Source: Marmoricola sp. (GTDB taxonomy: Bacteria; Actinomycetota; Actinomycetes; Propionibacteriales; Nocardioidaceae). Taken from it: DNA of 48,130 nucleotides. Position numbers and translations under genes: made by a program. This document shows positions 1 to 48,130 of this stretch, piece by piece. A model generated the notes under the pieces. The model was given only the letters and a program-made list of their open reading frames with translations. It was not told the origin of the DNA and did no database searches. The stretch is taken from positions 1-48,130 of the forward strand of contig NZ_JAOPXI010000185.1 in NCBI RefSeq assembly GCF_025965215.1. The letters run 5' to 3'. Numbering within the stretch: the stretch's first letter is position 1; each line of letters starts with the position of its first letter.

Positions 1-38
1 TGCCTAGCCGACCGGTACTAATAGGCCGAGGGCTTGTC
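1..38 (+). rRNA. rrl: 23S rRNA, 3' end (partial)
   Basis: The window opens inside the conserved 3' terminus of 23S rRNA, with the stretch GACCGGTACTAATAGGCCGA typical of actinobacterial 23S ends. The rest lies outside the window. The exact 3' boundary is estimated to within a few bases. Bases 39-136 form the 23S-5S spacer. Confidence 0.85.
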
Positions 39-136
39 CCTCAAAGATGTTGCGCGTCCACTGTGTGGTTCCCGAGTTACGGTCGGGAACCTAGAGCTCC
101 TAGAAGAGCTCCAGGCTGATGAGATAACTCCATAGA

Positions 137-254
137 GTTTCGGCGGCCATAGCGAGCGGGAAATACCCGGCTCCATTCCGAACCCGGAAGTCAAGCCGCT
201 CAGCGCCGATGGTACTGCAACCGGGAGGTTGTGGGAGAGTAGGACGTCGCCGGA
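137..254 (+). rRNA. rrf: 5S rRNA
   Basis: A complete 5S gene of about 118 bases. It begins GTTTCGGCGGCCATAGCG and ends GACGTCGCCGGAC, and the two ends pair to form helix I. The internal CCATTCCGAACCCGGAAG loop is the conserved 5S signature. It lies about 100 bases after the 23S end, the usual rRNA operon order. Ends may be off by one or two bases. Confidence 0.93.
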
Positions 255-264
255 CAACACTTGA

Positions 265-302
265 GTAAGGGTCGCCCCTCCGGGGGCGGCCCTTACGCTT
301 TT
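265..302 (+). terminator. rRNA operon intrinsic terminator
   Basis: A 14-bp stem (265-278 with 283-296, one U-G pair) is closed by a TCCG tetraloop and followed by GCTTTTG. This is a strong Rho-independent terminator just after 5S rRNA. Confidence 0.9.
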
Positions 303-350
303 GTCATCGCCTTTCGACAGGCACCAGGTAACACGAAACAAGGAGCAACC

Positions 351-1382
351 GTGGCCGACGATCGCCAGCCCAACAAGTCCCGCGCAGGTGGCGGTGGACG
401 GAGCGAGGGTGGTCGTGCAGGTTCCGGTCGGCCCAGCAGTGGCCGACCCTCCACGGGTGGTAGCGGACGACCCTCGTCGAGCGGTCGGTCCGCGACGTCG
501 TCGCGCCCGGATGCCAGCGGCGGGGCCGGACGACCGGCTCGCGACGGCACGAAGCCTGCGGGCAAGTCCTACGGCGACAAGAAGCCGTACCAGAAACGGG
601 ACGGCGACAAGCGCCCGTTCAGTCGGGACCGCAAGGACGACCGTCGCGAGGACCGGAGGCCACCTCGTTCCGACGCTGAGCGCACCCAGGACCAGCAGCG
701 CTATGACGGTCCCGAGATCGCCGAGTGGATCACCGGCAAGGAACTCGACCGCGACGTCGCAGGGCAGCTGAAGTCGTTGCCCGAGAAGCTCGGCCTTCGC
801 GTGGCGCGGCACCTGGTTGCAGCCGGAGAGCTGCTCGAGTCCGACCCGAAGACGGCCTACCAGCACACCCTGGCAGCGCGCGGCCGCGCAGGCCGGCTGG
901 CCGTCGTACGGGAAGCGGTGGGCGAAGCCGCGTATGCGGCGGGGGAGTACACCGAGGCGTTGGCCGAGCTGCGCTCTGCCAAGCGCATGAACGGCGCGCA
1001 CGACTACGTCGCCATCATGGCCGACTGCGAGCGCGCGCTCGGCCGCCCCGACCGGGCGCTGACCCTGCTCAAGAACACCCCGCGCGACAAGTTCGCTCCG
1101 CCTCTGCTCGCCGAGGTGCTGATCGTCGAAGCAGGTGCCCGTCGAGACCGCGGTGAGCTGGATGCCGCCCTGCGCACCCTCGAGAACGGACCGCTCACCT
1201 CGAGGTCCCGGTTGCCCTGGGTCGCTCGACTGCGCTACGCCTACGCCGACACCCTTCTCGCCGCCGGGCGTCCGGCCGACGCCCTGGAATGGTTCCACCG
1301 CGCCGAAGCGGTCGATGTCGACGAAGTGACCGACGCGGGAGTCCGTGCGCTGGAGATCGAGCGCAGCCTCCCCCAAGACTGA
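351..1382 (+). CDS. Disordered-N-terminus protein with TPR-like C-terminal half
   Basis: A 343-residue protein of unknown function, in the position of M. tuberculosis Rv1691. I chose GTG at 351 because AGGAG (341-345) lies six bases upstream; the open frame extends further 5' into the rRNA terminator. Residues 1-110 are a low-complexity Gly/Ser/Arg/Lys tract, probably disordered and able to bind nucleic acid. The rest is Ala/Leu/Arg-rich helical hairpins resembling tetratricopeptide repeats (for example RVARHLVAAGELLESDPK and ALEWFHRAEAVDVDEV). Homologues are sometimes labelled primosomal protein or TPR protein, without experimental support that I know of. Its stop overlaps the next gene's start (TGATG), so the two are probably cotranscribed. 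Confidence 0.8.
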   Translation: MADDRQPNKSRAGGGGRSEGGRAGSGRPSSGRPSTGGSGRPSSSGRSATSSRPDASGGAGRPARDGTKPAGKSYGDKKPYQKRDGDKRPFSRDRKDDRREDRRPPRSDAERTQDQQRYDGPEIAEWITGKELDRDVAGQLKSLPEKLGLRVARHLVAAGELLESDPKTAYQHTLAARGRAGRLAVVREAVGEAAYAAGEYTEALAELRSAKRMNGAHDYVAIMADCERALGRPDRALTLLKNTPRDKFAPPLLAEVLIVEAGARRDRGELDAALRTLENGPLTSRSRLPWVARLRYAYADTLLAAGRPADALEWFHRAEAVDVDEVTDAGVRALEIERSLPQD

Positions 1383-2344
1383 TGTCGGGTCCTCTGGCTG
1401 ACTCCTACGACCTCGCGGTTCTCGACCTCGACGGCGTGGTCTACATCGGTGCGTCCGCCGTGGACGGTGCCGTCGACGCTCTGGCCGCTGCGCGGGCCGC
1501 CGGGATGCACCTGGCTTTCGTCACGAACAACGCCGCTCGCAGTCCGCAGGACGTGGCCGCGCATCTCACCAGGCTCGGCATCCACGCAGACCCCGCGGAC
1601 GTGGTCACGAGTGCCCAGGCAGCGGCGCGCCTGGTCGCCGACGAGGTGCCGGCCGGGTCGGCGGTGTACGTCATCGGGGGGCCGGGCCTGCACGACGCCT
1701 TGCGCGAGCGGGGGCTCGTCCCGGTGACGGACCTGTCGACGGACGCGGTGGCGGTCGTCCAGGGCTACGGCCCGGACATGCCGTGGCACCAGGTGATCGA
1801 CGGCGCACTGCTGGTGAAGCGCGGCCTTCCGTGGGTGGCCACCAACACCGACCTGACCGTTCCGACGCCGCATGGGCCCGGCCCGGGGAACGGGACGCTC
1901 GTCGACCTGGTCTCGACGTTCGCCGGCCGGGAACCGCGGGTCGCCGGCAAGCCGCAGCCACCGCTCTACGAGGAGACCCTGGCTCGTGTCGGCGGCGTAC
2001 GCCCGCTGGTCGTCGGTGACCGGCTCGACACCGACATCGACGGCGCCCATGCGGTGGGCTGGGACAGCGTGCTCGTGATGAGCGGGGTCACGACACTGCC
2101 GGATCTGGCCTCCCTGCCGGCGCCAGGGCGGCCGACGTACGTCGGAGCAGACGTCGGGATCCTCACCGCGCTAGGTGATGGAGGCTGGACCGGCGCGGTG
2201 CGTGAGAACCAGCTGGTGATCCACGGCAGTGGAGACCTGCACGGGTGGTGGCAGGCAGCGGCATCAGCACTCTGGGACCACCTGGACAGCGGCGGTCAGC
2301 CTGCCACCACCACCGGCTGTACGCCGGGTAGCGTGAACCCATGA
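1382..2344 (+). CDS. HAD-superfamily (IIA, NagD-like) phosphatase
   Basis: A 320-residue HAD phosphatase. Motif I DLDG is at residues 15-18 (nucleophile Asp15, acid/base Asp17). Motif II TNN is at 48-50. The motif III lysine is in AGKPQPP, and motif IV is GDRLDTDIDGA. The cap between motifs II and III marks the IIA (NagD/PGP) type. The syntenic M. tuberculosis Rv1692 is a glycerol-3-phosphate phosphatase; the same activity here is inferred from family and position. ATG at 1382 overlaps the preceding stop, and the gene ends in ATGA shared with the next gene. About 60 C-terminal residues beyond motif IV form an extra tail. Confidence 0.88.
   Translation: MSGPLADSYDLAVLDLDGVVYIGASAVDGAVDALAAARAAGMHLAFVTNNAARSPQDVAAHLTRLGIHADPADVVTSAQAAARLVADEVPAGSAVYVIGGPGLHDALRERGLVPVTDLSTDAVAVVQGYGPDMPWHQVIDGALLVKRGLPWVATNTDLTVPTPHGPGPGNGTLVDLVSTFAGREPRVAGKPQPPLYEETLARVGGVRPLVVGDRLDTDIDGAHAVGWDSVLVMSGVTTLPDLASLPAPGRPTYVGADVGILTALGDGGWTGAVRENQLVIHGSGDLHGWWQAAASALWDHLDSGGQPATTTGCTPGSVNP
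2329..2340 (+). promoter_or_regulatory. Candidate leaderless -10 box inside the HAD gene end
   Basis: TAGCGT (2329-2334) stands exactly six bases before ATG 2341, which would put +1 on the A of the start codon. No Shine-Dalgarno is present. This suggests an internal promoter for the small gene and possibly tlyA-nadK-recN. Confidence 0.4.
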
Positions 2345-2568
2345 CCGACGCGCAGCCGGAAGACCAGATCGACACCAACGACGACCTCCTCGACTCCGAC
2401 GTCCCTGCGTCCGTGCCGGTCGAGACCGGTCATGCGGCTGTCGACGAGGTCCTCCGTTCGCTCAGTGCCCTCGACGGCACTCCTGTCGACGAGCACGTCG
2501 CCGTGTTCGAGCGGTCCCACGAGCAGCTGCGGCGCACCCTCTCGGGTGCCGGCGACGACCAGGCCTGA
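2341..2568 (+). CDS. Small acidic protein (Rv1693-position)
   Basis: A 75-residue acidic protein of unknown function. The first 30 residues are rich in Asp, Glu and Ser. The second half is one predicted amphipathic helix region (AVDEVLRSLSALDG, then HVAVFERSHEQLRRTL). There is no signal peptide or membrane segment. A similarly small gene occupies this place between the HAD phosphatase and tlyA in mycobacteria and other actinobacteria, so conserved context supports it as real. It overlaps the HAD gene by ATGA. Confidence 0.75.
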   Translation: MTDAQPEDQIDTNDDLLDSDVPASVPVETGHAAVDEVLRSLSALDGTPVDEHVAVFERSHEQLRRTLSGAGDDQA

Positions 2569-2580
2569 TTCGGGCGTCCC

Positions 2581-3408
2581 GTGCCTCCACGTCGACTGCG
2601 GCTCGACGCCGAGCTGGTACGGCGCGGGTTGGCGCGCTCGCGTGATCACGCAGCGGAGCTGATCGCCGCGGGCCGGGTCACGGTCGATCGACAGCCCGCC
2701 ACCAAAGCTGCGACTGGCGTGACGACCGATGCCGCTCTGGTGGTCAAGGCGGACCCGGACCGGCCCGACTACGTGAGCCGAGGTGGGCACAAGCTCGCCG
2801 GGGCGCTCGCGGCGTTCGAAGGCCTCTCGGTCGCCGGGAGGCGCTGTCTCGATGCCGGCGCGTCCACCGGAGGCTTCACCGACGTGCTGCTCCGGGCAGG
2901 TGCCTCCGAAGTGGTCGCGGTCGATGTCGGCTACGGACAGCTCGCCTGGTCGCTGCAGTCCGACGAACGGGTGACCGTGCACGACCGGACCAACATTCGC
3001 GACCTCACCCCGGAGCTGATCGGCGGACCGGTCGATCTCGTGGTCGGTGATCTCTCGTTCATCTCGTTGCGCATCGTGCTCGACGCAGTGGTCAGCGTGA
3101 CGCGGCCCGACGGCGACCTGGCACTGATGGTCAAGCCCCAGTTCGAGGTCGGCAAGGAACGGCTCGGCAAGGGCGGGGTGGTCCGCGAGCCCGCCTACCG
3201 GACCGAGGCAGTGGTGCGCGTGGCGCAGGACGCCGCCGACCGCGGTTGGGGAGCCCGGGGTGTCGCGGTCAGTCCGCTGCCCGGTCCGTCGGGAAATGTC
3301 GAGTTCTTCCTCTGGTTGCGCCAAGGACCCCCAACGCTCGGCGAGCGGGAGATCTCCGCAGAGGTGAGCCGCTCCCTGATCCCGGGGGAGGCTGGTGAGA
3401 GGCTGTGA
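2581..3408 (+). CDS. tlyA: TlyA, 16S/23S rRNA 2'-O-methyltransferase
   Basis: A 275-residue protein with an N-terminal S4 RNA-binding domain (about residues 4-62) and an FtsJ/RrmJ-type Rossmann methyltransferase domain. The K-D-K-E tetrad of the family is complete: Lys71 in RGGHK, Asp157 in GDLSF, Lys185 in MVKPQFE and Glu241 in GNVEFF. The SAM site is DAGASTGGFTD (91-101). In mycobacteria TlyA methylates C1409 of 16S and C1920 of 23S rRNA, and its presence gives capreomycin sensitivity. The older label hemolysin is misleading. It starts at GTG 2581 and shares GTGA with nadK. Confidence 0.95.
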   Translation: MPPRRLRLDAELVRRGLARSRDHAAELIAAGRVTVDRQPATKAATGVTTDAALVVKADPDRPDYVSRGGHKLAGALAAFEGLSVAGRRCLDAGASTGGFTDVLLRAGASEVVAVDVGYGQLAWSLQSDERVTVHDRTNIRDLTPELIGGPVDLVVGDLSFISLRIVLDAVVSVTRPDGDLALMVKPQFEVGKERLGKGGVVREPAYRTEAVVRVAQDAADRGWGARGVAVSPLPGPSGNVEFFLWLRQGPPTLGEREISAEVSRSLIPGEAGERL

Positions 3409-4394
3409 CGGTGAGCGAGACCGCACCGCAGGCCCCGCAGGACGGCGTACGCCGGATCCTGCTGCTAGCGCACACCGGTCGCGAGGAGGCACTCGCGGTC
3501 GCGGGCAAGGTGGTTGCTTCACTGCGGGGGCACGGTGTCGTCGTACGGGTGCTGACCGACGAGGCCGCCGCACTGGATCTCCAGGCAGGTGCCGGGATCG
3601 AGCTGGTCGACGAGGACGAGGCCGCCGAAGGGTGCGAGCTCGCGGTGGTCATCGGCGGTGACGGCACGATCCTGCGGGCTGCCGAGCTGACCCATGCCAC
3701 CGGCACCCCGGTCCTCGGGGTGAACCTCGGGCACGTCGGCTTCCTCGCGGAGGCCGAGAGCGAGGACATCGACTCGACGATCGAGGCCATCGTCGAGCGC
3801 CGCTACACCGCCGAGGACCGGCTCACGATCGATGTGGCGGTCTACCAGGGCAAGGAACTCGTCTCGGTGACGTGGGCGCTCAACGAGGCGAGCATCGAGA
3901 AAGCTGCGCGCCAGCGGATGCTCGAGGTCGTCGTCGAGGTCGACGGGCGACCCCTGAGCCGGTGGGGCTGCGACGGTGTCGTCTGCGCGACGCCGACCGG
4001 GTCGACGGCGTACAACTTCTCTGCCGGCGGACCGATCGTGTGGCCCGGCGTCGACGCCCTGCTGATGGTCCCGATCAGCGCGCACGCACTCTTCGCCCGG
4101 CCACTGGTGGTCGCCCCGGACTCCGTTCTCGCGGTCGAGGTGCTGGCCCGCACGCAGGGCGCCGGCGTGCTGTGGTGCGACGGCCGTCGTACGGTCGAGC
4201 TGCCGCCCGGCGCCCGGATCGAGGTACGGCGCGGGGCAAAGCCCGTGCGCCTGGTCCGACTGCACGAGGCTCCGTTCACCGACCGCCTGGTGGCGAAGTT
4301 CGACCTGCCTGTCGAGGGCTGGCGCGGCGCTTCCGAACGTCGGCGCAACGGCTCCGGGTACGGCGGGGACCACCGCAGGGGAGCCGAGGAATGA
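3405..4394 (+). CDS. nadK: NAD kinase
   Basis: A 329-residue cytosolic enzyme that phosphorylates NAD to NADP with ATP or polyphosphate. Diagnostic motifs are GGDGT at residues 84-88, LGVNLGHVGFLAE, and TPTGSTAYNFSAGGP of the NAD-binding domain. Length is somewhat above the usual 290-310 because of short N- and C-terminal tails. GTG 3405 overlaps tlyA by four bases, and the stop overlaps recN by ATGA. The tlyA-nadK-recN order is widely conserved in Gram-positive bacteria. Confidence 0.96.
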   Translation: MTVSETAPQAPQDGVRRILLLAHTGREEALAVAGKVVASLRGHGVVVRVLTDEAAALDLQAGAGIELVDEDEAAEGCELAVVIGGDGTILRAAELTHATGTPVLGVNLGHVGFLAEAESEDIDSTIEAIVERRYTAEDRLTIDVAVYQGKELVSVTWALNEASIEKAARQRMLEVVVEVDGRPLSRWGCDGVVCATPTGSTAYNFSAGGPIVWPGVDALLMVPISAHALFARPLVVAPDSVLAVEVLARTQGAGVLWCDGRRTVELPPGARIEVRRGAKPVRLVRLHEAPFTDRLVAKFDLPVEGWRGASERRRNGSGYGGDHRRGAEE

Positions 4395-6127
4395 TCGAGG
4401 AGATCCGGATCGCCTCGCTCGGTGTCATCGACGAGTCGGTACTCGAGCTCGGTCCCGGTCTCAACGTCGTGACCGGTGAGACCGGCGCCGGCAAGACCAT
4501 GCTGGTGACCGCGCTCGGCTTGTTGCTGGGTGCGCGCGCCGACGCAGGAGCGGTCAGGACCGGAGCGAAGGCCGCGCGTGTCGAAGGCATCGTGACCCTG
4601 ACCGATCCGGACGGGCCGCTGGCACGACGGGTCGACGAGCTCGGGGCCACGGTGGAGGACGGCACCCTGGTCCTCGCCCGCCAGCTCTCGGCAGAGGGAC
4701 GGTCACGTGCGTTCATCGGCGGAGCATCGGTCCCGGTCGCAGCCCTCCAGGGCATCGCCGACCACCTCGTGGCCGTCCACGGGCAGTCCGACCAGCACCG
4801 ACTCCACCAGGCCGAGGCACAACGACTGGCGGTGGACGGGTTCGCCGGCGAGGGCGTCCGGGCGCTCAAGCAATCGATGTCGAGCGGCTACGCCGCACTG
4901 CGGACCGTCGAGGTCGAGCTCGCCGACGTCATCGGTGCTGCCCGCGAACGGGCGCGGGAAGCCGATGTGCTGCGGCTCGGGCTCGGCGAGATCGAGGCGG
5001 TCGACCCGCAGACCGGCGAGGACCTCCTCCTCGCCGGCGAGGAGTCCCGACTCGGCTTCGCCGACACCCTGCGCACCGGTGCGGAAGCTGCCCGTGAGGC
5101 GATGTCGTCGGATTCCGACGAACCGGATGCCCTGAGCGCCCTGGGAGCCGCACGCCGGGCGCTCGAATCCGTCCGCGAGCACGATCCCGAGGCCGGCCGG
5201 CTCTCGGACCGGGTCGCGGAGGTCAGCTATCTGCTCTCCGACGTGGCGGCCGACGTCGCGTCCTATGCCTCCGGCCTGGAGACCGACCCGGCGCGGCTCG
5301 CGGTCGTCTCCGAACGCCGCGCCGCGTTGACCGCACTGACACGCAAGTACGGCGAGACCGTCGACGAGGTGCTCGCCTGGGCAGCCTCCTCGGCAGAGCG
5401 CCTGGTGGCACTCGATGACTCGGAGAGCAGGGCCGAGACGCTGCGGGTGCAACGGGCCGAGCTCCGCGCCGAGCTGGCAGCGACGGCGGAGACGTTGTCC
5501 GCGGCCCGTACGCACGCCGCCGGCCGCCTCGCCCAGGCCGTGAGCGAGGAACTGAGCGCGCTGGCGATGCCGCACGCGCGGATCGAGATCAGAGTCGGGC
5601 GCACGCCCGACCCGGACGGACTGGAGATCGCGGGGGAGACCTGGCGGTTCAACTCCTCCGGGGTCGATCAGATCGAGATCCTGCTGGCGGCCAACACCGG
5701 GTCCGAGCCCCGCCCGCTGAACAAGGGCGCGTCAGGGGGCGAGCTCTCCCGGGTGATGCTGGCGATCGAGGTCGTGCTTGCCGGTACCAGCCCGGTGCCG
5801 ACGCTCGTGTTCGACGAGGTCGACGCCGGTGTCGGGGGCAAGGCTGCGGTCGAGATCGGGCGGCGCCTGGCCGCTCTGGCCGTTTCGGCCCAGGTCCTCG
5901 TGGTGACGCACCTGCCCCAGGTCGCGGCGTTCGCCGATCGGCACCTGGTGGTGCAGAAGTCCAGTGACGGCAGGATCACCACCTCGGGCCTCGAAGTGCT
6001 TGACGACGCCGGGCGGGTCCGCGAGCTGTCGAGGATGCTGGCCGGCCTCGAGGAGTCGGAGACCGCGATGGCCCACGCCCAGGAGCTCCTCGACGTGGCG
6101 CAGAAGGCCCGGACCGCTCGCAGGTGA
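4391..6127 (+). CDS. recN: DNA repair protein RecN
   Basis: A 578-residue SMC-like ATPase acting in double-strand-break repair. Walker A is GETGAGKT at residues 29-36. The ABC signature is in GASGGELSRVMLA, Walker B in LVFDEVDAGVGGKA, and the H-loop in VVTHLPQVAAFAD. Between them lie two helical arms forming a coiled coil that is short compared with SMC, as in other RecN proteins. The start is ATG 4391, which forms ATGA with the nadK stop; GAGG lies just upstream. The open frame extends about 170 codons further 5' inside nadK but has no family similarity there. Confidence 0.96.
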   Translation: MIEEIRIASLGVIDESVLELGPGLNVVTGETGAGKTMLVTALGLLLGARADAGAVRTGAKAARVEGIVTLTDPDGPLARRVDELGATVEDGTLVLARQLSAEGRSRAFIGGASVPVAALQGIADHLVAVHGQSDQHRLHQAEAQRLAVDGFAGEGVRALKQSMSSGYAALRTVEVELADVIGAARERAREADVLRLGLGEIEAVDPQTGEDLLLAGEESRLGFADTLRTGAEAAREAMSSDSDEPDALSALGAARRALESVREHDPEAGRLSDRVAEVSYLLSDVAADVASYASGLETDPARLAVVSERRAALTALTRKYGETVDEVLAWAASSAERLVALDDSESRAETLRVQRAELRAELAATAETLSAARTHAAGRLAQAVSEELSALAMPHARIEIRVGRTPDPDGLEIAGETWRFNSSGVDQIEILLAANTGSEPRPLNKGASGGELSRVMLAIEVVLAGTSPVPTLVFDEVDAGVGGKAAVEIGRRLAALAVSAQVLVVTHLPQVAAFADRHLVVQKSSDGRITTSGLEVLDDAGRVRELSRMLAGLEESETAMAHAQELLDVAQKARTARR

Positions 6128-6192
6128 CTCGACAGGCCGAAGGGCAGGGGGTGCGACAAATCGGACCACTTGCGTGACACGATGCGGTGGTC

Positions 6193-7338
6193 ATGAGCTT
6201 CCCCAGGCGCCGGCAAGGCGTTCCCTCCCTGCCCGGGATCACGGTGACGGTGCGCTCGCACCGCAACCTGGCCACCGCCCTCGAGCGCACCCGCGAGGGC
6301 GACGTTGTCGTCATCGACCAACGCGACCTCGACGCGGCGACCGCGCGCGCCATCGTCGAACGCAAGCCGCGCGCGGTCCTCAATGCCTCCGAGTTCATCT
6401 CCGGCCGTTACGCCAACCTCGGACCCGAACTCCTCACCCGGGCAGGCGTGGCGCTGTTCGAGGGCGACCGGGCACGGGTGTTGGGGCTCGACGACGGGAA
6501 GGAGCTTCGTCTGGACGGCTCCACCCTGTACGACGGGGTCGTGGTCGCCCTGGACGTCACCCCGCTGGGAGCCGACCTGATCACCGAGCGACTCGACGCC
6601 GCCCGGGCCGGTCTGGCCACCCAGCTGGAAACCTTCGCGCACACCTCGAGCGAGCTGCTGCGTCGTGAGGAAGGTCTGTTGCTGCACGGCACCGGGGCAC
6701 CCGTGCTCCGGACCCGGATCGAGGGTCGACCGGTGCTGGTGGTGGGCCCGGCCACGTCCGTCGCGGAGCTCAAGCGCCTGCGCGCCTACGTCCGGGAGCA
6801 GAAGCCGATCCTGATCGGGGTCGATCTGGGCGCCGAGCTGCTGGTCCGTCAGGGGAGGCGCCCCGACGTCCTGGTCCTGACCGGGGACGGACGGATCGGC
6901 GACAAGGCTCTGGCCCGAAGCCGCGAAGTGGTCCTGACGGGGACCGGCGAGGCGAGCCGGGCCCGGATCGAGCGCTTCTCGCTCCCGTTCCACGAGGTCC
7001 GGACGAGTCTGGCCGGCAGCGATGTCGGACTGCTGCTGGCTCGTCTCGACCACGCCCGGGTGATCGTGATGCTCGGGAGCCCGGCGACGCTCGACGATTT
7101 CGTCGATCGCAACCTGACCGACCAGGCGAGCAACGTGCTGACCCGTCTTCGGGCGGGGACCTCCGTGGTCGAGGGCGCGTCGGTGCCGTTGCTGTACACC
7201 GGGCGGGTACGCCGGTGGCACGTTGCCGTGGTTGTCCTCGCGGCACTCGTGGTCCTGGGGGTGACCGTGGCCGCGACGCCCGTCGGTCACGACTGGTGGG
7301 GCCACCTGCAGACCCATCTGCCGGCGGGCCTGAACTGA
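6193..7338 (+). CDS. steA: SteA-like septum-formation protein
   Basis: A 381-residue protein in the position of M. tuberculosis Rv1697. Its Corynebacterium homologue SteA works with the membrane partner SteB in cell separation. The central part (about residues 170-330) contains VGVDLGAELL, PDVLVLTGDGR and VIVMLGSPATLDDF, which fit the thiamin-pyrophosphokinase-like fold of this family. One transmembrane helix near the C-terminus (VAVVVLAALVVLGVTVAA) is followed by a short tail. An in-frame GTG two codons upstream (6187) is equally possible. No clear Shine-Dalgarno is seen. The stop overlaps steB (TGATG), so the partners are translated together. Confidence 0.86.
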   Translation: MSFPRRRQGVPSLPGITVTVRSHRNLATALERTREGDVVVIDQRDLDAATARAIVERKPRAVLNASEFISGRYANLGPELLTRAGVALFEGDRARVLGLDDGKELRLDGSTLYDGVVVALDVTPLGADLITERLDAARAGLATQLETFAHTSSELLRREEGLLLHGTGAPVLRTRIEGRPVLVVGPATSVAELKRLRAYVREQKPILIGVDLGAELLVRQGRRPDVLVLTGDGRIGDKALARSREVVLTGTGEASRARIERFSLPFHEVRTSLAGSDVGLLLARLDHARVIVMLGSPATLDDFVDRNLTDQASNVLTRLRAGTSVVEGASVPLLYTGRVRRWHVAVVVLAALVVLGVTVAATPVGHDWWGHLQTHLPAGLN

Positions 7339-8252
7339 TGCGGGCCAGATTGGTGGCTCTGGCTGCTCTCGTGCTCGCAGTCGCGCTGGGCATGGCGTTG
7401 GGAGCGGGTCCGCTGCAGCACGACAATGCCCAACGCGCCCGCGATGCCCGCGCCCAGACGGCCAAGCTCACGGCCACCCGGACTCGGGTCGCGAAGCTCC
7501 TGGCCCTCGACCGGGCGGCAGGGGCCTACGAGGACGCGACGGCGCCCTCGGTCGTTCGGGGCACGCTGACCGGCCATGACGTCGCCCTGGTCGCGCTTCC
7601 CGGCGCGGACGCCCAGGCGCTGGCTGCCCTGCGGACCCTGCTGGTCGCTGCTGGAGCCCAGGTGACCGCTGACGTGGCCCTCGGCAGGCCGGTGGCCACG
7701 TCAGCGAGCCGAGGACTGGTCGAGGCGTTGACCAGCGAGATGGTCACGCAGGCCCAGGTCACCGTACCCACCACCTTCGACGGGTACCAGCGTTTCGGGT
7801 TGCTGCTGGCCCGGGCGCTCGGCGTCCCGGCCACCGCCCACGCCGTGACCGCGGCGTACGACGCACCTGCCCTGGCGATCATGGCCGGGTTCGAGACGGC
7901 CGGCCTGGTCTCCAGTGCCAAGGTGACAGCGCGGGCCGCACTGCTCCTCGTGGTCACCGGACCGGCCGCGCGGTCCGCCGAGGCGTCCGCCGAGAATGCC
8001 GTCCCGGTGTCGTTCCTGCGGGCACTGGCCACCGGGGTGACCACCGTGGTTGCCGGACCCGGCACGGCGGCCCGGCCGCTGGGCATCGTGGGAGCGTTGC
8101 GTTCCGGCACTCCGGGGTTCAGCACCACCGACGGTGTGGACCTCGCCCGCGGCCGCGTGGCCGCGATCCTCGCCCTCGCGGCGGGGGTGCGCGGAGTCGT
8201 CGGTGCTTTCGGATCGGTGGGCCACGTCGACGGCCCGATTCCCGTGTCCTGA
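7338..8252 (+). CDS. steB: SteB/MctB-family membrane-anchored protein
   Basis: A 304-residue protein with an N-terminal membrane anchor (about residues 3-24, LVALAALVLAVALGMALGAG), then a coiled-coil-prone segment and an Ala-rich extracytoplasmic domain. The syntenic Rv1698 was described as copper-transport protein MctB; in Corynebacterium the homologue SteB partners SteA in septum formation. I see no Cys/Met/His metal site, so I favour the cell-division role by context. ATG 7338 overlaps the steA stop by one base. Confidence 0.83.
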   Translation: MRARLVALAALVLAVALGMALGAGPLQHDNAQRARDARAQTAKLTATRTRVAKLLALDRAAGAYEDATAPSVVRGTLTGHDVALVALPGADAQALAALRTLLVAAGAQVTADVALGRPVATSASRGLVEALTSEMVTQAQVTVPTTFDGYQRFGLLLARALGVPATAHAVTAAYDAPALAIMAGFETAGLVSSAKVTARAALLLVVTGPAARSAEASAENAVPVSFLRALATGVTTVVAGPGTAARPLGIVGALRSGTPGFSTTDGVDLARGRVAAILALAAGVRGVVGAFGSVGHVDGPIPVS

Positions 8253-10689
<2,437 letters not shown>

Positions 10690-10693
<4 letters not shown>

Positions 10694-11862
10694 CGCCCGT
10701 CGAGCGTCACGATGTCGGAGGTTCCGAAGCACTGGTCGCGGCGGTTCTCGCCCGGAACCCTGTGATCGACGGCCACAACGACCTGCTCTGGCACGCACGC
10801 AAGCACCACGGCTACGACTGGGACCAGCTCGACGTCGGAGCCGACCTGTCCGGTACCGGGGTGCACACCGACCTGCAGCGGCTCCGGGCCGGGGGTGTCG
10901 GGGCGCAGTTCTGGTCGGTCTACGTGCCCGGGAGCCTGTCGGCCGAGGAGATCCTCACTGCCACCTTCGAACAGATCGATGCGGCCCACGACCTGATCCG
11001 CAGGTACGGCGACAGACTGGCCCTCGCCACCGGCGCCGCGGACGTCGAGGCGGCCTGGGCGACCGGCCGGATCGCCTCCCTGCTCGGCGCGGAGGGGGGG
11101 CACCAGATCGGCGGCTCGCTCGCGGTCCTGCGCTCCCTGCAGGCGCTCGGCGTCCGCTACCTGACGCTGACCCACAACGACAACGTCGCCTGGGCGGACT
11201 CGGCCACGGACCGTCCGGCCCTCGGTGGCCTCTCCGCGTTCGGTCGCGAGGTGGTCACCGAGATGAACCGGGTCGGGGTGCTCGTCGACCTCAGCCACGT
11301 GAGCGCCGATGTGATGCGCCAGGCCCTCGAGATCTCGACCGCGCCGGTGATCTTCTCGCACTCGTCGGCCCGAGCGGTGTGCCCGCATCCCCGCAACGTG
11401 CCCGACGACGTCCTGAGCGGGCTTACGGTCAACGGTGGCGTCTGCATGGTCACCTTCGTCCCGTGGTTCGTAACACCGGCGGTGCACGAATGGGACCTGG
11501 CGGCCCAGGACGCGGCGTGGGAGGTCGGCATCGACTCACGCGACCTTGCGGCGTACCAGCCGTTCGCCGAGACGTACGCGAAGAAGGTGCCACCGCCGCG
11601 ATCGACCGTGGCCGACGTGGTGGCCCACCTCGAGCACGTGCGTGAGGTCGCCGGGATCGAGCACGTCGGGCTCGGCGGCGACTACGACGGGGTCGAGTGG
11701 CTGCCCGAGGGGCTCGACGACGTCTCGGGATATCCGCGGCTGCTCGTCGCGCTCGCGGAACGCGGCTGGTCGAAGGCCGACCTGGCCGCGCTCACCTGCC
11801 GCAACACTCTTCGGGTGCTGTCCGACGCGGGGTGCCGATCGAGCGGTCACGGAACGTCCTGA
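10690..11862 (+). CDS. Membrane dipeptidase (peptidase family M19)
   Basis: A 390-residue zinc dipeptidase of the renal-dipeptidase type. Metal ligands are visible: His29 and Asp31 in DGHND, bridging Glu135 in LGAEGGHQ, His203 in DLSHVS and His224 in [16 protein letters not shown] is the conserved C-terminal Asp motif. There is no signal peptide, so it is cytosolic in spite of the family name. The family cleaves L-X/D-X dipeptides. The next gene is ald, so it may supply alanine (inference). It overlaps the Nudix gene by four bases. The gene is not part of this syntenic block in M. tuberculosis, so it looks like a lineage-specific insertion together with ald. Confidence 0.92.
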
Positions 11863-11863
11863 G

Positions 11864-11910
11864 GATTGTCCTACACTCCGGATACCGGCACACCGTCGTG
11901 CTGGACAATC
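11864..11910 (+). promoter_or_regulatory. ald promoter/operator with flanking inverted repeat
   Basis: Perfect 8-bp inverted arms, GATTGTCC (11864-11871) and GGACAATC (11903-11910), are separated by 31 bases. A -10-like TACACT (11872-11877) begins right after the left arm. A symmetric site straddling the promoter suggests a dimeric or multimeric regulator. In mycobacteria ald is controlled by the Lrp/AsnC protein AldR; no aldR gene lies in this window. Confidence 0.5.
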
Positions 11911-11926
11911 GTCTGGGAGGACAGTC

Positions 11927-13057
11927 GTGAGGGTCGGCGTACCGAAGGAAGTCAAGAACCACGAGTACCGGGTGGCGATCACGCCGATCGGTGTCCACGA
12001 GCTCGTGGCTCACGGCCACGAGGTGTTCGTGGAGCGCGGCGCGGGCCTCGGATCCTCGATCGCCGACGAGGAGTACGCAGGCGCCGGAGCCAAGCTGCTC
12101 GAGGACGCCGACGACGTCTGGGGCCAGGCCGAGCTGGTGCTCAAGGTCAAGGAGCCCGTCGAGCAGGAGTACCACCGGATGCGCGAGGGCCTGGTGCTGT
12201 TCACCTACCTGCACCTGGCCGCCGATCGCCCGCTGACCGACGAGCTGGTCGCGCGCAAGGTCACCGGCATCGCCTACGAGACCGTCCAGCTGCCGTCCGG
12301 TGGTCTCCCGCTGCTCTACCCGATGTCGGAGGTGGCCGGCTGCCTGGCGCCCCAGGTCGGCGCCTACTCGCTGCTCAAGGCCCAGGGTGGCCGGGGGGTG
12401 CTGATGGGCGGTGTGGGCGGCGTCGCCAACGCCAAGGTGGTGATCATCGGTGCCGGCGTCTCGGGCCAGAACGCGGCCAACATCGCGCTCGGCATGGGAG
12501 CTGACGTGACGCTCCTGGACACCGACCTCGACAAGCTGAGGATGTCCTTCTGGCGCTACAACAACCGGGTGCACGGGCTGGCGTCCTCGAGGCTGGCCAT
12601 CCAGCAGCAGGTGCTCGAGGCCGACATGGTCATCGGGGCGGTGCTGATCCCGGGCGCCAAGGCACCCAAGCTCGTGACCAACGACCTGGTGGCCCAGATG
12701 AAGCCGGGTTCGGTCCTGGTCGACATCGCCGTGGACCAGGGAGGCTGCTTCGAGGACACCCACCCGACGACGCACGCTGATCCGACGTACCAGGTGCACA
12801 ACTCGACGTTCTACTGCGTCGCGAACATGCCCGGCGCGGTGCCGAACACGTCGACCTACGCGCTGACCAACGCGACGCTGCCGTACACCGTGGCGCTGGC
12901 CGACAAGGGCTGGGAGCGGGCCTGCCGGGAGGACCACTCGCTGGCGCTAGGGCTCAACACCCACGCCGGCGACCTCACGAACGGACCCGTGGCCGACGCC
13001 CACGGGCTGACCTCGGTCTCGCTGGAGAGCACCCTGAGCGGGGGAGTCAGCTCCTGA
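11927..13057 (+). CDS. ald: Alanine dehydrogenase
   Basis: A 376-residue NAD-dependent enzyme interconverting L-alanine with pyruvate and ammonia. Residues known from the M. tuberculosis enzyme are present: Arg15 in YRVAITP, Lys75 in KVKEP and His96 in YLHLA. The NAD-binding glycine motif is [10 protein letters not shown], and [11 protein letters not shown] is the conserved late motif. The start GTG 11927 has GGGAGG at 11915-11920. It is preceded by its own promoter/operator region, so it can be expressed apart from the dipeptidase. It stands between the Nudix hydrolase and xerD, where mycobacteria have no ald. Confidence 0.96.
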
Positions 13058-13128
13058 GCCAGCCAGCTGCAGCACCCGATGCGGACCTCACGCCCGAAGC
13101 CGCCCCGGTACCGGGGCCCAGCGCCCTG

Positions 13129-14052
13129 GTGCGAGCAGTGCGGACCTACCTGGACCACCTCGGGGTCGAACGCGGTCTGGCAACGAACACGCTCACGTCG
13201 TACAAGCGTGACCTGCGCCGGTACCTGGAGTTCTTGGACGGCGCCGGGGTGGCAGAGCTGGACGCGATCACCGAGCAGACGGTGCTCGGTTTCCTGATGG
13301 CCCTGCGTGAGGGTGACCGAGACCACCCCCCGCTGAGCGCGAGCTCGGCGGGGCGCACGGTCGTCGCTGTGCGCGGATTCCACAAGTTCGCCGTTGCCGA
13401 CGGCCTGGCGACGCTGGACCCGTCGGTCGGCGTCCGGCCACCCAGCCCGGCCAAACGCCTGCCCAAGGCGCTGGCGCTGTCGGATGTCGAGGCGATCCTC
13501 GATGCGGCTGGTGCTCCGGGCACGGCGCTCGCCCTGCGCGACCGGGCGCTGCTCGAAGTCCTCTACGGTACCGGGGCCCGGATCTCGGAGGCGGTCGGGC
13601 TCGACGTCGACGACCTGGACCTGGGCAGCGAGGACTCGGGGGGCACCGTGCTGCTGCGTGGCAAGGGAAGCAAGGAGCGGATCGTGCCGGTCGGCCGGTT
13701 CGCGCGCGCAGCCGTCGCGGCGTACCTCACACGGGCGAGGCCCGGGCTGGTCGCGGGCGGCGCCGGGACGCCGGCGATGTTCCTCAACGCACGCGGGGGG
13801 CGACTCTCGCGGCAGAGCGCCTGGACGGTCATCGTCCGGTCGGCCGAACGGGCCGGCGTCCGTGCCGAGGTGTCGCCGCACACGATGCGGCACTCGTTTG
13901 CGACCCACCTGCTCGAGGGCGGTGCGGACGTCAGGGTCGTCCAGGAACTCCTCGGTCATGCGTCGGTGACGACCACGCAGGTCTACACCCTGGTCACTGT
14001 CGACAGCTTGCGCGAGGTCTACGCCGCGGCGCATCCGCGGGCCCTGGGTTGA
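13129..14052 (+). CDS. xerD: Tyrosine recombinase XerD
   Basis: A 307-residue tyrosine recombinase that resolves chromosome dimers at dif. Catalytic residues are all present: Arg151 (GARISE), Lys182 (GKGSKER), His251 and Arg254 (SPHTMRH), His277 (LLGHAS) and Tyr286 (QVYT). The N-terminal SAM-like core-binding domain covers about residues 4-90. The start is uncertain. GTG 13129 has no Shine-Dalgarno, while the frame stays open back to CTG 13054, which overlaps the ald stop and has GGGGGAG (13040-13046) eight bases upstream; that would add 25 residues. It sits in the Rv1701 position. Confidence 0.95.
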
Positions 14053-14074
14053 GTCGATTTCGAGGCTGGCGAAC

Positions 14075-14110
14075 GCACAGGTTTTTGCACAGGCGACCCT
14101 GTGCCTGTGC
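14075..14110. repeat. Nested GCACAGG inverted repeats upstream of parA
   Basis: GCACAGG occurs at 14075-14081 and 14087-14093. CCTGTGC is at 14098-14104 and a further CTGTGC at 14105-14110. The inner pair forms a 7-bp stem with a CGAC loop and the outer pair can close around it. No U-tract follows on the sense strand, so it does not look like a standard xerD terminator. An operator or a ParA-partner binding site is possible. Confidence 0.55.
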
Positions 14111-14180
14111 ATCTGAGCGGGGCTGAATGCACACGGTTTCCCCAGATTTTGCATACGGGCCATCCGGTTGTCTCTTCGCC

Positions 14181-14209
14181 TTGTGACCCGCACCCGTGAG
14201 CCATAGAGT
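14181..14209 (+). promoter_or_regulatory. Primary-sigma promoter of the parA operon
   Basis: TTGTGA (14181-14186) and TAGAGT (14204-14209) are separated by 17 bases, the optimal spacing. Transcription would start near 14216 and leave about 100 bases of leader before the AGGGGAA ribosome site at 14301-14307. The 14053-14314 gap is noticeably AT-richer than its neighbours. Confidence 0.65.
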
Positions 14210-14314
14210 CACGCCACCGCGGGACTTGGCGTCATGTCGACAAAGCCGCAGGTATCCCCGTGCAGGGGCAGGACATCAGCCCGAACGGGCACGAAGGCAA
14301 AGGGGAACCGGACC

Positions 14315-15367
14315 ATGAATGGTGCCGACGGATTTGGCGGTCAGTCCACCAGTGCCTCCGAGGTACCACCCCTGGTCCACAATCCTGTGACGGCAGCTGA
14401 TCCGGACGCCACGGTGCTGCAACACTCCGCCTTCCGCGATTCGTCGGCAACGCAGTCCACACTGGAAGATCCATCAGGTCAGCCAGTGCAGGAGGTCCGC
14501 GTGACCACAGTCGACGACACCGAGATCGTCATGGGCCCTACCGGGCGCCCGATGCCGACGTTCCCCGAGCCCGGTCCCGTCGGTGCGCGGACCAGGGCCC
14601 GGATCGTCTCGATGTGCAACCAGAAGGGTGGGGTCGGCAAGACGACGACCACGATCAACCTGGGGGCGTCGCTGGCCGAGTTCGGACGCAAGGTGCTGCT
14701 CGTCGACTTCGATCCACAGGGGTCGCTCTCGGTCGGCCTGGGCCTGAATCCGCACCAGATGGAGCTCTCGATCTACAACCTGCTCATGCAGCGCGACGTC
14801 GAGCTCGCCGACGTGGTCGTGCCGACCGGTGTCCCAGGGATGGACCTGCTTCCCTCCAACATCGACCTCTCGGCCGCCGAGGTCCAGCTCGTGCACGAGG
14901 TGGCCCGTGAGCAGACCCTCCAGCGGGTCCTGGCGCCGGCGCTGGAGAACTACGACATCATCCTGATCGACTGCCAGCCCTCCCTGGGTCTGCTCACCGT
15001 GAACGCGCTGACCGCCTCCGACGGCGTGATCGTCCCGCTCGAGTGCGAGTACTTCGCGTTGCGCGGCGTGGCACTGCTCAAGACCACGATCGACAAGGTC
15101 CGCGAGCGCCTCAACCCTCGCCTGGAGATCGAAGGCGTGCTGGGCACCATGTTCGACGGCCGCACGTTGCACAGTCGCGAAGTGATGTCCCGCTTGGTCG
15201 AGGCCTGGGGCGACACCGTCTTCCACACCGTGATTCGGCGGACGGTGAAGTTCTCCGACGCGACGGTAGCGGGCGAGCCGATCACCAGCTACGCGACCGC
15301 GTCGGGTGGAGCGGACTCCTACCGGCAGCTCGCCAAGGAGGTGCTGGCTCGTTGGCAAGACGCGTGA
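14315..15367 (+). CDS. parA: ParA/Soj-family ATPase of the scpAB operon
   Basis: A 350-residue ParA-type ATPase. A poorly conserved, probably disordered N-terminus of about 90 residues precedes PTGRPMPTFP and the deviant Walker A KGGVGKT (104-110, with the signature Lys104). LLVDFDPQGSLSVGLG and ILIDCQPSLGLLTVNAL follow. This is the chromosomal paralogue found beside scpAB in many actinobacteria (Rv1708 position), distinct from the oriC-linked ParA. The start ATG 14315 has AGGGGAA upstream; a shorter start at GTG 14502 would keep the ATPase core. It overlaps the next gene by GTGA, which suggests the product works with it. Confidence 0.93.
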   Translation: MNGADGFGGQSTSASEVPPLVHNPVTAADPDATVLQHSAFRDSSATQSTLEDPSGQPVQEVRVTTVDDTEIVMGPTGRPMPTFPEPGPVGARTRARIVSMCNQKGGVGKTTTTINLGASLAEFGRKVLLVDFDPQGSLSVGLGLNPHQMELSIYNLLMQRDVELADVVVPTGVPGMDLLPSNIDLSAAEVQLVHEVAREQTLQRVLAPALENYDIILIDCQPSLGLLTVNALTASDGVIVPLECEYFALRGVALLKTTIDKVRERLNPRLEIEGVLGTMFDGRTLHSREVMSRLVEAWGDTVFHTVIRRTVKFSDATVAGEPITSYATASGGADSYRQLAKEVLARWQDA

Positions 15368-15729
15368 GCCTGCCCACCGCTGACGACCTGTTCCGCCCCA
15401 CTGTCGAGGAGACCGAGGACGAGTCTCCCGTCGCCGCGGTCACGGAGCCGGCGGTCAAGGCTGTTCCGAAGGCGACGGCTGTGCCGAAGGGCGCTGCCAA
15501 GAACTCTCGGCGACCCTCCAGCGGGCGGGTGCGGCACGACGAGAAGATGACGGTGTACGTCACCGCTGACGAGCTCGTCGACATCGAGCACGCCCGGCTG
15601 ATGCTTCGGCGCGACCACGGACTGGCCGTCGACCGTGGCCGGCTGGTCAGGGAAGCGCTGGCGATCGTGCTCGCCGACCTCGAGCGGCACGGGGACGACA
15701 GCGAGCTCATCCGTCGGTTGCTGGGATGA
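15364..15729 (+). CDS. Small ribbon-helix-helix-like protein, possible ParA partner
   Basis: A 121-residue protein. Residues 1-58 are acidic then Lys/Pro/Ala-rich and probably disordered. Residues 59-108 have the layout of a ribbon-helix-helix domain: a short strand KMTVYVT, helix ADELVDIEHARLMLRR, a turn, then helix DRGRLVREALAIVLADLE. A disordered basic tail plus an RHH domain is how ParG-type centromere-binding partners of ParA ATPases are built. This assignment is structural inference, not recognised homology. It overlaps parA at GTGA and overlaps scpA by four bases (ATGA). Confidence 0.72.
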   Translation: MSLPTADDLFRPTVEETEDESPVAAVTEPAVKAVPKATAVPKGAAKNSRRPSSGRVRHDEKMTVYVTADELVDIEHARLMLRRDHGLAVDRGRLVREALAIVLADLERHGDDSELIRRLLG

Positions 15730-16631
15730 GCTCGACCACCGTCGCCAGCTCGAGCCTCGATGCCGGGGCCATCGGAGAACCCGGGCTCGAGGTCGGGTTC
15801 GCGGTGCGGCTGGACAACTTCGAAGGTCCGTTCGACCTGCTGCTGAGCCTGATCAGCAAGCACAAGATGGACGTCACCGAGGTGGCGCTCTCACGGGTGA
15901 CCGATGAGTTCATCGCGCACATCAAGGCCGGCGGCGAGGTCTGGGACCTCGAGCAGACGACGTCGTTCCTGCTGGTCGCCTCGACCTTGCTGGACCTGAA
16001 GGCCGCCCGGTTGCTGCCGTCGGGAGACATCGAGGACGAGGACGACCTGGCGCTGCTCGAAGCACGCGACCTGCTCTTCGCCCGCCTGCTGCAGTACCGG
16101 GCCTAAAAGAAGGTCGCCTCGGTGATGGAGCGCCGGATCGAGGCCGAGGCCCTGCGCTTCCCCAGGGCCGTCGGACTCGACGACCGGTTCGCGACGTTGC
16201 TGCCCGAGGTGCTCATCGGACTGGGCCTGGAGGAGTTCGCCGGGCTGGCGGCCCGTGCGCTCGAGCCCAAGCCGGTCCCGGAGCTGTCCTTGGCGCACAT
16301 CCACGCCCCGGCAGTGAGCGTGCGCGAGCAGGCGCACCTGGTGGTGGAGCGGTTGCGGGTGCACGGCACGCTGACCTTCCGCAAGCTCGCCGCGGACGCA
16401 CCTGACACGATGACCCGGGTCGCCCGGTTCCTCGCACTGCTGGAGCTGTTTCGCGAGGGCGTCCTGGCCTTCGACCAGGTCACGCCGCTGGGCGAGCTGA
16501 CCGTCCGCTGGACCGGCGGTGAGGACGAGGAGATCGAGATCAACGACGAGTTCGACGGCACGCCGCTCTCCCCGGACCCGGGCACGGCCCTGCATGACAC
16601 GACCGGCGAGACAGAAAGCAGTGACGCATGA
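15726..16631 (+). pseudogene. scpA: scpA (SMC kleisin) interrupted by an in-frame TAA
   Basis: Bases 15726-16106 encode 126 residues of ScpA up to LLFARLLQYRA, where TAA (16104-16106) stands for the Tyr codon TAC expected in LLQYRAYKKV. The same frame continues from AAGAAG without any shift to 16631 and encodes the remainder, VMERRIEAEAL through a winged-helix C-terminus (LRVHGTLTFRKLA). Full length would be 301 residues, normal for actinobacterial ScpA. A single base change (C to A) explains it. Either the gene is truly broken, or it is a sequence error, or it is translated as two pieces: AGAAGG (16108-16113) lies eight bases before GTG 16122. ScpA links SMC heads and binds ScpB, encoded next with an ATGA overlap. 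Confidence 0.88.
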
Positions 16632-17362
16632 CCGAGACCCAGGTCGAGGACCAGACGGCCGAGGACGCCGAGATGTTCGAGCCGATCGAGAGCGGTGCTG
16701 ACGAGCAGCGTGAATCCGAGGGGGAGACCCTCTCGATCCCGCTCGCCGACCTGCGACCGGCGCTGGAAGCCGTTCTCATGGTCGCCGACCAGCCGCTCGA
16801 CGAGGTCAGCCTGGCCACTGCAGTCGGCTACCCGACCACCGAGGTGGTCGAGGCGCTGCACATCCTGGCCGCGGAGTACGACGAGCAGGTGCGCGGGTTC
16901 GAGCTGCGCAACGTCGCGGGTGGCTGGCGGTACTACACCCGCGAGGAATTCGCCCCTGTGGTCGAGAAGTTCGTGCTCGAGGGACAGCAGGCGCGGCTGA
17001 CCCAGGCCGCCCTCGAGACCCTTGCCGTGGTTGCCTACAAGCAGCCGGTCAGCCGGAGCCGCGTCTCCGCGATCCGCGGGGTCAACGTCGACGGCGTGAT
17101 GCGCACGCTGCTGACCCGCGGTCTCGTCGAGGAGGCAGGGACCGACTCCGAGACCGGCGCCCATCTGTACCGCACGACGGTGTACTTCCTCGAGAGGATC
17201 GGGATCACCTCGCTCGACGAGCTGCCCGAGCTTGCGCCGTACGTCCCGGACATGGACGAGTTCGACTTCGACGAGGAGCTCGCCGCCGCGGTGACACCCG
17301 AGGCCGTGGTCGAAGAGACCGAAGCGGCAGCCGGCGAGTTCGAGCCCGCCGACGATGCCTGA
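16628..17362 (+). CDS. scpB: Segregation and condensation protein ScpB
   Basis: A 244-residue kleisin-interacting winged-helix protein of the SMC-ScpAB condensin. The first 40 residues are an acidic tail. Two winged-helix domains follow (about residues 42-115 and 116-195), with LRPALEAVLMVADQPLD, TQAALETLAVVAYKQPVSR and IRGVNVDGVMRTLL as family motifs. A long Glu-rich C-terminal tail ends the protein. ATG 16628 overlaps the scpA stop, and the last eight bases overlap the pseudouridine synthase. The gene is intact although scpA is interrupted. Confidence 0.95.
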   Translation: MTETQVEDQTAEDAEMFEPIESGADEQRESEGETLSIPLADLRPALEAVLMVADQPLDEVSLATAVGYPTTEVVEALHILAAEYDEQVRGFELRNVAGGWRYYTREEFAPVVEKFVLEGQQARLTQAALETLAVVAYKQPVSRSRVSAIRGVNVDGVMRTLLTRGLVEEAGTDSETGAHLYRTTVYFLERIGITSLDELPELAPYVPDMDEFDFDEELAAAVTPEAVVEETEAAAGEFEPADDA

Positions 17363-18122
17363 GCAGGAGCCGCAGAACCTGCCCGACCTCGACGAGGACG
17401 GACTGATCCGGTTGCAGAAGCTGCTCGCCACCTCCGGGGTCGCGAGCCGTCGCAAGTGCGAGGAGCTGATGCTCGCCGGCGAGGTCGAGGTGGACGGCGA
17501 GATCGTCACCCGTCTCGGAACGAAGGTGGATCCCCGGGTCGCTGTCATCCGGGTCTCGGGCAAGCGGCTGCCGCCGATCAGCCCGAACGTCTACCTGGTG
17601 CTGAACAAGCCGCGCGGGGTCGTGTCGACGATGTCCGACCCCGAGGGCCGTCCATCGCTCGCCGAGTACGTGGCGGACCGTCCGGAGCGGCTGTTCCACG
17701 TCGGGCGCCTGGACACCGACACCGACGGGCTGCTGCTGCTGACCAACGACGGGGACTTCGCGCAACGGCTGGCCCACCCGTCGTACGAGGTGGAGAAGAC
17801 GTACGTCGCCGAGGTCGCGGGATCCGTGGACAAGAGCACCGTCAAGACCCTGCTGGCGGGCGTCGTGCTGGAGGACGGCCCCGTCGAGGTGCGCCGTGCC
17901 CGGGTGATCTCGACGACCGCCAACCGTGGCATCGTCGAACTGGTGATCCACGAGGGCCGCAATCGGATCGTGCGCCGCCTGTTCGACGAGATCGGGCACC
18001 CTGTCCAGCGCCTGACGCGGACCGCGATCGGTCCGGTGCGGATCGGGAACCTGCGTCAGGGAGCGATGCGCGACCTCACCCTCGATGAGGTCGGATCGCT
18101 GCTCGACACCGCAGGCCTATAG
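17355..18122 (+). CDS. rluB: 23S rRNA pseudouridine synthase, RluB/RsuA family
   Basis: A 255-residue enzyme with an N-terminal S4 domain (about residues 18-65, RLQKLLATSGVASRR) and a RsuA/RluB/E/F-type catalytic domain. The catalytic Asp120 is in GRLDTDTDGLLLLTNDG. LVLNKPRGVVSTMSDPEGRP and EGRNRIVRRLFDEIGHPV are further family motifs. By context (Rv1711 position, after scpB) it is probably the RluB-type enzyme acting on helix 89 of 23S rRNA; the specific target is inference. Its stop codon lies inside the -10 box of the following aroH promoter. Confidence 0.92.
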   Translation: MPEQEPQNLPDLDEDGLIRLQKLLATSGVASRRKCEELMLAGEVEVDGEIVTRLGTKVDPRVAVIRVSGKRLPPISPNVYLVLNKPRGVVSTMSDPEGRPSLAEYVADRPERLFHVGRLDTDTDGLLLLTNDGDFAQRLAHPSYEVEKTYVAEVAGSVDKSTVKTLLAGVVLEDGPVEVRRARVISTTANRGIVELVIHEGRNRIVRRLFDEIGHPVQRLTRTAIGPVRIGNLRQGAMRDLTLDEVGSLLDTAGL

Positions 18123-18180
18123 GCTCGGACCCGTTCTGGTTCTGAGCAGATCTGCCCGGAACCCGAGGATGCCAGGAGGA
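18120..18180 (+). promoter_or_regulatory. aroH promoter and strong ribosome binding site
   Basis: TAGGCT (18120-18125) is a -10-like box overlapping the rluB stop codon, predicting a start near 18132 and a leader of about 55 bases. AGGAGGA (18174-18180) ends six bases before GTG 18187 and fixes that start. No clear -35 is visible. Confidence 0.45.
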
Positions 18181-18186
18181 GGACCC

Positions 18187-18582
18187 GTGTCTGTTCGCGC
18201 CGTGCGCGGAGCCACGCAGCTGACCTCCGACACCCGCGAGGAGATGCTCGAGCGGGTCACCGAGATGGTCACCGAAGTGATGTCGGCCAACCGCCTGGAC
18301 GTCGAGGACTTCATCTCGGTGATCTTCACCGCCACGTCCGACCTGGTCGCCGAGTTTCCCGCCTACGCCGCTCGCCGACTCGGGTTCGGCGAGATCCCGT
18401 TGCTGTGCGCCCGCGAGCTGGAGATCGACGGTTCGATGCCGCGCGTTGTCCGGATGATGGCGCACGTCGAGACCGACCTGGAGCGCCGCGAGGTGACCCA
18501 TGTCTACCTCCACGGCGCCGCCGCGCTGCGCTCGGACCTGACCAAGGTCCGCTCCTTGCCCGATGACCAGCCCGATGGCTGA
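18187..18582 (+). CDS. aroH: Chorismate mutase, AroH type
   Basis: A 131-residue monofunctional chorismate mutase of the trimeric Bacillus AroH class, converting chorismate to prephenate. Residues matching the B. subtilis active site are Arg7 (VRAVRGA), the Glu in ELEIDGSMP, Arg89 (PRVVRMM) and Tyr107 (VYLHGA). GTG 18187 is set by the ribosome site and by the SVRAVRGA N-terminus that starts this family. The gene overlaps tyrA, whose product uses prephenate, so the two consecutive steps are coupled. Confidence 0.93.
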   Translation: MSVRAVRGATQLTSDTREEMLERVTEMVTEVMSANRLDVEDFISVIFTATSDLVAEFPAYAARRLGFGEIPLLCARELEIDGSMPRVVRMMAHVETDLERREVTHVYLHGAAALRSDLTKVRSLPDDQPDG

Positions 18583-19651
18583 GCACACCACTCTGACAGG
18601 CCCGCTTCACGTGATCGGCGCTGGTCTGCTGGGGACCTCGATCGGCTTGGCCGCGCGGCGCAATGGGATCGAGGTCTGGCTCAGCGACGCGAATCCCGAG
18701 CACGTCCGGACCGCGATCAGCCTCGGCGCCGGCGAGGTGCCGGTTCCCGGCAGGACGCCTCAGCTCGTCGTGGTCGCTGTCCCACCGGTACACATCGCCG
18801 AGGTCGCCCTCGAGGCTCTGGACACCGGCGCCGTGGTGACCGACATCGGGAGCGTCAAGGCGCAGCCGCTGGAACAGATCGCGGACCAGGTCGACTACGC
18901 CACGCTGGCGCGGTACGTCGGCAGCCACCCGATGGCCGGTAGCGAGCGCTCCGGACCGCTCGCGGCCAGTGCTGCCCTGTTCGACGGCCGCCCCTGGGCG
19001 GTCACACCGCACGTCCACGCCGATCCGGCGGCCGTGAGGCTGGTCGAGGACCTTATCGCGCTGTGCGGCGCGGCCGCCGTCCGGCTCTCCCCGGTCGAGC
19101 ACGACCTGGCCGTGGCCCGGACGTCCCACCTGCCGCACCTGCTCGCCGTACTGGCGGCAGGGCAGTTGACCGACGCCGTTCCCGAGCACCTGTCACTCTC
19201 GGGTCAGGGCGTCCGTGACGTCACCCGGGTAGCGGGTGGTGATCCTGATCTCTACGGCCAGATCATCCGGGCCAACGCGGGAGTGGTCAGTGATCTCCTG
19301 CGGTCGCTGCGCGAGCAACTCGACCTGCTGATCGGAGCCGTCGACGACCCGTCTCCGGACGACCTGGTCGAAATCCTCGCTCGCGGCGTCGCGGGCACCC
19401 AGATCATCCCGGGCAAGCACGGGGGAGCGCCGTTGCAGACGGGACCGGTGTACGTGCTGGTGCCCGACCATGCTGGCGAGCTCGCACGGTTGTTCACCGA
19501 CATCGGCGAGATCGGGGTCAACGTCGAGGACCTGAGGATCGATCACGATCCCGGCCGCCTCGCAGGTCTGGTCGAGCTGCAGGTCGAGGCGAACGCCGCG
19601 GAGCGCCTGCGCAGCGCTCTCGAAGCAAGGAACTGGACCACCCACCGGTAG
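18563..19651 (+). CDS. tyrA: Prephenate dehydrogenase with ACT domain
   Basis: A 362-residue NAD(P)-dependent enzyme of tyrosine synthesis. The Rossmann fingerprint is VIGAGLLGTSIG near residues 17-28. VTDIGSVKAQPLEQI and GSHPMAGSERSGP are diagnostic, and HLPHLLAVLAAGQL begins the helical dimerisation domain. A C-terminal ACT domain (about 290-345, GPVYVLVPDHAGELARLF) suggests feedback control by tyrosine, a family inference. Either ATG 18563 or ATG 18575 may be used; both lie inside aroH. Confidence 0.94.
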   Translation: MTSPMAEHTTLTGPLHVIGAGLLGTSIGLAARRNGIEVWLSDANPEHVRTAISLGAGEVPVPGRTPQLVVVAVPPVHIAEVALEALDTGAVVTDIGSVKAQPLEQIADQVDYATLARYVGSHPMAGSERSGPLAASAALFDGRPWAVTPHVHADPAAVRLVEDLIALCGAAAVRLSPVEHDLAVARTSHLPHLLAVLAAGQLTDAVPEHLSLSGQGVRDVTRVAGGDPDLYGQIIRANAGVVSDLLRSLREQLDLLIGAVDDPSPDDLVEILARGVAGTQIIPGKHGGAPLQTGPVYVLVPDHAGELARLFTDIGEIGVNVEDLRIDHDPGRLAGLVELQVEANAAERLRSALEARNWTTHR

Positions 19652-19664
19652 GCTGCTCCCGGCG

Positions 19665-19696
19665 CTGGACACGTCAGCAGGTGTCCGGACGTTTTT
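19665..19696 (+). terminator. Weak intrinsic terminator after tyrA
   Basis: An 8-bp stem (19665-19672 with 19681-19688, one G-U pair) with an 8-base loop is followed by ACGTTTTTCC. It lies before the cmk ribosome site and may only reduce read-through into cmk-plsC-der. Confidence 0.5.
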
Positions 19697-19719
19697 CCAG
19701 CTTGGTCAGGAGCAGTGCA

Positions 19720-20409
19720 GTGGGCAACACCGTGGTCGTCGCGATGGACGGGCCGTCCGGGTCTGGCAAGTCGAGTACCTCCCGGGGTGTCGCCGACCGG
19801 CTCGGGCTGCGCTACCTGGACACCGGCGCCCAATTCCGTGCCATCACGCTCTGGATGCTGCGGCACGGCGTCGACGTGCACGATGCCGCCGCTGTGGCCC
19901 TCCGGGCGGCCCTCCCGGTGCTCGTCTCCGGTACCGACCCGCTGGACCCGACGATCACCGTGGACGGAGCCGACGTCGCCGACGCGATTCGTTCGGCCGA
20001 GGTGACTGCGGCCGTCAGCCCGGTGGCGACCGTCCCGGCGGTGCGCACCCACCTCCTCGGGCTGCAGCGCGCGATCATCTCCGAGGCATTGCTCGAGGGC
20101 GGCATCGTCGTCGAGGGACGCGACATCGGCTCCGTCGTGTGGCCCGCAGCCGCCGTGAAGCTCTACCTGACCGCCGATCCTGCTGCGCGGGCTGCCCGGC
20201 GTACGGCGGAGAACGGGAGCGGTTCGATCGCCGCTACCGAAGCCGACCTGCTGCGACGCGATGCCATCGACTCCTCGCGCGCAGCCGCACCCCTGGTCGT
20301 CCCCGACGGTGCGGTCCACCTCGACACCACGGCGTACGGGCTCGACGAGGTGATCGCCCGCGTCGTCGAGATCGTCGAGCAGGCCGTCGCCTCCAGGGCC
20401 TCGTCGTGA
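19720..20409 (+). CDS. cmk: Cytidylate kinase
   Basis: A 229-residue (d)CMP kinase. The P-loop GPSGSGKS is at residues 11-18. YLDTGAQFRAITLWML is the NMP-binding motif and VVEGRDIGSVVWP the conserved EGRDIG segment. GTG 19720 is chosen because AGGAG (19708-19712) sits seven bases upstream; the frame is open to GTG 19681, but that stretch is the terminator stem. It precedes plsC and der as in Rv1712-Rv1713 and Streptomyces. Confidence 0.94.
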   Translation: MGNTVVVAMDGPSGSGKSSTSRGVADRLGLRYLDTGAQFRAITLWMLRHGVDVHDAAAVALRAALPVLVSGTDPLDPTITVDGADVADAIRSAEVTAAVSPVATVPAVRTHLLGLQRAIISEALLEGGIVVEGRDIGSVVWPAAAVKLYLTADPAARAARRTAENGSGSIAATEADLLRRDAIDSSRAAAPLVVPDGAVHLDTTAYGLDEVIARVVEIVEQAVASRASS

Positions 20410-20419
20410 GCCGGCTCGA

Positions 20420-21148
20420 ATGAGCACGACCGTCAGCTGCGACCTGCCTCGCACCCACACGATCAAGCATCCGCCGCGGCTCGCGCTGCACCGGTTGCGT
20501 CCAGCCTTCGCTGCCGTGGCGCACCGCCGTTGGGACATCACGCAGGTCGGCACCGAGAACGTGCCCGGGCACGGGCCCGTGGTCCTTGCTGCCAACCACA
20601 TCGGTTTCCTCGACGGCCCGTTGATGGCGATCGTCGGTCCACGTCCGGTGCACGCCCTGACCAAGCGTGAGCTCTACAGCGGACCGCTCGGCGCGTTCCT
20701 GACGGTGTCGGGCCAGATCCCGGTGGACAGGGACGAGCCGGACCCGCTGGCGCTGAAGACGGCGCTCCGGGTGCTGCGCGACGGCGGCGTCGCCGGACTC
20801 TTCCCCGAACGCACCCGCGGCTCGGGTGAGGTGCTGACGGCGGCCGGAGGGGCGGCGTACCTGGCGATGGCCTCGGGAGCGACGGTCGTACCGATGGCGT
20901 TCCTGGGCACGCGCCTGCCCGGTACGTCGAGCACCTTTCCGCCGGCGCGTACCCGGATCGTGATGACCTACGGCGAGCCGTTGACGATCGCCCAGCAGGG
21001 CTGGCCTCGACGCCAGTCCGACGTCCGCGCGCTGACCGAGACGATCCGCCAGGCGATCATCACCAACGTCCGCGCGGCCGAGGCCGCCACCGGCATGACA
21101 CTTCCGGGGCCTCTCCCGGATGACGAGAACAGTCAGGATGCACCGTGA
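20420..21148 (+). CDS. 1-acyl-sn-glycerol-3-phosphate acyltransferase-like protein
   Basis: A 242-residue PlsC-family acyltransferase, probably membrane-associated and acting in phosphatidic acid synthesis. The catalytic HX4D block is NHIGFLD with His60 and Asp65. The substrate-binding motif is FPERTRG, and [10 protein letters not shown] is a further family block. There is no clear transmembrane helix, so attachment is probably peripheral. It lies ten bases after cmk and shares GTGA with der. Confidence 0.9.
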
Positions 21149-22479
21149 GTGAGCAAGAGCAGGTCCGCACCCCGATCCTGGCCGTGGTCGGTCGGCCGAA
21201 CGTTGGCAAGTCCACGCTTGTCAACCGGATCATCGGCCGACGCGAGGCCGTGGTGGAGGACAAGCCCGGGGTGACCCGGGACCGGGTGTCCTACGACGCG
21301 AACTGGAACGGCCGTGCTTTCACGGTCGTCGACACCGGTGGGTGGGACCCGGACGCCGAGGGCCTGGCCGAGCGGATCTCCGCGCAGGCCGAGGTCGCCG
21401 TCAGCCTGGCGGACGCGGTGCTGTTCGTCGTCGACGCGACCGTCGGCATCACCGACGCGGACGAGGCGGTCGTGAAGGTCCTGCGCAAGAGCGGGCGCCC
21501 GGTCGTGCTGGCCGCCAACAAGGTCGACGACCAGCGGGCCGAGGCCGAGGCGTTCGGCCTCTGGAACCTCGGGCTCGGTGAGCCGTTCCCGGTCTCGGCC
21601 CTGCACGGACGCGGTTCGGGTGACATGCTCGATGCCATCCTGGCTGCGCTGCCCGAGGCGCCGGAGGAGTCGTTCACCGAGATGGGTGGGCCGCGCCGGA
21701 TCGCGATCATCGGCCGCCCGAACGTCGGGAAGTCCTCGTTGCTCAACAAGCTGGCCGGCGAAGAGCGCGTCGTGGTCGACGATGCTTCCGGGACCACGGT
21801 GGACCCGGTCGACGAACTCGTCGAGCTCGGCGGCAAGATCTGGAAGTTCATCGACACCGCGGGCATCCGCAAGCGGGTCAAGACCGCCTCGGGACACGAG
21901 TACTACGCCTCGCTGCGCACCGCGACGGCCATGGAACGGGCGGAGGTCGCCGTGCTCGTCATCGACGGCAGCCAGTCGATCTCCGAGCAGGACATGCGGA
22001 TCATCCAGACGGTCCGCGACTCGGGGCGCGCACTGGTCATCTGCTTCAACAAGTGGGACCTGGTCGACGAAGAGCGTCGCTACTACCTCGAGCGCGAGTA
22101 CGAGCGCGAGCTCGTCCAGGTGCAGTGGGCGCCCCGGATCAACGTGACAGCTCGGACCGGGTGGCACATCGATCGCCTGGTCCCGGCTCTGGAGGCCGCG
22201 CTCGCGGGTTGGGAGACCCGCATCTCGACCGGCATGCTGAACGCGTTCCTCGGTCGGCTGGTCGCTGAGCACCCGCACCCGGTCCGCGGTGGCAAGCAGC
22301 CGCGGATCCTGTTCGGGACCCAGGCGCAGACGGCACCGCCGACGTTTGCGCTGTTCACCTCGGGCAAGCTCGATGCCGCCTACGAGCGCTTCATCGAGCG
22401 CCGCCTGCGGGAGGAATTCGGCTTTACCGGCACGCCCATCAACATCCAGGTACGGCCGCGGGAGAAGCGCAAGCGCTGA
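21145..22479 (+). CDS. der: Ribosome-assembly GTPase Der (EngA)
   Basis: A 444-residue tandem GTPase required for 50S maturation. The first G domain has GRPNVGKS at residues 16-23 and DTGGW. The second has GRPNVGKS at 190-197, DTAGIRKR and NKWD. A C-terminal KH-like domain ends in a basic tail (RPREKRKR). Length and architecture are normal. GTG 21145 overlaps the plsC stop. It closes the conserved block that begins with the TPR-like gene. Confidence 0.97.
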
Positions 22480-22524
22480 ATCCGAAAGGCTGACAAATCA
22501 GACACTCGATGTGACGATGGTGCG

Positions 22525-23484
22525 ATGGGTCGCCTCCGGTCAGCTTGCGTCGTCGTCCTGCTTCTGGTCGGGGCACTCGGGATCACGATGACGCTCGACC
22601 GGTCGGCGCACGCGTCGACCCGGCCGGGCCGTCCCGTCGCCGGGACGGCATGCCGGGCGTTCCCGGCGAGCAACTGGTGGCACGCCGACATCAGGAGGCT
22701 GCCGGTGGACCGCCGGAGCTCCGTGTGGCTCTCGCACATGGGCACAGGGGTGCACCTGCACCCGGACTTCGGTCCGTCGTACGGGGACGGGCCGAACTAC
22801 GGGATCCCGATCACGGTCGTCAGTGCGACCCATCCCAAGGTCAGCGTGCGCTTCCAGTACGCCGCCGAGAGCGACCCGGTCCGCTACCCGCTGGGCAGGG
22901 ACACGCGTATCGAGGGTGGTCGTGCGTCGACGGGGGACCGGCACGCGATCGTCGTCGTCCAGGGCACTTGCCGCCTGTACGAGACCTGGCTGACACGGTC
23001 GACCAGCACCGGCTGGCGGGCGGGCTCGGGCGCGACCTGGTCGCTCACCAGCAACCGGCTGCGGCCGAACGGCTGGACCTCGGCGGACGCGGCCGGACTG
23101 CCGATCCTGCCCGGCCTGCTGCGCTGGAACGAAGTGGCCGCCGGCAGTGTCGACCACGCCATCCGGTTCACGGTGTCCGCGACGAGCAGTCATCACCTGT
23201 ACCCGGCTCGTCACGACGCCGGATCGACCTCGAGCTGGGCCTATCCGCCGATGGGGGCCCGTTTCAGGCTGAAAGCCTCGTACGACGCATCGGGTCTCGG
23301 GTCGATGGCGCGAGTTGTCGTCGCCGCGATGAAGAAGTACGGGCTGGTCCTGGCCGACAACGGCTCGGACTGGTACTTCGGTGGCGAGCAGAACGCGCGT
23401 TGGCCGGACCGGCTGATCGCTGATCTCAAGAAGATCCCGGCCTCGGCGTTCCAGGCTGTGGACACCAGCTCCCTTGCTCCCTAG
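22525..23484 (+). CDS. Secreted protein of unknown function
   Basis: A 319-residue exported protein. The signal peptide (residues 1-31) has basic MGRLR, a hydrophobic core CVVVLLLVGALGITM and an AHA-S cleavage site. The mature part is rich in Trp, Tyr, Ser and Gly, with blocks YGDGPNYGIPI, GDRHAIVVVQG, LRPNGWTSADAAGLPILPG and KKYGLVLADNGSDWYFGG. I recall this pattern from a conserved hypothetical family of soil bacteria with no assigned activity. Only two cysteines remain after the signal peptide. No Shine-Dalgarno is visible; GACGAT (22513-22518) sits six bases before ATG 22525, so leaderless transcription is possible. Confidence 0.83.
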   Translation: MGRLRSACVVVLLLVGALGITMTLDRSAHASTRPGRPVAGTACRAFPASNWWHADIRRLPVDRRSSVWLSHMGTGVHLHPDFGPSYGDGPNYGIPITVVSATHPKVSVRFQYAAESDPVRYPLGRDTRIEGGRASTGDRHAIVVVQGTCRLYETWLTRSTSTGWRAGSGATWSLTSNRLRPNGWTSADAAGLPILPGLLRWNEVAAGSVDHAIRFTVSATSSHHLYPARHDAGSTSSWAYPPMGARFRLKASYDASGLGSMARVVVAAMKKYGLVLADNGSDWYFGGEQNARWPDRLIADLKKIPASAFQAVDTSSLAP

Positions 23485-23843
23485 ACCGACCGTGATCTGT
23501 GGCCGGAGGTACGCGGAGTACGCCGACAGGCTGATCGCCTTGAAGCCGCCTTCAGTCCCAACGAGTCGGTGACCTGCCTCCACGTGGTCATGCCGCGAAT
23601 CGCCTGGACCAGCTGTTGCTCGCTCCATCGTCGATGGCCACGAAAATGCTCGCAACTGAGCCCCAGGCGGTCAGCGTGGGCACGGACCGATCGCATCGCA
23701 CCGGACGAGGTCGACCGTGGGCCGAGAGCCCGAAGGACGCCCCGCCACGAGGTCGCGTTCGTGGTGGCCCGAGCACCGACAGGCGATTCCCAGCATCGCA
23801 TCGAGACCGTGTAAGGTCGTCCCGCTCGCTCAATCGCGGGCAC
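23485..23843 (-). pseudogene. Decayed DNA-binding/HNH-nuclease-type gene remnant beside tRNA-Pro
   Basis: On the minus strand, GTG 23843 opens a frame with two repeats of the type seen at the start of some actinobacterial HNH-nuclease-like proteins: SWRGVLRALG then RAHADRLGLSCEHFRGHRRW, and TWRQVTDSLGL. After LGL (near 23545) the second repeat continues only in another frame, as GGFKAISLSAYSAYLRP, and similarity stops before the secreted-protein gene. No HNH cysteine or histidine cluster remains. This looks like a frameshifted 5' fragment. It fills the otherwise empty 360-base gap. Its codon third positions look less GC-rich than the neighbours by eye. Confidence 0.4.
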
Positions 23844-23844
23844 T

Positions 23845-23918
23845 CGGGCTGTGGCTCAGCTTGGTAGAGCACCTGACTGGGGGTCAGGGGGTCGCAGGTT
23901 CAAATCCTGTCAGCCCGA
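23845..23918 (+). tRNA. tRNA-Pro (anticodon GGG)
   Basis: A 74-base tRNA. The acceptor stem is CGGGCTG (23845-23851) with CAGCCCG, discriminator A at 23918, and CCA is not encoded. The anticodon stem CCTGA/TCAGG encloses CTGGGGG, which reads GGG for proline codons. The T-arm loop is GTTCAAATC. Confidence 0.97.
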
Positions 23919-23924
23919 CCGAGT

Positions 23925-23960
23925 GGCCCTGATCTGCTCTTCGCAGGTCAGGGCCTGTTT
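23925..23960 (+). terminator. Intrinsic terminator after tRNA-Pro
   Basis: A 13-bp stem (23925-23937 with 23943-23955, one U-G pair) with a 5-base loop is followed by TGTTT. It lies between the tRNA and the convergent tadG gene. Confidence 0.75.
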
Positions 23961-24027
23961 CATAGCCCCGAGACGGTGCCGCAGAACCGTCGGTGCCACC
24001 GGTCGATGCCAGGCCGACGATCTAGGT

Positions 24028-25845
24028 TCACTGAACGAGCCGGACGATGCCGCCTCCGAGGTTCGGGTCGTAGGTGACCGAGTTCGACTGGTCGATCGGC
24101 GCCAGGGCGTCACGGTTGAACGTGAACACGTGCAGGGCCTGAACCGAGTTGCCCACGATGTCCAGACCGTTGCCAAGCGTTGCCGGGGTCGTCTGCGTCT
24201 CGTCGGTGATGAAGCCAGGCACGAACTGGGAGATCGGCTGGTAGTTCTTCTGCGCGCGGTCGGTCGCGTACACCACCGGGATCCAGACGAAACGGGGCGA
24301 GTTGATGACCGACTGGTCCAGCATGGCGGTCGTGACACCGGTCGACTGAGATATGTCGGTGAGGGTCGCGTTGTTGCGCAGGTAGCAGGACAGGATGTCG
24401 TTGTTGACCAGGACGCCGGAGATGGAGGCGTCCGACCGGCCTGGGCAGGTGGTGTGCCCGTTGACCGCATTCAGACGACCCAGGGGACCTCCCGCGATCC
24501 CCTGGACGAACCCGTCCATCATCTTGGGTCCGTCATTTCCCGTGTCGCCGGTGATGCAGTTGTTTCCTGGTTGGGAGGTGACGTCAAGCTGCGCACCCGG
24601 AATCAGGGTGACGCCGGAGCCACAGTCCTTGACCACGGGCTGTCCTGGCGCGAACACGTAGGGAACGAGGGTGTGGTCGAGACCCTGGGCGATGTTCTTC
24701 GCAAGCCGCTCCTGCTTCGTGCCGCCTTCGATACGGGGTGAATCGAGCTGGCCGAAGTTGCCGCGGTTCTGGCCCACGCAACCGACGGTGACGTCCGGTG
24801 CGGTCGGCGTTGCCGAGGGTGTGGGCGTCGGTGTCGGAGTAGGTCCCACCGGGTTTCCGACCTGGATGATCAGGCTGGTCAGTGAGTAGGCCATCGAGTT
24901 GTTCTTCTGGGCCAGGGCGTACACGGTCCAGTCACCAGGCACCGCGCTGATCTCCGTACTGACCGTGAAGGTCGGGACCGCGCCGTTGCCGGTGGTCTGG
25001 GCTGCGAAGTCGACGAACGAGGTGAAGCCCGGGGCGAACGCCCGGAGCGTCACCTTCTTGTAGGAGGCGCTCACGCCACTGACGCTGTACCCGGAGATCG
25101 TGAGGGTGCCCATGTAGGCGAGCGGCGTGATCGCTGGGCCGATGAGAACGTGGGTCCCGATCGGCGTGACCGGAATGGGGGTGGCGGTCGCCGTCGGCGT
25201 TGCTGTCGCGGTCGGGGTCGCGGTGGGGGTTGGTGTCGGAGTGGGCGTGCTGGTGGCACCTTGGGTCGTGTCGGCCTCGGACGGCCCGTATCCGCAGCCA
25301 CTGGGCAACCAGAACGGCAAGGTCTTGTTCGCGGGTGGCAGCTCGGAGGTCATCCGTACCGTGGCCACCTCCTGGACATTCGTATTGGGGACCCCCATCA
25401 CCGACGCGAGCCCGAACGACACCTTGCTCGGAGGCGCCACCACGCGCATCTGCGGACACTGGTCCGCGCACGGTGTGAAGTCCGCGTTCTGGAAGGTGAC
25501 CTCGCCGTCGGCCAGGTTCCCGTTGAGCAGCTGGGCCCCGGTGACCGGTGTCTGGCCGATGACACCGTTGTAGGCGTTGGTGAAGGACGCGGCGACCTGG
25601 TTGGCGATCGCCAGCTCGTTGCTGGTGGTCATCGGAAGCATGTAGCCGACGCTGAGCGCGGCCACGTCGACCTGCTTCTGCACGTCGCGCTTGCGCGCCC
25701 AGGCGCTCCCCAGGTCCACGGCGAGCGCACCGCAGCAGAAGAGCAGCGTTGCGAGCAGTCCGACGATGATCGCAACGGCTCCCGAGTCGTCGCGCACCGA
25801 GCGCGTCCGCCGCTTCTTGACCTGCATCGGCCAGGGGAGTCTCAC
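24028..25845 (-). CDS. TadG-like surface protein with an inserted domain between Thr-Pro linkers
   Basis: A 605-residue protein. The N-terminus has a basic stretch, a DSGAVAIIVG start and one membrane helix (about 23-43), as in TadG pilus-assembly proteins. Residues 44-195 are TadG-like. A Thr-Pro/Ala-Thr-Pro linker (about 197-232) leads into a beta-rich, Ig-like segment of about 100 residues (TLTISGYSVSGVSASYKKV). A second Pro-Thr linker (about 332-350) follows, then a C-terminal domain of about 250 residues with several Cys. GTG 25845 overlaps the tadE stop; ATG seven codons in is an alternative. No tad secretion ATPase or prepilin gene is nearby, so export may depend on a tad locus elsewhere. 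Confidence 0.82.
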   Translation of the reverse strand: MRLPWPMQVKKRRTRSVRDDSGAVAIIVGLLATLLFCCGALAVDLGSAWARKRDVQKQVDVAALSVGYMLPMTTSNELAIANQVAASFTNAYNGVIGQTPVTGAQLLNGNLADGEVTFQNADFTPCADQCPQMRVVAPPSKVSFGLASVMGVPNTNVQEVATVRMTSELPPANKTLPFWLPSGCGYGPSEADTTQGATSTPTPTPTPTATPTATATPTATATPIPVTPIGTHVLIGPAITPLAYMGTLTISGYSVSGVSASYKKVTLRAFAPGFTSFVDFAAQTTGNGAVPTFTVSTEISAVPGDWTVYALAQKNNSMAYSLTSLIIQVGNPVGPTPTPTPTPSATPTAPDVTVGCVGQNRGNFGQLDSPRIEGGTKQERLAKNIAQGLDHTLVPYVFAPGQPVVKDCGSGVTLIPGAQLDVTSQPGNNCITGDTGNDGPKMMDGFVQGIAGGPLGRLNAVNGHTTCPGRSDASISGVLVNNDILSCYLRNNATLTDISQSTGVTTAMLDQSVINSPRFVWIPVVYATDRAQKNYQPISQFVPGFITDETQTTPATLGNGLDIVGNSVQALHVFTFNRDALAPIDQSNSVTYDPNLGGGIVRLVQ

Positions 25846-26303
25846 GGGCAGGCCTCGGGCTGCGCCGGGACGAACTCCACCCGCGACTGTGCCGTCGTGG
25901 TCACGACGCCGTGGTTGATGAACGGGATGAGCGGGAACTGGAGGTCAGGGCTGTGGAACGCGATGGTGATGGTGACGGTGTCTCCGACCGTCACCACCTG
26001 CGGGTTCTGTTGCGTGTACGAGCGGGTCACCGTGGCCGTGCTCCCGGTTCCGGTCAGGCTGTTGATCTGGCTCAGCACGGCAGACTTGAAGCTCGCGCAG
26101 TCGGCTGGGGTGCCGACCGACGCGATCCGTGCCGCGCTGCGCGCGATGTCGCTTCCTCCCTGCATGGCCCAGAAATAGATGCTGTACTGGATCACGCCGA
26201 AGAGCAGGATGAGCAGCGGCATCATGACAAGCGCGAACTCCACCGCAGCGTTGCCGCGCTCATTCCGGCTCCGCCGATACCGATCGGCCATGACATTCCC
26301 CAA
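25842..26303 (-). CDS. TadE-like minor pilin
   Basis: A 153-residue protein beginning NERGNAAVEFALVMMPLLILLFG, the TadE fingerprint: a short basic head, the Glu of the prepilin-like segment and one hydrophobic helix (about 23-45). The rest is an extracytoplasmic beta-rich domain ending in a Cys near the C-terminus. The start is TTG 26303, not the internal ATG four codons later, because GGAGG on this strand (26315-26311) is seven bases from TTG and too far from the ATG. It is cotranscribed with the TadG-like gene (GTGA overlap). Confidence 0.85.
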   Translation of the reverse strand: MGNVMADRYRRSRNERGNAAVEFALVMMPLLILLFGVIQYSIYFWAMQGGSDIARSAARIASVGTPADCASFKSAVLSQINSLTGTGSTATVTRSYTQQNPQVVTVGDTVTITIAFHSPDLQFPLIPFINHGVVTTTAQSRVEFVPAQPEACP

Positions 26304-26310
26304 TCCCTCA

Positions 26311-26339
26311 CCTCCATCCTAAACCCGAAATGCACTATA
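26311..26339 (-). promoter_or_regulatory. Promoter and ribosome site for tadE-tadG
   Basis: On the minus strand, TATAGT (26339-26334) is a near-consensus -10 box in an unusually AT-rich stretch. The -35 region is weak. GGAGG (26315-26311) is the ribosome site that decides the TTG start of tadE. Confidence 0.55.
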
Positions 26340-26380
26340 TGTCCGAATTCCGATGGAAGAATTCGCCGGGAACGGGCACC

Positions 26381-27583
26381 CTAGGCAGGCACGGATTCAG
26401 GTGAGCCCGCCTGCACGAGCTGCTTGATGCTGAGAGCGAGAAGGGCGACCAGTAGCGCGTCCCGAAGCGAGATCGCGGCGACGCTCGCAGGATGGGCTGC
26501 CACCAGGCCGTGGTAGCCCCACGGGTAGACCACCTGCGTCAACGCGGCGATGAGGAGGCCGAGACTCGCGGCCAGTCGAAACGAGGGACCGCCCCGGCCC
26601 TGCTGCAGCAGCCCCAGGACGATCGGGGCCGCAATCCACGTCTGGTACTGCGGCGACCCGACCTTGTTGGTCACGATGAGCGCGGAGGTCAGAGCAACGG
26701 CCAACGGGCCGAGGAACGCGGCCGGGCTCGTGCTGGCTCTCGAGGCCCGGATGCCCAGAGCTGCCACGACCCCGAAGATGAGGATCATGATCGCCGACAG
26801 GGCGTGCTCGACGGCGCTGATTCCGGAGCCGACGACTTCGAAGGTCCTGATTCCGGGTCGCCACACCACGTCCACGTGCATCGAGCCGACGCTCTTGAGC
26901 CAGAGCCACGGAACCGCAGCCGGCGACTCCAGCTGGAGGCCACGGCCGGACTGCATCGTCAAGAAGCTGGACAAGGTGCGGATCGAAGCGCCGAGCGCGA
27001 TTGAGGTTCCGACCACGACAACGCCCATGGTGCCCGCGCCGGCCATGATCCGGCGTCGTGCTGGACCGGCGACGAGAACAGCCCCGAGTACCGCGATCGG
27101 CCATACCTTGACGAACGCCGCGAAGGTCAGGAGCGCCGCCGCGATGCCCGGACGTCGATCCAGGATCAGCAGTGCGACGATGACCAGCGGGATCGTGATC
27201 GCATCGATCCGCCCGAGCGCGATCGGGCCCAGCGCCGCCAGGAAGCCCAGCCACCAGTACGCGGCCACCCGTCCTCGGGCGCCCGCACGGGTGAGGCCGG
27301 CGAAGGCGACGGCATCCAGGGCCGTGACCAGGGCCAGCCACTGCAGCCCGTAGTGCTGGAGACCGAAGGCCGCGACCGCGACCATCGGGACCAGGGCGCC
27401 GATCGGGTACACCCAGGCTGAATCGATCCCCACCCAGTGGCCGGCGTTCAGACCCGTCCTGACCCAGGGGCGGTACACGTGGGTCACGTCGAACAGCGGG
27501 TGGTTGGGCGCGTACCTGAGCTCCCAGACCAACCACAGGTGCACCGCTGCGAACCCGATCCACAGGTTGCGATGTCGCTGCAT
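26381..27583 (-). CDS. GT87-type polyprenol-phosphate-mannose mannosyltransferase (membrane)
   Basis: A 400-residue polytopic membrane protein with about 9-11 hydrophobic helices. An early periplasmic-loop Asp lies in LFDVTHVYRPWV, ALGRIDAITIPLVIV follows mid-protein, and VTNKVGSPQYQTWIAAP is a motif typical of GT87/DUF2029 GT-C enzymes. These transfer mannose from polyprenyl phosphate to envelope lipids or glycans; the acceptor is unknown. ATG 27583 is preferred over GTG 27604 because GGAAGG precedes it by eight bases. It is transcribed away from the ABC transporter genes, from a shared 129-base region. Confidence 0.8.
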   Translation of the reverse strand: MQRHRNLWIGFAAVHLWLVWELRYAPNHPLFDVTHVYRPWVRTGLNAGHWVGIDSAWVYPIGALVPMVAVAAFGLQHYGLQWLALVTALDAVAFAGLTRAGARGRVAAYWWLGFLAALGPIALGRIDAITIPLVIVALLILDRRPGIAAALLTFAAFVKVWPIAVLGAVLVAGPARRRIMAGAGTMGVVVVGTSIALGASIRTLSSFLTMQSGRGLQLESPAAVPWLWLKSVGSMHVDVVWRPGIRTFEVVGSGISAVEHALSAIMILIFGVVAALGIRASRASTSPAAFLGPLAVALTSALIVTNKVGSPQYQTWIAAPIVLGLLQQGRGGPSFRLAASLGLLIAALTQVVYPWGYHGLVAAHPASVAAISLRDALLVALLALSIKQLVQAGSPESVPA

Positions 27584-27712
27584 CGAGCACCCTTCCGACG
27601 ACACGAGTACGCGCTAGTGAACCATCAACCTGTGTGAGGGCGTCGGTCGCGTTCAGGCTGCGCTCAGCACGCCGTCCTACGATCGGGATGACTGCAAGAG
27701 AGAGGCTTTTCC
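27584..27712. promoter_or_regulatory. Divergent promoter region, GT87 gene / ABC transporter
   Basis: This 129-base gap lies between divergent starts. On the plus strand TACGAT (27678-27683) is a -10 candidate for the ABC operon, followed by a GAGAGAGG ribosome site. No strong -35 or operator symmetry was found. Confidence 0.35.
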
Positions 27713-28648
27713 ATGATCGAGGCTCGCGGGCTGACCAAGAAGTACGGGGACAAGGTGGCCGTCAGCGACCTGACCTTCTCCGTGCGCCCAGGGATGGTGA
27801 CGGGCTTCCTCGGTCCGAACGGGGCTGGCAAGTCCACGACGATGCGGCTCATCCTGGGTCTCGATGCGCCCACCTCGGGCAGCGTGACGATCGACGGTGC
27901 CCCGTACGCCGAGCACCCCAAGCCGCTCAAGGTGGTCGGGTCGCTGCTCGAGGCCCGCGCTGTGCACACGTCCAGGTCGGCGTACAACCACCTGAGGGCG
28001 CTCGCGGCGACCCACGGGATCGGGATCGGACGGGTGCACGAGGTCATCGAGATGGTCGGGCTGGCCGAGGTCGCCCGGAAGCGCGTCGGCGGGTTCTCGC
28101 TCGGCATGGGGCAACGGCTCGGGATCGCCTCGGCCCTGCTCGCCGACCCGTCCACCCTGATCCTCGACGAACCCGTGAACGGCTTGGACCCGGACGGGAT
28201 CCGCTGGATCAGGGACCTGCTCAAGTCGCTGGCTGCCGAGGGGCGGACCGTGTTCGTCTCCTCCCACCTGATGAGCGAGATGGCATTGACCGCCGAGCAC
28301 GTCATCGTGGTCGGTCGCGGCCGGTTGATGGCCGACATGCCGGTGGCAGACCTGATCGCCCAGGCCTCGACGAAGGTGGTCACGGTGCGGTCGCCCCAGT
28401 CCGCGGAGCTCGCTGCACGTCTCGCAGCCCCCGACGTGACGACCCGCGTCGTCGGCGCCGGAATCGAGGTGACCGGGTTGACCGCGGCGCAGATCGGCGA
28501 CGCGGCGCGTGACCTCGGGATCGCGCTGCACGAGCTGACGCCGAAACAGGCGTCGCTGGAGGAGGCATTCATGGAGATGACCCGCGACGAGGTCGAGTTC
28601 CACACGCCGAGCGCGACGGCCGACGACTCCACCGTGGGTGCGGCATGA
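27713..28648 (+). CDS. ABC transporter ATP-binding protein
   Basis: A 311-residue ATPase of the ABC-2 (DRA-type) exporter class. Walker A is GPNGAGKST at residues 34-42. The signature is a degenerate SLGMGQR at 129-135, where most have LSGGQ-like SxGMxQR. Walker B is LILDEPVNGLDP and the switch His is in SSHLM. A C-terminal domain (about 215-295) ends with the family-typical SLEEAFMEMT. It overlaps the permease by ATGA. The substrate is unknown; related systems handle lipids, antibiotics or peptides. Confidence 0.92.
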   Translation: MIEARGLTKKYGDKVAVSDLTFSVRPGMVTGFLGPNGAGKSTTMRLILGLDAPTSGSVTIDGAPYAEHPKPLKVVGSLLEARAVHTSRSAYNHLRALAATHGIGIGRVHEVIEMVGLAEVARKRVGGFSLGMGQRLGIASALLADPSTLILDEPVNGLDPDGIRWIRDLLKSLAAEGRTVFVSSHLMSEMALTAEHVIVVGRGRLMADMPVADLIAQASTKVVTVRSPQSAELAARLAAPDVTTRVVGAGIEVTGLTAAQIGDAARDLGIALHELTPKQASLEEAFMEMTRDEVEFHTPSATADDSTVGAA

Positions 28649-29460
28649 GTGCCACGACCAGCTCCGTGGCCCCCTCGGTCCAGGTTGAGCGAGTGACCCA
28701 GGTCAGGGTGCTTCGATCCGAGTGGGTCAAGATGCGCTCGCTCAGGTCGACGACGTTCACCTTGCTTGCTGCGGTCGTCGCGATGAACCTGCTCGCCGGG
28801 GTCGGTGGCGCCGTGTTCAACGCGCGCTGGCAGCACCTCGACCCGATCGAACGGCTGCGGTTCAACCCGATCGACCACAGTCTGCGTGGTGTCGTCCTCG
28901 CCCAGCTGGCGGTCGGTGTCCTCGGCGTCCTGCTGATCTCCGGCGAGTACGCCACCGGCATGGTCCGCTCGACGCTCGCCGCCGTGCCGACCCGTCTTCC
29001 GGTGCTCTGGGCCAAGACCGCGCTATACGCCGTGACCATCGCGGTGCTCATGTTCGCTGCCTCGCTGGCGGCATTCCTGGTCGGACAGCACTTCCTCCAG
29101 ACCCATGGCACGACCCTGGGTGCTGCGCACGCCTGGGAGTCCATCTTCGGCATCGCCGGCTACCTGACAGCGATCGGAGTCCTCGCCGTCGCGCTGGGCT
29201 TCATCATCCGGAGCACGGCCGGTGGGATCGCGACCTTGTTCGGGGTACTCCTGGTGCTGCCGGGGCTCGGTTCCCTGCTCCCGACCAGCTGGCAGGACCA
29301 CACCATTCCGTACTTGCCCAGCCAGGCCGGTGAGGCCATCTATGCCGCGAACCCCGACCCGAGCCTGCTGTCCCCGGGCCACGGTGTGCTGGTGCTGGTG
29401 ATCTGGATGGCGGTCGCGCTGGCAGGAGCCGCGTACGCACTCAAGACCCGCGACGTCTGA
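28645..29460 (+). CDS. ABC-2 type permease
   Basis: A 271-residue integral membrane protein with about six hydrophobic segments. It opens with the LRSEWVKMRSLRST cytoplasmic motif that typifies ABC-2 permeases paired with such ATPases. LISGEYATGMVRSTLAAVPTR is the characteristic GEY/TGT-like loop. It forms a two-gene exporter with the upstream ATPase. No dedicated regulator or substrate-synthesis gene lies next to it. Confidence 0.88.
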   Translation: MSATTSSVAPSVQVERVTQVRVLRSEWVKMRSLRSTTFTLLAAVVAMNLLAGVGGAVFNARWQHLDPIERLRFNPIDHSLRGVVLAQLAVGVLGVLLISGEYATGMVRSTLAAVPTRLPVLWAKTALYAVTIAVLMFAASLAAFLVGQHFLQTHGTTLGAAHAWESIFGIAGYLTAIGVLAVALGFIIRSTAGGIATLFGVLLVLPGLGSLLPTSWQDHTIPYLPSQAGEAIYAANPDPSLLSPGHGVLVLVIWMAVALAGAAYALKTRDV

Positions 29461-29572
29461 ACACCGGCGCCGGCGGCATTGTCTGCGTCCAGGTGGGAGA
29501 TTTTGTCACTGGCCCGATCTCGTGGGCTAGACCTTGCTTCCCTCCTGCGCCCGTTTTGTTGTGTCTGTGACG

Positions 29573-29692
29573 GCCCCCGTCGTCTAGTGGTTACCGATCG
29601 CTGGGTGACCAGATTCGTGCGCGGATCGGGCGTCGCTGGGGCAACCCCTCGGAACTGCCCAGCGGCAGGCGGTACTACCGATCGTTGGGGGC
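29573..29692 (+). promoter_or_regulatory. Foldable 5' leader of the LPXTG gene, starting with a tRNA-Glu-like 5' end
   Basis: Bases 29573-29593 read as the first 21 bases of a tRNA-Glu (acceptor 5' strand plus D-loop), but no anticodon or T arm follows. The region can fold. An outer stem 29573-29578/29687-29692 pairs GCCCCC with GGGGGC. Stem 29594-29599/29624-29629 pairs CCGATC with GATCGG and encloses CTGG-GTGA-CCAG (29601-29612, a GNRA-type loop). Hairpin 29634-29640/29658-29664 is 7 bp. The GGGGGC arm touches the AGGA ribosome site at 29693-29696. It matches no riboswitch class I recognise. Confidence 0.45.
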
Positions 29693-29701
29693 AGGACGCA
29701 C

Positions 29702-32700
29702 ATGAACATTCGGCCGACTCGGGCTTTTCGGAGCTTCGGAATCATCAACCGCAGGAACCCGTTCGCGCGGATGCTCGTGATCCTCGTCACCGCGGCGATC
29801 GCACTCGTGCTGGGCACGGGGCCCGGCATGGCCGACGACCTGAGTCCTGGGGCTCCGACGCCGACGGGCACCTCGACCCCGGCCGCTTCGCCGAGCGCGA
29901 CCGCGACGCCCGATCCGTCTCCTTCCACGACTCCGCCGGAGAGCCCTGCGTCGAGTCCCAGCACCGATGCGGCCACGCAGACGATTGCTCCGTCGTCGCC
30001 CGCGGCGCCCAGCACGGGTGTCACCTCGTCGGTTGCCACCGGCTCCGGCACGTCCGGCACCAGGCCGCCTCGGAAGACCCTGGCGGCATCGTTCAGCTCG
30101 GTGGTCTCGGCAGCGCTGGCAAGCCAGTGCGATCCCCAGCACAGCCCTGTCCTCGTCGGCCTCTTCGAGATCGACGGCAACACCTGCGTCGACGATCCGA
30201 CCAAGCAGGACTGGGACACCACGGGGATGCACGTCGACGACGGCGCCAAGGACAGCACGGCGTACACGCAGGGTGACTCGGAGAGCACCGACCCCGCGGG
30301 TTGGCACACAGGCGGCTCCTCGCAGGGCAAGGACGACATCACCGATGCCTGGAGCTACACCAACATCGTCGCCGGTGACGTGTGGACCCTGTTCGCGGTG
30401 CACCGCGTGGACAACAACGGCACCACGACGTACGACGTCGAGCTCAACCAGAACACGAACAGCGCTCCCCAGCGGCCCTCGCGCAGCCCCGGGGACCTGC
30501 TGCTCCAGTTCGCCGTCAACGGAACCGGACCTCTCACCTTCGACCAGGCGTACAGCTGGACGGCCACGACGGCCTTCACTGACCCCGGCTGCTTCCAGTC
30601 CGGCAGTACTGGCTTCGGTTGGTGCCCGCTGAACACCGTGGCGCCACCGTTGTTCTTCTCTCGCACGAGCACCGACGGCTTGTTCGCCGAGGGCGCGATC
30701 AACCTGAGCGGACTCGGGCGGGCGAACGGTGGCATCTGCACCGGCTCGTTCGGGCAGATGAACATCCGCACCGTGGCCTCCGAGTCGCACACAGCGGCCC
30801 TCCAGGACTACGTGCTGCCGTTCAACACGAACATTGCGCCGACCTGCGGCTCGATCGTGATCAACAAGTTCGACGGCGGGAACACCCCTGTCGGCGGGGC
30901 ACACTTCACGATCAGCCCAGATCCGACGCCGGGGTCGACCTCCACCACCCCGGTCACGCTGATCGATGGCGGCACCGGCGACGCGGACCACACCGCCAAC
31001 GGCGTGATCACCATCAGTCCGGCCCAGGCCGGCGACTACACCGTGGTCGAGACCCAGGCACCGACCGGTTACCTGATGCCGACCACCACCAGCATCCAGC
31101 TCACGCTGGCGCCAGGCGCCGACCAGACCGCGACGTTCAACTTCCACGACCCGAAGCAGTGGCAGGCCCTGACGGCGACCAAGACCGCCGTCCCGACGTA
31201 CACGGCCAGCTATGACTGGTCGATCGTCAAGGAGATCTCCAAGACCGGGTCGGCACCCTGGGTCGCGGACACGACCTCGGGCACACCGCTGACCAAGACC
31301 GTGCCTGCGGCAGGGAACCCGACGAACGATGCGCTGTCCTACCGGGTCAGCGCCACCGAAGGTGCCCGGACGACCTCGCTCTACAAGGTCAGCGGCAACA
31401 TCAGTGTGACGAACGCGAACGCGAGCGCCGTCAACGCCAACCTGAGCGACGCGTTGCCGGGTGCGACCTGCCTGGTCGGGGGCAACGCCGTCGACACGGT
31501 CGCGGTGCCTTCGGGTACGACGGCGTACCCCTACGTCTGCTCGTTCGCCGGTACACCGGCCGCGGGCCAGCTCACCGGCGTGAACACCGCCTCGGTGACC
31601 TGGGCCAAGGCGGACTACCCGCAGGTCCAGGGCGACGTGAACGCGGCCGGCAACTACTCGGTGAGCCCGACTGCCGGCTATGCCTTCGGTGCGGAGACGA
31701 CGTCGATCAACAAGACCGTCACGGTCACCGACGACCACCACACCTTCGCTCCTGCCCTGCAGTTCACCTGGGGCGTCGGCGGGCCGGTCCACACCTCGGC
31801 CGTCTACACGCAGAGCTTCTCGGCAGCGCCTGGCACCTGCTCGGCCGTCCTGGCCAACACGGCCACCCTCACCGGAGACAACTCCGCTGTTCTGGGCACG
31901 GACTCGGCCTACGGGAAGCTGTGCGTCGCGCAGGATCTGGGCATCACCAGGATCGACGCCCGAGGGTTCACGCGCACCTACCCCTGGTCGATCTCGAAGG
32001 GGACCAGCACGCCGAAGGTGCTTGTCAACGGGGGAGCGGCGTCGGCGGACTACTCGGTCACCGTGACTGCCGGCGACGGCACCGACAGCGCCTGGGCCAT
32101 GACCGGAACGATCACGGCTCACAACCCGAACGACTTCGAGTCGGTCTCGGTGACCGGGGTCCCGATCTCGTACACCGGCGGCGGGACCTGCTCGGTCACC
32201 GGAGTGGCGTTCCCCGTGGTCATCGCCGCGGGCGGGTCGCAGGACTTCGCCTACTCCTGCAACTTCGGCGTGCAGCCCAACTACACGGGCACGATCAACG
32301 CCACGGTGCAGTGGGACCAGACCAGCGCCTCGACGCCTGACGGATCGACCTCGGACGGACTCGGCGTGACCGAGGCCGACTGGACCAAGACCCTGGTCAA
32401 CAACACGGTCACGGTCCACGACGACCACGCCGCGGGCGAGGACCACGTCGTGGCGACGCTCGACTGGGCCACCGTGCACGCGATGCCGAACCACCAGGAC
32501 GTGCTCACCTACACCGTCGCGCTGCAGAACCTGCCCGACGGTGGTACCTGCGACACCAAGACGAACACGGCTTGGATCGTCGGCGACGGGCTGGTCCACC
32601 TCGACAGTGACCAGAGCTCCGCGAACAACCAGGCGATGGTGCAGGTCTGCAACCCGATCGGCCTGAGCGTCGATGACAGTGCGACCGGCGACTTCACGCG

Positions 32701-35077
32701 CACCTACAACTGGAAGATCGACAAGTTCATCAACACCGATCAGAAGTCGCAGACGGAGCACATCGACAGCTACGACCACACCTTCGACTACACGGTGATC
32801 GCGACGCCGCTGCCGCGGGTCGACAGCGGCTGGACGGTCAGCGGGACGATCGGGGTCGACAACGACAACACTGATCCCGCCATTGCCCCGATCACGGTCA
32901 CCGGTGTCGGTGAGCTGCTGAACGTCGGCGCGGTCTCCAACTGCCTCTACAACAAGGCGGTTCCGTTCGACCTGTCCTCCGGCGCTCACGCCGACATCGG
33001 GTTCACCTGCACGGTTCAGCCCACGCCGATCAACAACGGCGGTGAGCCTCCGGTCTACGGCGGCACCCACCAGGCGAACGTGACGTGGGGGACCACGGGC
33101 ACAGCGACCTCGTCCAGCGCCAACGTCGCCTGGAACGCGCCGAACGAGATCGACAAGTCGATCGCGATCTACGACAACGAGGTCACCAACAGCGCGAACC
33201 CGGTCAAGCTCGGTGCCGACGCCGTCTGGAACGCAGCCGGTACGCCGACGACCCTGACGTACTCGCTCGACCTGAGCGTCCCGCAGAGCACTGCCGGGAG
33301 CTGCGCTCCGCAGTTCAACAACCTGGCCTGGCTGGGCGGCAACGGCGTCACCCCGACCGCCAGGCAGAGCAGCGCTGCCGCGATCATCTGCGTGAACGCG
33401 GCCGCGTGGACGCTGTCGAAGGCGAGCGTCTCCGACCCGAGTCCGCTGATGCCCGGTGGCACGATCACCTACACCCTCACGGTCACGCACACCGCGGGCG
33501 TACCCGCCCAGAACGTGGTGGTCGTGGACGACCTGAGCAAGGTGCTGAACAACACCGGCGGTCTGCTGAACGTGGTGGCCAGCGATGGCTCCGCGTTGCT
33601 GGTGCAGCCGGTGGGCACGCTCCTGGCCTGGACCATCCCGGTCCTGTCGAGCTCTGCCACGCTGACCTACACGGTCCAGGTCAACCCCGACGCGTGGAAC
33701 ACGACGTTCACCAACGCGGCGACACCGCAGAGTCCTGGTGGGACCTGTGTAGGTGCCAACAACTGTTCGACCACCGACCACACGCCGGCCCTGCCCAAGC
33801 TGACGCTCCAGAAGGACGTCATCAACGGCAAGGGCGGCACGGCGGTCAGCAAGGACTGGACCCTGACGGCAACGCCGGTGTCGATCGCCGGCCAGAGCAC
33901 CGTCACCGGGAACGGTGACCCGACCGATGCGGGCGGCACATCGGACAAGGACGTGCTTGCCGGGACCTACACCCTCAGCGAGAGCGGCGGACCGGCGGGC
34001 TACTCGCAGGTCGGCGGCTGGAACTGCGGGCCCAACAACCCGGTGACCGGCGATCAGGTCACCCTGGCACTCGACACCACCGTGACCTGCACGGTCACGA
34101 ACCAGCAGGATTCTGTCTGGAGGATCGTCAAGACCAGTGATCCGGCCTCCGGGACGGTGCAGCCGGGCCAGCAGATCACCTACACGCTGACCCCGACCTG
34201 GGTCGCTGGCGTGAACCCGACGAACCTGAACATCACCGACGACTTCAGCGGGCTGGTCGGCAAGACGTCGGCGGTGGTGATCAACGACCCGAACGTCACG
34301 ATGAACGGCAACAACACGTTCACCTGGCACATCGCCACGCTCACCGACCAGACGGCGCCACTGAGCTACACGGTGACGGTGAACGCAGATGCGATCGGCG
34401 TGACGCTGATCAACCTGGTGACCGCACCGGGCACCAACTGCCCGCCACCGGTGGTGGGCCGCCATGCGGCCGCAGCGGTCACGGTGACACCGGACGACTG
34501 CACCACGGTGCACGAGACCCCGGAGTGGACCCTGCAGAAGACATCGGCCCCGGCGACCAACTCCTCGGTCTCCCCGGGCGACGTCATCAGCTACACGCTC
34601 ACGGTCACCAACACCTCGGACGCCGAAGTGAGCGGGATGCATGTGACCGACGACCTGACCAAGGTGCTCGACACGGCCACGCTGAACGAGACTCCGGACG
34701 GCGTCATCTGGACCGTGGTCGGCAACACGCTCACCTGGAACGTGCCCGACCTCGCACCGGGTGCGAGTGCCCAGCTGATGTACTCGGTGACCCTCAACTC
34801 CGGGCCCGTCACGGTGGTCGACAACATCGCAGCTCCGGTCGAGGTCACCGGGCACTGCGTGGCCGCCGGCGCCTGCGAGACGGTCCAGACACCCAACGCG
34901 TTGCCGCCCGTGGTCTGCACCACGAACTGTGGACACGTGGTCAGTCCGCCGTCGTTGCCCAACACGGGTGGTCCGAATGCACGCCTGGCCTACCTCGGTC
35001 TGACTCTGCTCGTCTGCGGCGGAGTGCTGATGCTGGCAGGCAAGCGGCGTCGTTACCAGGGCCGCTACCGGGGCTGA
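29702..35077 (+). CDS. Giant LPXTG-anchored surface protein with CnaB-like and DUF11-like repeats
   Basis: A 1791-residue cell-wall protein. A signal segment (about 23-45, MLVILVTAAIALVLG) is followed by a Ser/Thr/Pro-rich stalk (about 47-125) and a Cys-containing N-terminal domain (about 135-375). A SpaA/CnaB-like module follows (about 381-475; Lys in IVINKFDGG and Glu in VVETQAPTGYL fit an isopeptide pair). Then come about six to eight Ig-like modules with recurring openings (YDWSIVK, YPWSISK, YNWKIDK) and DUF11-type units (PGGTITYTLTVTH, PGDVISYTLTVTN). The sorting signal is LPNTG at about 1752-1756, then a hydrophobic helix and KRRR. No sortase gene is in the window. The likely role is adhesion or structure. 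AGGA precedes ATG 29702. Confidence 0.92.
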   Translation: MNIRPTRAFRSFGIINRRNPFARMLVILVTAAIALVLGTGPGMADDLSPGAPTPTGTSTPAASPSATATPDPSPSTTPPESPASSPSTDAATQTIAPSSPAAPSTGVTSSVATGSGTSGTRPPRKTLAASFSSVVSAALASQCDPQHSPVLVGLFEIDGNTCVDDPTKQDWDTTGMHVDDGAKDSTAYTQGDSESTDPAGWHTGGSSQGKDDITDAWSYTNIVAGDVWTLFAVHRVDNNGTTTYDVELNQNTNSAPQRPSRSPGDLLLQFAVNGTGPLTFDQAYSWTATTAFTDPGCFQSGSTGFGWCPLNTVAPPLFFSRTSTDGLFAEGAINLSGLGRANGGICTGSFGQMNIRTVASESHTAALQDYVLPFNTNIAPTCGSIVINKFDGGNTPVGGAHFTISPDPTPGSTSTTPVTLIDGGTGDADHTANGVITISPAQAGDYTVVETQAPTGYLMPTTTSIQLTLAPGADQTATFNFHDPKQWQALTATKTAVPTYTASYDWSIVKEISKTGSAPWVADTTSGTPLTKTVPAAGNPTNDALSYRVSATEGARTTSLYKVSGNISVTNANASAVNANLSDALPGATCLVGGNAVDTVAVPSGTTAYPYVCSFAGTPAAGQLTGVNTASVTWAKADYPQVQGDVNAAGNYSVSPTAGYAFGAETTSINKTVTVTDDHHTFAPALQFTWGVGGPVHTSAVYTQSFSAAPGTCSAVLANTATLTGDNSAVLGTDSAYGKLCVAQDLGITRIDARGFTRTYPWSISKGTSTPKVLVNGGAASADYSVTVTAGDGTDSAWAMTGTITAHNPNDFESVSVTGVPISYTGGGTCSVTGVAFPVVIAAGGSQDFAYSCNFGVQPNYTGTINATVQWDQTSASTPDGSTSDGLGVTEADWTKTLVNNTVTVHDDHAAGEDHVVATLDWATVHAMPNHQDVLTYTVALQNLPDGGTCDTKTNTAWIVGDGLVHLDSDQSSANNQAMVQVCNPIGLSVDDSATGDFTRTYNWKIDKFINTDQKSQTEHIDSYDHTFDYTVIATPLPRVDSGWTVSGTIGVDNDNTDPAIAPITVTGVGELLNVGAVSNCLYNKAVPFDLSSGAHADIGFTCTVQPTPINNGGEPPVYGGTHQANVTWGTTGTATSSSANVAWNAPNEIDKSIAIYDNEVTNSANPVKLGADAVWNAAGTPTTLTYSLDLSVPQSTAGSCAPQFNNLAWLGGNGVTPTARQSSAAAIICVNAAAWTLSKASVSDPSPLMPGGTITYTLTVTHTAGVPAQNVVVVDDLSKVLNNTGGLLNVVASDGSALLVQPVGTLLAWTIPVLSSSATLTYTVQVNPDAWNTTFTNAATPQSPGGTCVGANNCSTTDHTPALPKLTLQKDVINGKGGTAVSKDWTLTATPVSIAGQSTVTGNGDPTDAGGTSDKDVLAGTYTLSESGGPAGYSQVGGWNCGPNNPVTGDQVTLALDTTVTCTVTNQQDSVWRIVKTSDPASGTVQPGQQITYTLTPTWVAGVNPTNLNITDDFSGLVGKTSAVVINDPNVTMNGNNTFTWHIATLTDQTAPLSYTVTVNADAIGVTLINLVTAPGTNCPPPVVGRHAAAAVTVTPDDCTTVHETPEWTLQKTSAPATNSSVSPGDVISYTLTVTNTSDAEVSGMHVTDDLTKVLDTATLNETPDGVIWTVVGNTLTWNVPDLAPGASAQLMYSVTLNSGPVTVVDNIAAPVEVTGHCVAAGACETVQTPNALPPVVCTTNCGHVVSPPSLPNTGGPNARLAYLGLTLLVCGGVLMLAGKRRRYQGRYRG

Positions 35078-35114
35078 CACGCACCGGAAGCCTCGGCGAC
35101 GCTGCGCGCGCGAT

Positions 35115-35150
35115 GCACGGTCACGGCCCCATGAGGGGACGTGACCGTGC
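35115..35150 (+). terminator. Strong stem-loop after the LPXTG gene, no U-tract
   Basis: An 11-bp perfect stem (35115-35125 with 35140-35150) encloses a further CCCC/GGGG pairing with an ATGA loop. The lack of a U-tract fits the U-less hairpins proposed as terminators in actinobacteria. Confidence 0.55.
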
Positions 35151-35219
35151 CTCGTGACGCAGACTTGTCCTGACCAGGAACGCGCGCTCCTACGGCGGCC
35201 TGGAAAGGAGGTGTTCGTG

Positions 35220-35687
35220 GTGACCGCGGTGACGCTGCTGAACGCCTCCTACGAACCGTTGGCCACGGTGTCGTTCCAGCACGCCGTGAAGATGCTGTTC
35301 CGCGAGGTCGCGATCGTCGAGGAAGCAGACGTGCACCCCGACGGTGGTCCGCGGATGATCGGCCCGCACCCGTGGCCGCGGGTGATCAGGCTGGTGCGCT
35401 ACGTGGCCACCAAGTGGCTTTACCGACCCGCGGGCTGGTCCCGCCACGGGGTGTTCACCCGCGATCATCACCGTTGCGGCTACTGCGGAGGCAGAGCGAC
35501 GACCATCGATCACATCGTTCCCGAGTCGCGGGGAGGGCCCTGGTCGTGGAGCAACAACGTGGCGGCCTGCGGGCCGTGCAACGGGGCCAAGGGCAATCGC
35601 ACCCCGGAGGAGGCAGGGATGGCGCTGCGCACGGAGCCGTACGTGCCATCGCGGGCCCAGCTGGTCGCGCTCCAGCGCGAAGACTGA
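35220..35687 (+). CDS. HNH endonuclease family protein
   Basis: A 155-residue HNH protein. The zinc CXXC is Cys86/Cys89 (CGYC), the catalytic dyad Asp97-His98 (IDHIVPESRGG), then Asn113 (WSNNVAAC) and Cys117/Cys120 (CGPCNGAKGNRTP). It begins VTLLNASYEPL, the usual opening of the single-domain chromosomal HNH family, whose cellular role is unknown. GTG 35220 (or 35217) is chosen because a near-perfect AAAGGAGGTG (35204-35213) lies just upstream; the frame is open back to 35154 without similarity. No methylase is adjacent, so nothing supports a restriction role. Confidence 0.9.
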   Translation: MTAVTLLNASYEPLATVSFQHAVKMLFREVAIVEEADVHPDGGPRMIGPHPWPRVIRLVRYVATKWLYRPAGWSRHGVFTRDHHRCGYCGGRATTIDHIVPESRGGPWSWSNNVAACGPCNGAKGNRTPEEAGMALRTEPYVPSRAQLVALQRED

Positions 35688-35689
35688 CG

Positions 35690-35731
35690 GAGAGGCCGGC
35701 GAAGGGCTTCCCCACCCGACTCCGGCCTCTC
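35690..35731. terminator. Bidirectional hairpin between convergent genes
   Basis: GAGAGGCCGG (35690-35699) and CCGGCCTCTC (35722-35731) form a perfect 10-bp stem with a 22-base loop, between the HNH gene and the convergent hydrolase gene. No U-tract is present on either side. Confidence 0.5.
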
Positions 35732-35750
35732 AACGCACACGGTAGGGGTG

Positions 35751-36584
35751 TTACCCGGCCAGGAACGGGAGCAACGCCGCGAGGAAATCCGCTTCGTTCT
35801 CGCGGTGCGGCCAGTGGCCCGCGCCATCGAGGATCTTCACCGTGCAGGGTCCGGTGAAGCGGCTCGGCGTGGCTGCGTAGCCCTGGTGGAGGACCGCAGG
35901 CTCGTCGGCGCCCCCGACGACGAGGGCCGGCACGGCGATGGTTGCCCGGTAGAGCGGCGTCCCCGGCTTGAGCGCCTTGTAGTAGGCGAGCGCGCCGCGC
36001 AGCACGCGGGGATCGCTGAACGCCTCGACGGCCGACCTGACGGAGACGTCCCGCATCGGTCCGTCCCAGTGGGGCGCCCACCGCCGGTACAGCCGGTCCA
36101 CCATGCTCAACCCGAACAGCCGGGCCGTTGTCTCTGCCCACGGCAGCTTGAAGTAGAGGAAGTGGCGACCGGTCCAGGCAGTCCTGAGCGACGGCTTCAA
36201 CGTGCTCGGGTGAGGAATGCCGAGCGCGACCATCTTGGTGACGCGGTCGGGGTGCACCGTCGCCGAGCTGTAGGTGGCGTCCGCGCCCCAGTCGTGACCG
36301 ATCACGACTGCTGTGTCGGCCCCGAGGGCGTCGAGCAGCAGCGCCACATCATCTGCCTGGTCCCGGGTCGTGAAGGCACGGGCGCTGAAGGTAGCCGGGT
36401 GGTACCCGCGCAGGTACGGCGCCACGGTCCGGTAACCGGCCGTGTTGAGGTGTCCGCGAAGGCTGTCCCATCCGGTGGGCAGGTCCGGGAAGCCGTGCAG
36501 GAGAAGGACGAGCGGGCCTTCGCCACTGTCGACGTACCGGAACGTCTGCCCGCCAGCGGTCGCCTCACGCCACTGGATCGTCAC
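35751..36584 (-). CDS. Alpha/beta hydrolase, epoxide-hydrolase-like
   Basis: A 277-residue alpha/beta hydrolase. The oxyanion motif HGFP is at residues 30-33. The nucleophile is Asp98 in GHDWG, as in epoxide hydrolases and haloalkane dehalogenases rather than Ser esterases. The catalytic His is in GAGHWPHRE near the C-terminus. The cap region between carries Tyr and Trp residues. The physiological substrate is unknown. The GTG 36584 start has no ribosome site but is preceded by a leaderless promoter box. It is convergent with the HNH gene and divergent from the VOC gene. Confidence 0.88.
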   Translation of the reverse strand: MTIQWREATAGGQTFRYVDSGEGPLVLLLHGFPDLPTGWDSLRGHLNTAGYRTVAPYLRGYHPATFSARAFTTRDQADDVALLLDALGADTAVVIGHDWGADATYSSATVHPDRVTKMVALGIPHPSTLKPSLRTAWTGRHFLYFKLPWAETTARLFGLSMVDRLYRRWAPHWDGPMRDVSVRSAVEAFSDPRVLRGALAYYKALKPGTPLYRATIAVPALVVGGADEPAVLHQGYAATPSRFTGPCTVKILDGAGHWPHRENEADFLAALLPFLAG

Positions 36585-36590
36585 GGGCTG

Positions 36591-36596
36591 ATGGTA
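36591..36596 (-). promoter_or_regulatory. Leaderless -10 box of the hydrolase gene
   Basis: On the minus strand, TACCAT ends exactly six bases before GTG 36584, so the transcript would begin on the start codon. Confidence 0.45.
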
Positions 36597-36681
36597 GGCC
36601 TGGCGGCTGTCGATCCGAGGAGCATTCGAGCGTCATCAGGTCAGAGGCCGTCATCCGACGGCCCCGGAACCGGAGGTCATC

Positions 36682-37032
36682 ATGAGCCACCCCATCGTGC
36701 ACGCAGAGATCCGGTCGAGCGACCCGGACGCGACCCGCGCCTTCTTCGGCGAGCTGTTCGGCTGGACGTACCCGACCGAAGGCGCCTTTCCCGGTTACAC
36801 CTTCGTCGAGACCGGAGTGCCCGGCGCGCTGTACACGGCCATCAGCCCCCTTCAGGGCGACGACGACCTCGTCACGTTCTTCGTGGGTGTGGAGGACATC
36901 GCAGCCTCGGTCGCCGACGCAACCCGGCTCGGCGGTCGCGTGATCCAGGATCCGGTCGAGGTCCCCGGGGTCTCGTTCGCGCTGATCGCAGACCCGCTGG
37001 GCCACGTGGTCGGGCTGGCCCAACAGCTCTGA
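36682..37032 (+). CDS. VOC (glyoxalase/bleomycin-resistance) family protein
   Basis: A 116-residue single-module VOC protein. It shows the paired beta-alpha-beta-beta-beta pattern: HAEIRSSDPDATRAFFGELFGW, then FFVGVEDIAASVADATRLGG and the closing IADPLGHVVGLAQ. Metal or substrate residues may include His7 and the late Glu/His positions, but Glu is replaced near the end (VVGLAQQL), so catalytic activity is uncertain. GGAGG (36672-36676) precedes ATG. Its substrate is unknown. Confidence 0.85.
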   Translation: MSHPIVHAEIRSSDPDATRAFFGELFGWTYPTEGAFPGYTFVETGVPGALYTAISPLQGDDDLVTFFVGVEDIAASVADATRLGGRVIQDPVEVPGVSFALIADPLGHVVGLAQQL

Positions 37033-37072
37033 CGGCTGTCGACGGCCCTGTCCGCCTGGGGGTGCCCCCGGG

Positions 37073-37078
37073 TAGGCT
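37073..37078 (+). promoter_or_regulatory. -10 box of the 124-residue protein gene
   Basis: TAGGCT lies ten bases before ATG 37089, predicting a leader of about four bases and no ribosome site. A GGGGGTGCCCCC palindrome lies immediately upstream. Confidence 0.4.
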
Positions 37079-37088
37079 CGGAACCCAG

Positions 37089-37463
37089 ATGGAAGAGAAC
37101 AAGGCACGCAGGGTCGTCGACGCGCTCAGGGAGCGCGGTACCGACGCTGAGTTGGCTCGCGTCGGCGTCTACCAGTTCGGCATCACGATCAAGCTCCCCG
37201 ACGGCCGCGAGGCCACGTGGGACTCCGACGACACCGCCACGCTCGAGGCCCAGGTGATGCGTGACGGTGACCTGGTCGGCTTCGTCCCCGAGATCGAAGG
37301 CTCCGACGACTTCACCGAGGAGCAGATCATCGACGCGATCGTCCGCACCGACTACGACCTGCCGATCGCGACGCGGCGCTCGGCGGCACCCGCTCCGACT
37401 CCGGCGCTGCCGCAGAAGGGCGGCCTGTTCCGCCGGTTCCGGGACGGTTTCCGCTACAGCTGA
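37089..37463 (+). CDS. Hypothetical protein, 124 residues
   Basis: A soluble acidic protein I do not recognise. Residues 1-90 look like a compact alpha/beta domain (RVVDALRERGTDAELARVG, FGITIKLPDGREATWDSDD, then an acidic GSDDFTEEQIIDAIV helix). A Pro-rich linker leads to a basic C-terminal tail GLFRRFRDGFRY that could touch membrane or nucleic acid. No signal peptide is present. The codon use and a promoter box at the start support it as a real gene. It stands between the VOC gene and an acyltransferase. Confidence 0.72.
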   Translation: MEENKARRVVDALRERGTDAELARVGVYQFGITIKLPDGREATWDSDDTATLEAQVMRDGDLVGFVPEIEGSDDFTEEQIIDAIVRTDYDLPIATRRSAAPAPTPALPQKGGLFRRFRDGFRYS

Positions 37464-37484
37464 ACCGGGCCCGCCTCGACGCGG

Positions 37485-37490
37485 TAACGT
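37485..37490 (+). promoter_or_regulatory. Leaderless -10 box of the acyltransferase gene
   Basis: TAACGT ends exactly six bases before GTG 37497, which would make the transcript leaderless. Confidence 0.45.
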
Positions 37491-37496
37491 CCCCGG

Positions 37497-38201
37497 GTGC
37501 CCTGGTCCCGTCGCGCTGCGAACCGCCTGATCCACGCCGCCCGCGCCTGGGTGCAGCGAGCCGGCGCGATCACCCCGGGGACCGACCTGGCCAGGACGTT
37601 CGGGACCTTCGGTCCACGCAGCCTGATCTCGTACCCGCTGGCGACGCTGTACGGCGCCGGGTCGATCCATCTCGGCGAGGACACGCTGGTCGGTCCGCAC
37701 AGCGTGCTCAGCGTCGGGTACTCACCGACCGAGCCGTCGCTGCCCCAGCGCGGCCTGGTGATCGGTGACCGGTGCGTGATCGGCGCCCGCGCGACGATCA
37801 CGGCTCACGCCTCGATCACGATCGGCGACGACGTCTGGCTCGGCCAGAACGTCTTCATCTCCGACGCCAGTCACGGCTACCAGGATCCCGAGACCCCGAT
37901 CGGCCTCCAGCTCGCGGACCAACAGCCGGTCTCGATCGGCGCCGGCTCGTGGATCGGGCACGGCGCGATCATCCTGCCCGGGTCGACGATCGGTCGGCAG
38001 GTGGTCGTCGGTGCGGGATCCGTGGTCCGCGGCGCCATCGAGGACCATGCTGTCGTGGCTGGAGTGCCGGCCAAGGTCGTACGTCGGCTGGAGCCCGGAG
38101 TGGGATGGGTGTCCACGAGCGGGTCGGGCGACGTCCGTCCTTCGTGGACGAGCGACGAGGTCGCCGCGATGCTCGCTGGGGACGACACCCGCTCGACGTG
38201 A
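37497..38201 (+). CDS. Left-handed beta-helix acyltransferase
   Basis: A 234-residue hexapeptide-repeat transferase. Repeats such as IGDRCVIGARATITAHASITIGDDVW build the left-handed beta helix. ISDASHGYQDPETPIG contains the catalytic His of acetyltransferases of the NodL/LacA/WbbJ type. VVAGVPAKVVRRLEPG is the classic closing motif. The acceptor is probably a sugar or cell-envelope precursor, but nothing adjacent identifies it. GTG 37497 follows a leaderless promoter box. Confidence 0.87.
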   Translation: MPWSRRAANRLIHAARAWVQRAGAITPGTDLARTFGTFGPRSLISYPLATLYGAGSIHLGEDTLVGPHSVLSVGYSPTEPSLPQRGLVIGDRCVIGARATITAHASITIGDDVWLGQNVFISDASHGYQDPETPIGLQLADQQPVSIGAGSWIGHGAIILPGSTIGRQVVVGAGSVVRGAIEDHAVVAGVPAKVVRRLEPGVGWVSTSGSGDVRPSWTSDEVAAMLAGDDTRST

Positions 38202-38272
38202 TCCACGTCCTTGCGCTCCGCGGGTCGCAGATGGCACTGTTCGCCGACCGATCCAGCCTGCCGAGGAGAATC

Positions 38273-38701
38273 ATGGCCACCAGCTCTGCGACCGCGACCG
38301 CCACGGTCCAGCGTCCTGTCGAGCACGTGTGGGCGGTCCTCGCCGACCACGAAGGCATGTCCACGTGGGGTCCGGGACTGACGGTGACCCTGGTGACCGA
38401 AGGTGCCCCGGACCGCAACGGACTCGGAGCTGTACGCCGGATCACTGCGCCCGGTCCGATGCCGGCGATCGTCGAGGAGGTCGTCGACTTCGAACCGGGA
38501 ACCCGCCTCGGCTACCGGGCGAGGTCGGGCGTCCCGTTCAAGAACTACCGCGGTGACGTCGTCCTGACCCCGACCTCTGCGGGTACCCGGATCGACTATG
38601 CGATCAGCCTCGACGAGCGCGTTCCGTTCGTCGAGAGGGGTGCGGCGGCCCTGGTCGCCCGCGTCCTGCTCAGCGCGTTCGTTCGTGCCTGCAACCGCTG
38701 A
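38273..38701 (+). CDS. SRPBCC (START-like) family protein
   Basis: A 142-residue protein with the polyketide-cyclase/START-like fold: TATVQRPVEHVWAVLADHEG, then WGPGL, VRRITAPGPMPAIVEEVV and GTRIDYAISLDER. The last part is a long amphipathic helix (AALVARVLLSAFVRACNR). Such proteins bind hydrophobic ligands; the ligand is unknown. AGGAGA (38264-38269) selects ATG 38273 over an in-frame ATG at 38231. Confidence 0.85.
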   Translation: MATSSATATATVQRPVEHVWAVLADHEGMSTWGPGLTVTLVTEGAPDRNGLGAVRRITAPGPMPAIVEEVVDFEPGTRLGYRARSGVPFKNYRGDVVLTPTSAGTRIDYAISLDERVPFVERGAAALVARVLLSAFVRACNR

Positions 38702-38718
38702 GCCGACACCGCGCCACG

Positions 38719-38724
38719 TAGTCT
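38719..38724 (+). promoter_or_regulatory. -10 box of rlmC
   Basis: TAGTCT lies nine bases before ATG 38734, predicting a leader of about three bases without a ribosome site. Confidence 0.4.
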
Positions 38725-38733
38725 GAGCGTCCG

Positions 38734-39855
38734 ATGGACTGCTCACACTTCGACGCCGGCCGCTGTCGTTCGTGCACCCTGCTGGCGACGCCGTACGAGG
38801 CCCAGCTCGCCGCCAAGCAGCAGCACTGCGTCGAGGCGCTCGGTGCGCGCACGGAGCTGACCTGGCTCACCCCGGTCGCCAGCATCGACGCCGGTTTCCG
38901 AAACAAGGCCAAGATGGTTGTGGCCGGAACCACCGATCACCCGACGCTCGGGATCCTCGGCCAGGACGGGGGCGTCGACCTGCGCGACTGCGGGCTTCAC
39001 GTGCCGGCGATCCAGGCAGCGCTCCCCGTGCTTGCGGCCTTCGTCACGCGCGCGAGCCTCCAGCCGTACGACGTGGCGAGGCGGTCCGGAGAGCTCAAGT
39101 TCGTGCTCGTGACCGCTTCTCCGGAAGACCGTTTGATGATCCGGTTGGTGACCCGGTCCCAGGAGCCGGTGACCCGGATCGCCAAGCACCTTCCGTGGCT
39201 GCTGGAGGCGCTTCCCGGGGCTGCTGTGGTCTCGGTCAACTTGCAACCCGAGCACAAGGCGGTGCTCGAAGGGGAGCGGGAGATCCTGCTCACCGAGGAG
39301 GAATCTCTCCCGATGGCCGTGAACGGCTTTCCGTTCCGCCTACGTCCGCAGAGCTTCTTCCAGACCAACACCGAGGTCGCTGCTGCGCTCTACCGGGAGG
39401 CGCAGAGCTGGGCCGGGGAATCGGATCCCCGGACCGTCTGGGACCTGTACTGCGGAGTCGGCGGCTTCGCGTTGCACCTTGCTGCTCCCGGTCGCACGAT
39501 CACGGGGATCGAATCGAGCATCGACGCGATCGCGAGCGCCAGGCAGGCTTCGACCGATGCGGGTCTGCCCGGCCTGACCTTCGAGCCGGGTGACGCAACG
39601 GCGTGGGCGGTCGCTGGTCAGCTGGTCCCGGACCTGCTCGTGGTGAACCCGCCTCGTCGGGGGATCGGCCCGGAGCTCGCCGACTGGTTGCAGGACTCGG
39701 GGGTTCGACGGGTCCTCTACTCGAGCTGCAACCCGGTATCGCTCGCGCGCGACCTCGCAGCCATGCCGGACCTGGTCCCGGAGCGGGGGCGCCTGTTCGA
39801 CATGTTCCCGCACACGGAGCACTCCGAAGTCCTGGTCCTCCTCACGCGGGCGTAG
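38734..39855 (+). CDS. rlmC: 23S rRNA (uracil-C5)-methyltransferase RlmC-like
   Basis: A 373-residue TrmA-family methyltransferase. An N-terminal iron-sulfur site has Cys3, Cys11, Cys14 and Cys86 (RDCGLH) and no TRAM domain, which points to RlmC (U747) rather than RlmD. SAM-binding motifs are WDLYCGVGGFALHLA and GIESS. VNPPRRGIGPEL and YSSCNP (catalytic Cys) follow. In many Gram-positives one RlmCD enzyme modifies two sites, so the exact target is inference. The 3' end overlaps the convergent MFS gene by 14 bases. Confidence 0.9.
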   Translation: MDCSHFDAGRCRSCTLLATPYEAQLAAKQQHCVEALGARTELTWLTPVASIDAGFRNKAKMVVAGTTDHPTLGILGQDGGVDLRDCGLHVPAIQAALPVLAAFVTRASLQPYDVARRSGELKFVLVTASPEDRLMIRLVTRSQEPVTRIAKHLPWLLEALPGAAVVSVNLQPEHKAVLEGEREILLTEEESLPMAVNGFPFRLRPQSFFQTNTEVAAALYREAQSWAGESDPRTVWDLYCGVGGFALHLAAPGRTITGIESSIDAIASARQASTDAGLPGLTFEPGDATAWAVAGQLVPDLLVVNPPRRGIGPELADWLQDSGVRRVLYSSCNPVSLARDLAAMPDLVPERGRLFDMFPHTEHSEVLVLLTRA

Positions 39856-41308
39856 GCGCGATCTCCTCGGCCAGCGGGTTCCTCGGCTCGGCGATCACGT
39901 GCTCGAGCAGCGCGAGGACCAGGATCCCGCCGACGATGCACATGCCGATCCCGACGCGGAACGAGAGCACGAAGCCATCGGTGAACGCCACCGCCTTCAC
40001 GGTGCCGGTCGCCATCGCGTGGTGCGCGTGCCGGATTGCCAACGTGGCCAGCGTCGCGAGTCCTAGCGCGCCGCCGATCTGCTGCATCGCGCTCTGGACG
40101 CCGGAGGCGAGCGATGAGTCCTGGCCGGTGACCTCGTGCAGCGAGGCGTTTCCGAAGGACGGGAAGCTGATCCCGGAGGACAGCCCGAGCACGATCATCC
40201 CGGGCATGATGTGGGTCCAGTACGACGTACCGACGCTGATCGTGCTGGTCAGGTAGAGGCCTATCGCGCATCCGAAGAACCCGGCCGCGAGCATGGGCTT
40301 GACCCCCAGCTTGGGCATCAGTGCTGTGCCCAGCCCGATCCCCGCGCCGATGCTGAAACCGAACGGCAGGTAGGACAGACCGCCCTTGAGCGGCGACCAC
40401 CCGAGCACCTGCTGCTCAAAGAGCGTCAGCAGGAAGAAGTAGGTGAAGAACGACGAGGAGAAGAACAGCGTCGTGAAGTTCGAGACGACGCGGGTGCGGT
40501 TGCGGAAGAACGACAGTGGGATCAGCGGTGCCTCGGACACCGACTCGATGAAGACCATGAGCCCGATCAGGCCCAGGCCGCCGAGCAGAGGCACCAGGAC
40601 GTTGGCCGATCCCCAGGCGTGGGTCGAGGCTTCGATCAGCCCGTCAACCACGGCGATCAGCCCGGCAGTCCCGGTCAGGGCACCCCAGTAGTCGGGCCGC
40701 CGCGAGCCTTGCGTCATGCGGCTCTCGGAGACGAGGCGCGGCACGATCAGCAGAGCCGCAACCGCCACCGGGATGTTGATCAGGAAGATCCAGCGCCAGG
40801 ACGCCAGATCGGTGAGGACACCGGAGATCACGGTGCCCGAAGTGCCACCGAGGCCGGCGATCCCGCCCCAGATGCCGAGCGCCTTCATGCGCTCCAGCGG
40901 GTCCGGGAAGAGAAGCGCGATCAAACCGAGCGACGCCGGAGCTGCGAGCGCCTCGCCGGCGCCCTGGACGAACCGGGACACGACGAGCATCGCCGGGTCC
41001 TGGGCGAGTCCGCAGGTCGCGGACGCCAGGGCGAACAGGGCGACACCGATCAGGAACAGGAGGCGGCGCCCGAACACGTCCGCGAGGCGTCCACCGAGCA
41101 GCAGCAGACCTCCGGCCATCAGCACGTAGCCGTTGACGACCCAGGACAGGCCGCTCTCGGAGAAACCGAGGTCCTTCTGGATGTGCGGAAGCGCGACGTT
41201 CACGACCGTGACGTCGTGGATCAGCATGAACTGGATCAGGCCGAGCACGGCCAGGGCCTTCCAGCGACGCGGGTCGGCAACAGCGGGGGTGGCGGACTGC
41301 TCACTCAT
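39842..41308 (-). CDS. MFS drug:H+ antiporter, DHA2 (14-helix) family
   Basis: A 488-residue transporter with about 14 hydrophobic helices. Motif A-type GGRLADVFGRR lies between helices 2 and 3. Motif D1-like VVNVALPHIQKDLGFS and motif C-type GIWGGIAGLGGTSGTVISG are typical of EmrB/QacA exporters. ATG 41308 is preferred; the frame extends 25 codons further 5' without signal or family similarity. No TetR or MarR regulator is adjacent. It probably exports hydrophobic toxic compounds, but the substrate is unknown. Confidence 0.9.
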   Translation of the reverse strand: MSEQSATPAVADPRRWKALAVLGLIQFMLIHDVTVVNVALPHIQKDLGFSESGLSWVVNGYVLMAGGLLLLGGRLADVFGRRLLFLIGVALFALASATCGLAQDPAMLVVSRFVQGAGEALAAPASLGLIALLFPDPLERMKALGIWGGIAGLGGTSGTVISGVLTDLASWRWIFLINIPVAVAALLIVPRLVSESRMTQGSRRPDYWGALTGTAGLIAVVDGLIEASTHAWGSANVLVPLLGGLGLIGLMVFIESVSEAPLIPLSFFRNRTRVVSNFTTLFFSSSFFTYFFLLTLFEQQVLGWSPLKGGLSYLPFGFSIGAGIGLGTALMPKLGVKPMLAAGFFGCAIGLYLTSTISVGTSYWTHIMPGMIVLGLSSGISFPSFGNASLHEVTGQDSSLASGVQSAMQQIGGALGLATLATLAIRHAHHAMATGTVKAVAFTDGFVLSFRVGIGMCIVGGILVLALLEHVIAEPRNPLAEEIAPTPA

Positions 41309-41395
41309 GCTGCGAGGCTCCCACAAGGCACCGACATTCATCGATACCTTCGGCGCACGAGCTGGAGGAGGGGTCTCGGCCACGCTGCCCGCGCG

Positions 41396-42661
41396 TCAGT
41401 GCGAGAAGTGCTCGATGACCTGGACCTGGAGCTCGCCGACCAGGCCGCCGAGGATGGCGCCGGTCGCGATCATCATGACTTCGTCGTCCTTGAACACCGG
41501 GCGCAGAATCGACTCGTACTGCTCGGTGTCGAGCTCACCCATCTTCTCGATGATCGTGTTCTCGATGTCCAGGGTCCTCGTCGCGTACTCGCCGGCCAGT
41601 GCCAAGGTGTCCGGGAGCCGAGCGATCATCACCGCCACCAGCGATTCCTTCATCTCCCGGTAGCGCCTCGTGCCCACCGCCAGGACGACCAGCGGTCGGG
41701 CGAAGCCAGTCTGCTCGTCGATGGCTCTCGAGACCTCACGCTGCAGGGTGTCGAAGAGCTTGTCCGCAGTCGGCCCGTTGAGGATGCCCTCGAAGAGGAC
41801 GTCCGGAGCGAAGAGGTCCTGGGCGAGGATCCGCGCGTAGTCCCGGGTGATCTGCTCGCGCTGTTGGTGCAGCAGGCCCTGGAACGTGATGAACCCGAAG
41901 TACTTGGTGGGTAGGTGCGGCCGGAACAGCATCGTCAGCGCCAACCAGTCGGACAGGAAACCGACCCCGAAGCCGAAGACCGGCATGATCCAGACGTTGT
42001 GGATGAAGCCCCAGGCCAGCATCTGGACGAGTCCGATGACGAAGCCGAACCAGATGCCGCTGCGACGGACGAAGGCCATCGCGCGGCCGCCGATCGCCTT
42101 CATCAGGTCGTTGAGCTGTTCCTTGTTCTTCACCAGCGTCGTGACGGTGAGGTACTTCAGGTCGACGTACCGGCTCAGGTCCGACTTCATCTCCGCGAGC
42201 AGCCGGTCGACGATCACCGGGGCCTGGGCGTGGATCCGGTTGAGCAGGGCATGGCGGCCCGCCTCCGGCAGCGCGTCCCACAGGCCGGGCCGGATCTGCT
42301 CGGCCACCTCGCGGGCGATCTCGTCGACGGTGCCCTCCAGCGGGCCGCGCAGCTCCTCGAGCGCCTGCTGGGCATCGAACTTGTCAAGCAGGTCCTCCGG
42401 CTTGAGCAGCTTGGCGGTCAGGATGTCGATCGTGGTCGAGGCAACCTTCCCGGCGCGTCGCGGGACGATGCCCTGCCAGCCGAACCAGCCGATCCCGCGG
42501 AACTCCAGCGGTCGGTAGAGCATCTGGAGGAACAGGAGCTTGGTGGTGTAGCCGACGAAGGCCGCCACGAACGGCATCGAGAGGTAGATCGCCCAGTTGT
42601 CACCGAAGTCATGGCGCAGCTGCGACCAGGACTGGACCAGGGGGACCAGACCGGCGCTCAC
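41396..42661 (-). CDS. DUF445 family membrane protein
   Basis: A 421-residue protein of the DUF445 family. A hydrophobic segment near residues 24-40 (IYLSMPFVAAFVGYTTKLLF) is followed by MLYRPLEFRGIGWFGWQGIVPRR, the signature of the family. A central helix pair (GFVIGLVQMLAWGFIHNVW and MPVFGFGVGFLSDWLALTML) and a second MLFRP repeat give an internal duplication. The C-terminus has another hydrophobic stretch. Function is unknown; some relatives are linked to envelope organisation. GTG 42661 overlaps the stop of the Abi-alpha gene, so the two are one operon. Confidence 0.85.
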   Translation of the reverse strand: MSAGLVPLVQSWSQLRHDFGDNWAIYLSMPFVAAFVGYTTKLLFLQMLYRPLEFRGIGWFGWQGIVPRRAGKVASTTIDILTAKLLKPEDLLDKFDAQQALEELRGPLEGTVDEIAREVAEQIRPGLWDALPEAGRHALLNRIHAQAPVIVDRLLAEMKSDLSRYVDLKYLTVTTLVKNKEQLNDLMKAIGGRAMAFVRRSGIWFGFVIGLVQMLAWGFIHNVWIMPVFGFGVGFLSDWLALTMLFRPHLPTKYFGFITFQGLLHQQREQITRDYARILAQDLFAPDVLFEGILNGPTADKLFDTLQREVSRAIDEQTGFARPLVVLAVGTRRYREMKESLVAVMIARLPDTLALAGEYATRTLDIENTIIEKMGELDTEQYESILRPVFKDDEVMMIATGAILGGLVGELQVQVIEHFSH

Positions 42662-43293
42662 GCGTCAGGCCCCATGGCGGCTTCCCAGAGCGCCAGCCCC
42701 AGCGCCGAGAGCCGGACCGTACGTCGCACGACGCGTGCCGGCACCGGACCCAGCGACCCGCGACGGATCGCGGCCAGGACATCGGTGTCGGCAAGCAGGA
42801 TCTGGTACTCGTCCTTCAAGGCGTCGTCCTCGGGACCCGGCTCGAGCAGGCCGAGTGAGATCAGGTGTCCGACGTAGGTGGGGGTCAGGTGGGGGAGTGC
42901 GACGTTGGCCGTTCGCCCGACCAAGGACGCGTTCTCGATCAAGGACTCGCCGAGCAGGCCAGCACGGGTCAGGGCGTGCACGCTCACCATCGGCGAGACA
43001 CTGCCGTCGGACAGGGCGCCGATCATCCGGGCCTCGTCCGGCACGATCTGGTCGAGGATCCGGTGGAACAGCTCTTCGGTTCCCGATGTCGTGCTCTGCT
43101 CCAGGGCGCGCGAGAGCAACGCCTGCATCTTGGTGTCCAGACCCCTGGTGCTGGCCGCGCGTGACGGGTCAGAGGTCGGCTGTGGCGCGGCCGGTGGCTT
43201 CCCGGTGAGCCCGTCGACGAAAGCACCCGCGATCTGGCGCACGGCACCAGCCGCAGCGTGCCACAGGTCGAACGGGTCCAGGGGCGCACTCAC
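42658..43293 (-). CDS. Abi-alpha (DUF4393)-like protein
   Basis: A 211-residue soluble protein. Residues 55-180 carry the pattern of the abortive-infection alpha family: FHRILDQIVPDEARMIGALS, VSVHALTRAG, SLVGRTANVALPH and YVGHLISLGLLEPGP. The N-terminal 50 residues are Ala/Pro-rich. The name comes from a distant lactococcal phage-resistance protein; an antiphage role here is not shown. GTG 43293 follows a leaderless promoter box, and the gene overlaps the DUF445 gene by four bases. Confidence 0.75.
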   Translation of the reverse strand: MSAPLDPFDLWHAAAGAVRQIAGAFVDGLTGKPPAAPQPTSDPSRAASTRGLDTKMQALLSRALEQSTTSGTEELFHRILDQIVPDEARMIGALSDGSVSPMVSVHALTRAGLLGESLIENASLVGRTANVALPHLTPTYVGHLISLGLLEPGPEDDALKDEYQILLADTDVLAAIRRGSLGPVPARVVRRTVRLSALGLALWEAAMGPDA

Positions 43294-43299
43294 GCAGCG

Positions 43300-43305
43300 A
43301 AGTTA
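43300..43305 (-). promoter_or_regulatory. Leaderless -10 box of the Abi-alpha/DUF445 operon
   Basis: On the minus strand, TAACTT ends exactly six bases before GTG 43293. No ribosome site is present. Confidence 0.45.
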
Positions 43306-43354
43306 CCGTGACGCATGCCGCTGTGGCACGGCGTCTCAGTCGGAGCCGCACGGA

Positions 43355-43360
43355 TAGGGT
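43355..43360 (+). promoter_or_regulatory. -10 box of the phosphatidyltransferase operon
   Basis: TAGGGT in GGATAGGGTTG lies nine bases before ATG 43370, predicting a leader of about three bases. It is divergent from the Abi-alpha promoter 50 bases away. Confidence 0.45.
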
Positions 43361-43369
43361 TGCCCCGAG

Positions 43370-44041
43370 ATGAGCGACTTCAGGGGTCCCCGGACTATCG
43401 GGCGTGGCGGTGCGAGTACACGCCAGGTCTGGACCCTGCCCAACGGTGTCAGCTTCCTGCGCCTGCTCGGCGTGCCACTGTTCCTGTGGCTGGTGCTCGG
43501 CCCGAAGGCCGATGTCGCCGCGCTGATCGTCCTGATGGCCTCGGGCGTGACTGACTGGCTCGACGGGTACCTGGCGCGACGACTCAACCAGACCTCCAAG
43601 CTCGGCGAGATCCTCGACCCGGTCGTCGACCGGCTCTACATCCTGGCCGTGGTGATCGGCCTGGCCTTCCGGGACATCATCCCGTGGTGGGTTGCTGTCA
43701 TTCTTCCCGCCCGAGATGCCTTCCTCTGGCTGCTCGTTCCGTTCCTGCGCACCCGTGGCTACAGCGCACTCCCGGTGCACTTCCTCGGCAAGGCAGCCAC
43801 CTTCAACCTGCTCTACGCCTTCCCGCTGCTCTTCATCGGCGACGGGCCGAACTCGATCGCGACGCTCGGAAAGGTCTTCGGCTGGGCCTTCGCCATCTGG
43901 GGGATCGGCCTGTACTGGTGGGCCGGCGTGCTCTACGCCTGGCAGGTGCGCAAGCTGCTTGCCGACCGGGACCGACGGGCGCCCGACCTGCCGATCAAGC
44001 CGGCGACGCCCGGTTCCGGGGCCGGCCCAGGGAGTACCTGA
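43370..44041 (+). CDS. pgsA2: CDP-alcohol phosphatidyltransferase
   Basis: A 223-residue membrane enzyme with about five to six helices. The full CDP-alcohol motif is present: Asp62, Asp65-Gly66, Ala69-Arg70, Gly79, Asp83 and Asp87 (D-x2-DG-x2-AR-x8-G-x3-D-x3-D). It sits in the position of Rv1822, called PgsA2, upstream of the DUF881 genes. The alcohol used is not certain: glycerol-3-phosphate, or diacylglycerol-linked substrates in other branches. Its C-terminal 25 residues are Pro/Gly-rich. Confidence 0.88.
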   Translation: MSDFRGPRTIGRGGASTRQVWTLPNGVSFLRLLGVPLFLWLVLGPKADVAALIVLMASGVTDWLDGYLARRLNQTSKLGEILDPVVDRLYILAVVIGLAFRDIIPWWVAVILPARDAFLWLLVPFLRTRGYSALPVHFLGKAATFNLLYAFPLLFIGDGPNSIATLGKVFGWAFAIWGIGLYWWAGVLYAWQVRKLLADRDRRAPDLPIKPATPGSGAGPGST

Positions 44042-44044
44042 GCC

Positions 44045-44905
44045 ATGGCCAGCGAGACCGGGGCCGGACGGGTCCTGCCAGAGCGGGTCACGATGGGGCT
44101 GCTGCCCTATCTGAACGCGCACGCCCTGGACGAGGACTACGAACAAGCAGCCGCGCGGCGGGCACGCAGCGGCGTCGAGCATGTACGACGCGTGGGTCGC
44201 GGTGGCGCGCTGATGCTCGCGGTCTTCGCGGTCCTGGCCATCACCGCCGCGGTGCAGACCTCGCGCAACAGCACGACCGACGAGAGCGAGCGCCAGAGCC
44301 TGATCGCCCAGCTCAAGGAACGCACCGCCACTGTCGCTGTCGAACGACACACGATCTCGGCACTCACGGCTTCGAACGCCAGGCTCGAGGCCTCCCTGCT
44401 GCGCTCCAGCGCGGACTCGAGCGGCGTGTTCGCGAACCTGAACCTGCTCGGTCTGCGCAGCGGGATCACCCCCGCCCACGGCCCCGGGGTGCAGGTCACG
44501 GTCGATGACGCGGTGAACGCACCGAGTGACCGGAACAAGGTCCTGGACACGGACATGCAGAAGCTGGTCAACGGGCTGTGGCAGGCAGGCGCAGAGGCGA
44601 TCTCGATCAACGGCGAGCGCCTGACGGCACTCTCACCGATCCGGCATGCCGGGAGCGCGATCACGGTGAACTTCACCTCGCTGCGCCGTCCCTACGTGAT
44701 CCTGGCGATCGGCAACCCCGATACGCTGCCGTCCAGGTTCGCGAACACCAGCAGCGGGCAGGCATGGTTGGATCTGCAGCAACAGGTCGGGCTCAGGTTC
44801 GCCATGCGGACCGAGTCCTCGATGAGCCTTCCGGGTGCCGACGTCCCCGACCTTCGCTTCGTGACGTCGATGCAGAACCCGCCGAACGGAAAGGGAATCG
44901 GTTGA
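44045..44905 (+). CDS. DUF881 membrane-anchored protein (first copy)
   Basis: A 286-residue protein. One transmembrane helix (about 54-72, ALMLAVFAVLAITAAV) is followed by a coiled-coil stretch (about 75-120) and a DUF881 domain (GPGVQVTVDDA, LVNGLWQAGAEAISINGERL, PYVILAIGNPDTLPSRF). DUF881 genes flank a small basic protein near pgsA and gcvH in many actinobacteria and resemble the Bacillus YlxW/YlxX proteins of the division cluster. A division or envelope role is likely but not shown. The stop overlaps the next start as TTGA. Confidence 0.87.
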   Translation: MASETGAGRVLPERVTMGLLPYLNAHALDEDYEQAAARRARSGVEHVRRVGRGGALMLAVFAVLAITAAVQTSRNSTTDESERQSLIAQLKERTATVAVERHTISALTASNARLEASLLRSSADSSGVFANLNLLGLRSGITPAHGPGVQVTVDDAVNAPSDRNKVLDTDMQKLVNGLWQAGAEAISINGERLTALSPIRHAGSAITVNFTSLRRPYVILAIGNPDTLPSRFANTSSGQAWLDLQQQVGLRFAMRTESSMSLPGADVPDLRFVTSMQNPPNGKGIG

Positions 44906-45234
44906 TCGCCATCATCGGTCTGCTCCTCGGGATCGGACTCGGCCTGTTCCTGAAGCCGAACGTGCCGCTCGGCCTCGAGCCGTACCTGCCGATCGCAGTG
45001 GTCGCCGCTCTCGATGCCGTGTTCGGCGCGCTGCGCGCATTCCTGGACGGCTTCTTCGACGACAAGGTCTTCGTGATCTCGTTCATCAGCAACGTCTTCA
45101 TCGCCGCGCTGATCGTGTTCCTCGGCGACAAGCTCGGCGTCGGGGCACAGCTGTCCACCGGCGTCATCGTCGTGCTGGGCATCCGGATCTTCGCCAACGT
45201 CGCCGCGATCCGCCGGCACATCTTCCACGCATGA
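44902..45234 (+). CDS. sbp: Small basic protein, DUF1290
   Basis: A 110-residue membrane protein with three hydrophobic helices: IIGLLLGIGLGLFL, YLPIAVVAALDAVFGALRA and FISNVFIAALIVFLGDKLG, then VIVVLGIRIFANVAAIRRH. It matches the small basic protein family that in Bacillus lies beside ylxW. TTG 44902 is chosen because it overlaps the DUF881 stop and GGAAAGGGA precedes it by five bases; longer in-frame starts lie wholly within the DUF881 gene. It has an ATGA overlap with the second DUF881 gene. Confidence 0.88.
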   Translation: MIAIIGLLLGIGLGLFLKPNVPLGLEPYLPIAVVAALDAVFGALRAFLDGFFDDKVFVISFISNVFIAALIVFLGDKLGVGAQLSTGVIVVLGIRIFANVAAIRRHIFHA

Positions 45235-46031
45235 CGTCCGACAAGCACGGTGCCGACGAGGAGCTTCTCGTCGATCCGGCTGCGGCCGAACCCGGTGTGA
45301 CCTCTGTCGAACCGTCCGCCCGCCAGCGTCTGCAGCGTGCGCTGGTGCATCCCGGGCGCGGACAGGTCACCGCAGCGGTCTTGTTGGTGATCCTCGGTGC
45401 CGCGGCAGTGACCCAGGTACGGATCGCGGGCACTGATGACAACTATGCCGGAATGCGGCAGTCCGACCTGGTCCAGGCACTCTCGGGCCTGCAGGCGGAG
45501 TCGCTGCGCAACGAGCAGGACATCCACCAGCTCGAGGTGACGCGGGACTCGTTGCGCAACAACAACGACAGGACCGCAGCCGCGCTCAAGCAGGCCCGCG
45601 ACGAGCTCGCGTCGCTCGGCGTCCTTGCCGGCACCCTTCCGGCCAGCGGGCCCGGCGTACGGATCACGGTGACCGTACCGGCGTCCCGGATCAGCCTGAA
45701 CTTCCTGCTCGACGGCATCGAGGAGCTGCGCGATGCCGGCGCCGAGGCGATGGAGATCAACGACTCCGTCCGGGTGGTGGCCCAGACCTCGTTCGAAGCA
45801 GCCGACGGCGGCATCAGCGTCGACGGACAGCTGGTCACCGTCCCGTTCGTCATCGACGCGATCGGAGACCCGCAGGGCCTCGCCACCGCCTTGCGCTTCC
45901 CGGGCGGTTTCGTCGACGACCTGGCTCTTGACGGGGGCAAGGTCACCATCAAGCAGAGCCAGCACATCGAGGTCACCACCCTGCGCAACCCGCTCAAGCC
46001 CCGGTACGCCGTGCCGACCCAGCCGCACTGA
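45231..46031 (+). CDS. DUF881 membrane-anchored protein (second copy)
   Basis: A 266-residue paralogue of the first DUF881 protein. A cytoplasmic acidic head of about 45 residues leads to a membrane helix (TAAVLLVILGAAAVTQV), a coiled coil (LSGLQAESLRNEQDIHQLEV) and the DUF881 domain (GPGVRITVTVP, GIEELRDAGAEAMEINDSVR, PFVIDAIGDPQGLATAL). The pgsA2-DUF881-sbp-DUF881-gcvH order equals Rv1822-Rv1826. The two copies probably act as a membrane complex with the small basic protein (inference). Confidence 0.87.
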   Translation: MTSDKHGADEELLVDPAAAEPGVTSVEPSARQRLQRALVHPGRGQVTAAVLLVILGAAAVTQVRIAGTDDNYAGMRQSDLVQALSGLQAESLRNEQDIHQLEVTRDSLRNNNDRTAAALKQARDELASLGVLAGTLPASGPGVRITVTVPASRISLNFLLDGIEELRDAGAEAMEINDSVRVVAQTSFEAADGGISVDGQLVTVPFVIDAIGDPQGLATALRFPGGFVDDLALDGGKVTIKQSQHIEVTTLRNPLKPRYAVPTQPH

Positions 46032-46041
46032 GCGCGGACGA

Positions 46042-46086
46042 TAGGTTTGTCCCCAGCAGCACCATCGACGACCAGCACCCGAGGAG
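46042..46086 (+). promoter_or_regulatory. gcvH promoter and ribosome site
   Basis: TAGGTT (46042-46047) is a -10-like box predicting a start near 46054. AGGAG (46082-46086) is the ribosome site, four bases before GTG 46091. So gcvH can be expressed apart from the membrane genes upstream. Confidence 0.45.
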
Positions 46087-46090
46087 CAGC

Positions 46091-46477
46091 GTGTTTCCCG
46101 ACGACCTGAAGTACACCGCCGAGCACGAGTGGGTGCGCACCCCGGGCGAGACCGCTGGGTCGGTCCGCATCGGCATCACCGATTTCGCGCAGGACGCCCT
46201 CGGCGACATCGTCTACGTCCAGCTCCCCGAGCTCGGCGACAGCGTGGAAGCCGGGGCTGCCGTCGGCGAGCTCGAGTCGACCAAGTCCGTCAGCGATGTC
46301 TACTCGCCGGTCTCTGGTGAGGTCGTTGCCCGCAACGAGGCGCTCGACGCGACTCCCGAACTGGTCAACAGCGACCCGTACGGAGCAGGTTGGCTGTTCG
46401 AGGTCGCCGTCGCCGACGGCGGTGCTACGTCCGAGCTGATGGATGCGGCGACCTATGAATCGACTCACGCTTCTTGA
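46091..46477 (+). CDS. gcvH: Glycine cleavage system H protein
   Basis: A 128-residue lipoyl carrier of the glycine cleavage system. Lipoylated Lys65 lies in GELESTKSVSDVYSP. The flanking hybrid beta-barrel motifs YTAEHEWVRT, IGITDFAQDALGDIVYVQLP and NSDPYGAGWLFEV are all intact. gcvP and gcvT are not in the window, as in M. tuberculosis, where gcvH (Rv1826) is next to the FHA gene. Confidence 0.96.
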   Translation: MFPDDLKYTAEHEWVRTPGETAGSVRIGITDFAQDALGDIVYVQLPELGDSVEAGAAVGELESTKSVSDVYSPVSGEVVARNEALDATPELVNSDPYGAGWLFEVAVADGGATSELMDAATYESTHAS

Positions 46478-46511
46478 GCCGAGCCTCCTCCTCGAGGTTG
46501 AAGTCCACTGA

Positions 46512-46581
46512 TAGGTTGGCTGCACGAACTGTGAACCTCCACTGAGCGTTGAGGGTTCGCAGTGGACCGCGACACGGGAGG
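46512..46581 (+). promoter_or_regulatory. Promoter region of the FHA gene
   Basis: TAGGTT (46512-46517) is a -10-like box. GTCCACTG (46503-46510) just upstream and CAGTGGAC (46559-46566) downstream are perfect inverted arms flanking the predicted transcription start. GGGAGG (46576-46581) is the ribosome site, eight bases before ATG 46590. Confidence 0.5.
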
Positions 46582-46589
46582 CCCGGGAC

Positions 46590-47105
46590 ATGCAGACCTG
46601 CTCGCAGTGCGGGAGCCAGAACACCGACGACGCGAGGTTCTGCTCCCATTGCGGTCATGCCCTCGAGCCGGTCGCCCCGCTGGAGCCGGCACCGGCCGAC
46701 TCGACGGCGACCATCACGTTCGGCGCCGCCAAGCTCGATCCGGACGACCGCAGCACCTTGAACGAGGCCGACGCTGCTGCCGCGGACGCGCTGCCGGCCG
46801 GCAGCGCCCTGCTCATCGTCCAGCGCGGCCCGGGAGCCGGCAGCAGGTACCTGCTGGACACCGACGAGGTCAGCGCCGGACGGCACCCGGAGAGCGACAT
46901 CTTCCTCGACGACATCACCGTCTCGCGTCGTCACGTCGAGTTCCATCGCGACGGCGGCACCTTCCGGGTCCACGACGTCGGCAGCCTGAACGGGACCTAC
47001 GTCAACCGCGACCGGATCGACGACGCACTGCTGCAGAACGGCGACGAGGTCCGGATCGGGAAGTTCCGCCTGGTCTTCTTCGCCAGTGCAGCCTCGGGTA
47101 GCTGA
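46590..47105 (+). CDS. garA: FHA-domain protein, GarA-like, with N-terminal zinc ribbon
   Basis: A 171-residue protein. An N-terminal zinc ribbon uses Cys4, Cys7, Cys18 and Cys21. A flexible acidic linker (about 25-75) carries Thr residues (STATITFGA) that could be phospho-acceptors. The FHA domain (about 75-165) has GRHPESDIFLDD, SRRHVEF and LNGTYVN, so the phosphothreonine-binding Arg, Ser and Asn are present. In the syntenic Rv1827 (GarA) FHA binding controls 2-oxoglutarate and glutamate metabolism, with a TTS/TEY-type N-terminal phospho-site. The zinc ribbon here replaces that tail, so regulation may differ. Confidence 0.88.
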   Translation: MQTCSQCGSQNTDDARFCSHCGHALEPVAPLEPAPADSTATITFGAAKLDPDDRSTLNEADAAAADALPAGSALLIVQRGPGAGSRYLLDTDEVSAGRHPESDIFLDDITVSRRHVEFHRDGGTFRVHDVGSLNGTYVNRDRIDDALLQNGDEVRIGKFRLVFFASAASGS

Positions 47106-47106
47106 C

Positions 47107-47826
47107 GTGCGGCAGTCAGCCCGCAAGAGCATCGGGCAGGCACTGGCCGATCTCTCGGCCGAGTTCCCCGAAGAGGACATCAAGGAGTCCAAGCTCCGCT
47201 TCCTCGAGTCCGAAGGCCTTGTCGAGCCCGAGCGCACCCCGTCGGGCTACCGCAAGTACTCCGTGGAGGACATGGAGCGGCTGCGCTACATCATCCGCGC
47301 CCAGCGGGAGCACTACCTGCCGCTGAAGGTCATCCGGGAACACCTCGACGCCATCGACCGTGGCCTCGAACCGCCGGCGCTCAACGGCGGACCCAGGGTG
47401 CCGACCGGCGTACTCGGGGCGCCGACGACCGGCGATCTGCTGCGCGGTGACCGGGGCGACGTACGGATCTCTCGGCGTGAGCTCGTCAAGACCGCCGACA
47501 TCACCGAGGACCTGCTCGACCAGCTGGAGGGCTTCGGACTCGTCCGGACCCGGACGGGGTCCAAGCACTACGACGCCGACGCGGTGGTGATCGCCAAGGC
47601 CGCGGGCGAGCTGGCCGCCTTCGGGATCGAACCGCGCCACCTGCGTGCCTTCAAGACGGCGGCCGACCGTGAGGTCGGCCTGGTGGAACAGGTCGTGTCA
47701 CCGATCCGGCACAGCCGCGAGGACGGAGCCGAGGGACGCGCCGCCCAGGCCATGGACGACATTGCCACCCTCTCGCTGAGACTGCACGCCACGCTGGTCC
47801 GCTCCGGCCTGCGTTCGATGCGCTGA
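47107..47826 (+). CDS. MerR-type transcription regulator (FtsR/Rv1828-like)
   Basis: A 239-residue DNA-binding protein. The N-terminal winged helix of MerR type spans about residues 6-70 (KLRFLESEGLVEPERTPSGY, YSVEDMERLRYIIRAQ). A linker leads to a second winged-helix-like domain (about 115-165, RRELVKTADITEDLLDQLEG) and a helical C-terminus. Mycobacterial Rv1828 and corynebacterial FtsR have this form, and FtsR activates ftsZ; target genes here are inference. GTG 47107 follows the FHA stop by one base; GTG 47086 inside the FHA gene is an alternative. No cysteine ligand for metal sensing is seen. Confidence 0.87.
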   Translation: MRQSARKSIGQALADLSAEFPEEDIKESKLRFLESEGLVEPERTPSGYRKYSVEDMERLRYIIRAQREHYLPLKVIREHLDAIDRGLEPPALNGGPRVPTGVLGAPTTGDLLRGDRGDVRISRRELVKTADITEDLLDQLEGFGLVRTRTGSKHYDADAVVIAKAAGELAAFGIEPRHLRAFKTAADREVGLVEQVVSPIRHSREDGAEGRAAQAMDDIATLSLRLHATLVRSGLRSMR

Positions 47827-47852
47827 GCCGAGCATCGCAAGCACCCGTGCCC

Positions 47853-47858
47853 TAGGCT
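47853..47858 (+). promoter_or_regulatory. Leaderless -10 box before a 22-codon ORF
   Basis: TAGGCT ends exactly six bases before GTG 47865, the same geometry as the thyA box downstream. Confidence 0.35.
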
Positions 47859-47864
47859 GGTCGG

Positions 47865-47933
47865 GTGATCGTCGCTGCGCTCCTCAACGCTGTTTCGCCC
47901 ACTCGGCCTCGAGCAAGCTCGGGCACTCGGTAG
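47865..47933 (+). CDS. Possible 22-residue leader ORF upstream of thyA
   Basis: GTG 47865 opens 22 codons (IVAALLNAVSPTRPRASSG internally) ending at TAG 47931-47933. That stop is also the start of the thyA -10 box TAGGAT. The ORF is in frame with thyA. It has no similarity I recognise. It could be a leader peptide or chance. Confidence 0.25.
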   Translation: MIVAALLNAVSPTRPRASSGTR

Positions 47934-47936
47934 GAT
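47931..47936 (+). promoter_or_regulatory. Leaderless -10 box of thyA
   Basis: TAGGAT ends exactly six bases before GTG 47943, so the thyA transcript would start at its initiation codon. No ribosome site is present. Confidence 0.5.
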
Positions 47937-47942
47937 CGGCGC

Positions 47943-48130
47943 GTGCAGAGCTACCTCGACCTCGTCCAGCGGATCCTGGACGACGGAGTCGAGAAGTCCG
48001 ACCGCACCGGCACCGGCACGCTGTCCGTTTTCGGCCACCAGCTGCGGTTCGACCTGGCCCAGGGCTTTCCGATGGTGACGACCAAGTAGATCCTCACCCG
48101 GTAAGTGTTCGCCGAGTTGCTCTGGTTACT
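47943..48130 (+). pseudogene. thyA: Thymidylate synthase, 5' part with two in-frame stops (runs off window)
   Basis: GTG 47943 starts a ThyA N-terminus: [23 protein letters not shown] with the phosphate-binding Arg in [12 protein letters not shown], then [18 protein letters not shown] at 48087-48089 stands where a second Lys codon is expected, and TAA at 48102-48104 interrupts before VFAELLW. The frame otherwise continues as ThyA to the window end, where TTA replaces the expected Phe codon. Several substitutions are packed into the last 45 bases, which suggests poor sequence at an assembly end rather than true decay, but the window cannot decide. Confidence 0.8.

Follow-up and report, generated by a model that had tools for sequence, protein, structure and literature searches.

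The scpA gene of Marmoricola sp. is interrupted, in the genome assembly, by a single in-frame TAA codon. The halves of the gene on either side of this stop are conserved, and the stop occurs in none of the compared relatives from the same genus and class. We read the TAA as an isolated nonsense base of no adaptive value. The chances are about even that it is an error in the draft consensus or a base carried in from a minor strain, in which case the cell would make an uncut ScpA with its normal role in bridging SMC. We infer an error rather than a new mutation, giving the error a small advantage over a true null of recent origin. The preliminary description of this DNA had also suggested that translation might restart just after the stop and yield a kleisin in two pieces. 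Its interpretation is supported in part, and little favours the two-piece reading.

The interrupted scpA frame and its neighbours

The analysed stretch, referred to here as the window, is 48,130 nt long and comprises positions 1 to 48,130 of contig NZ_JAOPXI010000185.1 in assembly GCF_025965215.1. The assembly is a draft of 3,595,795 bases, spread over 206 contigs, with a completeness of 94.76% and a contamination of 2.09%. The best 80 of 514 ScpB loci come mostly from Nocardioides and Marmoricola, with one from Pimelobacter and a few named only as Nocardioidaceae, Propionibacteriales, Actinomycetes or Actinomycetota; to judge from such sequences, the host is a Nocardioides/Marmoricola-type actinobacterium.

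As listed in Table 1, the scpA frame lies on the plus strand between genes for a ParA-type ATPase and ScpB. It extends over 15726-16631, with an ATG at 15726, 126 codons, the TAA, a further 174 codons and a TGA at 16629-16631. The TAA is the sole break in the frame. It had been reported in the preliminary description together with pieces of 126 and 169 residues, an AGAAGG element eight bases before GTG 16122 and an intact scpB, and all of these observations were confirmed. The interrupted gene is the only scpA found in the genome, as a search with PF02616 returned no other copy.

Table 1. Features of the scpA region, in window coordinates.
Feature	Position	Strand	Observations
ParA-type ATPase gene, 5' of scpA	14234..15367	+	25 listed NCBIfam matches, all below curated cut-offs
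scpA, 5' part	15726..16103	+	126 codons; N-terminal (SMC-neck-binding) domain
In-frame stop TAA	16104..16106	+	Phe or Tyr codon in 90/90 distinct relatives
AGAAGG, Shine-Dalgarno-like	16108..16113	+	Eight bases 5' of GTG 16122
scpA, 3' part from GTG	16122..16628	+	169 codons; middle region that binds ScpB, and C-terminal winged helix
scpB	16628..17362	+	Open and intact; PF04079, 170.6 bits; TIGR00281 over cut-off
RluB/RsuA-type pseudouridine synthase gene, 3' of scpB	17355..18122	+	TIGR00093 over cut-off

Each half of the frame is a family match to PF02616 in its own right (cut-off 24.6 bits). The 5' part scores 97.8 bits over profile positions 1-87 of 232, and the 3' part, taken from GTG 16122, scores 58.3 bits over positions 96-231. 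Sequence matches to the solved chains 3w6j_A, 3zgx_C, 4i98_A and 6ivh_A were obtained with the 5' part, which also matches NCBIfam ScpA models below their cut-offs. With the 3' part alone, neither a PDB sequence match at E 0.01 nor an NCBIfam match was found. The locus thereby resembles the known SMC-ScpAB condensin (kleisin ScpA, PF02616; PDB 3w6j, 4i98, 3zgx): both halves exceed the Pfam cut-off, the N-terminal part and an intact relative match solved chains, and scpB follows directly 3'. It differs in that the assembled Marmoricola sequence breaks the chain after the neck-binding domain, ahead of the regions for ScpB binding and the winged helix. As assembled, the gene does not have both ends of ScpA on the single chain that bridges the SMC heads.

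When an intact relative is aligned to the ScpA chains in 3w6j and 4i98, the stop site corresponds to the passage from the N-terminal domain to the middle region. The major ScpB interface of bacterial ScpA is placed by PMC7055376 in this middle region, in the second half of helix 4. A second piece would therefore be predicted to keep the ScpB contact and the winged helix, and a first piece the neck contact, with the bridge between them cut.

The genes of this region are tightly packed. The ATG of scpB overlaps the TGA of scpA (ATGA), and the start of scpA overlaps the TGA of the preceding open reading frame; translation of scpA and scpB may be coupled through such overlaps. Given the overlap between the two genes, the stop in scpA might lower the translation of scpB. 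A separate pairing site is predicted for scpB itself (-8.3 kcal/mol). Both partners of ScpA are present and open in the genome, smc being an open frame of 1274 codons on contig C124. A search of the genome for the MksF/JetA-type subunit of a second condensin (PF11855) found none, which disfavours a back-up condensin of the MksBEF/JetABC type.

The stop and the restart site in relatives

In 90 distinct relatives, all of other species, the codon aligned with the stop encodes Phe in 68 cases and Tyr in 22, and is a stop in none. This comparison had been proposed in the preliminary description, which gave the conserved motif as LLQYRAYKKV. The LLQYRA portion of that motif stands; the relatives continue it as LLQYRAFKQV, with F or Y in the proportions above, and the second K occurs in none of them. 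This second K is the Lys at codon 129 on which the AGAAGG element depends, so that the codon needed for it is private to Marmoricola sp. among the genomes compared.

Surveys of wider groups gave the same picture. ScpA was found in 22 of 24 genomes of the genus, and the in-frame stop in Marmoricola sp. only (0/21 others). Two members of the genus, G013 (94% complete) and G018 (92% complete), gave no ScpA match. The class sample, for which the full list was available, contained ScpA in 143 of 148 genomes, and 142 of the 143 have no stop, the exception being Marmoricola sp. itself; the other genomes of the genus and class samples all belong to other species. At family level ScpA was detected in 330 of 341 genomes, and the best 150 of the 330, which do not include the Marmoricola sp. 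entry, are without any stop. At phylum level it was detected in 363 of 396, and among the best 150 a stop occurs in two, Marmoricola sp. and G593. The gene is also open in all eight comparison genomes of the window homology test described below (78.0-88.9% identity). Sharing of the split within a lineage, which we took as a mark of an evolved split gene, was thus not observed in the genus (0/21) or the class sample (0/142).

G593 is another actinomycete draft, of about 110 contigs. Among the matches listed across the surveys, its ScpA is the one besides that of Marmoricola sp. to exceed the cut-off and carry an in-frame stop. Its scpA (L150:1487-2269, minus strand) is cut by a TAG that lies, in our own alignment, six codons beyond the site of the Marmoricola stop. 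Among the genomes around it, over-cut-off ScpA was found in 72 of 79, G593 included, and the stop in G593 only. A lineage with split ScpA around G593 was rejected on these counts, the other sampled genomes being all of other families.

The putative restart site was assessed through predicted pairing energies, computed with an assumed anti-Shine-Dalgarno sequence. Pairing 5' of GTG 16122 is predicted at -6.5 kcal/mol, within the range of the predicted starts of the genome (median -5.1). The same value is reached by 40% of 296 predicted starts and by 22% of 4,354 in-frame internal ATG or GTG codons, and an equally good restart lies within nine codons of 8.5% of the 91,612 codons in 302 predicted genes of the genome. 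The codon of GTG 16122 is ATG or GTG in 44 of the 90 intact relatives, and pairing is at least as strong in 21 of those 44. No restart signal beyond that of intact copies, our other mark of an evolved split gene, was therefore present, and we rejected the restart as an evolved signal. On these sequence comparisons the restart site is what chance and coding would produce, with no sign of design. With the scpA stop excluded, the 302 predicted genes end in TGA in 247 cases, TAG in 44 and TAA in 11, and the rarity of TAA fits chance better than a settled gene end. On the basis of codon use, 2.5% of random base changes would create a stop.

Base changes in scpA and the reading of the stop

Neither half of scpA shows relaxed constraint in a pN/pS comparison with 18 relatives of our choosing. 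The N-terminal part has a ratio of 0.161 (others 0.212, sd 0.045) and the C-terminal part one of 0.347 (others 0.426, sd 0.059), each ranking 2/19 from the low end. Low ranks were also obtained for the ParA-like gene (1/15), scpB (4/15) and the pseudouridine synthase (2/18). As all five stretches tested rank low, this is no peculiarity of scpA and may reflect which relatives were chosen. With synonymous sites close to saturation (pS 0.37-0.40 in scpA), a recent break would be invisible to this measure.

Three positions within 59 nt, namely 16106 (the last base of the stop), 16110 and 16164, each differ from a base common to all eight close relatives, and codons 129 and 147 take a form absent from all 90 relatives, a hint that the consensus may be poor along this stretch. 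Across scpA as a whole, private changes are not in excess but fewer than in the rest of the window sequence compared (7 of 565 conserved sites, against 323 of 11,582 overall), and the clustering of C-to-A changes is not significant (permutation values of 0.15 and 0.11). A window full of C-to-A/G-to-T errors was rejected, as these account for 44 of the 323 private changes, and both C-to-T and C-to-G are individually more frequent. As a separate observation, private changes taken together, whatever their type, fall within 4 nt of each other more often than by chance across the compared stretches of the window (40 pairs, permutation 0.002).

The preliminary description had named a sequence error and a true null as alternatives to a divided protein, and both stand. 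In favour of an error are the sense codon in all 90 relatives and the lack of the stop from the genus and class samples, the division of the draft into 206 contigs, the other stop-bearing scpA among the matches listed, which is likewise from a fragmented genome, the three private bases within 59 nt and the use of the rarest stop codon (11 of 302). Against an error are the lack of an excess of private changes in scpA, the lack of significant C-to-A clustering and the finding, detailed below, that this draft shows no clear surplus of interrupted genes over better assemblies. The main competing explanation, which we hold tentatively and at less than an even chance, is a genuine recent loss of function. 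ScpA would then end after 126 residues and leave the SMC heads unbridged, and the cell would live without working SMC-ScpAB, its segregation presumably leaning on other systems such as ParABS and FtsK. Such a null is quite plausible because some actinobacteria can do without SMC: a review table lists the smc deletion of Streptomyces coelicolor as tolerated, with 7% anucleate (PMC4255302), and that of Corynebacterium glutamicum is described as having no apparent growth phenotype (PMC11898615), both being deletions of smc and not of scpA. The stop is also the sole break in scpA, and smc and scpB are open, as expected soon after a single hit. Weighing against a null are the absence of the stop from every compared relative of the genus and class, the lack of visible decay, judged by a measure blind to a recent event, and the failure to find a PF11855 subunit that would mark a second condensin.

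A working two-piece kleisin is improbable. Translation would stop at the TAA and restart at GTG 16122 (or ATG 16125) to give a 169-residue partner with the ScpB site and winged helix, and contacts with ScpB or between helices would hold the pieces together. Such a reading can draw on the pairing energy, computed with the assumed sequence, which lies within the range of the starts of the genome; on the two pieces, which span profile positions 1-87 and 96-231 and neither of which looks decayed; and on the flow of ribosomes to scpB that a restart would maintain. It also has a parallel in PheT, an essential protein that was split by engineering in Mycoplasma pneumoniae, where the cell stays viable (PMC12494982). 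As in that case, an in-frame start lies just after the break; viability is reported there, whereas the scpA split is known from its DNA. Set against this are the equal restarts in 21 of the 44 intact relatives with a start codon and at 8.5% of codons, and the absence of the split from all compared genomes of the genus and class. When the ScpA of Bacillus subtilis was cut by TEV protease before its winged helix during cell lysis, little or no SMC was retained on the chromosome, as reported in PMC4442127; cleavage thus freed SMC. The two-piece kleisin with a purposeful restart put forward in the preliminary description is therefore unsupported: start and equal pairing occur in intact relatives, the split is unshared, and the stop falls, by alignment and the interface given in PMC7055376, where the N-terminal domain runs into the ScpB-binding middle. 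The titles and abstract openings returned by a limited search of the open literature contained no description of a naturally two-piece ScpA.

A bolder version would be more improbable still. Stop and restart on one mRNA would produce a kleisin whose neck-binding domain is free to leave while ScpB holds the pieces, creating a gate in the SMC ring, and the restart would also keep up the translation of scpB. Least probable of all is readthrough of the TAA to give some full-length ScpA. The frame is open and conserved after the stop, as readthrough would require, but TAA ends 11 of the 302 other predicted genes and is hence a normal stop in this genome.

The gene is most closely comparable to an ordinary nonsense-interrupted gene of a draft genome, such as the MMPL transporter gene described below or the scpA of G593. 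It has the single stop and otherwise intact frame of such a gene, and the stop is absent from the compared relatives. The one distinguishing feature found is the position of the stop close to a segment between domains. If the TAA is an error or a plain null, the case offers caution only: single stops in draft genomes should not be equated with gene fission without reads or kin. If the cell did run SMC on a cut kleisin, this would call into question whether the SMC ring must be closed by a single, continuous kleisin chain.

Interrupted genes and other features of the window and genome

The window homology test for broken genes covered 28,640 nt and returned six stop positions. That at 16104 is backed by eight alignments, three of them at 82.8-88.3% identity. 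The other five (4705, 5734, 9900, 9990 and 21135) have one or two alignments each at 57-67% identity, and were read from strand and position as antisense frames or gene junctions. A frameshift candidate near 47050 traces to a gene prediction that G006 likewise has in separate parts. A stop at a further locus, L103, lies near the end of its alignment and was taken as the gene's own end.

Interruptions outside the window were counted as in-frame stops. An ab initio scan made 44 calls in 379,865 bases of the genome, compared with 47 in 358,421 bases of relatives. Eight of the 44 are strong, including 16104, and L167:11924 is borderline. Six of the seven other strong calls, and one call short of the thresholds, were read by eye as gene junctions or antisense frames; the seventh, L157:17939, has an ATG as the fourth codon after the stop, and L167:11924 has one as the third. 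A second scan of the genome, over 485,188 bases, made 65 calls, of which 11 are strong; on visual inspection nine of these were assigned to junctions, gene ends or antisense frames. One interrupted gene is supported, an MMPL transporter gene on the minus strand at the end of contig C27 (6,870 bases; L199:1-2088), with an in-frame TAG at 256-258 and matches to PF03176 in both pieces. A candidate in-frame TAG lies in a gene for an ABC-2 type permease on contig C104 (L206:8092, plus strand), where the upstream piece alone has a Pfam match. Control scans of G006, a near-complete relative (six contigs), and G020 (one contig), likewise read by eye, gave 11 and 12 strong calls per 400,000 bases. They include a candidate in-frame TAG in G006 (L224:1097, plus strand) in a gene for a substrate-binding-like protein (PBP_like_2), the second piece of which has no Pfam match. 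Outside the window the genome thus contains one supported interrupted gene and one candidate in the 816,923 bases sampled, compared with one candidate in 800,000 bases of the two relatives. The difference in rate is too small to decide between error and mutation.

Other features of the window were also recorded. Open frames of 1791 codons on the plus strand and 1801 codons on the minus strand overlap over 5.4 kb at 29675-35080. A search of this region for a tandem repeat found none; Pfam matches fall on the plus frame only (DUF7927, SpaA and DUF11, with DUF7507 below cut-off). The tRNA search of the window identified one tRNA-Pro. The contig begins just 5' of a 5S rRNA gene at 139-255, so it probably breaks within an rRNA operon.
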